A stretch of DNA of 40,248 nt from a virus. A program made the position numbers and the translations under genes. Of this stretch, positions 1 to 40,248 are shown one piece after another (the stretch's first letter is position 1; every line of letters begins with the position of its first letter). Below the pieces are notes generated by a model. The model saw nothing but the letters and a program-made list of their open reading frames with translations. It did not search any database and was not told the origin of the DNA. Location of the stretch: the IMG/VR virus record IMGVR_UViG_3300046009_000507, positions 1 to 40,248 of that record; one strand, written 5' to 3'.

Positions 1-7
1 GGGGAAG

Positions 8-133
8 ACCTCTCAAGGACAAACTCCGAGGTTACCCCCGTAGGGGCCTCTCAAAGCTGATCCATAGGGCCTCTCCCCGGTGACCCTTCGAGCATGATCG
101 CCTCGGTTCCTTCGAGGGCATCTCATGGGGATC
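8..133. repeat. Left copy of direct terminal repeat
   Basis: The 126 bases 8-133 are identical to 40123-40248, the last bases of the window. Direct terminal repeats are how T7-like phages restore their ends after concatemer replication, so this marks both physical ends of the genome. Bases 1-7 do not match the sequence before the right copy (40116-40122) and may be an assembly artefact. The real repeat is probably longer than what is shown, because the right copy runs off the end of the window while a T7-like junction signal sits further in, at 220-235. Confidence 0.95.
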
Positions 134-214
134 ATTATGGGCTACTCAATGAGGGTTGACCAATTGGGAATCTCAATGGGGACTCAAGGGGTCGATAGGG
201 AGACTCAATGGTTG

Positions 215-240
215 CCTCTATCTGTCCCTATCTGTAAGTC
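215..240 (+). promoter_or_regulatory. T7 CJ-like concatemer-junction/pause signal
   Basis: Two copies of ATCTGT occur ten bases apart (220-225 and 230-235) in the context CTGTCCCTATCTGTA. T7 has CTGTGTCCCTATCTGTT at the inner edge of its terminal repeat, where ATCTGTT is the class II pause/termination signal (CJ) needed with gp3.5 and terminase for packaging. The position just inside the left end and the flanking CCCT make this the probable counterpart. The final T of the T7 heptamer is A here. By the T7 analogy the terminal repeat would end near 229. Confidence 0.55.
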
Positions 241-255
241 CCTCTATAAGGCTGC

Positions 256-367
256 CCATAGGACACCCACTAAGAACCCTCACTAAGGCCAGTAGCCAGC
301 CTGATGGCTTGCCCATAGGAGCCTATGAGACCGACCCTTAATGACAGCCATAGGATGACCCATAGGA
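256..367. repeat. Left-end cluster of CCATAGGA octamers
   Basis: Four exact copies of CCATAGGA lie at 256-263, 313-320, 348-355 and 360-367. Two more lie on the other side of the genome junction at 39997-40004 and 40066-40073, and the terminal repeat carries CCATAGGG at 62-69. The arrangement recalls the short CCTAAAG arrays (SRL/SRR) that flank the T7 terminal repeat. Function in replication, circularisation or packaging is inferred from position only. Confidence 0.7.
270..294 (+). promoter_or_regulatory. Left-end phage promoter (phiOL-like)
   Basis: The core AACCCTCACTAAGGCC at 275-290 matches the phage promoter consensus through the -12 to -3 specificity region and differs mainly at -2 (A instead of T). 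It lies in the non-coding left end, where T7 has phiOL. Transcription from here, starting near 288, would run into the early region and may help DNA entry or origin priming. It is weaker than the ten consensus promoters by sequence. Confidence 0.65.
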
Positions 368-446
368 GACCATTCCCTCTCTATACGGTGTTACAGGCTG
401 CTCTATAGGCTCAGTTGGTGATGGTTCAAATAATTACAATCAATGG

Positions 447-475
447 TTGACAATCCTCTGAGATGCCCTTAAAGT
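447..475 (+). promoter_or_regulatory. Candidate host sigma70 promoter (upstream)
   Basis: TTGACA at 447-452 is a perfect -35 box. With a 17-base spacer, TAAAGT at 470-475 is a fair -10 match (four of six). T7-like phages carry several tandem strong host promoters here for early transcription. This one is less convincing than the one at 643-670. Confidence 0.45.
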
Positions 476-642
476 TCGTCCCATCAACGGCAAACACTGA
501 GTTGATCGCCACGGTCTCTGGCCTTGGTCTGAAGGGTCTCATTAAGATGGCCTGTAGGATTGACACCAGAACCTATAAGGGCCAGTAGCTGGGTCGGGCA
601 ATACTTCGAGTTACCCTAAAGCGACTGAGTGAAACAAAACGC

Positions 643-670
643 TTGACAGCAACACGAAACACTGTAAGAT
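643..670 (+). promoter_or_regulatory. Host sigma70 early promoter
   Basis: A perfect -35 TTGACA (643-648) is followed after 16 bases by the -10 TAAGAT (665-670), five of six matches. The expected start is near 677. It faces the early genes and is the best host-type promoter seen in the left end, so it probably drives transcription of the boxA leader and genes 984-8854 down to the terminator at 8863. Confidence 0.7.
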
Positions 671-776
671 GAGCACCATCAACAACGCAACATCGCTTCA
701 CTGAGACGCTCTCTACGGTCTCACAAGGGCAACGAATTGGCTGATAGACACGGCCTAACGGGCACCCTTACGGTCT

Positions 777-802
777 GGTGACAGGCCACCGCTCTTTAAC
801 AA
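777..802 (+). promoter_or_regulatory. rrn-like boxA with preceding boxB-like hairpin
   Basis: GCTCTTTAACAA at 791-802 is identical in its core to the boxA antitermination element of bacterial ribosomal RNA leaders (TGCTCTTTAACA in enterobacterial rrn). A small stem GGTG/CACC with loop ACAGGC (777-790) lies directly before it, the boxB-boxA order of rrn leaders. It sits about 115 nucleotides into the predicted early transcript. It could recruit NusB/S10 and NusA so that host polymerase resists Rho and early termination over the early region; this is inference. Confidence 0.6.
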
Positions 803-816
803 CTCGGAATGCTACA

Positions 817-869
817 CCCTGCAAGTGAACGGGCACCTCTGGGCAACCATTGAGGACTCACTTGCAGGG
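817..869 (+). promoter_or_regulatory. Long leader hairpin, 12-bp perfect stem
   Basis: CCCTGCAAGTGA (817-828) is exactly complementary to 858-869, separated by 29 bases. The stem lies in the early leader, where T7 has RNase III processing sites, and has no following T run, so it is not an intrinsic terminator. RNase III cutting or 5' protection of the early mRNA is the likeliest role. Confidence 0.6.
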
Positions 870-890
870 CAGTGATAGGAAATACAGCAA

Positions 891-942
891 GAAGACCTTG
901 CGTGCATCGAGCAGTAACGCAAGAAGCCAGTACAGGGTCTTC
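891..942 (+). promoter_or_regulatory. Second leader hairpin, nested stems
   Basis: GAAGACC (891-897) pairs with GGTCTTC (936-942). Directly inside it TTGCGT (898-903) pairs with ACGCAA (917-922), leaving a one-sided bulge. The element ends about 40 bases before the first start codon. Together with 817-869 it makes a double-stranded platform typical of RNase III substrates in T7-like early RNA. Confidence 0.5.
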
Positions 943-953
943 GTCTGTATCTC

Positions 954-978
954 CCGTAAACCCTCACTGAAGGATGCA
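954..978 (+). promoter_or_regulatory. Degenerate phage promoter-like sequence
   Basis: TAAACCCTCACT at 957-968 matches the phage promoter core, but the initiation region (GAAGGATGC) diverges and includes the ribosome binding site of the gene at 984. With T3-like spacing it differs from the T3 core at -3. A transcript from here would start inside the ribosome binding site, so it is probably weak, a relic, or chance. Confidence 0.25.
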
Positions 979-983
979 ACAAC

Positions 984-1238
984 ATGAGCGCCACAACGCA
1001 ACGCCTACAGGCTGAGCTGACTGAGCTTGAGCAACGCATCAAGGTAGCGATCAACGAACACGAGCAGGCTAAGTCCGCCTTTGGTCGCCTTGAGGTTCCT
1101 CCTACGCATCCAATGTGGGCGGTCTTCAGGGATCGTATTGACTCGACTCTGATTCACCAGAGGGTCTTGCAAGCGGTCTGGCATCGCACTAAGGCCACGC
1201 TGCTCGAACAAATGAACGCTGACAAGGAACCGGAATAA
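984..1238 (+). CDS. Early protein of unknown function (84 aa)
   Basis: First gene of the early region. GAAGGA lies about ten bases before the ATG. The 84-residue product is charged, with a helical N-terminal half rich in Glu, Gln and Leu (residues 4-35) that could form a short coiled coil, followed by a more basic segment. No family is recognised. The stop codon overlaps the next start (TAATG), so it is translationally coupled to the 91-residue gene at 1238. T7-like phages place small anti-host proteins here, but nothing in the sequence identifies such a role. Confidence 0.75.
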   Translation: MSATTQRLQAELTELEQRIKVAINEHEQAKSAFGRLEVPPTHPMWAVFRDRIDSTLIHQRVLQAVWHRTKATLLEQMNADKEPE

Positions 1239-1513
1239 TGACCATGCAAGCAATCACGATCACCGCGAAAGGCCCTACCACTCGCTCAGGCTCCCATTGG
1301 GTAGCTCAATGCGCAGCCGGTAAGGTGAAGGTTCCGTATAACCACGAGCTGGACGTGGAAGGGAACGCAATGGAAGCTGGCCGGGCACTCATCAAAAAAC
1401 TCGGATGGGTCTGGGCTGAAGGCTACAAGGGCGCATGGTCGCTCGGTGGCCTGTACACTGGGCAGTACGTGCTGGTCTACCATGAGGTAGGAGACGGCGC
1501 GATCATCGAGTGA
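1238..1513 (+). CDS. Early protein of unknown function (91 aa)
   Basis: Starts at the ATG overlapping the previous stop; a second ATG two codons on (1244) is an equally possible start. The protein is small, with a beta-rich look (alternating hydrophobic residues at 3-9 and 25-33) and a Trp/Gly-rich C-terminal half (residues 55-82). No signal peptide, membrane segment or known motif is seen. It belongs to the host-transcribed early cluster. Function unknown. Confidence 0.75.
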   Translation: MTMQAITITAKGPTTRSGSHWVAQCAAGKVKVPYNHELDVEGNAMEAGRALIKKLGWVWAEGYKGAWSLGGLYTGQYVLVYHEVGDGAIIE

Positions 1514-1522
1514 CCATTCACT

Positions 1523-1550
1523 CAAGGGCGTTCTCTATGAGCGTCCCTTG
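1523..1550 (+). promoter_or_regulatory. Intergenic hairpin
   Basis: CAAGGGCG (1523-1530) pairs with 1542-1550 (CGTCCCTTG) with one bulged T. It lies in the 93-base gap between two early genes and is not followed by a T run. A role as an RNA processing site or stability element is possible. Confidence 0.4.
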
Positions 1551-1606
1551 GGGAAGCAATCACACACCCACACCGTAACGCACCACCAACAAACGAAGGT
1601 AGCACC

Positions 1607-2086
1607 ATGTCCACTAAACAACTGCAATTCATCCTCGCTCGTGCCGCTTGCCTGCTGGTCACCGCGTACACCCAGACCATCACTGAGTACCGCCAGCTCC
1701 TGCCCTTGGATGGTCGCATTGGCAAGGACGCTCCGAATACCTTCGAGGGCCTCAAAGCGGACGCTCGCAATGGGTTCCTGTGCGTCTCCACTGAGCACAA
1801 CCAATCGAGCATCTATGGTGGCTCGGGCAACCTGACTTTCCGTACCTTCCACGACTACGGACACCTGCTGTACAACAAGGCGTTCACTCTGGCCGATGAG
1901 GTTGAACTGGCACGCATCCAGTGGAACGACCTGAAGGTCTACATCCCGACCGAATGGCTTGACGTGTGCAAGTGCGTCTACTTCGCCGACACTGAGCAAC
2001 AATCGCTGTACGAAGCTGAGAACGGTGACTTCCCAACCGACCAAAAGCGCTTCGTTCTGGGCTTCCTGCAAGATCACTTTGCTTAA
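1607..2086 (+). CDS. Early protein with HDxxH motif (159 aa)
   Basis: GAAGGTAG precedes the ATG by a normal distance. The product has a notable block around residues 78-102: FRTFHDYGH followed by an acidic helix containing E98 and E100. H82, D83, H86 and a following Glu are arranged as a possible metal site. Similar F-x-x-x-HD-x-x-H...E blocks occur, as I remember them, in uncharacterised proteins of other phages, but I cannot name a family. No membrane segment. A metal-dependent enzyme or anti-host factor is a guess; expression as an early gene is supported by position. Confidence 0.75.
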   Translation: MSTKQLQFILARAACLLVTAYTQTITEYRQLLPLDGRIGKDAPNTFEGLKADARNGFLCVSTEHNQSSIYGGSGNLTFRTFHDYGHLLYNKAFTLADEVELARIQWNDLKVYIPTEWLDVCKCVYFADTEQQSLYEAENGDFPTDQKRFVLGFLQDHFA

Positions 2087-2116
2087 TCATTAACCTCGCT
2101 GTGATAGGTGTTTTCA

Positions 2117-2659
2117 ATGCAACGCTACAACCGCACCAACTTCGTCTCGGCCCGTGTGGTCACCAACATCCTCGCCGCGATGCAAGCGGTTACCCTCTCG
2201 GGCATCCCTCAGTACATCGAGGATCGCAAGGGTCTCCGCTGGCTCCGTGTGTGCCTCAAGATGGTCGAAGGGCAACCGACCTTTGAGTTCTACGCTCGGA
2301 ACGGGCAGGAAGTCGGGGACGTGATCCTACAGGCATCCTTCGACTGGCACGCCGATGACCTGACCGAGTTCTCTCAGTTGTTGGTCAAAGTTTATACAAT
2401 GACCGAGCTGCCTACCACACCAGCCCGACCAGTGGAACCTAAAGTTTCTCCTGAGCCTGCCGTAAGGCCGCCTGCTGGTCTGCTCTCGTGGCGTATGCCG
2501 TGTGGGGTCACCGTGTACGGCCAGATGCGCCGCAAATGGTTCCGCAAGCGCTTCTACGTGACCCACGATAGGCACGGAATCCAACTTCCGCAAGGCGAGG
2601 GCTACTACCTTGACCTTGAAGCGCAACTCTACGGCACCTTTCAGGGGATGACCGCATGA
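2117..2659 (+). CDS. Early protein of unknown function (180 aa)
   Basis: The ATG at 2117 is chosen because AGGTG (2106-2110) lies six bases before it; the upstream in-frame GTG at 2108 is part of that ribosome binding site. The N-terminal part (1-95) looks globular. A Pro-rich linker follows (about residues 98-120, many P, E and V), then a basic C-terminal domain with RRKWFRKRFYV at about 137-147. No known domain is recognised; the basic patch could bind nucleic acid. The last bases overlap the oxygenase gene start (ATGA). Confidence 0.75.
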   Translation: MQRYNRTNFVSARVVTNILAAMQAVTLSGIPQYIEDRKGLRWLRVCLKMVEGQPTFEFYARNGQEVGDVILQASFDWHADDLTEFSQLLVKVYTMTELPTTPARPVEPKVSPEPAVRPPAGLLSWRMPCGVTVYGQMRRKWFRKRFYVTHDRHGIQLPQGEGYYLDLEAQLYGTFQGMTA

Positions 2660-3360
2660 GCCGGGTTCTCGACAACGCTGTCACGGGCATCGCCTCGGTT
2701 GACAAGTACCACCCGCTGCTCCGCGAGCATCTCCAGTACATCAAGGACATGGCCGAGATCGCCGAAGCACAAGGCCCGATCACGCCTGCCCAGTTCTCTG
2801 AGTCCAGCGGTTTCCAAAAGTTCCTTGACGATTGCGTCATCTGCCATGCACCGGGCGTCTACTCGGTGGCCTACCTGAGTCCTCGCTACTGCGCTGAGAT
2901 TCTCAAGGAAGTCAAGAAGTTCCCTCACACGGTCAACGATGAGGAACCCGAGGAAGCGCAGATACCCGAGGTGGTCTTCCAGAATGAGCACCCGGTTCTG
3001 TTCGAGGTCTTCCGCTCCTTCTGGGCTGACGCTGGCGTGACGCTGGCAAAGGTTCTGCTCGGCCTTGACCCTGTGAACCTGACCACCGTACAGGCCGCTC
3101 AGTACGTCCCTACGGGCATCTCAAGGGGTCACTGGCACATCGACCAAGACTCTGACGTAACGCTCGTGGTGGCCCTCAATGACGACCACAAGGGCGGTGG
3201 CACGATGGTCTATCGAGGCCCTTTCGCAGAACCTGTGGAAGTCCCTCAGAACGAAACGGGCTGGGCGATGCTCTTTTGCGGAAAGACGACCCAGCACTAC
3301 GGCATACCAGTAACTGAAGGCGAGCGCAACCTGCTCGTGCATTGGAGTGAGATCAAGTGA
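2656..3360 (+). CDS. 2-oxoglutarate/Fe(II)-dependent oxygenase
   Basis: The C-terminal half shows the jelly-roll oxygenase signature: an H-x-D pair (H161, D163 in GHWHIDQD), a distal His (H214 in TTQHYG) as third iron ligand, and R224 ten residues later (GERNLLVHW) in the place that binds the 2-oxoglutarate carboxylate. Prolyl-hydroxylase-like proteins keep this H-x-D...H...R spacing. The N-terminal 110 residues are not recognised. The gene overlaps both neighbours by a few bases (ATGA before, TGATG after), so it is part of the early operon. Substrate unknown: a host protein, or phage or host DNA bases, are all open. T7 has no counterpart. Confidence 0.85.
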   Translation: MSRVLDNAVTGIASVDKYHPLLREHLQYIKDMAEIAEAQGPITPAQFSESSGFQKFLDDCVICHAPGVYSVAYLSPRYCAEILKEVKKFPHTVNDEEPEEAQIPEVVFQNEHPVLFEVFRSFWADAGVTLAKVLLGLDPVNLTTVQAAQYVPTGISRGHWHIDQDSDVTLVVALNDDHKGGGTMVYRGPFAEPVEVPQNETGWAMLFCGKTTQHYGIPVTEGERNLLVHWSEIK

Positions 3361-3563
3361 TGCACACGAATTACCAACCGCCTCGCAAGGGCGTGATTGA
3401 CGGCCAGATCATGGCTGCTAAACGTCTCCGTGTCCTGCGCAACGGCCAGAGCCTTGCCGCTATCGGTGACCTGCTCCACGCAACGAAGGTCGAGTTCCAG
3501 CGTAAGCAACTGGCCTACAGCGACCGGGGCGACTTCACCCGCTGCTACCGGGGAGGCTTCTGA
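3360..3563 (+). CDS. Small basic early protein (67 aa)
   Basis: Begins at the ATG overlapping the oxygenase stop (TGATG); a GTG one codon earlier (3357) is an alternative, with GGAG at 3344-3347 as ribosome binding site. The product is strongly basic, with many Arg and Lys throughout and a helical centre, and ends with an Arg/Gly-rich tail. No known domain. Small size, charge and early position would fit a host-protein or nucleic-acid binder, but that is inference. Confidence 0.65.
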   Translation: MHTNYQPPRKGVIDGQIMAAKRLRVLRNGQSLAAIGDLLHATKVEFQRKQLAYSDRGDFTRCYRGGF

Positions 3564-3565
3564 CC

Positions 3566-4174
3566 ATGTGGGTGAGACCATTACGCAAGAAGCCGCGCCC
3601 GGCACCAGAACAAGTCTTCCCCTCTCTGCTCGGAACCCTGCCAATCGTGAACGAACAACTCGACAAGCCAAAAGCCACCGCTCGCCGCATTGACCTGCGC
3701 CGCTACCAGCATCTCCGCGACGGCCACCCGCTGTATGCCGTACAGAACCCTGTGAGCGCCCTCAAGCTGCGCGCATCGTTCACCCAACCTGAGACCTACG
3801 GGCTGTCCAAGTGCGCCACTGTGGAGTTCTCCAAGGGTCTGGGGCCGTGTGGTCGCTGGGTCTCCAAGCTCGGCTATGTGGTCACGGCTGACCTGCTGAC
3901 CATCACCCAGATCAGCTTCGAGATTGACCTCGCAAGCAAGGCCGATGAGTTCCTCTCAGGCGTCCACAAGTTGAACCATGAGGCCCAGCGCATCGAGCAG
4001 CACGGCTATGGGAACGTCATGGCGATGACCCTGAGCCAGCACGACTACGAGCACAAGCTGGTCGCCCTTGAGAACCTCGGCGAGGAATGCAATCAGGCGT
4101 TCAAAGGCCGCGAGATCAAGGAGTTTATCTACAAGATGTCGGACGTTCACGGCAGGATCGAAGTCATCAAGTAA
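3566..4174 (+). CDS. Last gene of early unknown cluster (202 aa)
   Basis: Starts two bases after the previous stop. The N-terminus is basic and Pro-rich (RKKPRPAPE), the middle (60-125) is mixed, and the C-terminal half (about 125-202) is helical with many His, Glu and Lys. No family recognised and no membrane segment. The gene ends nine bases before a consensus phage promoter, so it is the last gene read only from early host promoters. T7 has gene 0.7 (kinase) at this position, but no kinase motifs are visible here. Confidence 0.75.
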   Translation: MWVRPLRKKPRPAPEQVFPSLLGTLPIVNEQLDKPKATARRIDLRRYQHLRDGHPLYAVQNPVSALKLRASFTQPETYGLSKCATVEFSKGLGPCGRWVSKLGYVVTADLLTITQISFEIDLASKADEFLSGVHKLNHEAQRIEQHGYGNVMAMTLSQHDYEHKLVALENLGEECNQAFKGREIKEFIYKMSDVHGRIEVIK

Positions 4175-4182
4175 AGCTGAAT

Positions 4183-4207
4183 TTAAAAACCCTCACTGTG
4201 GCTGCAC
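4183..4207 (+). promoter_or_regulatory. Phage RNA polymerase promoter before gene 1
   Basis: Full match to the phage consensus with core ACCCTCACTGTGGC and G at -3 (class with GTGG). Alignment with the T3 promoter puts +1 at 4201. It lies upstream of the polymerase's own gene, so the polymerase can activate its own transcription, unlike T7, where no consensus promoter sits directly before gene 1. Confidence 0.93.
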
Positions 4208-4226
4208 ACACTATGGGGGCTTTTAA

Positions 4227-4256
4227 CTTAAAGATTCCTTAAAGGTCATCTTAAAG
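4227..4256 (+). repeat. Three CTTAAAG heptamers before gene 1
   Basis: CTTAAAG occurs at 4227-4233, 4238-4244 and 4250-4256, spaced 11 and 12 bases apart, about one helical turn, in the untranslated leader between the promoter and gene 1. This could be a protein-binding array or an RNA element acting on polymerase synthesis; the weak ribosome binding site of gene 1 makes leader control possible. A single similar CTTAAAG lies in the leader at 18938. Confidence 0.5.
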
Positions 4257-4302
4257 ACCGTCCGTGTGGGCAGCTCATCGCTAACCCATTCGAGACGACT
4301 CA

Positions 4303-6960
4303 ATGACCATCGCAATTCCTGAGAAACATGACTTCAGCGACATCAACTCATCGGCAGCCTTCGACGCACTCGCTTCGATCTACGGTGAGGCCCTCGCAGC
4401 CGAGCAACTGCAACTCGAACATGAGGCGTACACACTCGGTGAAGAACGGTTCCACAAGGCAATGGAACGTCAGATGGAGCGGGGTGAGTTCTCCAATAGC
4501 CAAGTAGCCAAGCCGCTGCTGGGTCATCTGGTTCCCCTGCTGTCCTCTGCGATCACCGCGTGGATTGACCACCAAGTCACCAAGGTTCGCCGCAAGCATG
4601 TGGCCCTTGGGGCGTTCCAACAGATGAACCCTGAAGTGATGGCATCCATTGTCATCCGTTGGACGATCAACCGGATTGCTCAACGCTCTGGCGCACCGAC
4701 CATCACTGAGATGGCCATTAGCATCGGCTCGGCCCTTGAGGAAGAAGCCCGCTTCGGTCGCATCCGTGTCCTTGAGCAACAGCACTACCAGAAGCACATC
4801 AAGAAGGCACTCGCCCAGCGTAACGGGATGACCTACAAGGTCGCCTACATGGAGAAGGTCGAGCAGCACATGCTGGACGCTGGTCAACTTCAAGAGAACT
4901 GGACGGCGTGGGACTCCACTGGTGCTGATGTCCGCTACCACATGGGCATCCGCATGTTGGAACTGCTCATCGAATCGACCCAGCTCATTGAGGTCGTCCG
5001 TGAGCACAAAGGCATCAAGAAGCTGGACGGTGAGTATGTCTACCTGAAAGCCGAATGGGCCGAGAAGCTCCAGAGCCGGGCCTACATCCTCTCTGGGGTC
5101 TTCCCACGGTATCAGCCTATGGTCGTCCCTCCGAAGCCTTGGAAGGGCACCCACGGTGGCGGCTACTGGGCCAAGGGTCGCAAGCCTGTGACCTTCATTC
5201 GAGTCCCTTCGAGTCGTGCCCTGAAGCGCTACCGCGATGTCCACATGCCGGAAGTCTACAAGGCCGTGAACCTCGCTCAGGCTACTCCGTGGTCGATCAA
5301 CAAGAAGGTCTTGCAGGTGGCCAATGCGGTCATGGGCTGGGCCAACGTGCCAATCAAGGAGTTCCCAACGACCGAACGTGAGGACTTGCCAGTCAAGCCG
5401 CACGACATCGAGACCAATGAGGAAGCCCTCAAGGCATGGAAGAAAGCAGCCGCTGCCGTGTACCGCAAGGACGCCGCTCGGGTCTCTCGTCGATTGTCCT
5501 ATGAGTTCTCCCTTGAGCAGGCCAACAAGTTCGCCGAGTACGAGACCATTTACTTCCCGTACAACCTCGACTGGCGTGGCCGGGTCTATGCGATCCCTGC
5601 GTTCAACCCTCAGTCCAACGACATGACCAAAGGAATCCTTCAGGCAGCCAAAGGCGAGCCGGTAGGCAAGGACGGCATCGAGTGGCTGATGATCCACGGT
5701 GCGAACTGCGCAGGGGTCGATAAGGTTGACTTTGGGCAGCGCAAGCAATGGATCAAGGACAACGAGGAAATGATTCTCCGCTGTGCCTATGACCCTCTGG
5801 TCAATACCGACTGGATGGACATGGACTCGCCCTTCTGCTTCTTGGCGTTCTGCTTCGAGTGGCAAGGCGTGAAGCTCCACGGGGAAGCCCATGTGTCTGC
5901 CCTGCCAATTGCCTTCGACGGTTCTTGCTCGGGCATTCAGCACTTCTCTGCGATGCTCCGTGATGAGCGTGGTGGCCGTGCTGTGAACCTGCTCCCGAGT
6001 GACGACGTACAGGACATCTACAAGCTGGTCTCTGACGAGGTTGAGATTGCCTTGCAGTGGGACTTGAAGTACGGCAGCGAGGATTCCACCGTTGTGGATG
6101 TCGATGAGGAAACCGGCGAGATCACTGAGCGTCGTGTCCTCGGAACAAAAACCCTCGCTATGGCGTGGCTGACCTACGGGATGTCCCGAAAGGTTACCAA
6201 GCGGTCTGTTATGACCCTCGCCTACGGATCGAAAGCCTACGGGTTCGCCGATCAGGTTCGTGAGGACATCGTGAAGAAGGCCATCGACAACGGTGAAGGC
6301 CATATGTTCACCAGCCCCGGAGAAGCCAGCCGCTACATGGCAGGGAAAATCTGGGACTCGGTTAGCGTGGTGGTGGTCGCAGCGGTCGAGGCAATGAACT
6401 GGCTCCAGAAGGCTGCCAAGCTGCTCGCCTCTGAGGTCAAGGACAAGAAGACCAAAGAGATCATCAAGCCTGCGATGCCCGTCTACTGGGTCACTCCTGA
6501 CGGCTTCCCGGTCTGGCAAGAGTACCTCGTTCCTGAGACTCGCCGGATCGACCTGATGTTCCTTGGCGATGTCCGCATCCAAGCGACGGTCAATGTCAAG
6601 TACAGCGACAAGATCGACGCACGAAAACAGGAGTCCGGTATCTCGCCGAACTTCGTCCACTCGCAAGACGGCAGCCACCTCCGCAAGACGGTCGTTCACG
6701 CTGCTGAGAAATACGGAATCGACTTCTTTGCGCTCATCCATGACTCCTTCGGGACGATCCCTGCGAAAGCCGGGGCGATGTTCAAGGCAGTGCGCGAGAC
6801 GATGGTCGAGACCTACGAGAACAACAACGTCCTTGAGGACTTCCGTGAGCAGTTCATGGAGCAGCTCCACGAATCCCAACTGGACAAGATGCCACCGATC
6901 CCTGCGATGGGCACGCTGGACATCCGTGAAATCCTCAAATCCCAATTCGCTTTTGCATAA
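4303..6960 (+). CDS. 1: Phage DNA-directed RNA polymerase
   Basis: Single-subunit T7-family polymerase (885 aa; T7 has 883). Motifs seen: DWRGRVYAIP, palm motif A with catalytic D539 (FDGSCSGIQHF), finger motif B with K633 and Y641 (KRSVMTLAYGS), motif C with D814 (HDSFGT) and the terminal FAFA foot. In the specificity loop, the residue equal to T7 N748 is Asp (D750), as in T3 polymerase, with the residues equal to R746, R756 and Q758 kept. That fits the CC at -11/-10 of this genome's promoters. It transcribes all middle and late genes. The ribosome binding site is poor (GAGACG), so output may be limited at translation. Confidence 0.99.
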   Translation: MTIAIPEKHDFSDINSSAAFDALASIYGEALAAEQLQLEHEAYTLGEERFHKAMERQMERGEFSNSQVAKPLLGHLVPLLSSAITAWIDHQVTKVRRKHVALGAFQQMNPEVMASIVIRWTINRIAQRSGAPTITEMAISIGSALEEEARFGRIRVLEQQHYQKHIKKALAQRNGMTYKVAYMEKVEQHMLDAGQLQENWTAWDSTGADVRYHMGIRMLELLIESTQLIEVVREHKGIKKLDGEYVYLKAEWAEKLQSRAYILSGVFPRYQPMVVPPKPWKGTHGGGYWAKGRKPVTFIRVPSSRALKRYRDVHMPEVYKAVNLAQATPWSINKKVLQVANAVMGWANVPIKEFPTTEREDLPVKPHDIETNEEALKAWKKAAAAVYRKDAARVSRRLSYEFSLEQANKFAEYETIYFPYNLDWRGRVYAIPAFNPQSNDMTKGILQAAKGEPVGKDGIEWLMIHGANCAGVDKVDFGQRKQWIKDNEEMILRCAYDPLVNTDWMDMDSPFCFLAFCFEWQGVKLHGEAHVSALPIAFDGSCSGIQHFSAMLRDERGGRAVNLLPSDDVQDIYKLVSDEVEIALQWDLKYGSEDSTVVDVDEETGEITERRVLGTKTLAMAWLTYGMSRKVTKRSVMTLAYGSKAYGFADQVREDIVKKAIDNGEGHMFTSPGEASRYMAGKIWDSVSVVVVAAVEAMNWLQKAAKLLASEVKDKKTKEIIKPAMPVYWVTPDGFPVWQEYLVPETRRIDLMFLGDVRIQATVNVKYSDKIDARKQESGISPNFVHSQDGSHLRKTVVHAAEKYGIDFFALIHDSFGTIPAKAGAMFKAVRETMVETYENNNVLEDFREQFMEQLHESQLDKMPPIPAMGTLDIREILKSQFAFA

Positions 6961-6972
6961 GGAAACCAATCA

Positions 6973-7110
6973 ATGTTCGGTCGTAACTTCGAGAAAACCA
7001 CCCGCACCACCGCTCGCCGCTCCTTCGAGGAAGCTGAAGCCAACAAGGCCCGTAAGGGCAAGCGCAACAAGCAGGCCCGTGGCGGTCGTCAGGAGTGGAC
7101 TGAAGAATGA
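6973..7110 (+). CDS. 1.1: gp1.1-like small basic protein (45 aa)
   Basis: Reads from ATG 6973 after AAGGA; it ends in an ATGA overlap with the next gene. The very basic 45-residue product shares with T7 gp1.1 (42 aa) the start pattern RNFEK, the following Thr/Arg-rich stretch, ARxFE, and the Lys/Arg-rich tail ending near a Trp. The position directly after gene 1 is the same. Function in T7 is unknown. Confident as a gene by coupling and homology. Confidence 0.85.
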   Translation: MFGRNFEKTTRTTARRSFEEAEANKARKGKRNKQARGGRQEWTEE

Positions 7111-7385
7111 CTCTCGTATCTGAGGTTCACCGAAACAACTTCGACATGACGACGACCTTCGTGATGAAGCGCCGTGGCCTCATGGGTCGTCTAACAGTCA
7201 CCGGCATCGAAGATCAGTTCGGCCCTTACGGTCGCTACTTCCGCCAGCCTGAGCAGGCCCTCAAGTATTTCCACGATGAACTCAAGGATGTCTTTGAGTA
7301 CGTCGTTGGGGACTCGAACGACAACGTGGTGTTGACCATCGACATCGCAATGCAAACCTCTAAATTCCTGAAGGAGACCAACTAA
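7107..7385 (+). CDS. Unknown protein between 1.1 and ligase (92 aa)
   Basis: Coupled to gp1.1 by ATGA and to the next gene by TAATG. Mixed alpha/beta composition; no membrane segment. It occupies the place of T7 gene 1.2 (inhibitor of host dGTPase, 85 aa), but I see no convincing residue-level match, so no function is assigned. No domain recognised. Confidence 0.75.
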   Translation: MTLVSEVHRNNFDMTTTFVMKRRGLMGRLTVTGIEDQFGPYGRYFRQPEQALKYFHDELKDVFEYVVGDSNDNVVLTIDIAMQTSKFLKETN

Positions 7386-7777
7386 TGGAAGTCATCATCA
7401 AGTCCACCAGCTCGACCGTAGACGACATGATCGTCATTGAAACCAGTACCACCATCGGTGAGTTCACCACCACCAGCCGCGCTGGCTACAACAAGCTGGA
7501 ACTGATGGACAACCGCTACCTCTCGGGCACCCTTGAGGAACGCACCGAGGCCCTGCGCCAGTCCGCTGAGGCGATGACTGAGACCAGCGTTCGGCTGCAC
7601 TTTCAGGCCCTCGCCAAGATCGCCAAGCCTGAGCCTCAAGTGACTGAGGTCACCGGGTCGCTCGCTGAGTTGACCAAGAAGGCAGACCTGATGGCCCAAG
7701 CGGACGACGTTGAGAAGCCCGTGAAGAAGCCACGTCAGACCCGCGCCAAGAAAACCACCACCGAATCCGCCAAGTAA
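7385..7777 (+). CDS. Unknown protein with basic Lys/Thr tail (130 aa)
   Basis: Starts in the stop of the previous gene. Residues 1-45 look beta-rich with many Thr and Ser. Residues 50-105 are helical and acidic. The last 25 residues are a disordered basic tail (KKPRQTRAKKTTT) that could contact nucleic acid. No known family. It sits in the gene 1-1.3 operon before ligase. Confidence 0.75.
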   Translation: MEVIIKSTSSTVDDMIVIETSTTIGEFTTTSRAGYNKLELMDNRYLSGTLEERTEALRQSAEAMTETSVRLHFQALAKIAKPEPQVTEVTGSLAELTKKADLMAQADDVEKPVKKPRQTRAKKTTTESAK

Positions 7778-7789
7778 GGAGCAACCTCA

Positions 7790-8854
7790 ATGTCCAAAGT
7801 CGAAGCCGTCATCCTGAGCACCAAGCCATTCCGCCCTACCGACTTCAACGAGAAGGCGATGGTCAAGGTGATCGACGAGTCGTACCTGATCGCTGACGTG
7901 AAGAAGGATGGCGTTCGTCTGAACCTGTGCGTTGGCTCCCGCCAGCCGCTGGTCAACGTTGAGTGGCTGTCCCGTGAAGGCAAGCGCTTCCCTGCCCTCG
8001 TGCAGTACCTGCAAGCTGACCCACGCTGGGACAAGTTCTACAACCCGAACCTCGGCGAGGGGATGTTCTCGGCCTCTGGCTTCATGCTCGACGCTGAGTT
8101 GATCCTGACGGACGCTGAAGGCAACGAGAAGAAGTGCAAGAACATCTCTGGTGACCTGCGCCGCAAGGAAGAACCAGTGCCGATGGATCGCATCCGGGTC
8201 TACGTGTTCGACATCGTTCCTCTGGATGTCATTGAGTCCTCCCGCGAGTACGAAGTGATGACCAGCGTCCGCAAGATGCACGTTGAGTATCAGGTGGCCA
8301 AGCTCAAGGAAATCTTCCCTGAGATCGACTGGCGCGTAGCGGAAACCTACGAGGTCTTCTCGATGGAGACCCTACCTGTGATGCAGCGCGAGAGCCTCGA
8401 CGAAGACGGGAACGTCATCACCGTTGACCTGCCACCACCGCTGAGTGCCAACCACCTCTATGAGGTCGTCCGTGAGCGTGGCGAGGAAGGTCTCGTGATG
8501 AAAGACCCGATGGGCAACTACCGCCGCTCGAAGTGCTCGGGCTGGTGGAAGATGGTTCCAGACGACAACGAAGATGGGGTCGTCGAGGATGTCATCTGGG
8601 GCACCGAGGGTCTGGCCAACGAAGGCAAGGTGATCGGCTTCAAGGTCAAGCTGGAGTCTGGCCATGTGGTCAACGCCTGCAAGATCAGCCGGGCACTGAT
8701 GGACGAGTTCACGGACACCGAGACTCGCCTGCCGGGCTACTACAAGGGCCACACGGTACGGGTCACGTTCATGGAGCGCTACCCTGACGGCTCCTTGCGT
8801 CACCCGAGCTTTGACTGCTTCCGTGGCATCTCCAGCCCGACCACCAAAGAGTAA
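7790..8854 (+). CDS. 1.3: ATP-dependent DNA ligase
   Basis: 354 residues (T7 ligase 359). The nucleotidyl-transfer motif I is K-K-D-G-V-R with adenylated K38. Later motifs EGLVMKDP (about 231-238) and the SGWWKM block give motifs IV and V, followed by an OB-fold C-terminal part. It seals nicks during phage replication and recombination. AAGGAG precedes the ATG. As in T7, it is the last gene before the early terminator (8863-8894), so it is read by both host and phage polymerases. Confidence 0.98.
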   Translation: MSKVEAVILSTKPFRPTDFNEKAMVKVIDESYLIADVKKDGVRLNLCVGSRQPLVNVEWLSREGKRFPALVQYLQADPRWDKFYNPNLGEGMFSASGFMLDAELILTDAEGNEKKCKNISGDLRRKEEPVPMDRIRVYVFDIVPLDVIESSREYEVMTSVRKMHVEYQVAKLKEIFPEIDWRVAETYEVFSMETLPVMQRESLDEDGNVITVDLPPPLSANHLYEVVRERGEEGLVMKDPMGNYRRSKCSGWWKMVPDDNEDGVVEDVIWGTEGLANEGKVIGFKVKLESGHVVNACKISRALMDEFTDTETRLPGYYKGHTVRVTFMERYPDGSLRHPSFDCFRGISSPTTKE

Positions 8855-8862
8855 CCACTGAG

Positions 8863-8894
8863 AACCCCATGAGCTTCGGCTTGTGGGGTTTTTT
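8863..8894 (+). terminator. Early rho-independent terminator (TE-like)
   Basis: A 12-bp stem (8863-8874 with 8879-8890, two G-T pairs) capped by a TTCG tetraloop is followed by six T (8889-8894). It stands eight bases after the ligase stop, exactly where T7 has TE, which stops host RNA polymerase. If the boxA at 791 works, complexes would still have to stop here. Confidence 0.95.
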
Positions 8895-8920
8895 ATTGCC
8901 TCGAACAATAGGAGAAATCT

Positions 8921-8992
8921 ATGAGCTGGACGACTCTAATAGTCATCGTTTGGAACGCTCTATGGCTGCTGGGAGTGTGGCGGTTCGGCTGA
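8921..8992 (+). CDS. Very small hydrophobic peptide (23 aa)
   Basis: AATAGGAGAAATCT gives a good ribosome binding site before the ATG. The 23 residues are nearly all hydrophobic with five Trp (MSWTTLIVIVWNALWLLG...) and end at a TGA just before the next promoter. It could be a single membrane-spanning peptide. T7 has tiny genes 1.4 and 1.5 at this position. Function unknown. Confidence 0.55.
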   Translation: MSWTTLIVIVWNALWLLGVWRFG

Positions 8993-8993
8993 T

Positions 8994-9018
8994 TTAAAAA
9001 CCCTCACTGTGGCTGCAC
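8994..9018 (+). promoter_or_regulatory. Phage promoter, class with G at -3
   Basis: Complete consensus match; core ACCCTCACTGTGGC, predicted +1 at 9012. It is the first phage promoter after the early terminator and opens the class II region (genes at 9049-10479). Confidence 0.93.
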
Positions 9019-9048
9019 ACAACGACAACCCTCAAAGGAGACTCAACG

Positions 9049-9306
9049 ATGACCCATCCTGTACTGCTGCACTCGAACCGTGGCACCGGGCACTTCACCG
9101 TGCGCCAAGACCGCGAGATCGTTAAGTGGCTCGGCAAGGTTCCCTTCCATGCCGTGCTTCGCAACCCAATCGGCCAGACCTTTCTGGTCACCAAGGGCAC
9201 CTTCGCGCAATCCCGAAAGCTGGGCCGCGTCGTGCTCATTCAATACACCGGCAAGTTCCCTCGCTGCGCCCTCGTCTGGAAGATCGTGAAGGAGGTGTTC
9301 GCATGA
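9049..9306 (+). CDS. Unknown basic protein (85 aa)
   Basis: Preceded by AAAGGAGA and overlapping the kinase start by ATGA. The product is basic (many Arg, Lys, His) with alternating hydrophobic residues suggesting a small beta fold. No recognised domain. It stands where T7 has gene 1.6, but I cannot claim homology. Confidence 0.75.
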   Translation: MTHPVLLHSNRGTGHFTVRQDREIVKWLGKVPFHAVLRNPIGQTFLVTKGTFAQSRKLGRVVLIQYTGKFPRCALVWKIVKEVFA

Positions 9307-9950
9307 GCACCGTCATCATCGCCCTGACTTCGCGCCGTGGTCGTTCCGGCAAAGACACCCTCGTTGAGAAGCTCCGTGAGGAAGGCTTCGAGGTGATCCG
9401 TGTGGCCTTCGGTGACGTACTGAAGCACCAGTGCTCTCTGGTCGTTGCTGATGATCGCCAAGCGCAGATCGTCATGGAGAGTCACTTCCACACCGACCTC
9501 AAGGATGCCCTGTTCGAGGAACTCTCGATCAACAACATTCCTGAGTCCGAGTACAGCGACTGGCTGCGTGAGACCTTCTGGGACGACACCGCGCCTCGCT
9601 CGCCTCGCTGGCATCTCCAGCAGTACGGCACCGGGTTCCGCCGCAATCACAAGGGCGACCCTGACGTGTGGCTGCGCGAGGGTCTGAAGGAAATCGCAAA
9701 GGCCCCTGAAGGGTCTCTGGTCGTCGTCACTGACATGCGCCAAGCCAATGAGTACCACGCCCTTGAGGCGCTGGGTGCCCATCTGGTTCGCCTGAGCCGT
9801 GACTGGACTATCGAGGCAGTGGACAACGCACCGCTGCACGCAACTGACACCGAGCTGGAGCCGTTCGTTATGGACGCTCATGTCGTGAACCGCTGGGGCA
9901 ACCCTGACGGAATGCTCGACCAGCTCCGCACACAAGGAGTAATCGAATGA
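9303..9950 (+). CDS. P-loop deoxynucleoside monophosphate kinase
   Basis: The ATG at 9303 is preceded by GAAGGAGG; upstream in-frame ATGs fall inside the previous gene and are not used. A P-loop R-G-R-S-G-K-D-T (residues 12-19) is followed by RVAFGDVLK (about 34-42), a WHLQQYGTGFRR block, DPDVWLREGL, and VVVTDMRQANEY, the layout of phage dNMP kinases of the T4 gene 1 type. It would phosphorylate dNMPs for phage DNA synthesis. T7 has the unrelated-looking nucleotide kinase gp1.7 in the same place, so this may be a functional replacement. Confidence 0.8.
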   Translation: MSTVIIALTSRRGRSGKDTLVEKLREEGFEVIRVAFGDVLKHQCSLVVADDRQAQIVMESHFHTDLKDALFEELSINNIPESEYSDWLRETFWDDTAPRSPRWHLQQYGTGFRRNHKGDPDVWLREGLKEIAKAPEGSLVVVTDMRQANEYHALEALGAHLVRLSRDWTIEAVDNAPLHATDTELEPFVMDAHVVNRWGNPDGMLDQLRTQGVIE

Positions 9951-10117
9951 GCAAGCAAGACACCAAGATGAAGCTGTTCAAGGCCACCGTGAAAGTCCGT
10001 GGCGAGATGGAAGAAGTGCCGGTCTGGGCCGAGAGCATCGAGACCGCCCTTGAGGTGGCCGATATGGAGTACGGCGAGGACAACGTGTACCGGCTTCGCC
10101 CAGAGGTGACGGTATGA
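9947..10117 (+). CDS. 2: gp2-like inhibitor of host RNA polymerase (56 aa)
   Basis: Starts in the kinase stop (ATGA) and ends in an ATGA with the next gene. It aligns with T7 gp2 (64 aa): KxFxATV, then EVPVWAES (T7 EVPIYAET), ALEVAD (ALELAE), a Tyr, and VYRLRPEV (VTRVRPCV). R49 and R51 equal T7 R56 and R58, which matter for binding the jaw of the beta' subunit. T7 gp2 blocks host promoter opening by sigma70 holoenzyme, which shuts off early and host transcription. The gene order kinase, 2, x, 2.5 also matches T7. Confidence 0.8.
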   Translation: MSKQDTKMKLFKATVKVRGEMEEVPVWAESIETALEVADMEYGEDNVYRLRPEVTV

Positions 10118-10479
10118 ACCGCGCCCAAGGCAACACCCGGTCGATGCCCGATGGCTTCCTGCACATCCAGAACTTCACCGTGACCAAACACTCTGGCATG
10201 GCCGGGGTCGTCTACATCCACCTGATGACCAAGGAACAACAGGAGATCGTTGAGTCCCTTCTGGTCGAGCGTGCGACGGTCCTTGAGGCCATCGCTGAGG
10301 ATGCTGGCGTGCCCACTGAGGTCGTCCATGTGAAGCACGGCTGCTTCCGGTTCCGCAAAGAGTTCCTCAAGGAGAACTTCCGTGAGGTCGTCCACGCGAC
10401 CACCAAGATCACCCGCCAGCCAGTCATTGAGGACTTCAAAGGGAAGCTGATCGCCGAGCGCGAATCACTCTCCTATTAA
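10114..10479 (+). CDS. Unknown protein before SSB (121 aa)
   Basis: Coupled to the gp2-like gene by ATGA. Mixed charge: residues 40-70 are helical and acidic, the C-terminal third basic. No recognised motif. Its TAA stop lies inside the next promoter, so no bases are spare. Function unknown. Confidence 0.75.
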   Translation: MNRAQGNTRSMPDGFLHIQNFTVTKHSGMAGVVYIHLMTKEQQEIVESLLVERATVLEAIAEDAGVPTEVVHVKHGCFRFRKEFLKENFREVVHATTKITRQPVIEDFKGKLIAERESLSY

Positions 10480-10500
10480 AAACCCTCACTGTGGCTGCAC
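10476..10500 (+). promoter_or_regulatory. Phage promoter before gene 2.5, G at -3
   Basis: Consensus match with core ACCCTCACTGTGGC; +1 expected at 10494. Its first bases are the stop codon of the preceding gene. T7 has phi2.5 at the same place. Confidence 0.93.
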
Positions 10501-10530
10501 ACATTCCCACATCTGCAAAGGAGAAACACA

Positions 10531-11232
10531 ATGGCAAAATCCAACAAGGTCTTCCTGTTCACTCCAGTCGGCACCGCTGAGCCGTACTGCTCGATCCAGA
10601 AGCCCGACTACGGAAACCCTGAGAAAGGCTTCGGCAACCCTCGGGGCGTCTACAAGGTCAACCTGACCATCCCGAGCCGTGAGGCCCAGCCGCTGATCGA
10701 CAAGATCACCAAAGCCTACGACAAGAACTGGGAGGAAATCTCCGAGGCGTGGGAGAACGGTGGTCGTGCTGCTGCTCAGGCCAAGCTGGCCCGTGGTAAG
10801 AAACTGCTCGAAGCCTACCAAGGCGAGCTGCCGTTCTTCGAGAACGACGATGGCACCGTGACCTTCAAGTTCAGCGGCTATGCGTCCTACAAAGACCAGA
10901 AGACCGGCGAGAACAAGGACATCGTTCTGCGTGTCGTTGACGCCAAGGGCAAGCGTATCGACGCTGTTCCTGCCATCGCTGGTGGCTCGAAGCTGAAGGT
11001 TCGCTTCTCGATCTTCCCGTACACCTTCGGCGCTGTCGTTGGTGCATCCGTCAAGCTGCAACTGGATTCCGTAATGCTCATCGAGCTGCGTGAGTTCGCT
11101 GCTGGTGGCGACGACTGGGCTGGTCAGGAAGAAGACGGCTACGAAGCTCAAGACGACCGCGAAGAAGGCTGGCGTGGTGAGCAGGACAGCGACGAGCAGG
11201 AAGAAGAACAATCCGGTCACGGTGACTTCTGA
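10531..11232 (+). CDS. 2.5: Single-stranded DNA-binding protein
   Basis: 233 residues (T7 gp2.5 232). Strong match: GTAEPY, KPDYGNPEKGFGNPRGVYKV, the OB-fold core with GGSKLKVRFS and VGASVKLQLDSVML, and a long acidic C-terminal tail (about 190-233) ending in Asp-Phe. In T7 this tail docks on DNA polymerase and primase-helicase. It coats ssDNA, stimulates replication and anneals strands. A good AAAGGAG precedes the ATG; the stop overlaps gene 3 (TGATG). Confidence 0.98.
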   Translation: MAKSNKVFLFTPVGTAEPYCSIQKPDYGNPEKGFGNPRGVYKVNLTIPSREAQPLIDKITKAYDKNWEEISEAWENGGRAAAQAKLARGKKLLEAYQGELPFFENDDGTVTFKFSGYASYKDQKTGENKDIVLRVVDAKGKRIDAVPAIAGGSKLKVRFSIFPYTFGAVVGASVKLQLDSVMLIELREFAAGGDDWAGQEEDGYEAQDDREEGWRGEQDSDEQEEEQSGHGDF

Positions 11233-11675
11233 TGGCATACGCTGGCCCGAAAGGTGCTCGTACAGGTGCCTTTCGTTCCGGCCTCGAAGATCGCAACGCG
11301 AAGCATATGGACAAGCTCGGGGTCTCTTACGACTTCGAGCGGTTCCACATCAACTACGTCGTTCCGGCTCGTGACGCCAAGTACACGCCCGACTTCCTGC
11401 TTTCCAATGGGATCATCATTGAGACCAAGGGAATCTGGGAGGTCGATGACCGTAAGAAGCACTTACTGATTCGTGAGCAGCACCCTGCGCTGGACATTCG
11501 ACTGGTCTTCTCGAACTCCAACTCGAAAATCTACAAGGGTTCGCCCACTTCCTACGCCGACTTCTGCAAGAAGCACGGTATCCAATACGCCGACAAACTG
11601 ATCCCACGCGAGTGGCTGAAGGAGGAACGCAAAGAGATTCCCAAGGGGATTCTCGTACCAAAGAAAGGAGGTTGA
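11232..11675 (+). CDS. 3: Endonuclease I (Holliday-junction resolvase)
   Basis: 147 residues (T7 149). The catalytic set of the gp3 family is present: E19 (GLED), D54 (TPDF), E64 and K66 (IETKG). It resolves branched DNA before packaging and degrades host DNA to supply nucleotides. Translation is coupled to gene 2.5 by TGATG. Confidence 0.97.
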   Translation: MAYAGPKGARTGAFRSGLEDRNAKHMDKLGVSYDFERFHINYVVPARDAKYTPDFLLSNGIIIETKGIWEVDDRKKHLLIREQHPALDIRLVFSNSNSKIYKGSPTSYADFCKKHGIQYADKLIPREWLKEERKEIPKGILVPKKGG

Positions 11676-11676
11676 C

Positions 11677-12117
11677 ATGGCCAAGGTTCAATTCAAACCA
11701 CGCCCAGCCACGGACTACATCGTTGTCCACTGTGCCGCGACCAAAGCGAGCATGGACATCGGCGTTCGTGAGATTCGTCAGTGGCACGTCCAGCAAGGCT
11801 GGCTCGACATTGGCTATCACTTCGTTATCCGTCGCAACGGCACCGTCGAGAATGGTCGCCCACACGACGTGATCGGTTCCCACGTCAAGAACTACAACAG
11901 CCGCGCACTGGGCATCTGCCTTGCTGGTGGCATTGACGACTCTGGTAAACCCCAGAACAACTTCACGCCTGAGCAGTTCAACTCCCTGATGCTGCTGCTC
12001 AAGGCCCAGAAGCGTGCATACCCTCAAGCCCAGATCGTCGGTCACCACGACCTCGACGCTGGCAAGGCGTGCCCTTCCTTCAAGGTCTCCGATTGGCTCC
12101 CAACGGTCGGCCTCTGA
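11677..12117 (+). CDS. 3.5: N-acetylmuramoyl-L-alanine amidase / RNAP regulator
   Basis: 146 residues (T7 lysozyme about 150). Zinc ligands H18, H123 and C132 and catalytic Y47 and K130 are in place (VHC, IGYHF, GHHDLDAGKACPSF). It cuts the amide bond in peptidoglycan during lysis. In T7 the same protein binds the phage polymerase, favouring the switch from class II to class III promoters and pausing at CJ. AGGAGG precedes the ATG. Confidence 0.97.
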   Translation: MAKVQFKPRPATDYIVVHCAATKASMDIGVREIRQWHVQQGWLDIGYHFVIRRNGTVENGRPHDVIGSHVKNYNSRALGICLAGGIDDSGKPQNNFTPEQFNSLMLLLKAQKRAYPQAQIVGHHDLDAGKACPSFKVSDWLPTVGL

Positions 12118-12118
12118 A

Positions 12119-12143
12119 TTAAAAACCCTCACTGTGGCTGCAT
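12119..12143 (+). promoter_or_regulatory. Phage promoter, G at -3, initiating into a hairpin
   Basis: Consensus match with core ACCCTCACTGTGGC; +1 near 12137. The initial transcript itself forms the hairpin of the next feature. Drives the nucleotidyltransferase, primase-helicase and polymerase genes. Confidence 0.92.
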
Positions 12144-12170
12144 AGAGATTCCTCTCTGTGCGGCCTTTTT
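12136..12170 (+). terminator. Terminator-like hairpin at transcript +1
   Basis: GGCTGCATAGAG (12136-12147) pairs over 12 positions (two G-T) with 12154-12165 and is followed by five T (12166-12170): a full rho-independent terminator shape whose 5' arm is the promoter's start site. It can stop incoming transcripts from upstream, and give new transcripts a 5' hairpin, as the T7 phi10 leader has. Confidence 0.75.
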
Positions 12171-12192
12171 GCGTTGACATAAGGAGGTTCCT

Positions 12193-14413
<2,221 letters not shown>

Positions 14414-14427
14414 AGGAGAACCATCAC

Positions 14428-14631
14428 ATGAAAGCACTGAAATCGTTCGACATCGTTACCGCTCTGATCGTTCTGGCTGGTCGTATCGCCAAGCGCCGCC
14501 ACGAGAAGCTGGTGGCCCGTGAGGCCGCTCTCAAGGCTGCCATTGCGGCTACCCAAAGCGCCTATGCGGACACCGTTCAGAAGCGCGTACAGGCCGACTG
14601 GCGGCACCAAGACATCACCCGCGTGAAGTAA
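14428..14631 (+). CDS. Small helical protein of unknown function (67 aa)
   Basis: AAAGGAGA precedes the ATG. The sequence is mostly Ala, Lys, Arg, Glu and Leu and predicts a long amphipathic helix from about residue 18 to 57; the first 18 residues are moderately hydrophobic. Located between genes 4 and 5, where T7 has the 4.3-4.7 group. No known function. Confidence 0.7.
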   Translation: MKALKSFDIVTALIVLAGRIAKRRHEKLVAREAALKAAIAATQSAYADTVQKRVQADWRHQDITRVK

Positions 14632-14634
14632 CTC

Positions 14635-14661
14635 AAGGGCCTCTCTCAGGAGGGGCCTTTC
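14635..14661 (+). terminator. Weak terminator-like hairpin
   Basis: AAGGGCCTC (14635-14643) pairs with 14652-14660 with G-T pairs, followed by only TTTCGG. It may attenuate transcription or act as a processing site. Confidence 0.4.
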
Positions 14662-14697
14662 GGTTAACTCACACCACCCAAGAAAGGAGAAACAACC

Positions 14698-15156
14698 ATG
14701 AACCATTCCGACATCCGCAAGCACCTGAAGAAAGGCGAGCAGGCCGTCGATGTTCTGGAGTCGATGGGCTACAAGTACGTCGCCAACGACCGTGAGCATC
14801 CTCATTGGGTGGCCCCTGAGAACCCTCTCAGTGACATCCAGAAGGCCATCGAGGCGCTCGTAGAGACCCGCGTAGCGAAGCTCCGTGAGGACGACATCTA
14901 CGGCCCGAACTGGGCGAACGTCAAGCAGTTGGCTGGTCGTCACTTCTCTGTGGCAACCGCAAAGATTCCCGCTGGGATGAAGCTCGCCGACTACGGCAAG
15001 GCCCACTTCATCAACCGCCAGTTCATCGCCAAGGAAATCCGCTACCACCGCTCTGCCGAGTTCACCGGCTATGCAGTGCTGTTCGAGTTCCCTGTTCGCC
15101 CATACCACACCGAAGTCGTCTGGCTGCCTATGAGCGCTTGCGTCTTCTCGAAATAG
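14698..15156 (+). CDS. Unknown protein before DNA polymerase (152 aa)
   Basis: AAAGGAGA and a normal spacing support the ATG. The N-terminal 30 residues are helical; a mixed alpha/beta body follows with His-rich patches, and the C-terminal part (120-150) is hydrophobic and aromatic. No recognised domain. Conserved position next to gene 5 suggests a replication-period accessory role, not more. Confidence 0.75.
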   Translation: MNHSDIRKHLKKGEQAVDVLESMGYKYVANDREHPHWVAPENPLSDIQKAIEALVETRVAKLREDDIYGPNWANVKQLAGRHFSVATAKIPAGMKLADYGKAHFINRQFIAKEIRYHRSAEFTGYAVLFEFPVRPYHTEVVWLPMSACVFSK

Positions 15157-15166
15157 GAGGACGCTT

Positions 15167-17311
15167 ATGATTAGCTCCGACATTGAAACCAACGGACTTC
15201 TTGACACGGTGGACAAGTTCCACTGTGCGACCATCAAGGATGAGTTCACCGGACAATATACCCGCTACGATGAGTCCACCTTTGGGGAGTACATCGCGGC
15301 CCTCGAAGCGGAAGCGGCGAAGCCTGATGGCCTGCTGGTCTTCCACAACGGGATCAAGTACGACATCCCTGCGCTGGACAAGCTGAAGCGTCAATACTTC
15401 GGTAAGCGCCTGAACATCCCTCGCAAGAAAGTCCTCGACACCCTCGTGATGACCCGCTTGATCTACTCGAACGTGCGTGACCGCGATGCTGGTCTGCTGC
15501 GCTCTGGCATCCTTCCGGGCAAGATGTTCGGGTCGCACTCGCTGGAAGCATGGGGCTATCGCCTCGGTGAGATGAAGGGCGAGTACAAGACCGACTTCAA
15601 GCTCAAGTTGGAAGCTGACGGTGGCACCTATGTCGATGGCATGGAGTGGGCCGTCTGCAACCAAGCGATGGAAGACTACTGTGAGCAGGACGTTCGGGTA
15701 ACCTCGAAGCTCCTTTGGAAGCTCCTTGAGGACTCCCACTACTACCCTGAAGGGAACCCAATCGAAGCCGTTCGGATGGAGCACGCTGCCGCTTGGACGC
15801 TCGCTCAGATGGAACGCAATGGATTCCCGTTCGACATCGAAGGCGCTGATCGCCTCTATGGGGAACTCGCAGGGATTCGTCAAGACCTGCTGACCAAGCT
15901 CATTCAGACCTTCGGGTCGTGGTATGCGCCAAAGGGTGGCACCGAGCAGTTCCGTCACCCAGTGACTGACAAGCCTCTGGAGACGTGGACTAACGGCCCG
16001 TTCGCTGGTCAAGCGATCCCCCGTGTGAAGTACCCGAAGGTCGGTGGCGTGTTCAACGCAAACGGCAAGAAGGACAAGCGCGAGACCTTCGCTGGTGCTC
16101 CGTACACCCCAATCGAGTTCATCACCTTCAACCCCACCAGTCGCCCTCACATCATTCGTGTGCTGAAGCTGGCTGGCTGGGAACCAACTGAGTTCACCGA
16201 CAACGGTGCTGCGAAGGTTGACGATGAGGTGCTCGAACACGTCAAGGTGAACGACCCAGAGAAGCAGAAGTGCATTGAGCTGATCCGTGAGTACCTGATG
16301 ATCCAGAAGCGCATCGGCATGTTGGCCGAAGGCGACAACGCATGGATCAAGCTGGTCGGTGCGGATGGCATGATGCACGGGTCGATCAACCCCAACGGTG
16401 CAGGCACTGGCCGAGCCACTCACAGCTACCCGAACATGGGTCAGGTTCCTTCTGCAAGTGCGACCTACGGGCCTCACTGCCGGGCGCTCTTTGGGGCGAC
16501 CCATGCGAAGCACCTGAAGGGCTGGGAGAAGGTCGTCCAAGTGGGCACCGATGCGAGCGGCCTTGAGCTGCGTTGCTTGGGTCACTATGGAGCACCTTTC
16601 GATGGTGGCTCGTATGTGGACACTGTGCTCAACGGTGACATCCACTGGGTGAACGGCAAGGCTGCTGGGATCATCAAGTTCGACGTTCGTGACAAACACA
16701 ACGAAGAACACGAGCGCGTCCGTGGCATCGCCAAGACGTTCATCTATGCGTTCCTCTACGGTGCTGGGGATTCCCTTGTGGGTTCCTTTGTGGGTGGCGG
16801 CAAGAAGGAAGGCAAGGAACTCAAGAAAGCCTTCATGGAGAACACCCCGGCAATCGGTGGTCTTCAGGACTCCATTCACGCCTCGCTCATCTCCGAGCAG
16901 AAGTGGAACCAAGCGACCAAGCGATTCGATGTCAAGTGGAAACGCCGCTGGCTGAAGGGTCTGGACGGTCGCAAGATTCACGTTCGCTCGCCTCACTCTG
17001 CGTTGAACTTCCTGCTCCAGTCCGCTGGCGCAATCATCTGCAAGAAGTGGGTGGTCGAGGTCGAGCGCATCCTCATGGAAGAACATGGCCTGCACCACGG
17101 CTGGTACAAGGACGATGGTACGCCGGGTGACTTCTGCTTCATGGCGTGGGTTCACGACGAACTCCAGATCGCCGCACGCAATCCCGAGATCGCTGAGATC
17201 GTCGCTAAGGTGGCCCAACAGGCTATCCGCGAGGTCGGCGATTCCTTCAACTTCCGATGCCAACTGGACACTGACTACAAGATCGGTGCGACGTGGCGCG
17301 AGTGTCACTAA
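15167..17311 (+). CDS. 5: Phage DNA polymerase
   Basis: 714 residues (T7 gp5 704), family A. The 3'-5' exonuclease starts at the N-terminus with D5 and E7 (SDIET) and continues with VFHNGIKYD. Polymerase motif A has D462 (TDASGLELR), motif B is RGIAKTFIYAFLYGAG, and motif C is HDE with D664. About six extra residues (KDDGTP) lie before motif C compared with T7. T7 gp5 uses host thioredoxin bound to a thumb insertion for processivity; the corresponding segment is present but its thioredoxin use is not testable here. AGGAGG precedes the ATG. Confidence 0.98.
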   Translation: MISSDIETNGLLDTVDKFHCATIKDEFTGQYTRYDESTFGEYIAALEAEAAKPDGLLVFHNGIKYDIPALDKLKRQYFGKRLNIPRKKVLDTLVMTRLIYSNVRDRDAGLLRSGILPGKMFGSHSLEAWGYRLGEMKGEYKTDFKLKLEADGGTYVDGMEWAVCNQAMEDYCEQDVRVTSKLLWKLLEDSHYYPEGNPIEAVRMEHAAAWTLAQMERNGFPFDIEGADRLYGELAGIRQDLLTKLIQTFGSWYAPKGGTEQFRHPVTDKPLETWTNGPFAGQAIPRVKYPKVGGVFNANGKKDKRETFAGAPYTPIEFITFNPTSRPHIIRVLKLAGWEPTEFTDNGAAKVDDEVLEHVKVNDPEKQKCIELIREYLMIQKRIGMLAEGDNAWIKLVGADGMMHGSINPNGAGTGRATHSYPNMGQVPSASATYGPHCRALFGATHAKHLKGWEKVVQVGTDASGLELRCLGHYGAPFDGGSYVDTVLNGDIHWVNGKAAGIIKFDVRDKHNEEHERVRGIAKTFIYAFLYGAGDSLVGSFVGGGKKEGKELKKAFMENTPAIGGLQDSIHASLISEQKWNQATKRFDVKWKRRWLKGLDGRKIHVRSPHSALNFLLQSAGAIICKKWVVEVERILMEEHGLHHGWYKDDGTPGDFCFMAWVHDELQIAARNPEIAEIVAKVAQQAIREVGDSFNFRCQLDTDYKIGATWRECH

Positions 17312-17323
17312 TAGGAGGCCCTA

Positions 17324-17632
17324 ATGGCTAAGACTTTGAAACTGAACGTGTCCTTCCCCATGACCATCGTGGTCTCGACTGACACCATCACCGCCCTCAA
17401 GGCGACCCGTGAAGAAGCCCGTATGATCCCCGCTGAGAAGATCGCTGAGCTGACCGGCGAGACCAAGTTCCGCGCTGAGCTGTTCCGTGGCGACAAGTCC
17501 GAGGAAGAACTGCTGGAGCTGATCTACCGCGCAGGCATCCGCGAGTTCATCACCAAGGACATGCGCAACGAGATCGCTGGCAACGAGGCCCGGATTCGTC
17601 TGGGCAGCGTAAAGGTGACCTTCGATGAATGA
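17324..17632 (+). CDS. 5.5: gp5.5-like protein (possible H-NS-family antagonist)
   Basis: 102 residues (T7 gp5.5 99). The start (MAKTLKLNVSF, then Ser-x-Asp) and the C-terminal block (hydrophobic-Arg-x-x-x-Arg-Glu-x-Ile-x-Lys-Asp-Met) follow T7 gp5.5. T7 gp5.5 binds H-NS and lifts its silencing. In a Pseudomonas host the functional equivalents are MvaT/MvaU-type proteins, so that would be the target by inference. It overlaps gene 5.7 by eight bases. In T7 5.5 and 5.7 can be joined by frameshifting; here the offset would need a +1 shift and no slippery site is evident. Confidence 0.7.
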   Translation: MAKTLKLNVSFPMTIVVSTDTITALKATREEARMIPAEKIAELTGETKFRAELFRGDKSEEELLELIYRAGIREFITKDMRNEIAGNEARIRLGSVKVTFDE

Positions 17633-17834
17633 GTACCTGACGACCCTCTGGGGCATCAAGAAGGCTGCCCGTGCGTATCAGTCTGACTTCGTTCGTGGCC
17701 GCATCGCGCTGGTCAATGAGGCAGCTTGCCGGGGGCACATCTCGTGCCTCTCCACGGCTGGCAAGAACATGGGCTTCTGGTCGCTGACAACGGCTGGTCA
17801 GGAGTTCCTTTCCCAATATGGTAATGCCCTATGA
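17625..17834 (+). CDS. 5.7: gp5.7-like protein (sigmaS antagonist family)
   Basis: 69 residues, equal in length to T7 gp5.7. Clear match over the middle: YQSDFVRGRIALVNEAACRG, HISCLSTAGKN, then W-x-L/I-T and a terminal FL. T7 gp5.7 blocks host RNA polymerase with sigmaS, which gp2 does not inhibit well. Together with the gp2-like and gp5.5-like genes this makes a transcription-takeover set. Its stop overlaps the next start (ATGA). Confidence 0.88.
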   Translation: MNEYLTTLWGIKKAARAYQSDFVRGRIALVNEAACRGHISCLSTAGKNMGFWSLTTAGQEFLSQYGNAL

Positions 17835-17950
17835 GCTGCGTCTGTGGCTGTCAGGGCTGCCGTGGTGGCTGCTCCCCTTGGAGACCCTTGAGTCTCATCC
17901 CATGCAATCGGTGCGGGTTCCCCGACTGGCTGTCCTGTTTCTGTAACTAA
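17831..17950 (+). CDS. Cysteine-rich miniprotein (39 aa)
   Basis: ATG 17831 is inside the gp5.7 stop, so translation is coupled. Nine of 39 residues are Cys (3, 5, 7, 10, 14, 25, 28, 36, 38), as C-x-C-x-C-x2-C-x3-C followed by C-x2-C and C-x-C. This looks like a tiny metal-binding (zinc) knuckle rather than noise, since the reading frame stays open only for this length and sits tightly between 5.7 and 6. No similar T7 protein comes to mind. Function unknown. Confidence 0.65.
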   Translation: MSCVCGCQGCRGGCSPWRPLSLIPCNRCGFPDWLSCFCN

Positions 17951-17961
17951 GGAGGAACCCT

Positions 17962-18912
17962 ATGAGCAAACTTAAAGTGGGTCTGGCCTTCGACATGGAC
18001 TACCTCATCTTCTCGGCCATGAGCGCCGCTGAGGAAGAAGTGGACTGGGGCGAAGACGTATGGACGCTGAACTGCGACCACAAGAAAGCCCGTGACATTC
18101 TGTTCGGCACCATCAAGACCATCAAAGCGGACATCGCTGGGCAGCTCAAGCGCAAGTACAAGCTGGCCCCTGAAGCCTACGAGTTCGTTGACCTGTGCAT
18201 CCTGAGCGGTGACGACAACTGGCGTAAGGATGTCCTTGAGACCTACAAGGCCAACCGTAAGGGCAAGCGCAAGCCTGTGGGCTACCCGCACTTCTGCCAA
18301 GGCATCATGGATCACTTCGGCGACCGTGCCTTCAAGTGGCATGGGGTCGAGGGCGATGACGTGTGTGGCATCCTGATGACCAAGCCTGAGCTGGCTGGCT
18401 GCGACCGCGTGGTCTCGGTGAGCTGCGACAAGGACTTCAACACGGTGCCCGGCTACTTCTTCTGGCTGACCCAGATGGAGCTGGTCAAGAACGACGAGGC
18501 AACCGCTGACCTGCACCATATGTACCAGACCCTCAAGGGCGACACCACGGATGGCTATGGCGGCTGTCCGGGCGTTGGCGAGGCGTTCGGTGGTGGTCTG
18601 TGGGAGTGGCTGAAAGACCCTGAGTTCTTCTATCAGGCAACCAAGGTGATGAAGTCTGGTGCTCGCAAGGGCGAAGAAGTCTCCTACTGGACTTCCTGTA
18701 AGCGCGGTGACGAGCAGTTCGACCTGTTCCAAGGCCCTGACCTCTGGGCTTGCATGGCGTCTCTCGCAGCGAAGCAGGGGATGTCTGAGGAAGACCTGAT
18801 CGTGCAGGCCCAAGTGGCTCGTATCCTTCGGGCATCCGATTGGGACTTCGAGAACAAGCGTCCGATCCTGTGGCGTCCTCACGATTCCTCTCTGCGCCGC
18901 TCTGCTGCGTAA
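17962..18912 (+). CDS. 6: 5'-3' exonuclease
   Basis: 316 residues (T7 gp6 300). FEN-like nuclease: D11 in FDMDYLIF, SGDDNWRKDVLETYKANRK, the acidic cluster EGDDVCG, and SCDKDFNTVPG, which give the metal ligands and arch region. It removes RNA primers, degrades host DNA and aids concatemer formation. AAGGAGG precedes the ATG. Its TAA lies within the next promoter. Confidence 0.97.
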   Translation: MSKLKVGLAFDMDYLIFSAMSAAEEEVDWGEDVWTLNCDHKKARDILFGTIKTIKADIAGQLKRKYKLAPEAYEFVDLCILSGDDNWRKDVLETYKANRKGKRKPVGYPHFCQGIMDHFGDRAFKWHGVEGDDVCGILMTKPELAGCDRVVSVSCDKDFNTVPGYFFWLTQMELVKNDEATADLHHMYQTLKGDTTDGYGGCPGVGEAFGGGLWEWLKDPEFFYQATKVMKSGARKGEEVSYWTSCKRGDEQFDLFQGPDLWACMASLAAKQGMSEEDLIVQAQVARILRASDWDFENKRPILWRPHDSSLRRSAA

Positions 18913-18933
18913 ATACCCTCACTATGGCCATAG
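18909..18933 (+). promoter_or_regulatory. Phage promoter before gene 6.5, A at -3
   Basis: Core TACCCTCACTATGGCC with +1 expected at 18927. First of the late promoters with ATGG. Overlaps the exonuclease stop. Confidence 0.9.
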
Positions 18934-18958
18934 GGGACTTAAAGGTTCCTTATTGGCC
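18926..18958 (+). promoter_or_regulatory. 5' hairpin of the gene 6.5 transcript
   Basis: GGCCATAGGGGACT (18926-18939) folds back on 18944-18958 (ending TTGGCC), about 14 pairs with one bulge and three G-T pairs. It begins at the transcript start, so it would cap the mRNA 5' end. A CTTAAAG lies in the loop region. Confidence 0.6.
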
Positions 18959-18978
18959 TATTCGTTAAAGGAGGGCTA

Positions 18979-19221
18979 ATGCTCGACATCATCCAACACC
19001 ACATCCGTAACCCGGAAGACATCCCTGACATCGCACCTGCTGCTGCTCAGTACCTCGCAGTCCGTCTCAACGCTTCCTATCTGATCGCCACTGGCGTGGT
19101 CGATGAGCTGCGCAAGGCTGGCTACTCCGAGGGCTACATCGCAGGGTTCCTTGACGGTGCTAACGCTGCCGTTGAGATCACCGAGCTGATGCAGGAGTCG
19201 CAACTGCAAAGGGAGGAATGA
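18979..19221 (+). CDS. 6.5: gp6.5-like protein (80 aa)
   Basis: Matches T7 gp6.5 (84 aa): NPEDIPDIAPA, YLAVRLNASYL, then G-x-x-x-x-x-R-x-x-G-Y-S-E-x-Y-I-A-G-F and an acidic/Gln-rich end. Function in T7 is unknown. AAAGGAGG precedes the ATG. Stop overlaps the upstream ATG of gene 6.7. Confidence 0.88.
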   Translation: MLDIIQHHIRNPEDIPDIAPAAAQYLAVRLNASYLIATGVVDELRKAGYSEGYIAGFLDGANAAVEITELMQESQLQREE

Positions 19222-19223
19222 CC

Positions 19224-19502
19224 ATGTGTTTTAAATCCAAGGTCAAGACCCCAAAGACTGACCCAGATTCCCTGAAGGCTCCCGAGCCGGTTCTCATTGA
19301 GGAACCCAAGGGCGTGGACTTCGGGGCATCGGAAGATGACCAATCGACCGACACCGGGGTTGACTCTTTGAAGGTCAAGAAGACCGACACCGACAAGGGT
19401 GATGGCAGCTCGACTGCTACCGCCAAGGACACTGGGTTCAGCTCTACCAAGGGCAGCACCAGTTCCCCTGTCAAGCGTGCCCTGAAGAAGGTCACCAAGT
19501 GA
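19224..19502 (+). CDS. 6.7: gp6.7-like virion protein (92 aa)
   Basis: The start at 19224 gives the T7-like beginning MCF-x-x-K-x-KTPK and follows GGGAGG by seven bases; ATG 19218 is an alternative. The protein is disordered, rich in Ser, Thr, Asp and Lys, with a basic end, as T7 gp6.7 (88 aa), a minor virion protein that leaves the particle at infection. Stop overlaps the next start (GTGA). Confidence 0.85.
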   Translation: MCFKSKVKTPKTDPDSLKAPEPVLIEEPKGVDFGASEDDQSTDTGVDSLKVKKTDTDKGDGSSTATAKDTGFSSTKGSTSSPVKRALKKVTK

Positions 19503-19942
19503 TAGTCCGGCACCGCGATCAGTGGGACGAACCCGTCTTCGTTGAGCGGCTGAAGGAGATCATTGAGTGCTTCCCTGAGATGACCTATCAGCGTTCCCTT
19601 GAGGAAGCGATGGACTCAATCACCCAAGCCACGGCCTCACTGGATCAGTGGGTCGAGCTGGTGGTCAGGGATGCCTCTGGGAGGCTCGTAGGATTCGCTG
19701 TAGCGACGGACGATGATGACGCACACGTTGGCCCATGCTTGGGCGTTCAGTGGCGCATGGTCTTCCCAGAGGCTCCAGCGGGCACCTGCATGAGGCTCCA
19801 ACGTGGCCTCGTTAAGCTGGCCCGTGAATGCAACTACAAGGTCATGGCGTACACCCACCGAACCGGAGAGGGCCGCTATGAGATCAACTACACGAAACTG
19901 AAGGAGAACCCCAATGGGCAAGAAAATCAAGAAGGCCGTTAA
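19499..19942 (+). CDS. Protein at the gene 7 position, GNAT-like look (147 aa)
   Basis: Uses GTG 19499, with AAGG upstream, overlapping the 6.7 stop. Residues 50-75 (ELVVRDASGRLVGFAV) and the helix MRLQRGLVKLAREC at about 100-113 resemble the beta4-helix-beta5 part of N-acetyltransferases, but no clear acetyl-CoA loop is seen. Gene order places it at T7 gene 7. It may be a structural or morphogenesis factor with a degenerate fold; enzyme activity is not supported. Confidence 0.65.
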   Translation: MIVRHRDQWDEPVFVERLKEIIECFPEMTYQRSLEEAMDSITQATASLDQWVELVVRDASGRLVGFAVATDDDDAHVGPCLGVQWRMVFPEAPAGTCMRLQRGLVKLARECNYKVMAYTHRTGEGRYEINYTKLKENPNGQENQEGR

Positions 19943-20216
19943 GTCGGTCACCAAGAGCGTCTCGAAGGTCGCTGGCGTGGCCTCTGGTGGCCTGCTGGGT
20001 GGCGATGACAAGCCGAAGGAAGTGGTTCAACAGGCTGCCGCTGTGGAAGCTCCTGCGCCTGCTGCGAACGCTCCTGCGTCTGTCGTTGAGGCTCCAAAGG
20101 ACACCACCGATGGCGAGGACGATTCCGATACCGAAGCTGCAAAGAAAGCCGCTCGTGCCAAAGGCAAGCGTGGTCTGTCGGTAGCTCGTTCTGCCGGTAC
20201 TGGCATCAACATCTAA
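19914..20216 (+). CDS. 7.3: gp7.3-like tail/host-range protein (100 aa)
   Basis: Matches T7 gp7.3 (99 aa) at both ends: MGKKIKKAVK-x-VTKSV at the start and KGKRGLSVARSAGTGINI at the end, with a low-complexity Ala/Pro/Glu middle. In T7 it is a tail protein ejected at infection and needed for adsorption. It overlaps the preceding gene by 29 bases. Its TAA is the first base triplet of the gene 8 ribosome binding site. Confidence 0.92.
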   Translation: MGKKIKKAVKSVTKSVSKVAGVASGGLLGGDDKPKEVVQQAAAVEAPAPAANAPASVVEAPKDTTDGEDDSDTEAAKKAARAKGKRGLSVARSAGTGINI

Positions 20217-20224
20217 GGAGGTGA
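20214..20224 (+). promoter_or_regulatory. Maximal Shine-Dalgarno for gene 8
   Basis: TAAGGAGGTGA is complementary over all 11 positions to the 3' end of 16S rRNA (TCACCTCCTTA) and precedes the GTG start of the portal gene. It likely compensates for the weak start codon. Confidence 0.85.
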
Positions 20225-20227
20225 CCA

Positions 20228-21859
20228 GTGGCCGAGACCAAACGTGAAGGTCTCGCTGAGGAAGGCGCGAAGGCTGTATACGAACGCCTGAAGAACGACC
20301 GAGTTCCCTACGAGACCCGTGCTGAAAACTGCGCCAAGGTCACCATCCCTTCCCTGTTCCCCAAAGACTCCGACAACAGCTCGACTGACTACACGACTCC
20401 GTGGCAGGCAGTGGGCGCTCGTGGTCTCAATAACCTGTCCGCTAAGGTGATGCTGGCTCTGTTCCCACTGCAAAGTTGGATGAAGCTCAAGGTCTCCGAG
20501 TGGCAGGCGAAGCAGTTGGTTAGCGATCCTTCGCAACTGGCTGTGGTGGAACAGGGTCTGGGCATGGTGGAGCGCATCCTGATGTCCTACATGGAAGCCA
20601 ACAGCTACCGAGTGACGCTCTTTGAGTTGATCCGTCAGTTGGCCCTTGCAGGCTCCGCTTTGATCTACCTCCCGCCACCTGATTCTGCGTCCTCTGCATA
20701 CAACCCAATGAGGCTCTACACGCTCCACAACCATGTGGTTCAGCGCGACTCCTTTGGGAACGTCTTGCAGATCGTGACGCTCGACAAGGTGGCCTATGCG
20801 GCCCTCCCAGAGGACGTTCGCAACGCTCTCGATTCCGGCCAAGAGTACAAGCCCGAGCAGGAGCTTGAGGTCTACACCCACATCTACATCGACGACGAGT
20901 CTGGTGACTTCTTGAGCTATCAGGAGGTTGACGGGGTTGAGGTCGATGGGACTGACGGTCAGTACCCTCAAGATGCCCTGCCGTGGATCGCTGTGCGCTG
21001 GACGAAGCGAGATGGTGAGCACTACGGTCGCTCCCACGTTGAGGAATACCTCGGCGACCTGAACTCGCTGGAGAGCCTGCACGAGGCCATGATTAAGTTC
21101 TCGATGATCGCCTCGAAGGTGGTCGGTCTGGTGAACCCTAACGGGGTCACTCAGGTTCGCCGCTTGGTCAAGGCTCAGACGGGTGACTTCGTGGCTGGCC
21201 GCAAGTCTGACATCGAGTTCCTGCAACTGGAAAAGACCGCTGACTTCACGGTAGCCAAGTCGGTAGCCGATGCTATCGAAGGGCGTCTGTCCTACGTCTT
21301 CATGCTGAACAGTGCAGTGCAACGACAAGGTGAACGGGTTACAGCCGAAGAAATCCGGTATGTGGCCTCTGAACTGGAGGACACCCTTGGGGGCGTCTAT
21401 TCGATCCTCTCGCAGGAACTCCAGTTGCCTATCGTCCGCATCCTGTTGAATCAGCTTCAGGCGACCCAACAGATTCCCAACCTGCCGAAGGAAGCTGTCG
21501 AACCAACCGTCACGACTGGTGCTGAGGCACTGGGCCGTGGACAAGACCTCGACAAGCTCAACCAGTTCCTGCAAGCGATGCAGATGGTCGGTGGCCTCAA
21601 TGGCGACCCTGACCTGAACGTGAACACCATCAAGCTGCGCCTCGCCAATGCGATTGGTCTGGACACCTCTGGGTTGCTCCTTACGGAAGCCGAGAAGGCT
21701 CAGGCACAGTCCCAAGAGATGCTCAAGCAGGGTGGCCTCAACGCTGCCGCTGGCATTGGCTCTGGGCTGGCCGCTCAGGCTACCGCAAGTCCCGAAGCGA
21801 TGCAGTCCGCAATGGACACCGCTGGGGTCGAACCGGGGCCAATCGGGGCGTCCGTTTAA
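20228..21859 (+). CDS. 8: Head-tail connector (portal) protein
   Basis: 543 residues (T7 gp8 536), starting at GTG 20228. The alignment with T7 is continuous: AEGAKAVYERLKNDR, YTIPSLFP-like and TDYTTPWQAVGARGLNNLS, MLNSAVQRQGERVTAEEIRYV, SILSQELQLP, and AQATASPEAM near the end. It forms the dodecameric DNA entry/exit ring at one capsid vertex. Its stop lies inside the promoter for gene 9. Confidence 0.98.
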   Translation: MAETKREGLAEEGAKAVYERLKNDRVPYETRAENCAKVTIPSLFPKDSDNSSTDYTTPWQAVGARGLNNLSAKVMLALFPLQSWMKLKVSEWQAKQLVSDPSQLAVVEQGLGMVERILMSYMEANSYRVTLFELIRQLALAGSALIYLPPPDSASSAYNPMRLYTLHNHVVQRDSFGNVLQIVTLDKVAYAALPEDVRNALDSGQEYKPEQELEVYTHIYIDDESGDFLSYQEVDGVEVDGTDGQYPQDALPWIAVRWTKRDGEHYGRSHVEEYLGDLNSLESLHEAMIKFSMIASKVVGLVNPNGVTQVRRLVKAQTGDFVAGRKSDIEFLQLEKTADFTVAKSVADAIEGRLSYVFMLNSAVQRQGERVTAEEIRYVASELEDTLGGVYSILSQELQLPIVRILLNQLQATQQIPNLPKEAVEPTVTTGAEALGRGQDLDKLNQFLQAMQMVGGLNGDPDLNVNTIKLRLANAIGLDTSGLLLTEAEKAQAQSQEMLKQGGLNAAAGIGSGLAAQATASPEAMQSAMDTAGVEPGPIGASV

Positions 21860-21879
21860 AACCCTCACTATGGCTGCAT
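21855..21879 (+). promoter_or_regulatory. Phage promoter before gene 9, A at -3
   Basis: Core AACCCTCACTATGGCT, one A shorter at the upstream side than the full consensus (TTTAAAA). +1 expected at 21873. Confidence 0.9.
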
Positions 21880-21899
21880 GGAGACTTCTCTGTGCGGCC
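21872..21899 (+). promoter_or_regulatory. 5' hairpin of the gene 9 transcript
   Basis: GGCTGCATGGAG pairs with CTCTGTGCGGCC (21888-21899) over 12 positions with loop ACTT. Same design as at 12136, with a different loop, but followed by TTCTTTCT rather than a clean T run, so it would stabilise rather than terminate. Confidence 0.7.
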
Positions 21900-21928
21900 T
21901 TCTTTCTGATTCCCTCAAGGAGACCTCA

Positions 21929-22804
21929 ATGACTGACATCTATGCCGAGTTCGGCGTCAACGGGGCAGTAATGTCCAGCAACAACATCACCGAGCACGAG
22001 CAGAACATGCTGGCTCTCCCGACCTCTGTGCGTGATGGCGATGAGTCCATCGAACTGGTAGACCCGGAGAACGAATCCGAGGTCACGCTGGGCACCGAAG
22101 AAGAACAGGAACCTGAAGTTGAGGTGACTGACAACGAAGCCGAAGCAGGTGACGAAAGCGAGCAAGAAGCTGGCGACGAGTTCACCCCACTGGGCGAGCC
22201 TGATGCTGAGCTGGTCGAATCCAGCCGCCAGATCGACGAGTACGCTGAAGGCTTCGCTCAGATGCGTGAGCAGGCCATCAAGGCCGGTCTCGATCCTTCC
22301 GTGGCTGATGCCATTGAGGCCGAGTACGAGCGCGACAACCAGCTCTCTGAGGCGTCCCTGAAGGCGCTCGAAGCAGTGGGCTACAGTCGTGGCTTCGTTC
22401 GGTCGTTCATCAATGGCCAAGAAGCTCTGGCGAACACCTACGTGGCCCAGATTCAGGCTTACGCTGGTGGCCCTGAGAAGTTCCAAGCAATCCTGTCGCA
22501 CCTGAATGCGACCTCGAAGGATGCTGTGGCTTCTCTCGAAAAGGCCATCGAGTCGCAAGACCTGCACGCCATCAAGACCATCATCAACTTGGGCATGGCG
22601 AGCCACACCAAGAAGTTCGGTAAGGCCCCTCAACGTTCGATCACCAAGCGTGCTCCAGCAGCCCCAGCGGCGACCCGTAAGAGCACCGTTCAGGGCTTCG
22701 CTTCGCAACGCGAGATGATCGCTGCGATGTCCGATAAGCGCTACCAAGACGACGCTTCCTATCGTGCCCAAGTAGAGGCCCGTGTAGGCGCTTCGAGCTG
22801 GTAA
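21929..22804 (+). CDS. 9: Capsid scaffolding protein
   Basis: 291 residues (T7 307). The start at 21929 gives DIYAEFGVNGAVMSS and the EHEQNMLAL block of T7 gp9; CAAGGAGA precedes it. An acidic centre (E-rich 50-95) is followed by FTPLGEPDAEL and a helical, basic C-terminus with RSITKRAP and AMSDKRYQDDASYR, the part that binds the shell protein. It directs procapsid assembly and leaves before DNA packaging. Confidence 0.97.
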   Translation: MTDIYAEFGVNGAVMSSNNITEHEQNMLALPTSVRDGDESIELVDPENESEVTLGTEEEQEPEVEVTDNEAEAGDESEQEAGDEFTPLGEPDAELVESSRQIDEYAEGFAQMREQAIKAGLDPSVADAIEAEYERDNQLSEASLKALEAVGYSRGFVRSFINGQEALANTYVAQIQAYAGGPEKFQAILSHLNATSKDAVASLEKAIESQDLHAIKTIINLGMASHTKKFGKAPQRSITKRAPAAPAATRKSTVQGFASQREMIAAMSDKRYQDDASYRAQVEARVGASSW

Positions 22805-22813
22805 GCCACTGAT

Positions 22814-22838
22814 TTAAAAACCCTCACTATGGCTGCAT
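22814..22838 (+). promoter_or_regulatory. Phage promoter before the capsid gene, A at -3
   Basis: Full consensus with core ACCCTCACTATGGC; +1 at 22832. Corresponds to T7 phi10, the strongest late promoter. Confidence 0.93.
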
Positions 22839-22877
22839 AGAGAAACCTTTGGGTACATCCCAAGGACTCTGTGCGCC
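22831..22877 (+). promoter_or_regulatory. 5' double hairpin of the capsid transcript
   Basis: GGCTGCATAGAG (22831-22842) pairs with 22867-22877 with one bulge. Inside it CCTTTGGG (22846-22853) pairs with CCCAAGG (22859-22865). The T7 phi10 transcript also begins with a hairpin that stabilises the message. Confidence 0.7.
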
Positions 22878-22906
22878 TACCTAAAACATGCAAAGGAGAA
22901 CTACAC

Positions 22907-23950
22907 ATGGCAAACGCAACTGGCGGTCAACAAATCGGTGCCAACCAAGGCAAGGGCCAATCGGCTGCTGACAAACTGGCTCTGTTCCTCAAGGTCTTCG
23001 GTGGCGAAGTTCTGACTGCATTCGTGCGTCGTTCGGTCACTATGGACAAACACATGGTTCGTACCATCCAGAATGGTAAGAGCGCCAGCTTCCCGGTCAT
23101 GGGCCGCACCAAGGGTTACTACTTGGCACCCGGCGAGAACCTCGATGACAAGCGTAAGGACATCAAGCATTCCGAGAAGGTCATCCAGATCGACGGCCTG
23201 CTGACCTCCGACGTGCTGATCTACGACATCGAAGACGCCATGAACCACTACGACGTTCGTGCCGAGTACAGCGCCCAACTGGGTGAAGCTCTGGCAATCG
23301 CCGCTGACGGTGCTGTGCTGGCTGAAATGGCCAAGCTGTGCAACCTGCCTGCTGCCTCGAACGAGAACATCGCTGGTCTGGGCCAAGCCGTTGTCCTGAA
23401 CATCGGTGCTGCTGCTGACCTCGTTGACGTGGAAGCTCGTGGTAAAGCGATCCTGAAGGGCCTGACTCTGGCTCGTGCTCGCCTGACCAAGAACTACGTG
23501 CCTGCTGGCGACCGTCGCTTCTACTGCGCACCGGAAGACTACAGCGCGATCCTGTCGGCTCTGATGCCGAACGCTGCGAACTACGCTGCGCTGATCGACC
23601 CTGAAACCGGCAACATCCGCAACGTCATGGGCTTCGAGGTTATCGAAGTTCCGCACCTGACCGTTGGTGGTGCTGGCGACAACAACCCTGCCGATGGCGT
23701 GGCTCCGACCAACCAGAAGCACATCTTCCCGGCTCTCGCCACTGGCGATGACCGTGTAGCTCAGAACAACGTGGTCGGCCTGTTCAACCACCGTTCGGCT
23801 GTCGGTACTGTGAAGCTGAAGGACATGGCGCTGGAGCGTGCTCGTCGCCCTGAGTTCCAAGCTGACCAGATCATCGGCAAGTACGCGATGGGTCACGGTG
23901 GCCTGCGCCCTGAAGCTGCTGGCGCACTGGTCTTCACCCCGGCTGCCTAA
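22907..23950 (+). CDS. 10: Major capsid protein
   Basis: 347 residues (T7 gp10A 345). Continuous match: TGGQQIGANQGKG, ALFLKVFGGEVLTAF, YLAPGENLDDKRKDIKH, DVLIYDIEDAMNHYDVR, and KYAMGHGGLRPEAAGA near the end. HK97-fold shell subunit. CAAAGGAGA precedes ATG 22907. T7 makes a longer gp10B by frameshifting; here the gene ends eight bases before a strong terminator and no long alternative-frame extension exists, so a gp10B is not expected. Confidence 0.99.
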   Translation: MANATGGQQIGANQGKGQSAADKLALFLKVFGGEVLTAFVRRSVTMDKHMVRTIQNGKSASFPVMGRTKGYYLAPGENLDDKRKDIKHSEKVIQIDGLLTSDVLIYDIEDAMNHYDVRAEYSAQLGEALAIAADGAVLAEMAKLCNLPAASNENIAGLGQAVVLNIGAAADLVDVEARGKAILKGLTLARARLTKNYVPAGDRRFYCAPEDYSAILSALMPNAANYAALIDPETGNIRNVMGFEVIEVPHLTVGGAGDNNPADGVAPTNQKHIFPALATGDDRVAQNNVVGLFNHRSAVGTVKLKDMALERARRPEFQADQIIGKYAMGHGGLRPEAAGALVFTPAA

Positions 23951-23958
23951 GCCAACCC

Positions 23959-23994
23959 AACCCCTTGAGGCCCTCTGGCTTTGAGGGGTTTTTT
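23959..23994 (+). terminator. Late terminator after the capsid gene (Tphi-like)
   Basis: A 14-bp stem (23959-23972 with 23977-23990, few G-T pairs) and loop CTCT are followed by six T (23989-23994). It sits where T7 has Tphi, which lowers late transcription downstream of gene 10 so that capsid protein is made in excess. Confidence 0.95.
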
Positions 23995-24010
23995 CATTAA
24001 GGAGACCTTT

Positions 24011-24598
24011 ATGCGTTCTATCGAAGCAACACTGGAAACGGATGACGAACTGGCTGCGATCAACGACATGCTGGCTGCCATCGGCGAGTCCCCTGTGAGT
24101 TCCCTCGAAGGTGACCCTAACGCTGACGTGGCGAACGCTCGACGCATCCTCAACCAAGTCAACCGGGAAGTCCAAGCGAGAGGCTGGACGTTCAACATTG
24201 AGGAATCCGCTGTGCTGTCACCAGACGCCTTCAGTGGACTCATCGAGTACCTCTCAGATTACCTTCGGATCACCACTACAGGTGGCACCGTCTACGTCAA
24301 TCGTGGTGGCTACATCTACGACCGCTCGACCAAGACCGACACCTTCACCAACGACATCACCGTTGACCTGATCCGCTTCAAGACCTTCAGCGAGATGCCT
24401 GAGTGCTTCCGCTCCTACATCGTCGCTAAGGCGTCCCGACGTTTCAACATCCGGTTCTTCGGCGCTGGGGAAATCGAAGGGTCGCTCCAAGAGCAAGAGT
24501 CCGAGGCATGGCAAGCATGTCAGGAATACGAACTCGACTATGGCGGCTTCAACATGATCGACGGTGACTCCTTCGTGGGTGGCATCGCAAACCGATAA
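24011..24598 (+). CDS. 11: Tail tubular protein A
   Basis: 195 residues (T7 gp11 196). ATG 24011 follows TAAGGAGAC. Matches include [53 protein letters not shown] and [16 protein letters not shown], ending [10 protein letters not shown]. Forms the gatekeeper ring between portal and nozzle. Confidence 0.98.
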
Positions 24599-24607
24599 GG
24601 AGGGCCT

Positions 24608-27028
24608 ATGGGACTCGTAAGTCAATCCGTAAAGAACCTCAAAGGAGGTATCTCGCAGCAACCGGACATCCTTCGGTTCAGCAACCAAGGCGCTCTACAA
24701 GTCAATGGCTGGTCGTCCGAGACCCAAGGACTTCAGAAGCGTCCACCAACCACCTTCACCAAGCGTCTCCAGAACAAGGGGTTCCTCGGGGCCAAGCCTC
24801 TGGTTCACCTCATCAACCGGGATGCCCAAGAGCAATACTATGTGGGCCTCTCTGGGACTGGTCTGGCGGTCTGGGACTTGAAGGGTAACAACTACACCGT
24901 GCGTGGCTACAACGGTTACGCCAACTGCGCCAACCCTCGCACCGACCTGCGCCTCATCACCGTGGCCGACTACACCTTCGTGGTCAACCGTAACGTCGTC
25001 TGCCAGATGGGATCGACCCTGACCAATGCTGCCTATCCGCGACTCGATGGCCGTGCGCTCATCAACGTGCGTGGTGGTCAGTACGGGCGCACCTTGTCCA
25101 TTACCATCAATGGTGACGGCACTGGGTCGAGTCCTCAAGCGTCCATTAAGATGCCCAACGGTTCTGCCGAAAAGGTGCCTGCTGGTGATCCCTACGCGGG
25201 CATGAACCAAGTGGACATGACGGACGCCTCGTGGATCGCCTCGACTCTGGCAGCACAACTGCAAGCCAACCTTGGGCCTTCTGGGTGGTCGTTCCAAGCG
25301 GGCACCGGGTGGATTCTCATTACGGCCCCGGCCAACGACAACATCCGCCAGATCGCCACCAAGGACGGCTACGCTGACCAGTTGCTCAACGGGTTCATCT
25401 ATCAGGTTCAGACCTTCACGAAGCTCCCTGCGAACGCCCCACCGGGTTACCTCGTGGAGATCACTGGGGAGTCTGCCCGGTCTGGTGACAACTACTGGGT
25501 TCAGTATGACGCCGCTGGGAAGGTCTGGAAGGAGACCGCGAAGCCCAAGATCATCGCTGGGTTCAATGCCGCAACGCTCCCACACGCGCTCGTTAGGGCC
25601 GCTGATGGGCAGTTCGATTGGAAGCCTCTGACGTGGGACAACCGCAACGCTGGTGACGATGACACCAACCCAATGCCGTCCTTCATCGGCGCTTCGATCA
25701 ACGACGTGTTCTTCTTCAGGAACCGCTTGGGATTCCTCTCGGGTGAGAACGTCATCATGTCCCGCACCTCGAAGTATTTCAACTTCTTCCCGAGCAGCGT
25801 GGCGACCCTGAGCGACGACGATCCGATTGACGTGGCCATCTCGCACAACCGTATCTCGATCCTGAAGTACGCTGTGCCATTCGCCGAGCAGCTCCTGCTG
25901 TGGAGCGATCAGGCTCAGTTCGTTCTGTCGAGCAACGGCATCCTGTCGAGCAAGACCATCGAGCTGGACTTGACCACCGAGTTCGACGTGAGCGATGGAG
26001 CACGGCCCTACGGCATCGGTCGAGGGGTTTACTTCGCAGCCCCACGGGCGTCATTCACGTCCCTCAAGCGGTACTATGCGATTCAGGATGTCTCCAACGT
26101 GAAGTCCGCTGAGGATGTCTCTGCGCACGTCCCGAGCTACATCGTGAACACCGTCCATGCAATCCACGGGTCAGGCACTGAGAACTTCGTGAGCGTCCTT
26201 ACAGACGGTGCCCCTAACCGGGTCTACATCTACAAGTTCCTGTACCTCGATGAGGTGCTCCAGCAGCAGTCCTTCAGCCACTGGGAGTTCGGTGAAAACA
26301 CCACCGTTCTGGCAGCGGCCTGCATCGGCTCCTACTGCTACCTGATGATCGACCGTCCAGAGGGCCTGTGCCTTGAGCGTATCGAGTTCACCCAGCACAC
26401 CATCGACTTCCCCATTGAGCCTTACCGCTGCTACATGGACATGAAGAAGATTGTGACCCTCGGTGCGTACAACCCAGACACCAACCTGACGAGCTTCGAC
26501 ATCCGTACCGCCTATGGTGGAACGCCGGGGCCTGATGCGGTCTTCTTCTTGATTGACAGCAAGGGCGTCCTTCAGGAGTTCTCATCGGACAACTGGGCGG
26601 CCAACCCGTACATCTCCTTCCAAGGCAACCGCGCTGGTGAGCAGATGGTCATTGGGAAGCAGTACCAGTTCCAATACGAGTTCTCCAAGTTCCTCATCAA
26701 GCAAACCGCTGACGATGGGTCTACCTCGACCGAGGACATTGGACGCTTGCAGCTTCGTCGCGCATGGCTGAACTACGAGGAATCTGGTGCCTTCGAGATC
26801 AACGTCAACAACGGCTCCAGCGAGTTCATCTACTCGATGACTGGCGGGCGTCTGGGCATCGCAAAGACCCTCGGAGAACTCTCTGTGGGCACCGGCCAGT
26901 TCAAGTTCCCTGTGACGGGCAACGCGGTCAACCAACGAGTAACCATCACCAGTGACAACCCGAACCCACTCAACGTGATCGGCTGTGGCTGGGAAGGTAA
27001 CTACATTCGCCGGTCTTCCGGTATCTAA
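24608..27028 (+). CDS. 12: Tail tubular protein B (nozzle)
   Basis: 806 residues (T7 gp12 794). Start QSVKNLKGGISQQPDI follows AAGGAGGG and is typical of the family. Large beta-rich protein with the DDDPIDVAISHN block in the middle. It forms the tail nozzle together with gp11 and carries the fibres. The last gene before the promoter at 27050. Confidence 0.97.
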   Translation: MGLVSQSVKNLKGGISQQPDILRFSNQGALQVNGWSSETQGLQKRPPTTFTKRLQNKGFLGAKPLVHLINRDAQEQYYVGLSGTGLAVWDLKGNNYTVRGYNGYANCANPRTDLRLITVADYTFVVNRNVVCQMGSTLTNAAYPRLDGRALINVRGGQYGRTLSITINGDGTGSSPQASIKMPNGSAEKVPAGDPYAGMNQVDMTDASWIASTLAAQLQANLGPSGWSFQAGTGWILITAPANDNIRQIATKDGYADQLLNGFIYQVQTFTKLPANAPPGYLVEITGESARSGDNYWVQYDAAGKVWKETAKPKIIAGFNAATLPHALVRAADGQFDWKPLTWDNRNAGDDDTNPMPSFIGASINDVFFFRNRLGFLSGENVIMSRTSKYFNFFPSSVATLSDDDPIDVAISHNRISILKYAVPFAEQLLLWSDQAQFVLSSNGILSSKTIELDLTTEFDVSDGARPYGIGRGVYFAAPRASFTSLKRYYAIQDVSNVKSAEDVSAHVPSYIVNTVHAIHGSGTENFVSVLTDGAPNRVYIYKFLYLDEVLQQQSFSHWEFGENTTVLAAACIGSYCYLMIDRPEGLCLERIEFTQHTIDFPIEPYRCYMDMKKIVTLGAYNPDTNLTSFDIRTAYGGTPGPDAVFFLIDSKGVLQEFSSDNWAANPYISFQGNRAGEQMVIGKQYQFQYEFSKFLIKQTADDGSTSTEDIGRLQLRRAWLNYEESGAFEINVNNGSSEFIYSMTGGRLGIAKTLGELSVGTGQFKFPVTGNAVNQRVTITSDNPNPLNVIGCGWEGNYIRRSSGI

Positions 27029-27049
27029 ATGGACGCCTAAGTGGGGGCC

Positions 27050-27074
27050 TCAAAAACCCTCACTATGGCTACCC
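27050..27074 (+). promoter_or_regulatory. Phage promoter before gene 13, A at -3
   Basis: Core ACCCTCACTATGGC with TC instead of TT at the upstream edge; +1 near 27068. Corresponds to T7 phi13. Confidence 0.9.
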
Positions 27075-27077
27075 CAA

Positions 27078-27096
27078 AGACCCTACGGGAGGGTTT
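27078..27096 (+). promoter_or_regulatory. 5'-proximal hairpin of the gene 13 transcript
   Basis: AGACCCT (27078-27084) pairs with AGGGTTT (27090-27096), seven positions with one G-T and loop ACGGG, ten bases after the start site. Probably mRNA-stabilising. Confidence 0.55.
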
Positions 27097-27102
27097 CAAC
27101 TT

Positions 27103-27537
27103 ATGATATTGACACAAGCAACCAAGCGTGATCTTGAGGTAGCTGCTGATGACCTCTGCAAGCACGACCTCAATGAGTTCCATAGCCACACTGCTGGCCG
27201 TGATCCTCGCACTGTCATCCCGACCCATCTCGATGAAACCACTATGGCCATCAAGGTGGGTTCTTTGGTATTGGCCGTGGGTGGCTCCAAGGACTGCCTC
27301 TGGTTCGTGACTACGAATGTCGTTGACATGCTGACCAGTGGCGAGCGAATGCGCTTCTACAGGCTGCTCAAGGAACATCTCAAGGGTCTCCGTGAAGGAG
27401 GCCACCAAGCCCTGACCAACTTCGTGTCAGTGGATAATAAACCGCACATCCGTTTGCTGGAGTCTCTCGGTGCCACCTTCTCCAAGGGGATCACCATGTC
27501 TCCTGCTGGATTTGCATTCCGTCAATTCTGGCTGTAG
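27103..27537 (+). CDS. 13: Internal virion/assembly protein A (gp13-like)
   Basis: 144 residues (T7 gp13 138). Weak overall but telling blocks: LAVGGSKDCLWFVTT (T7 LAIGGNCGDQCWFVTS), the Arg/Lys helix RFYRLLKEH, and HIRLLESLGATF (T7 HIRFLKTIGAVF). Needed in T7 for assembly of the internal core. The fold resembles acetyltransferases but no catalytic motif is seen. GGGAGGG precedes the ATG. Confidence 0.85.
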   Translation: MILTQATKRDLEVAADDLCKHDLNEFHSHTAGRDPRTVIPTHLDETTMAIKVGSLVLAVGGSKDCLWFVTTNVVDMLTSGERMRFYRLLKEHLKGLREGGHQALTNFVSVDNKPHIRLLESLGATFSKGITMSPAGFAFRQFWL

Positions 27538-27547
27538 GAGGTACACC

Positions 27548-28129
27548 ATGTGTGAACCAGTATCTATCGGCATGGCCGCTGTGGCTCTCGTTGGTGGCGC
27601 TATGGCTGCCAGTGACAAGTCGAAGGCCGAAGGTGCCGCTGAAGACGCTCAACGCCGCAATGCTCGTGAGCAGGTCAAGCAGATGAACATGGCCAACGCC
27701 AACCTGAACCTCAACGCTCAGGACAAGGCAGACGAGGCCCGTAAGCAGCTCGCTGAGGTCAACATGCAGGCCCTGCGTAACAAGGGGACAATCCGTGCCG
27801 CCATCGGCGAGTCGGGTCTCTCAGGGAACTCCATGCGGCGCATTGCGACCAGCGTAGAGAACGAGGCATCACAACAGCGCATGTCCATCACCGACAACTA
27901 CCACCGCGACTACCAGTCGATCTTTGCGAACCAAGTGGCCAACACTGAGAACACCAAGAGTGCCCTCAAAGGTCAGGCGCAGGTCATCAAGACTTCGGGT
28001 CTGTCGAACGCCCTCGGGATCATCTCGGCGGGTGCTCAGGGTTACGCTCAAGGTCAGTCCATCTCGGCTGGCATGAAGGGCAGCTCGGCTGGCGGGTCTA
28101 ACGGAACACCACAAGGAGGCAAGACGTAA
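27548..28129 (+). CDS. 14: Internal virion protein B
   Basis: 193 residues (T7 gp14 196). ATG 27548 follows TAGGAGGT; the upstream in-frame start lies inside gene 13. A hydrophobic, Gly/Ala-rich N-terminus (about residues 5-24) is followed by a long helical part with IRAAIGESGLSGNSMRRI and NYHRDYQSIFANQ, the T7 pattern. It is ejected into the host envelope as the outer-membrane pore of the DNA channel. The stop overlaps gene 15 by one base. Confidence 0.95.
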   Translation: MCEPVSIGMAAVALVGGAMAASDKSKAEGAAEDAQRRNAREQVKQMNMANANLNLNAQDKADEARKQLAEVNMQALRNKGTIRAAIGESGLSGNSMRRIATSVENEASQQRMSITDNYHRDYQSIFANQVANTENTKSALKGQAQVIKTSGLSNALGIISAGAQGYAQGQSISAGMKGSSAGGSNGTPQGGKT

Positions 28130-30345
28130 TGGCAAATGACATCAATCGGGCGGTCGAGCAGTCTCGCTTCGGCCCCACTGAGAACCTTCATGGTTCCACC
28201 GCTACGATCCAGTTTCAGGCTGCCCGTCAGAACGCCCCTGTGGGTTCTACAGGACTCGCTGAGTCGATGGCTCAGTTCGTCAAGTCGGGAACTGCTGCCT
28301 TCGGTGCGTACACTGAGCAGCGCCAGAAGACTGCCGATGAGCGATCCAACGAGATCATCCGCAAGCTGACCCCTGAGCAGCGCCGAGAGGCAATCGCCAA
28401 CGGCACCCTGCTGTATCAGGACGACCCGTATGCCATGAACATGCTGCGCCAGAAGACTGGTCGATCAGCGGCCTACGATGTCGAGGACGAGATTCAGACC
28501 AAGCTCAACAACGGTGAGTTTGACGGTAAGGATCGGAAGTACCTTGAGGAATACCGGCAGCAGCGTCTGGCCCAATCCTCGAAGTCATACGCCGAGTCCG
28601 CTGGCATCGACGAGAACGACCCTGAGTATCAGGCTGGCTTCAACGCTGACATCGTTCAACGCAACGCTGGTATCTACGACCTGCACGCTCGTCGCCGCTC
28701 GGCATGGTTCCAGTCTCAGGCAGCCGTGAACACCCGTGGTGACCTCGCTCCGTTGCTGGACGACCCTGAAGTCATGCAGTCGCCTTCTGGCGGTCAGGTG
28801 ATCGCAGGGTACTTCAACGAGGGCCTCAAGTCCGGTCAGTTCCCAAGCGACAAGCAGGCCATTGATTCCCTCGGGCTGCTCGTTAAGGACGCCCAGCAGA
28901 AGGACGGTGGCACCAACCTGCTCCGCTCTCTGCGTGACCAGCAGATCAACGTTCTGGGTGGCGCGAAGAAGGTCTCTGACCTGATCGACCCGGACGTGTA
29001 TGAGAACGCGATCACTCAGGCCGAGGCCAACGAGTACAAGCGCAATCAGGGTCGCAGCCGTGACCTCGACTTGGGCATCTCCACGGCCCTCAATCAGGAG
29101 AACCCTGAAGACGGCTGGAGGATGATCCAAGAGCTGCGCAACAAGAACAGTTGGCTCCAAGGGTCGGACAACATGACCCCTCAGAAGGAGAAGCTGATTC
29201 AGGCTGAACAACGCCTCATCGCAGACGTTCGCCAGCGCTCTCAGGCTACCGCTCAGGCAACCCAGAAGGCAATCCAAGCGGACACCCGTGTGGCGTACCT
29301 GAAGGAGCGACTCGCTGACCGAATTGCCGGTAAGAACGTATCGGTCGAGCCTGACTATCAACCTGACATCGGTGCCGGGAAGTTTACCAAGCAGGACGCC
29401 ATGACGGCAGCCAACGAGGTGATGCACGACATTGAGCAGATGAACGTCCCTGAAGCCAAGAAGGATCAGCTCCGTGCTGACTACCTGCGAGCCGACTACC
29501 AAGGTGGCCCGTTCCAGACCTACTTCTCGGCGCTCGTAACTGACGCCCAGCGGGAATGGAACAACGCGGTTCGCTCTGGTGAGCCGGGAGACTTCACTCG
29601 AATCACCCAGTTGCAAAGGGCATACGCGGCAGACCCGTCCACCATCGGTGCGGTCTTCCCTGAGCAGGCTGACTTCCTCGAAAAGATGAAGGACATGGCC
29701 GACTCGGGGGCTGACCCTGCTGTGATGATCGCCGCTGAGAAGGCCACGAAGAACCTGTCGATTGACGAGAAGAAATTCCGCGATCAGGCATGGGCTGACC
29801 TGAAGAACGATTCCAGTGCCAAGGACTTGACCGCTCTACCGGGCAACCTTGAGAGGATCGCTCGCACCCTTTACGACGGCTACAACGAGCGTACAGGCAA
29901 CGCCAAGCAGGCCCAGCAGAAGGTCACTGAGTGGCTCCAAAAGAACACCGTGGCATTCACCGAGGATCAAGGCGGAACCTTCTCGTCTCCCGATCAAGGC
30001 ACCCTGCGCGGTCGCCTCTCGAAGCGTGACCTCATGGCAGACCCGAGCGATGTCAACTCGTGGACTGGCGGTCAGGCAATCGTTGAGGACACCTTGAAGG
30101 GCCTCGCTGAGAACCCTCAATGGGCCGACACCGGGATGACCGTGGAAGGCACGGACGCTGGCGACATCGTTATCAGCTCGCTCAACGGCAAGCGTGTACG
30201 CATCACCAAGCAACAGCTTCAGCTCATCTACCGGACTCGCCAACAGGCAGCCGCTGAGCAGAAGTTCCAGCAGGAGAAGGAGTCCACCAAGACTGGCCAG
30301 CTTCTCTACAACGACGTAATCCGAGGGGGCCGTGGCCCTCTCTAA
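28129..30345 (+). CDS. 15: Internal virion protein C
   Basis: 738 residues (T7 gp15 747). Largely helical, rich in Gln, Glu, Lys and Ala, without membrane segments. Position, size and the N-terminal region match gp15. With gp14 and gp16 it builds the internal core and the periplasmic part of the DNA ejection channel. CAAGGAGG precedes the start at the overlapping TAATG. Confidence 0.93.
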   Translation: MANDINRAVEQSRFGPTENLHGSTATIQFQAARQNAPVGSTGLAESMAQFVKSGTAAFGAYTEQRQKTADERSNEIIRKLTPEQRREAIANGTLLYQDDPYAMNMLRQKTGRSAAYDVEDEIQTKLNNGEFDGKDRKYLEEYRQQRLAQSSKSYAESAGIDENDPEYQAGFNADIVQRNAGIYDLHARRRSAWFQSQAAVNTRGDLAPLLDDPEVMQSPSGGQVIAGYFNEGLKSGQFPSDKQAIDSLGLLVKDAQQKDGGTNLLRSLRDQQINVLGGAKKVSDLIDPDVYENAITQAEANEYKRNQGRSRDLDLGISTALNQENPEDGWRMIQELRNKNSWLQGSDNMTPQKEKLIQAEQRLIADVRQRSQATAQATQKAIQADTRVAYLKERLADRIAGKNVSVEPDYQPDIGAGKFTKQDAMTAANEVMHDIEQMNVPEAKKDQLRADYLRADYQGGPFQTYFSALVTDAQREWNNAVRSGEPGDFTRITQLQRAYAADPSTIGAVFPEQADFLEKMKDMADSGADPAVMIAAEKATKNLSIDEKKFRDQAWADLKNDSSAKDLTALPGNLERIARTLYDGYNERTGNAKQAQQKVTEWLQKNTVAFTEDQGGTFSSPDQGTLRGRLSKRDLMADPSDVNSWTGGQAIVEDTLKGLAENPQWADTGMTVEGTDAGDIVISSLNGKRVRITKQQLQLIYRTRQQAAAEQKFQQEKESTKTGQLLYNDVIRGGRGPL

Positions 30346-30357
30346 TAGGAGGTCTAC

Positions 30358-33300
30358 ATGAACCGCAAAGACGAATACGCCAAGCTGCTCGCAGAAGGCA
30401 CCCCATACGACGACATCATTCGTCAGGCAGCAGATGCCAATGGGGTTCCCTATGAGTACCTGCACAAGAAAATCTTCAACGAGTCCAGCTTCAACCCAAA
30501 CGCTCAGTCACCGACTGGGCCTCGTGGTCTGGGCCAGTTCACCAAGGCGACCGGCAAGGCTTATGGCCTGATGACCGATGCTGACTTCTTCGATCCCGTT
30601 AAGTCGATCAATGCGTCTGCCGCTCTGACCCGTGACCTCATGGGCACCTACAAGGGCGACATGCTGAAGGTCGCTCTGGCCTACAACCAAGGCAATGGTC
30701 GTCTGGGCGCTCCCCAGTTGGCCGCTCTGGATCGTGGGGACTTCTCCAAGATCAGCCCAGAGGGCAAGCAGTACATGGCCAACCTACTGGACGTGGCTGG
30801 CGACTCTCCGAACCGTCACTGGTTCAATGAGGCACCCAACGCCCCAAAGCTCAACTCTGACTTCGAGAGCCGCACCGCTGGAGTCAGTCACCAACCTACC
30901 GCTGTGCGTGGTGCGACACCTGACGGGTACGACTTCCAGTTGGCCCAAGGTCAGGCCCCAGCGGTCAAGCCAACGTTCCGTGAGATGGAGCTGGATCAGA
31001 ATGGCCCCGATAAGGGCGCTTGGGACAACACATGGGATGCCGTTAAGTCGTCCCTGTTGACCTCTGTTCCTGCCCAGATCGCTCGGAACATCTCGGTGGA
31101 AGACCATGACCCGCTGGACTGGGTTAAGCCCGGCGACACCTCGAACTGGAACGATGAGGACTTCGAGAACATCCGCAAGGCTGGGGTCGATCCCCAATAC
31201 TTCGGCTTCATCTTCGACTACACCCGTGGCAGCCGTGACAAGCTGGGCGAGGCCATTCAGTTGGCCAAGGAGAACGCTGACTATGATCGTCGAATCGGCA
31301 AGGCTGGCTGGGCTGGTCAACTGACCGCTGGCGTAGCTGGTGCCGCTCTCGACCCTCTGACCTACGTTCCTGTGCCCGGTGGTGCCGGTGCATCGTTCGC
31401 TGCCCGTGTCGGCAAGCAGGCTGCCTTCAGTTCGGCCATGTCGGTCGCCTCTGAGGGCCTCCGTGAGCAAGCCACTGGTATCGAGGGTCACTATGCGGCT
31501 GCTGCTGTAGGTGGCGCTGTGATCGGTGGCGCGGCTGCTGCTGCGCTCGACAAGTTCATCGCTAAGGCTGCCACTGGGTCAGTCCGTCAGGACATGCCTG
31601 ATGCTGACCTCGAAGCTGTTCTGGCTCGACACGGCGAAGGCGCTCTGCCCAACCGTCAGGTCGATCTTCCAGAGGGTATGGAGCCAACCGCGAAGCAACC
31701 CCGTCAGGATGACCCTGAGCAGGACGATGACTACCTTGAGAAGATTCTCGGCCTGCATGGCGAGCGTCACACTCGTCAGGAGGGACTCAAAGACCTGCCC
31801 GATGATTCCGTTGAGGCGATCCTTGCGAAGCACCAAGAGTCCTCTGAGCCGAACGAGTTCTATGGCCCAACCAATCGCCTGCAAGCCCGTGAGGCTGCTC
31901 GCCAAGCTGGGATGGATGACCCGACCCGTATGCCGATCAACAGCGATGACGTTGTGGATGACTTCAATGGCGTGGTCTATGCCGACTACCCGGCTGAGCG
32001 TGGGGCTGTGAAGCTACGCGATGGGTCGATCATGTCTGGCTTCAACCCGCTGAACCCGAAGACCAACAAGCTGGCTGCCGAGCTGGGGCCTGATCGTTCG
32101 GCCAAAGGGTTCTCCCTTGGGGCGATCACTGAGATCGGCTACAAGCTGAATCGCAGCGAAGACCCTGAAGTGCTGGACATCGGCTCCAAGCTGTTCCGCT
32201 CCACGGTGCAGACCGAGAGTGGCTCGAATGGCCGCTTTGGGGCTACCGCTTCGGATGTCATTGAGCGTCTGCGAGGGGAGGATCATGTGTCCTACGCGAA
32301 GCTGAACGACCTCACTGAGAACCTCCTGAAGAACGACCCGAAGTATGCCGGTATGGATGGCTCTCGGCTGGCCCTGACTGAGCGTGCGTATCGTCGCGTA
32401 GCGGAAGCTATCGAGGACTCAACGAACGCCAAGAAGGCAATGCTGAGCAAGCAAGAGCGCGACCTGATGGATCACATCAACGAGCACTTCCAACGTAAGC
32501 AAGACGTGCTGGAGAACCCTGCTCAGTTCGGCAACGCTCAGGCGACTGCTGTACTGGACTCGACCCGTCACGTTGGACACTACGTCCCGAACGTCTACGA
32601 TGACGCTGCCCGTGCCCTGTTCCTTCAGAAGTTCGGTGGTGCCGATGGCCTGCAACAGGCGATCAAGTCGAGCTGGCTGGCGAGCTACGCTTCCCGCGCT
32701 GCCGTCAAGGCACGAGTGGACAAGTTCATCAAGGAGACAATCGAGAAGGAAGGCAAGGTGGTCACCCCTGAGCTGATGAAGCAACGGGTCGAGCGCTATG
32801 CCCATGACAAAGCCTACGGCATCTCCCACACCCAAGACTTCAACCGTTCGACGCTGATCGACGATGGTCTTGATTCGCTGGTCGGTGCTGAGAACAACAA
32901 CTTCCTCGAAGCCCGTAACCTGTTCGACTCGGACGTGTCTGTGCCGATGGCCGATGGTTCGAGCTTCTCGGTCAACGACCTGCGCATGTACGACTTCGCC
33001 AAGCTGATGCCTTCCTACGACCGCCGTATCAACGGTGACGTGGGGATCATGGCTGCCACTGGCGAGGGCACTGACGTGCTCAAGGCTCGCATCCTGAAGC
33101 TGAAGACGACCCAAGGGAACAACAGCGAGATCGAAGCCCTTGAGTCTGCCGTTAAGCTGCTCACTGGTCGCGCTCGTCGCAACCCTGATGATGCCTTTGG
33201 GACTGCCTTGCGCAGCCTCAACGACCTCTCGTTCTTCACCAAGAATGCCTACATGGGCGTGCAGAACTTCACCGAGATCGCCGGGATGGTGACCAACGGG

Positions 33301-34548
33301 CATCTTCGGATGCTGATGCACGGCGTTCCGTACCTCCGTGAGATGACCACTTGGGGCACCAAGATCAAACCAGAGCAACTCAAAGAGATGCACAACCTGA
33401 TCTTCGGTCGGGAACTGGATGACACCATCCGTCCTCGCCGGGCTGACATCGTGGATCGTCTGCGTACCCAAGGCTCCAGTAACTGGGTCGCTCAGGGCGT
33501 AGGCACCGTGAAGTTCGCCACTCAGGAACTGGCTGCTCGCAGTCCGTTCACCAAGCTGCTCACTGAGACCTCGAACTACATCGCTGATGCTGGCCGTCAA
33601 GGTGCCCTGATGGACATGATCCGAGCTGCCCACGGGGAGACTCCGAGAATCCTGAAGGACTCCGAGCTGCATCGCCTGTCGATCACCAAGCAACAGTTCG
33701 GTGCAATCAAGCAGGCAATCAAGGAGCACATCGTTCCTGATGGTGATGGGTTCAAGATCAAAGACCCGGCTGCTCTGCGCAGTGACCCACGGACAATGGA
33801 TATGTGGCGCATTGGTGACAAGATCGCCGATGAGTCGATCCTGCGTCCTCACAAGCTGTCGTCTCAGGACACCAAGGCTCTGGGCGCTGGCTGGCACATG
33901 GCGCTTCAGTTCAAGAAGTTCGTCTTCCGGTCTCTCAATGGTCGCCTCATGCGTGGCATCTACGACTCCACCAAGAACGGGCGAGGCATCGACTTCGCAA
34001 TCCAAGGGGTCGTCGCTACGGGCCTCGCTTCGGCATTCTTCATAGCGCAACGCTACGTCCAAGCTCAGGGTATGCCACCAGAGCAACGCAAGGACTTCCT
34101 CAAGAACTCCTTCACCCCAGAGATGCTGGGCTGGGCAGCGATGTCCCGCAACAACATCCTCGGTGCGCCTATCGGCGTTGCCAACTTCGTCCTCGCTCCA
34201 ATGGGCTACGACCCGGCTGCCGCTGTGCGTACTTCGGTACTGCCACGAGGCCCTGAGTTCACCCCACGGGATCGACCAGTGCGCTACTCGCCTCTCCGTT
34301 CGGATGGCGTTCAGAAACCTCTGAGCGGCCTTCTGGAGCAGGTGCCGGGCGCTGGCATCCTCGGTTCCGTCTACCAAGTAGGTGCGAACGCTGAGGGCCT
34401 CTGGAAGGACACCCGCCGTCAACAAGAGCTGGGCTACATGACCGGCATCTACAACGGGTTGCGTGGTCTCGTACCAAACGATCCAGTCTCGCAACGAGCA
34501 CTTAGCGCCATGATGCAGGAAGCTGGGATGGAGTATCGCTCCCGGTAA
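30358..34548 (+). CDS. 16: Internal virion protein D with lytic transglycosylase
   Basis: 1396 residues (T7 gp16 1318). The N-terminal 150 residues are an SLT-type transglycosylase: catalytic E42 in NESSFN, GPRGLGQFT, and ALAYNQGNG. It opens peptidoglycan for the DNA channel; the rest forms the inner-membrane part. Three copies of a 13-residue motif lie at 415-427 (DADLEAVLARHGE), 457-469 (DDYLEKILGLHGE) and 482-494 (DDSVEAILAKHQE) inside an acidic linker and may account for part of the extra length. AGGAGG precedes the ATG; the stop is in the next promoter. Confidence 0.97.
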   Translation: MNRKDEYAKLLAEGTPYDDIIRQAADANGVPYEYLHKKIFNESSFNPNAQSPTGPRGLGQFTKATGKAYGLMTDADFFDPVKSINASAALTRDLMGTYKGDMLKVALAYNQGNGRLGAPQLAALDRGDFSKISPEGKQYMANLLDVAGDSPNRHWFNEAPNAPKLNSDFESRTAGVSHQPTAVRGATPDGYDFQLAQGQAPAVKPTFREMELDQNGPDKGAWDNTWDAVKSSLLTSVPAQIARNISVEDHDPLDWVKPGDTSNWNDEDFENIRKAGVDPQYFGFIFDYTRGSRDKLGEAIQLAKENADYDRRIGKAGWAGQLTAGVAGAALDPLTYVPVPGGAGASFAARVGKQAAFSSAMSVASEGLREQATGIEGHYAAAAVGGAVIGGAAAAALDKFIAKAATGSVRQDMPDADLEAVLARHGEGALPNRQVDLPEGMEPTAKQPRQDDPEQDDDYLEKILGLHGERHTRQEGLKDLPDDSVEAILAKHQESSEPNEFYGPTNRLQAREAARQAGMDDPTRMPINSDDVVDDFNGVVYADYPAERGAVKLRDGSIMSGFNPLNPKTNKLAAELGPDRSAKGFSLGAITEIGYKLNRSEDPEVLDIGSKLFRSTVQTESGSNGRFGATASDVIERLRGEDHVSYAKLNDLTENLLKNDPKYAGMDGSRLALTERAYRRVAEAIEDSTNAKKAMLSKQERDLMDHINEHFQRKQDVLENPAQFGNAQATAVLDSTRHVGHYVPNVYDDAARALFLQKFGGADGLQQAIKSSWLASYASRAAVKARVDKFIKETIEKEGKVVTPELMKQRVERYAHDKAYGISHTQDFNRSTLIDDGLDSLVGAENNNFLEARNLFDSDVSVPMADGSSFSVNDLRMYDFAKLMPSYDRRINGDVGIMAATGEGTDVLKARILKLKTTQGNNSEIEALESAVKLLTGRARRNPDDAFGTALRSLNDLSFFTKNAYMGVQNFTEIAGMVTNGHLRMLMHGVPYLREMTTWGTKIKPEQLKEMHNLIFGRELDDTIRPRRADIVDRLRTQGSSNWVAQGVGTVKFATQELAARSPFTKLLTETSNYIADAGRQGALMDMIRAAHGETPRILKDSELHRLSITKQQFGAIKQAIKEHIVPDGDGFKIKDPAALRSDPRTMDMWRIGDKIADESILRPHKLSSQDTKALGAGWHMALQFKKFVFRSLNGRLMRGIYDSTKNGRGIDFAIQGVVATGLASAFFIAQRYVQAQGMPPEQRKDFLKNSFTPEMLGWAAMSRNNILGAPIGVANFVLAPMGYDPAAAVRTSVLPRGPEFTPRDRPVRYSPLRSDGVQKPLSGLLEQVPGAGILGSVYQVGANAEGLWKDTRRQQELGYMTGIYNGLRGLVPNDPVSQRALSAMMQEAGMEYRSR

Positions 34549-34569
34549 ATACCCTCACTATGGCACCCT
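34545..34569 (+). promoter_or_regulatory. Phage promoter before the tail fibre gene, A at -3
   Basis: Core TACCCTCACTATGGCA with +1 near 34563, starting in the stop of gene 16. Corresponds to T7 phi17. Confidence 0.9.
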
Positions 34570-34573
34570 CTAC

Positions 34574-34598
34574 GGCCTCACTTCGGTGGGGCCTTTTT
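34574..34598 (+). terminator. Rho-independent terminator just after the promoter
   Basis: GGCCTCAC (34574-34581) pairs over eight positions with GTGGGGCC (34586-34593) around a TTCG tetraloop and is followed by five T. It starts only 11 bases after the transcription start, so it can block upstream transcripts from the fibre gene while new transcripts either escape or keep it as a 5' hairpin. Confidence 0.85.
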
Positions 34599-34625
34599 GT
34601 TATTTAACGACACCAAGGAGAGACT

Positions 34626-36482
34626 ATGGCCACTACACCGAAAACGGTGCGGACGTTCACTCTCGATGGCAGCAAGAAGGACTTCACGATCCCCTTCGAG
34701 TATCTCGCTCGGAAGTTCGTCGTCGTCACTCTGATCGGTGCCACTCGACGTGAGTTGATCCTCAATACCGAATACCGCTTCTCTACCGCGACCACCATTA
34801 CGACCACCAAGGCGTGGGGGCCAGCGGACAACTTCGACCTGATCGAGATTCGTCGCCTGACCAGCGCCACCGAGCGCCTCGTTGACTTCGCTGACGGGTC
34901 GATCCTTCGGGCCTACGACCTGAACATCTCTCAGGTGCAATCGCTGCACATCGCCGAGGAAGCCCGTGACTTGACCGCTGACACAATCGGCGTGAACAAC
35001 GATGGCGACCTCGACGCTCGTGCCCGTAAGATCGTCAACCTCGCTGATGGCGTGAACGACGGTGACGCTGTGAACCTGCGCCAACAGAAGCAATGGGCAG
35101 GCTCTGCGTTGAACCAAGCGCAGGCATCGGCTGCCAGTGCTGCTGCCTCTGAGGCGTCCCGTCAGGCTGCTGCTGGACAAGCATCGGCGGCTCTTACCAG
35201 TGCTCAAAATGCTGCCGGTTCCGCCAGTTCCGCTGCCGGTCAGGCTTCCAACTCGGCGGGTTCTGCAAGTGCCTCCCAGACCTCTCGGCTGGCCTCTGAG
35301 GCTGCCCGTGACTTGTCCCAAGCGTGGGCCTCGAAGGCTGAGGATAGCGTGGTCTCTGGCGGTCTCTATTCGTCCTACCACTACAGCCGTAAGTCTGCTG
35401 CGAGTGCTGCTGCGAGTCAGACCTCTGCGACCAACTCTGCGAGTTCTGCGAGCTTCGCTACGACCGAAGCCAACCGGGCGACCACTCAGGCTGACCGTGC
35501 GAAGACCGAGGCTGACAAGCTGGCCAACGCGAACGCCTTTATGGGTTCCTTGCAGACTGTTGACGCCACCAATAAGTACGTCCGCTTCATGCCGGGCTGG
35601 TCGGTACGCATGGATCGACTCTGGGTGGACGACATCTACGGTATGAACTCCGATAAGGTGAGCATCAAGGCTGGTACGTTCGCTGTATCTGGTGCCCAGA
35701 CCAATGCCAACGGCATCACGGTGACTTCTGGCGGTCTCAATGTAACCGGGGCTGCCACCATGCAATCTGGGCTGACAGTCAACGGCAATTTCCAAGGCGC
35801 GTCTGGTATCTTCTCTCAGTCTCTACGTGCTGGGTCTGTCATGCAGGTCATCCCTCAGTCGAGTAACACCGAGAACACGCACTTCTGGTTCCGCGACCTC
35901 GACGCATCAACTGAGCGTGCCCTGATCTATGCGGACTCTGGGCGAAATCTCCACATCCGTACCAACGTCGGTAATAGTGGCGAGGCCCTTGTTCGCTCAG
36001 ACAACTCGTGGTCTTTCGGAAACGCCATTGAGGTAACCAGAGGTACGCGCCAGACGGTCTTCTTTAACTCTGCCGCTCAACTCGATGGTGCAATGTATGG
36101 AAACTGCCAGCTCCAGCTCCAAGGTACTGGTGGTGGGGTTGCAGCCCTCGGGTTCCACAACGCCGGTCGAGTAGCTGGTGCGCTCTGGCTGAACACTGAC
36201 AACCAGTTGTGGTGGATGCAGAACTCTGGCAACAACCAGCAGATGACCACCAACCAGAACGTAATGAACCACATCGGCGGCATGACCGCTGACCAAGTTG
36301 GTTCCATTGCTTCCATGTACAACCAGTCCGGCTCCAACCTTGGACCTAACGCTGGCGTGGCAGGTAGCAGCCTGCGCTTCGCATCCCACAACAACGTGTC
36401 TGGCACTGCTGGTTCTGGATCGTGGCGCTGCCTCGGTTCTGGCAACAACGGCGGGGTCTGCAACTACGTCCGCTACGCATAA
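34626..36482 (+). CDS. 17: Tail fibre protein
   Basis: 618 residues (T7 553). Residues 1-150 match the T7 gp17 attachment domain (VRTFTLDGSKKDFTIPFEYL, LRAYDLNISQVQSLHIAEEA). A coiled-coil shaft rich in Ala, Ser, Gln and Arg runs about 155-300. The beta-rich tip (300-618) ends in SGSWRCLGSGNNGG, a pattern seen in other Pseudomonas fibre tips. The tip is the receptor-binding part and sets host range. CAAGGAGA precedes the ATG. Confidence 0.97.
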   Translation: MATTPKTVRTFTLDGSKKDFTIPFEYLARKFVVVTLIGATRRELILNTEYRFSTATTITTTKAWGPADNFDLIEIRRLTSATERLVDFADGSILRAYDLNISQVQSLHIAEEARDLTADTIGVNNDGDLDARARKIVNLADGVNDGDAVNLRQQKQWAGSALNQAQASAASAAASEASRQAAAGQASAALTSAQNAAGSASSAAGQASNSAGSASASQTSRLASEAARDLSQAWASKAEDSVVSGGLYSSYHYSRKSAASAAASQTSATNSASSASFATTEANRATTQADRAKTEADKLANANAFMGSLQTVDATNKYVRFMPGWSVRMDRLWVDDIYGMNSDKVSIKAGTFAVSGAQTNANGITVTSGGLNVTGAATMQSGLTVNGNFQGASGIFSQSLRAGSVMQVIPQSSNTENTHFWFRDLDASTERALIYADSGRNLHIRTNVGNSGEALVRSDNSWSFGNAIEVTRGTRQTVFFNSAAQLDGAMYGNCQLQLQGTGGGVAALGFHNAGRVAGALWLNTDNQLWWMQNSGNNQQMTTNQNVMNHIGGMTADQVGSIASMYNQSGSNLGPNAGVAGSSLRFASHNNVSGTAGSGSWRCLGSGNNGGVCNYVRYA

Positions 36483-36488
36483 CCCAAC

Positions 36489-36510
36489 AGGCCCTTCGGG
36501 GCCTTCTTTA
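36489..36510 (+). terminator. Terminator-like hairpin after the fibre gene
   Basis: AGGCCC (36489-36494) and GGGCCT (36499-36504) enclose a TTCG tetraloop, followed by TCTTTA. A short but stable stem; the broken T tract suggests partial termination. Confidence 0.6.
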
Positions 36511-36520
36511 TGGAGGTCTT

Positions 36521-36880
36521 ATGGAATTTCCATCCAGTTTCAAAATGCTGACTGTCCATGACATTCAGGAACCTCGCTGGTCCTCGCTGGAGCACATTCA
36601 GATCGACGTAATGTTGACCGCTGAGTTTCCCGATGGACGAGTCGAAACCTTCCCCTTCACGGCCTGCCCTTGGGACACCTTTGGGGATCACTGCCCGGCC
36701 ATCTTTGAGCACGCGGCGAACATGCCCGGCATCAAGGAGTACGAGCGCCCAGACGTGACCATGGAAGACCTGCAAGCAGACTTCGACCGCATCTGGCCGG
36801 ATGTCCTTCTGGGACTGGCCGATGAGAAGACCATCGAGCTGGCGAAGAATCTGCGCGTACAGATCAAGGCGATGAGCTGA
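36521..36880 (+). CDS. Unknown 119-aa protein between fibre and holin
   Basis: ATG 36521 follows ATGGAGG; the upstream in-frame start lies in the fibre gene. The first 60 residues are beta-like with Trp and Phe, the rest helical and acidic with Asp/Glu-rich repeats (VTMEDLQADFD, ELAKNLRVQIK). T7 has no gene here. The place next to the fibre gene suggests a fibre assembly factor, but no such family motif is recognised. The stop overlaps the holin start. Confidence 0.7.
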   Translation: MEFPSSFKMLTVHDIQEPRWSSLEHIQIDVMLTAEFPDGRVETFPFTACPWDTFGDHCPAIFEHAANMPGIKEYERPDVTMEDLQADFDRIWPDVLLGLADEKTIELAKNLRVQIKAMS

Positions 36881-37095
36881 TGGCTGGCCTTGAGATCGAC
36901 TTCACGAATGGAGTGGTTCGCGCCGCTCCTATCGCTGCTGGGGCTGGTGCTGAAGTAGCAAGCCAAGTAGCTGGTATGACCCTGAGTGACTGGTTCTATG
37001 CCGCAATCATTTTCTACACCCTCGTGCAAACCGTCGTGCTGGTCTTCAAGACCGTCATGGACGAGAAGCGCAAGAACAAAGGAGACCCACCATGA
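36880..37095 (+). CDS. 17.5: Class II holin
   Basis: 71 residues (T7 gp17.5 67). Shared pattern L-x-x-DF-N/T-N...AAPI, a gap, then L-x-x-WFYxAAI and one or two hydrophobic segments (about 20-35 and 38-56) and a basic tail with MDEKRKN. It forms holes in the inner membrane at lysis, releasing the amidase. Start overlaps the preceding stop (TGATG). Confidence 0.93.
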   Translation: MAGLEIDFTNGVVRAAPIAAGAGAEVASQVAGMTLSDWFYAAIIFYTLVQTVVLVFKTVMDEKRKNKGDPP

Positions 37096-37349
37096 GTGAG
37101 AACGTACTGGAGAAGCTGCTCGAAGCAATCGACACCGAGACTGGTCGTGCCCTGTTGGCTGACCTGCGTGACGATGAGCGCCGCTCCCCACAACTGTACA
37201 ACGCCATCGGCAAGTACCTCGAACGTCACAAGTTCACCATCGCCAAGCTCAAGCCTGACGAGTCCCTTCTGGGCGACCTCGCAGCGGCCCTCGACGGCTT
37301 CCAAGAGCTGGAGGATGGAGAGCTGTATGGCGACGGCGTGAGGCACTGA
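37092..37349 (+). CDS. 18: Small terminase subunit (DNA maturase A)
   Basis: 85 residues (T7 gp18 89). Clear match: LADLRDDERRSPQLYNAIGKYLERHKFTIAKLKPD. It recognises the concatemer and regulates the large subunit. Coupled to the holin by ATGA. Confidence 0.97.
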   Translation: MSENVLEKLLEAIDTETGRALLADLRDDERRSPQLYNAIGKYLERHKFTIAKLKPDESLLGDLAAALDGFQELEDGELYGDGVRH

Positions 37350-37351
37350 CA

Positions 37352-37807
37352 GTGAACCTTAAGGGAATCGCATTGGGCGTCTTATTGGCGCTCAGTGCCC
37401 TCGGGCTGGCCTACATGAAGGGTCACTCCGATGCGACCGACACGCTGACCATTGAACACCAAGCGGCCCAACTGGCTGCTGCACGACAACTGGAGGTTGA
37501 ACGTGAAACCACTCAAAGAACCCTCGCAGAAATCTCGAAGAACTGGCAGGACTACGTTGCCACGTCTCAAAGCTCTGCTGCTCGGACTGTTGCTGACCTG
37601 CGTAGCCGTAATGTCGGGCTGTCAGTCCAACTCGCAGATGCCACCGTCCGTTGCGTCACAGGTGACGGTAGACCCCTCGCTGATGGTCGAGCCGAACTAC
37701 GAACAGACGCTGCTGAATTTCTTGTCGGACAAGCCCAAAGAGCAGACCGCCAAGTGAAGGCACTTCAAGAAACCGTAAAGACCCTTCAAGGAGGTTCGCA
37801 CAAATAA
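37352..37807 (+). CDS. 18.5: i-spanin (Rz-like)
   Basis: 151 residues from GTG 37352. One N-terminal membrane segment (residues 4-20, LKGIALGVLLALSALGL) is followed by a periplasmic helical/coiled part rich in Gln, Ala and Glu, as in T7 gp18.5. It spans the periplasm with the lipoprotein encoded inside it to fuse inner and outer membranes at lysis. GAGGC upstream is a weak ribosome binding site. Confidence 0.88.
   Translation: MNLKGIALGVLLALSALGLAYMKGHSDATDTLTIEHQAAQLAAARQLEVERETTQRTLAEISKNWQDYVATSQSSAARTVADLRSRNVGLSVQLADATVRCVTGDGRPLADGRAELRTDAAEFLVGQAQRADRQVKALQETVKTLQGGSHK
37492..37496 (+). promoter_or_regulatory. Ribosome binding site for the embedded Rz1 gene
   Basis: GGAGG lies inside gene 18.5, six bases before GTG 37503. 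It fixes the start of the out-of-frame lipoprotein gene. Confidence 0.75.
37503..37757 (+). CDS. 18.7: o-spanin lipoprotein (Rz1-like), embedded in 18.5
   Basis: 84 residues (T7 gp18.7 83) read in another frame wholly within gene 18.5, from GTG 37503; ATG 37452 would give a longer, less likely form. Basic N-terminus, hydrophobic stretch (LLLGLLLTCVAV) and lipobox M-S-G-C with C40 as lipidated Cys, then a Ser/Pro segment with VDPSLMVEPN as in T7. It is anchored in the outer membrane and joins Rz. Confidence 0.9.
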   Translation: MKPLKEPSQKSRRTGRTTLPRLKALLLGLLLTCVAVMSGCQSNSQMPPSVASQVTVDPSLMVEPNYEQTLLNFLSDKPKEQTAK

Positions 37808-37816
37808 GGAGGCCCA

Positions 37817-39568
37817 ATGTCCAAACCAGACACCACCGGGGCCAAGCAGATCGCATTAATGAAAAGGTCATTCGTGGCCTTTCTTTTTGTCCTGTGGGCA
37901 GCCCTGAACCTGCCGAAGCCGACCCGCTGTCAGATCGACATGGCGAAGAAGCTGAGCGCTGGCGACGAACGCCGATTCATCCTGCAAGCATTCCGAGGCA
38001 TTGGTAAGAGCTTCATCACCTGTGCCTTCGTGGTCTGGAAGTTGTGGAACAACCCCGACCTCAAGTTCATGATCGTGTCCGCTTCCAAGGAACGGGCTGA
38101 CGCCAACAGCGTCTTCATCAAGCGCATCATTGAGCTGCTCCCTTTCCTGCACGAGCTGAAGCCCAAACCGGGCCAACGTGACAGCTCTCTGGCCTTCGAC
38201 GTGGGGCCTGCCAAGCCTGACCACTCGCCCTCTGTGAAGTCTGTCGGTATCACTGGTCAATTGACTGGTAGCCGTGCTGACATCCTCATTGCGGACGACG
38301 TTGAGGTTCCAAACAACTCTGCCACCCAGACTGCACGAGATCACCTCGGCGAGCTGGTGAAGGAGTTCGATGCGATCCTGAAGCCGGGCGGAACGATCAT
38401 CTATCTGGGCACCCCTCAGACCGAGATGACCCTCTACCGCGAGCTGGAGGGCCGTGGCTACGTCACAACCATCTGGCCTGCACGTTACCCTAAAGACCAA
38501 GCTGACCTCGACTCCTACGGCCACCGGCTGGCTCCTATGCTGCTGGCTGAGCTACAGGCAGACGGGACGTTGTTCTGGAAGCCTACCGACGAGGTTCGCT
38601 TCGATGACGCCGACCTGCGTGAGCGTGAGCTGTCGTATGGCAAGGGTGGCTTCGCGTTGCAGTTCATGCTCAACCCTAACCTCTCCGACATGGAGAAGTA
38701 CCCTCTCAAGCTGCGAGATTTCATCGTAGGCACGTTCGCTCTGGACAAAGGCCCACTGAGCCTGACTTGGATGCCAAACGCCTCTAACGAGGTCAAGGGC
38801 GTTCCTATGGTCGGCCTCAAAGGTGACCGCTTCCACCGCTACGAAGCAGTAGGTCAGGGCCATGCAGCCTTCGCTCAGAAAATCCTTGTGATCGACCCAT
38901 CGGGCCGTGGTAAGGATGAGACCGGCTATGCAGTGCTGTACCAGCTCAACGGCTTCATCTTCCTGATGGACGCTGGTGGCTTCCGTGGTGGCTACGAGGA
39001 CACAACTCTCCAAGCCCTTGCGAACATCGCCAAGATTTACCGAGTGAATGAGGTGGTGATCGAGGGTAACTTCGGTGACGGTATGTACCTCAAGCTGTTC
39101 AGCCCTGTGCTGACCGCTACGTTCCCTTGCGCCATCACTGAGGTCAAGAGTAAGGGTCAGAAGGAACTGCGCATCTGCGACGTTCTGGAGCCTATCCTCG
39201 GGTCTCACAAGCTGGTCATCCAAGAGTCCCTCATCGAGAAGGACTTCAGGACAGCACTCAACGCTGACGGCACCACTGACACGTCATACAGCCTCCTGTA
39301 CCAGCTCACACGGATCACCCGTGAGAGAGGCTCACTGGCCCACGACGACCGTCTGGATGCCCTCGCAATCGGCGTACAGTTCTTCACAGAGGCAATGGAG
39401 AAGGACTCCAAGGTAGGCGAACAGGAGCTGCTCCAAGAGTTCCTTGAGAGCCACATGGAGGACGCCCTGATGGGCCATGACCGCCTTCAGAGCATCGCAG
39501 TGAGCGACTCAGTGGACATCTTCTACGAGGATGACGGTTCCATGGACAATTACATGGGCTGGCGCTGA
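37817..39568 (+). CDS. 19: Large terminase subunit (DNA maturase B)
   Basis: 583 residues (T7 gp19 586). Walker A FRGIGKSF (59-66), Walker [10 protein letters not shown] (155-163), coupling motif [10 protein letters not shown], and a C-terminal RNase H-like nuclease with the acidic residue of [12 protein letters not shown] (about 359) and HDDRLDALA. The end [13 protein letters not shown] is typical. It pumps DNA into the procapsid and cuts concatemers at the terminal repeats. AAGGAGG precedes the ATG. Confidence 0.98.
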
Positions 39569-39600
39569 CTGAGCACGTTCGCAGCAAGATCGACGAAGAT

Positions 39601-39625
39601 TTAAAAACCCTCACTATGGCACCAG
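39601..39625 (+). promoter_or_regulatory. Right-end phage promoter (phiOR-like), A at -3
   Basis: Full consensus with core ACCCTCACTATGGC; +1 at 39619. Sits after gene 19 like T7 phiOR and reads into the right end (gp19.5 and, in concatemers, the terminal repeat and CJ-like site). Confidence 0.93.
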
Positions 39626-39627
39626 TA

Positions 39628-39661
39628 GGGGGGTCTAACTGATAAACTTTAAGACCCTCTC
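39628..39661 (+). promoter_or_regulatory. Hairpin just after the right-end promoter
   Basis: GGGGGGTCT (39628-39636) pairs with 39652-39660 (nine pairs, two of them G-T), close to the transcript start. Confidence 0.5.
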
Positions 39662-39695
39662 ATCACGATCCCTACAAGGTAGGTTCTTCGTGATG
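39661..39695 (+). promoter_or_regulatory. Long hairpin before gene 19.5
   Basis: CATCACGA (39661-39668) pairs with TCGTGATG (39688-39695), and inside it CCTAC (39671-39675) with GTAGG (39679-39683). No following T run, so a processing or stabilising element is likelier than a terminator. Confidence 0.6.
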
Positions 39696-39746
39696 GTGCC
39701 TGCGTGACCAGATTCACTGTAATCAACATCAAAGGAGGACAAGACC

Positions 39747-39920
39747 ATGACTGTGGAGCGAGCGACTGTGCTTCTCGTACTGAAGCGCCTTGCTACCTCC
39801 CGGTCAACCTACAAGCTCATCGGTCTCCTGCTCGTCGCCTTCGGGGTGACCAGTGGTAGTGATGTTATGGGCTGGGTCTCCACACTCGTGTGCGTGGCTT
39901 CCGGTGGCTGTGGCGACTGA
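39747..39920 (+). CDS. 19.5: gp19.5-like small membrane protein (57 aa)
   Basis: AAAGGAGGAC precedes the ATG. The 57 residues resemble T7 gp19.5 (49 aa): a basic N-terminus, then S-T-Y-K-L with a hydrophobic span (about 24-34, LIGLLLVAFGV), a Gly/Ser-Asp stretch, and a Val/Ser/Cys-rich end finishing in Asp. One membrane segment is likely. T7 function is not established. Last gene before the right terminal repeat. Confidence 0.8.
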   Translation: MTVERATVLLVLKRLATSRSTYKLIGLLLVAFGVTSGSDVMGWVSTLVCVASGGCGD

Positions 39921-39921
39921 C

Positions 39922-39960
39922 GATCAATTTCGGCAGGGTTAACACCCTACCTCATTGATC
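39922..39960. other. Nested palindrome left of the terminal repeat
   Basis: GATCAAT (39922-39928) is the inverted copy of ATTGATC (39954-39960), and inside it AGGGT (39935-39939) faces ACCCT (39944-39948). Its centre is about 180 bases from the start of the right terminal repeat. T7 has an inverted repeat at a similar distance that forms a hairpin end during concatemer processing, as I recall it. This is the likely counterpart. Confidence 0.6.
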
Positions 39961-39996
39961 CAATGAAGCAAGGCTTTACGATGCCCTAACTGGTCT

Positions 39997-40073
39997 CCAT
40001 AGGATGCCCTTTAGGGTATCGTTAGGTCTACCCGATAGAAGGCACTTGCATGAACCCAGAGGATACCATAGGA
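39997..40073. repeat. Right-end CCATAGGA octamers
   Basis: Two copies, 39997-40004 and 40066-40073, complete the set of six on both sides of the genome junction. CCTAAC (39985-39990) and GTTAGG (40021-40026) form a surrounding inverted repeat. No gene is seen between 39921 and the terminal repeat. Confidence 0.6.
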
Positions 40074-40122
40074 TGTTCTCAATGAGGGCCTTTAAGAATC
40101 TGGGAGAAAAATCTGAATGAGC

Positions 40123-40248
40123 ACCTCTCAAGGACAAACTCCGAGGTTACCCCCGTAGGGGCCTCTCAAAGCTGATCCATAGGGCCTCTCCCCGGTGACC
40201 CTTCGAGCATGATCGCCTCGGTTCCTTCGAGGGCATCTCATGGGGATC
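40123..40248. repeat. Right copy of direct terminal repeat (probably truncated)
   Basis: Identical to 8-133. It runs to the last base of the window. If the T7-like CJ signal at 220-235 marks the inner boundary, the biological repeat would extend about 96 bases beyond this window, giving a redundancy near 222 bases. Confidence 0.9.

Follow-up and report, generated by a model that had tools for sequence, protein, structure and literature searches.

The early block and the oxygenase gene

The window, by which we mean the whole viral genome of 40,248 bases analysed here, is essentially identical over its first 12 kb to Pseudomonas phages QAC and FRS, and likewise to phage 17A (Ghunavirus 17A, Studiervirinae) where the sequences align. 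An early block of seven small genes (984-4174) lies ahead of the phage RNAP gene, and the fifth of these genes encodes the predicted 2-oxoglutarate (2OG)/Fe(II) oxygenase considered here. The relevant features are as follows.

447..475, + strand: host sigma-70-like promoter, TTGACA-17-TAAAGT (consensus match only)
643..670, + strand: host sigma-70-like promoter, TTGACA-16-TAAGAT (consensus match only)
2117..2659, + strand: upstream gene, PHROG 8679, 180 aa, with an ATGA overlap with the oxygenase gene; homologue of phi15 ORF7
2656..3360, + strand: 2OG/Fe(II) oxygenase gene, PHROG 61, 234 aa
2959..2970, + strand: codons for Q102-I-P-E105, a family signature in the N-terminal half of the predicted catalytic domain (E105 in 51/51 and Q102 in 47/51 aligned rows)
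3136..3144, + strand: codons for H161-I162-D163, putative HxD iron ligands within the invariant W160-H-x-D-x-D-S; aligned with LH3 His667/Asp669
3295..3297, + strand: codon for H214, putative distal iron ligand; aligned with LH3 His719
3325..3327, + strand: codon for R224, putative 2-oxoglutarate carboxylate ligand; aligned with LH3 Arg729
3357..3563, + strand: downstream small open reading frame, PHROG 19243, 68 aa, overlapping the oxygenase stop codon
4184..4202, + strand: phage RNAP promoter, after the early block and before the RNAP gene
4303-6960: phage RNAP gene, 3' of the early block

The oxygenase reading frame is open from the ATG at 2656 to the TGA at 3360, with an AGGGG stretch shortly 5' of its start, and it is a real gene instead of a chance open reading frame, as seen from its relatives in phage records, its match to PHROG 61, and its low dN/dS. 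The coupling to its neighbours described in the initial annotation is evident on both sides: the ATG overlaps the stop codon of the preceding reading frame as ATGA (2656-2659), and the following gene, whether it starts at GTG 3357 or ATG 3360, overlaps the oxygenase stop. Elsewhere in the block, the product of positions 3566-4174, just 5' of the RNAP gene, matches the Pfam family of T3 gene 1.05 (E=2.6e-17), and NCBIfam gave no match among the early genes.

Two TTGACA-type promoters lie 5' of the oxygenase gene, the number of such matches being close to chance expectation. Phage-RNAP promoters, of which 12 were found in the window versus 0 expected, are present on both sides of 984-4174 and nowhere within it. 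Since phage promoters flank the early block without entering it, and host-type promoters lie 5', the oxygenase gene is likely to be transcribed early by the host RNAP. Its original assignment to the early region agrees with this arrangement and with the position of the RNAP gene after the block.

Family, fold, and catalytic residues

The protein matches PHROG 61 ("2OG-Fe(II) oxygenase") over residues 1-233 with E=7.7e-54, and an identical protein is encoded by QAC (gp6, annotated hydroxylase), FRS, and 17A. PHROG 61 is a broad profile of 689 positions, in which the window protein represents a Pseudomonas-phage branch carrying an N94/E97/QIPE and WHxDxDS...GGGT signature. Many relatives are annotated as "hydroxylase" or "2OG-Fe(II) oxygenase", and the gene is therefore less new than the initial annotation implied; the bare class label was already known, and it is the affinity to lysyl hydroxylases (LH), the family signature, the domain extent, and the natural losses that are worked out in the present analysis. 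We found no experimental work on this oxygenase family in T7-like Pseudomonas phages in the open-licence literature.

Matches of the window protein to the Pfam families 2OG-FeII_Oxy_3 and OGFOD2-like fall below the Pfam cut-off, and 12-13 of 18 family members match them. When a profile of 18 relatives was compared with the PDB, human LH3 (3e-14) and mimivirus L230 (3e-10) were matched over residues 57-228, and H161, D163, H214, R224, and Y150 aligned with LH3 His667, Asp669, His719, Arg729, and Tyr656, where the LH3 residue numbers were reached by adding an offset of 23, hand-counted from the alignment, to the chain numbering. The roles of these five LH3 residues are given in PMC6082870. An AlphaFold2 prediction built on 51 sequences yielded a confident jelly-roll model (pLDDT 92.3, pTM 0.90), for which the 15 best PDB matches in Foldseek are all LH3 or L230 (E=1.2e-10 and TM 0.67/0.79 for L230), the next being the prolyl hydroxylase PHD2; the best viral match is a megavirus procollagen-lysine dioxygenase. 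Family, profile, and predicted fold thus concur in supporting the earlier assignment to the 2OG/Fe(II) oxygenases, for which a jelly-roll core had been proposed as the structural check. The LH3 alignment together with the fold match further suggests that H161, D163, and H214 cluster at the metal.

Translation of the reading frame places the catalytic residues exactly at H161, D163, H214, and R224, as originally numbered. All four are invariant in 18/18 relatives, nearly all of which were retrieved by plain tblastn, and in 51/51 of a wider set that was partly gathered by patterns containing WHxDxDS or QIPE, so that invariance there is partly due to selection. The iron triad is hence kept in every relative of both sets, homologues lacking it being what the initial annotation had held to count against its proposal. 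Y150 is also invariant among the relatives, and the family is further marked by N94, E97, (Q)I(P)E at 102-105, WHxDxDS at 160-166, and GGGT at 180-183. The N-terminal 110 residues, formerly described as unrecognised and perhaps the specificity part, are divided by these data. Residues 1 to about 55 are indeed without any match and are modelled by AlphaFold2 mostly as helices with good confidence, whereas residues 57-110 align with the lysyl-hydroxylase domain of LH3, hold the invariant N94 and E97 and the QIPE motif, and are modelled at high confidence. Because the latter segment belongs by homology to the catalytic domain, the proposed specificity part is reduced to about 55 residues.

The procollagen lysyl hydroxylases LH1-3 (PLOD), together with the LH domain of L230, are the best PDB matches by both profile and fold, with the Fe ligands, the 2OG arginine, and Tyr656 aligned, although LH3 shares only about 20% identity with the phage enzyme, which, unlike the LH/PLOD enzymes, has no glycosyltransferase domains. 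Two further differences concern functional positions. Cys691, which is conserved among LH enzymes and lies in the 2OG pocket of LH3, is replaced by T183, an invariant threonine in the phage family; and the dimer loop of L230, in which a leucine (Leu873) precedes the last histidine (PMC5802723), is one residue shorter in the phage protein (T211-T212-Q213-H214), where position 212 is variable and the leucine is not kept. Given these two departures, we regard the protein as LH-like and do not file it as a collagen lysyl hydroxylase. A collagen-like phage substrate was also sought and rejected, as the coding strand of the window encodes no run of at least five GXY repeats; a single GXY run of 15 aa is located on its non-coding strand.

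Further members of the same superfamily include the HIF prolyl hydroxylase PHD2, which is the next-best fold (TM 0.42-0.57 compared to 0.64-0.67 for L230), and the Pseudomonas enzyme PPHD; PHD2 is named among the best PDB matches of the phage model and no PPHD structure is, as judged from Foldseek names only. The 2OG-Fe(II) oxygenases of cyanophages are likewise phage-borne, but belong to different phages and hosts and have marginal sequence similarity to the phage enzyme (E 0.02-0.7). A defence association of the oxygenase was considered and rejected, since PADLOC matched it only to a general 2OG model that is classed as CRISPR-associated. The 2OG core of the oxygenase is also matched by PHROG 2297 (E=4.5e-8), whose label reads "DNA endonuclease"; since the match is restricted to that core, the label is probably a misnomer.

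Distribution, selection, and loss

Relatives of the oxygenase are present in 196-206 phage records, 191 of which are named Pseudomonas phages. By comparison, the window RNAP matches 331 Pseudomonas, 702 Klebsiella, and 364 Escherichia phage records, yet no record named for an Escherichia or Klebsiella phage is found among the 206 that match the oxygenase, which bears out the earlier statement that the T7 core set has no such enzyme. Carriage in Pseudomonas T7-type phages is roughly one half, on counts whose thresholds differ and whose records are partly duplicates. Among T7-like phages the gene is seen in the Ghuna-, Pijola-, Pifdeca-, Phut-, and Warsawvirus clades; the podophages Bf7, ErraS, PollyC, and SeaD2 carry the family in their early region, 5' of the primase gene, and it also occurs in Krylovirinae (Bertil, phi-2) and in the 62-kb phage Itty13. 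Three records labelled as Salmonella, Dickeya, and Xanthomonas phages (PQ306468, PP566124, and ON189046) encode the oxygenase at 94-98% protein identity, reflecting either a wide host range or host labels that are worth checking. In phage Bosely (L026, 3400-4218) the reading frame of the oxygenase seems to differ between its N-terminal part and the remainder, and a small piece is annotated as a glycosyltransferase. On a 100-kb contig (L064, 3518-4570) the oxygenase makes up the C-terminal portion of a larger protein (350 aa), the N-terminal portion of which has an acetyltransferase-like appearance, and in Bertil a gene annotated as an acetyltransferase lies two genes 5' of the oxygenase.

Bacterial genomes contain the oxygenase at five places in Pseudomonas and on one metagenome-assembled contig. 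A search of 399 Pseudomonas genomes gave four matches, three of them previously found, all adjoining a T7-like RNAP gene; the fourth adjoins homologues of both the RNAP and the upstream partner. A host chromosomal homologue as the source of the gene was rejected, as none was seen in these 399 genomes apart from the prophage-type loci, and 398 genomes of the phylum gave two weak matches to the 2OG core only. The location of the bacterial matches at prophage-type loci beside RNAP identifies the oxygenase, on sequence grounds, as a phage gene and not a host gene, largely confined to Pseudomonas phages. In the T7-like prophage-type loci (L085, L086, L084, and L093) the oxygenase adjoins the RNAP gene, and at one of them (L085, 1179-8966) an integrase-like gene, the oxygenase gene, and the RNAP gene stand in a row.

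The dN/dS ratio is 0.07 relative to a 95%-identical copy (L001) and 0.08-0.27 in other pairs, values that indicate purifying selection. Nevertheless, judging from the genomes that have lost it, the gene is dispensable. Phage gh-1 has no annotated genes ahead of its RNAP gene and no oxygenase match anywhere in its genome. In phi15, ORF8 (L096, 3472-3888) keeps the first ~99 residues followed by an unrelated tail, so the core is missing; in phTUNSm (L010, 3040-3576) the match ends at GNWH, that is, at the HxD motif, whereas the oxygenase of its sister phage 3MF5, which is 99% identical as far as the break, is intact; and in phiPstE (L097, 1501-2187) the end of the protein, including R224 and the final strand, has been replaced, and a 3' piece is repeated further downstream. 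Selection on intact copies together with repeated loss elsewhere fits a conditional advantage.

Proposed function and its alternatives

Fe(II)/2OG binding and C-H hydroxylation are established chemistry of this superfamily, whose members also include enzymes with nucleic-acid or small-molecule substrates. On balance we favour, by a modest degree of belief, the view that the protein is an active, early-made, LH-like Fe(II)/2OG oxygenase that hydroxylates a protein side chain, most likely on a host protein, to the benefit of the phage on some hosts. In phages that infect aerobic Pseudomonas, host promoters would drive early synthesis of this enzyme, with its double-stranded beta-helix of the LH (PLOD/OGFOD2) type. 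Its Fe(II) would be bound by H161, D163, and H214, and its 2OG by R224 with Y150. Splitting of O2 would then give Fe(IV)=O, which would hydroxylate a C-H bond of the substrate, with succinate and CO2 as products. Kinship with LH gives the fold class rather than the substrate. Because the nearest relatives are protein hydroxylases, we infer that the likeliest substrate is an amino-acid side chain in a protein, perhaps that of lysine or another basic residue. In view of the early timing, of the occurrence of the enzyme in phages whose genomes differ, and of its repeated loss from some of them, the target is most likely a component of host translation, transcription, or defence, whose modification would aid the phage on some hosts only. 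Translation proteins are plausible in this regard, given that Pseudomonas PPHD hydroxylates EF-Tu and E. coli YcfD hydroxylates L16, which also establishes that Pseudomonas proteins are modified by such enzymes (PMC4543633). The narrower proposal, that of a phage-specific protein (possibly lysyl) hydroxylase which, during the opening minutes of infection, modifies a host protein involved in translation, transcription, or defence, is tentative, and we would put it at clearly less than even chances.

If a host protein is indeed modified, the chemistries of phage takeover, which include phosphorylation and ADP-ribosylation, would gain protein hydroxylation as a further member, one without T7-like-phage precedent in the literature examined and limited to aerobic hosts because O2 is needed. 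The naturally broken copies in sister phages are ready comparisons, and the enzyme class is tractable, since generic 2OG assays, known inhibitors, and mass shifts of +16 Da make the substrate directly findable.

The target could instead be a phage protein, such as the operon partner (2117-2659) or a virion protein, although we think this rather improbable. Support for the idea is provided by the partner gene, which overlaps the oxygenase gene by ATGA and adjoins it in 25 of 50 relatives checked, and whose product is homologous (profile E about 1e-48) to phi15 ORF7, annotated as a virion structural protein; two early products are reported in purified particles in the phi15 paper. Co-conservation, however, extends to only part of the Studiervirinae, and a universal partner was rejected because the upstream protein is unrelated in the Warsawvirus, Krylovirinae, Bf7-like, and Itty13-like phages, all of which have the oxygenase without this partner; moreover, phi15 keeps the partner though its oxygenase is broken. 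The partner model itself is moderate (pLDDT 83, pTM 0.56), and a fold search with it against the PDB gave no significant match.

An auxiliary metabolic role, involving a small-molecule substrate or a shift in 2OG/succinate, has been argued for cyanophage 2OG oxygenases (PMC3037559), and PHROG 61 is itself categorised under "moron, auxiliary metabolic gene and host takeover". For the window protein such a role is of similarly low probability: the structures nearest to it are those of enzymes that hydroxylate proteins, its kinship with the cyanophage enzymes is remote, and nothing about expression in the earliest block requires a metabolic supply.

Oxidation of DNA bases or nucleotides, whether as anti-restriction modification or as repair, is more doubtful still. 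TET/JBP and AlkB are 2OG oxygenases with nucleic-acid substrates, T7-like phages carry early anti-restriction proteins, and there is the weak match to PHROG 2297 with its "DNA endonuclease" name; but neither the names of the 50 best PDB matches nor the Pfam results include TET/JBP or AlkB. In addition, phage Pf-10 carries an intact oxygenase copy, and its DNA is cut by ordinary restriction enzymes; the published account of HindIII, AfeI, and NdeI digestion places the departures from the predicted pattern in the terminal fragments (PMC8779105). Of the DNA-base modification suggested in the initial annotation, the bulk form is thus disfavoured, while a rare modification is compatible with the digests as described.

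We give very little credence to a catalytically idle protein that works through binding, which, like a metabolic role, would make the finding ordinary: the broken copies in phi15 and phTUNSm do retain the N-terminal half, but even very distant members have the four catalytic residues unchanged, arguing for catalysis in the intact family.

Follow-up and report, generated by a model that had tools for sequence, protein, structure and literature searches.

A 39-residue cysteine-rich microprotein gene in the slot between genes 5.7 and 6 of T7-like phages

In T7 (V01146) and phiYeO3-12, the position between genes 5.7 and 6 is occupied exactly by gene 5.9, which encodes a RecBCD inhibitor. Its product, gp5.9, is described as an acidic coiled-coil mimic of the DNA substrate of RecBCD (PMC9836394) and also as an inhibitor of MukBEF (PMC9836394; PMC7617805). 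T7 gp5.7, encoded just upstream, is described as a DNA-binding repressor of host RNA polymerase (PMC5569994). We analyzed the same slot in a viral DNA of 40,248 nucleotides (IMG/VR record IMGVR_UViG_3300046009_000507), the whole of which is called the window here. The window aligns with phage FRS at 99.98% identity over 40,242 bases and can be assigned to the 17A group of Ghunavirus.

The slot ORF and its neighbors

Translation of the slot ORF (Table 1) gives the 39-residue peptide MSCVCGCQGCRGGCSPWRPLSLIPCNRCGFPDWLSCFCN, with cysteines at residues 3, 5, 7, 10, 14, 25, 28, 36, and 38. This confirms an earlier sequence-only reading, which had pointed out a 39-residue ORF with nine cysteines between 5.7 and gene 6. 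The Cys spacings given there are also correct, though the closing C-x-C (C36/C38) was omitted. The computed pI and charge of the peptide are 8.1 and approximately +1.4, with a single acidic residue. Cysteine accounts for 0.82% of the residues in phage FRS (102 of 12,475 in 48 annotated proteins), and nine in 39 against this mean gives a binomial P of approximately 3e-11. Among 74,664 ORFs of 30–60 residues in 200 Markov-simulated windows, five contain at least nine cysteines and none reaches the fraction of 9/39. The codon-level tests described below support a gene more strongly than these statistics on Cys excess.

Table 1. Features in and around the 5.7–6 slot of the window.
Feature	Position	Strand	Relatives and support
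Gene 5.7, 69 residues, upstream coupled gene	17625..17834	+	PHROG 1334, E 3e-31
Cys-rich microprotein gene, 39 residues, ATG to TAA	17831..17950	+	identical in 17A, FRS, and QAC; codon-level constraint in both modules
ATGA overlap of ORF start and 5.7 stop, putative termination-reinitiation site	17831..17834	+	similar overlaps in other slot ORFs
N-module CVCGCQGCRGGCSPW, residues 3–17	17837..17881	+	alone in the 20-residue slot ORF of L077
C-module IPCNRCGFPDWLSCFC, residues 23–38, candidate four-Cys metal site	17897..17944	+	in slot ORFs of phi15, Bosely, and Stalingrad
Shine-Dalgarno sequence of gene 6, AAGGAGG, overlapping the ORF stop codon	17949..17955	+	similar TAAGGAGG in relatives
Gene 6 exonuclease, downstream neighbor	17962..18912	+	annotated exonuclease in relatives

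For the upstream gene 5.7, tblastn finds matches in 1199 phage records, T7 among them. Start overlaps with 5.7 of the ATGA, GTGA, or TTGA type recur among other slot ORFs. The overlap in the window makes the translational coupling to 5.7, asserted in the sequence-only reading, a fair presumption. A GGAGG before the ORF start, present for most comparable slot ORFs, is absent in the window. At the other end, the TAA of the ORF (17948–17950) is part of TAAGGAGG, the Shine-Dalgarno (SD) sequence of gene 6, with 11 nt between the ORF stop and the ATG of gene 6. Similar TAAGGAGG sequences precede gene 6 in Eir4, Phylax-28, Bosely, and Stalingrad. The promoter-like sequence ACCCTCACTATGGC has 12 matches with at most two mismatches in the window, all on the + strand (chance mean 0.32). 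Since two successive matches, at 12125 and 18915, flank the ORF, it probably falls in the middle-gene transcript, as judged by analogy with the gene order of T7. Gene 5.5 in the window (17324–17632) encodes 102 residues, compared with 127–137 in most close relatives (Eir4, gh-1, and Phylax-28).

Two modules and their stand-alone forms

The N-terminal half of the peptide has a counterpart in contig L077 (IMGVR_UViG_3300041407_000002), where the pattern CVCGCQGCRGGCxPW makes up most of a 20-residue ORF, MKLTYCVCGCQGCRGGCRPW. Like the window ORF, this ORF lies in the 5.7–6 slot, overlaps 5.7 at its start (ATGA), and retains the N-module at 14 of 15 residues, while gp6 and gp5.7 are 83% and 75% identical, respectively. 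Unlike the window ORF, it lacks the C-module, and its stop directly overlaps gene 6 (GTGA). The two N-modules differ at 11 nt (1, 1, and 9 at codon positions 1, 2, and 3), and only one amino acid is changed (5 codons identical, 9 synonymous, and 1 non-synonymous). The 12-residue Cys motif is unchanged despite eight silent codon changes (nine across the 15-codon module).

The C-terminal half, with the pattern IPCxxCGFPDWLSCFC, is present in Troedvirus phi15 as the annotated ORF29 (CBZ42002.1, a hypothetical protein of 32 residues). ORF29 resembles the window ORF in its location in the slot, in its start overlapping 5.7, and in its C-module, which is identical at 14 of 16 residues against 61% identity in gp6. 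It differs in lacking the N-module, in place of which it has a short start, VKYCYT, and a tail at the C terminus. The C-modules differ at 12 nt (2, 3, and 7 at codon positions 1, 2, and 3), giving seven synonymous and two non-synonymous codons with two amino acid changes. Bosely and Stalingrad have unannotated slot ORFs of 25 residues; in these phages and in phi15, the ORF start overlaps 5.7 as GTGA. The comparison with Bosely is weaker (5 changes in 16 codons). The core PC-x2-CG[FW]PDWL-x-CFC is common to the slot ORFs of the window, phi15, Bosely, and Stalingrad, and C25/C28 and C36/C38 are invariant across seven aligned core peptides, a pattern compatible with one metal ion.

In a neutral simulation, substitutions matching the observed ones in number and kind were placed at random in 100,000 runs per module. 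Amino acid changes as few as those observed occurred in none of the 100,000 runs for the N-module and none for the C-module. Read in the two alternative frames, the changed codons are mainly non-synonymous, and stops interrupt the phi15 sequence. Since amino acid changes are few despite many silent differences, the peptide itself is evidently constrained, and coding and peptide-level function of the modules can be taken as established from one informative sequence pair per module. Because L077 has the N-module alone and phi15, Bosely, and Stalingrad have the C-module without the N-module, the window ORF is the sum of two modules that each stand alone in the slot of other phages.

The possibility of a chance ORF in a non-coding spacer, which the shortness of the ORF, its lack of an SD sequence, and its absence from close relatives might suggest, is negligible, being contradicted by the codon pattern, the amino-acid-level conservation of both modules, the Cys excess, and the recurrent start overlap in the slot. 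The ORF is thus a genuine, mostly unannotated gene, and it is presumably expressed. Its description as unannotated holds for FRS, QAC, and NC_048201, but the relative in phi15 had been annotated. Among seven annotated records with the C-module, a gene is called at this place only in the two of phi15, and in the other five (these three, Bosely, and Stalingrad) none is called; LN889995 is a record without any annotation.

In wider pattern searches, seven viral stretches match the N-module, the sole slot case being the L077 contig (as L096); the match in L095 was rejected as lying out of frame within a larger gene, and the other five were assessed by context only. None of 32 bacterial stretches looks slot-like; two (L108 and L121) match PF12669 in a Pfam scan, and two others (L116 and L118) look similar to it on visual inspection alone. 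The strict C-module pattern has no match in viral contigs beyond the contig of phi15 (1/1). A relaxed pattern gives 20 stretches, 19 of which are chance-like by frame and context, and the remaining one is phi15.

The C-module has thus already been deposited, as phi15 ORF29, without a function. In its main text, the paper on phi15 (PMC3079711) does not mention ORF29, gp29, ORF28, 5.7, 5.9, or cysteine. Literature searches on zinc- or cysteine-containing phage microproteins found nothing relevant. The two-module build, the 20-residue stand-alone gene, and the slot bias described below were not found in the literature searched, although this does not prove them to be undescribed.

The 5.7–6 slot in close and distant relatives

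The ORF is identical in four database records (two of 17A, FRS, and QAC). In the next clade, 13 records are 95–96% identical over the stretch from 5.7 to gene 6, but their spans are 118–119 bases shorter and thus lack the ORF. At the three of these 13 junctions that were inspected (Phylax-28, Eir4, and phiPpMK2-1), 9 nt separate the end of 5.7 from gene 6; that of phiPpMK2-1 was read from the usual 5.7 end and gene 6 start, as its 5.7 is frame-broken. An apparent frame break of about one base affects gene 5.7 in the records of Stalingrad (L005) and phiPpMK2-1 (L036), through either real loss or sequencing error. Stamos is 95.5% identical to phi15 over the 5.7–6 stretch, yet has no ORF, and in gh-1-type phages 5.7 runs directly into gene 6 with a 4-nt overlap. 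As for conservation of the frame in close relatives, the sister clade lacks the gene outright, which is absence and not decay, whereas distant phages keep the amino acids of both modules. Such variable presence between close relatives is the behavior of an accessory gene, and the absence from the sister clade indicates that the gene is dispensable.

Several slot-carrying phages have an SD sequence (GGAGGTGC or similar) within the end of 5.7. It has been lost in the window and in Eir4 (GGTAAYGCC), where gene 6, as in Bosely, is preceded by a TAAGGAGG of its own. The loss of the inner SD together with the presence of a separate SD for gene 6 would fit a history in which the Eir4 lineage once had a slot ORF and then lost it, the SD being left as a scar.

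We surveyed the slot in 27 named T7-like records, picked from BLAST rows and not at random; 25 belong to the Pseudomonas type (Ghunavirus, Troedvirus, Pifdecavirus, or close to these), and T7 and phiYeO3-12 make up the remainder. A slot ORF of 25–39 residues with CxxC-x(5-7)-CxC is present in eight of the 25 (FRS, phi15, Bosely, Stalingrad, phi 21A, Ghual01, PPPL-1, and Psari100M). Three (MR2, FMS, and Mudajogi) have solely a zinc-ribbon-like protein with a coiled-coil-like tail in the slot, and 14 have at most 9 nt between 5.7 and 6. In the phages other than FRS, the CxxC-x(5-7)-CxC ORFs measure 25–33 residues; these and the zinc-ribbon-like proteins mostly lack annotation. The IMG/VR count covers 31 contigs with a readable slot, counted by contig, some apparently being the same phages as the named records; contig 3300041407_000009 (incomplete) and L020–L022 (without a 5.7 match) are excluded. 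Seventeen of these slots are empty, four hold HNH endonucleases, and four are of the zinc-ribbon type, one of which also has the second ORF of PPPL-1. The rest comprise two larger CxxC proteins, a coiled coil without Cys, an acidic 73-residue ORF, phi15, and the N-module contig. As background, CxxC-x(5-7)-CxC occurs in one of 1,434 bacterial ORFs of 20–45 residues and in three of 1,009 distinct phage-locus ORFs, two of which are slot ORFs and one (L020) is chance-like. The 5.7–6 slot therefore acts as a site for cargo, with a bias toward tiny Cys proteins.

Peptides with x5 or x6 spacing, used singly as tblastn queries, matched only their own phage or weak noise, and homology to the x7 C-module is not visible; the likeness may be convergent. 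A weak match of the Psari100M peptide in Escherichia phage Shashou was rejected because it lies inside a larger protein. Psari100M (L090:706-1191) has three tandem unannotated slot ORFs of 61, 30, and approximately 72 residues; the 30-residue ORF carries CxxC-x6-CxC, and the third is a CxxC protein ending in RLKEVF, as does the 70-residue ORF of L081. The slot of PPPL-1 contains a zinc-ribbon protein and a 28-residue ORF. Zinc-ribbon proteins of 84–93 residues with a coiled-coil-like part are found at L033:1290-1627 (PPPL-1), L014:2750-3004, L015:359-613, and L029:1284-1565, with an apparent TTG or CTG start overlapping the 5.7 stop. The annotated exonuclease start of PPPL-1 runs over this protein, and internal ATGs serve as the annotated starts in FMS and MR2. 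HNH endonuclease genes lie in the slot at L009:2595-3008 and L016:227-640 and in L136 and L086 (HNH_3, E 7e-19 for L009). These endonucleases are a possible vehicle for slot exchange.

Proposed function and comparison with known proteins

With about an even chance of being right, we propose that the peptide is a metal-stabilized, host-binding accessory microprotein of the middle phase. The ORF would be translated as ribosomes terminate on 5.7 at the ATGA, on the middle DNA-metabolism transcript. Each of the two fused Cys modules would fold around one metal ion, zinc being the likeliest, with C25/C28/C36/C38 suited to one four-Cys site and C3/C5/C7/C10/C14 to a second in the N-module. The gene occupies what would be an exchangeable slot, used by T7 for the RecBCD/MukBEF inhibitor gp5.9. 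The likeliest role of the peptide would be to bind a host protein and then disable or redirect it during takeover, by protein–protein contact and not by DNA mimicry of the gp5.9 type. Candidate targets are the host machinery for DNA-end processing, the nucleoid, the transcription apparatus, or a defense system. The slot and the neighboring genes support the host-targeting role that the sequence-only reading had considered plausible, and the patterns agree with its view that the Cys spacing suits metal binding, as a compatible pattern only. That reading knew no T7 counterpart; by position, gene 5.9 is one, though no homology is visible.

A broader proposal, more doubtful than the preceding one, is that the slot mixes and matches metal-binding microproteins of 20–39 residues, which would act as minimal host-directed inhibitors that replace gp5.9 by an unrelated mechanism, with two modules, each sufficient as a gene, fused in the 17A group. 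If this is true, the slot genes are small enough to escape notice as a class though under amino acid selection. Conserved phage genes of 20–39 codons are overlooked in annotation, and small candidate host inhibitors can be tested singly in a defined slot whose counterpart elsewhere holds a known anti-RecBCD gene. The 12-residue Cys motif is a minimal functional unit and a candidate for metal and target tests.

Known families give partial likenesses. At thresholds up to E 1, the window ORF matches no family in Pfam, PHROG, or PADLOC, and the L077 peptide none in Pfam. In a profile search, the CxxCG half-site is shared with the zinc knuckles of ribosomal L40e/L37, RPB12, and TFIIB; the closing half-site of zinc ribbons is CxxC, whereas that of the peptide is CxC. 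Matches in the PDB are mostly weak and cover approximately 7–13 positions, the best (mt-LAF7, E 0.006) covering 12. A likeness to the N-terminal zinc finger of archaeal aIF1/DENR, which has the pattern CxxCGxPxxLCxC, was considered and rejected, as neither name is among the 51 distinct PDB sequences matched at E up to 10. Structure prediction from three sequences was uninformative (mean pLDDT 50).

It is improbable that the peptide is a functional replacement for gp5.9 that uses a different surface to inhibit the RecBCD of Pseudomonas (or the SMC complex) at the equivalent stage of infection. The gene lies in exactly the slot of gene 5.9, adjoining the gene 6 exonuclease, but this position is the whole of the support. 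The peptide is basic, in contrast to the acidic DNA mimic gp5.9 (computed pI 4.1, charge −8.5), and many relatives have no slot gene at all.

We give a similarly small chance to a metal or redox buffer, a mini-metallothionein sequestering or delivering zinc, iron, or copper. The density of cysteines would suit this role, as would the CGCxGCxGGC spacing of the N-module, which is that of the FeoB-associated Cys-rich membrane proteins (PF12669). However, PF12669 proteins have a membrane anchor, whereas the window peptide shows no hydrophobic helix by inspection and no Pfam match, and the L077 peptide does not match PF12669; the likeness is probably convergent. The C-module also conserves PDWL, a Gly, and aromatic residues, which suggests a fold or contact surface.

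A cis-acting leader, in which the act of translating so short an ORF would link 5.7 to gene 6 and expose the gene 6 SD, with the peptide as a by-product, is less likely still. The start overlap, the SD overlapping the stop, and the overlaps at both ends in L077 would suit such a role, and a predicted fold pairs GGGUUCC of the ORF with GGAACCC at the gene 6 SD (window 17915–17958). However, the fold does not outperform those of shuffled sequences (z −0.94), no such pairing is apparent by eye in phi15 or Bosely, and in relatives that lack the ORF, gene 6 is translated from an overlap or from its own SD. Retention of the peptide sequence through silent changes also argues against a by-product. 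Rfam gives no RNA element match.

Returning to the proposed host-binding microprotein, its closest described counterpart by position remains T7 gp5.9. Both are small and encoded between 5.7 and 6. Unlike the peptide, gp5.9 has no Cys and is an acidic coiled coil, with no visible sequence similarity. Because the charges are opposite (pI 8.1 versus 4.1), a DNA-mimic mechanism of the gp5.9 type is very unlikely for the 39-residue peptide.
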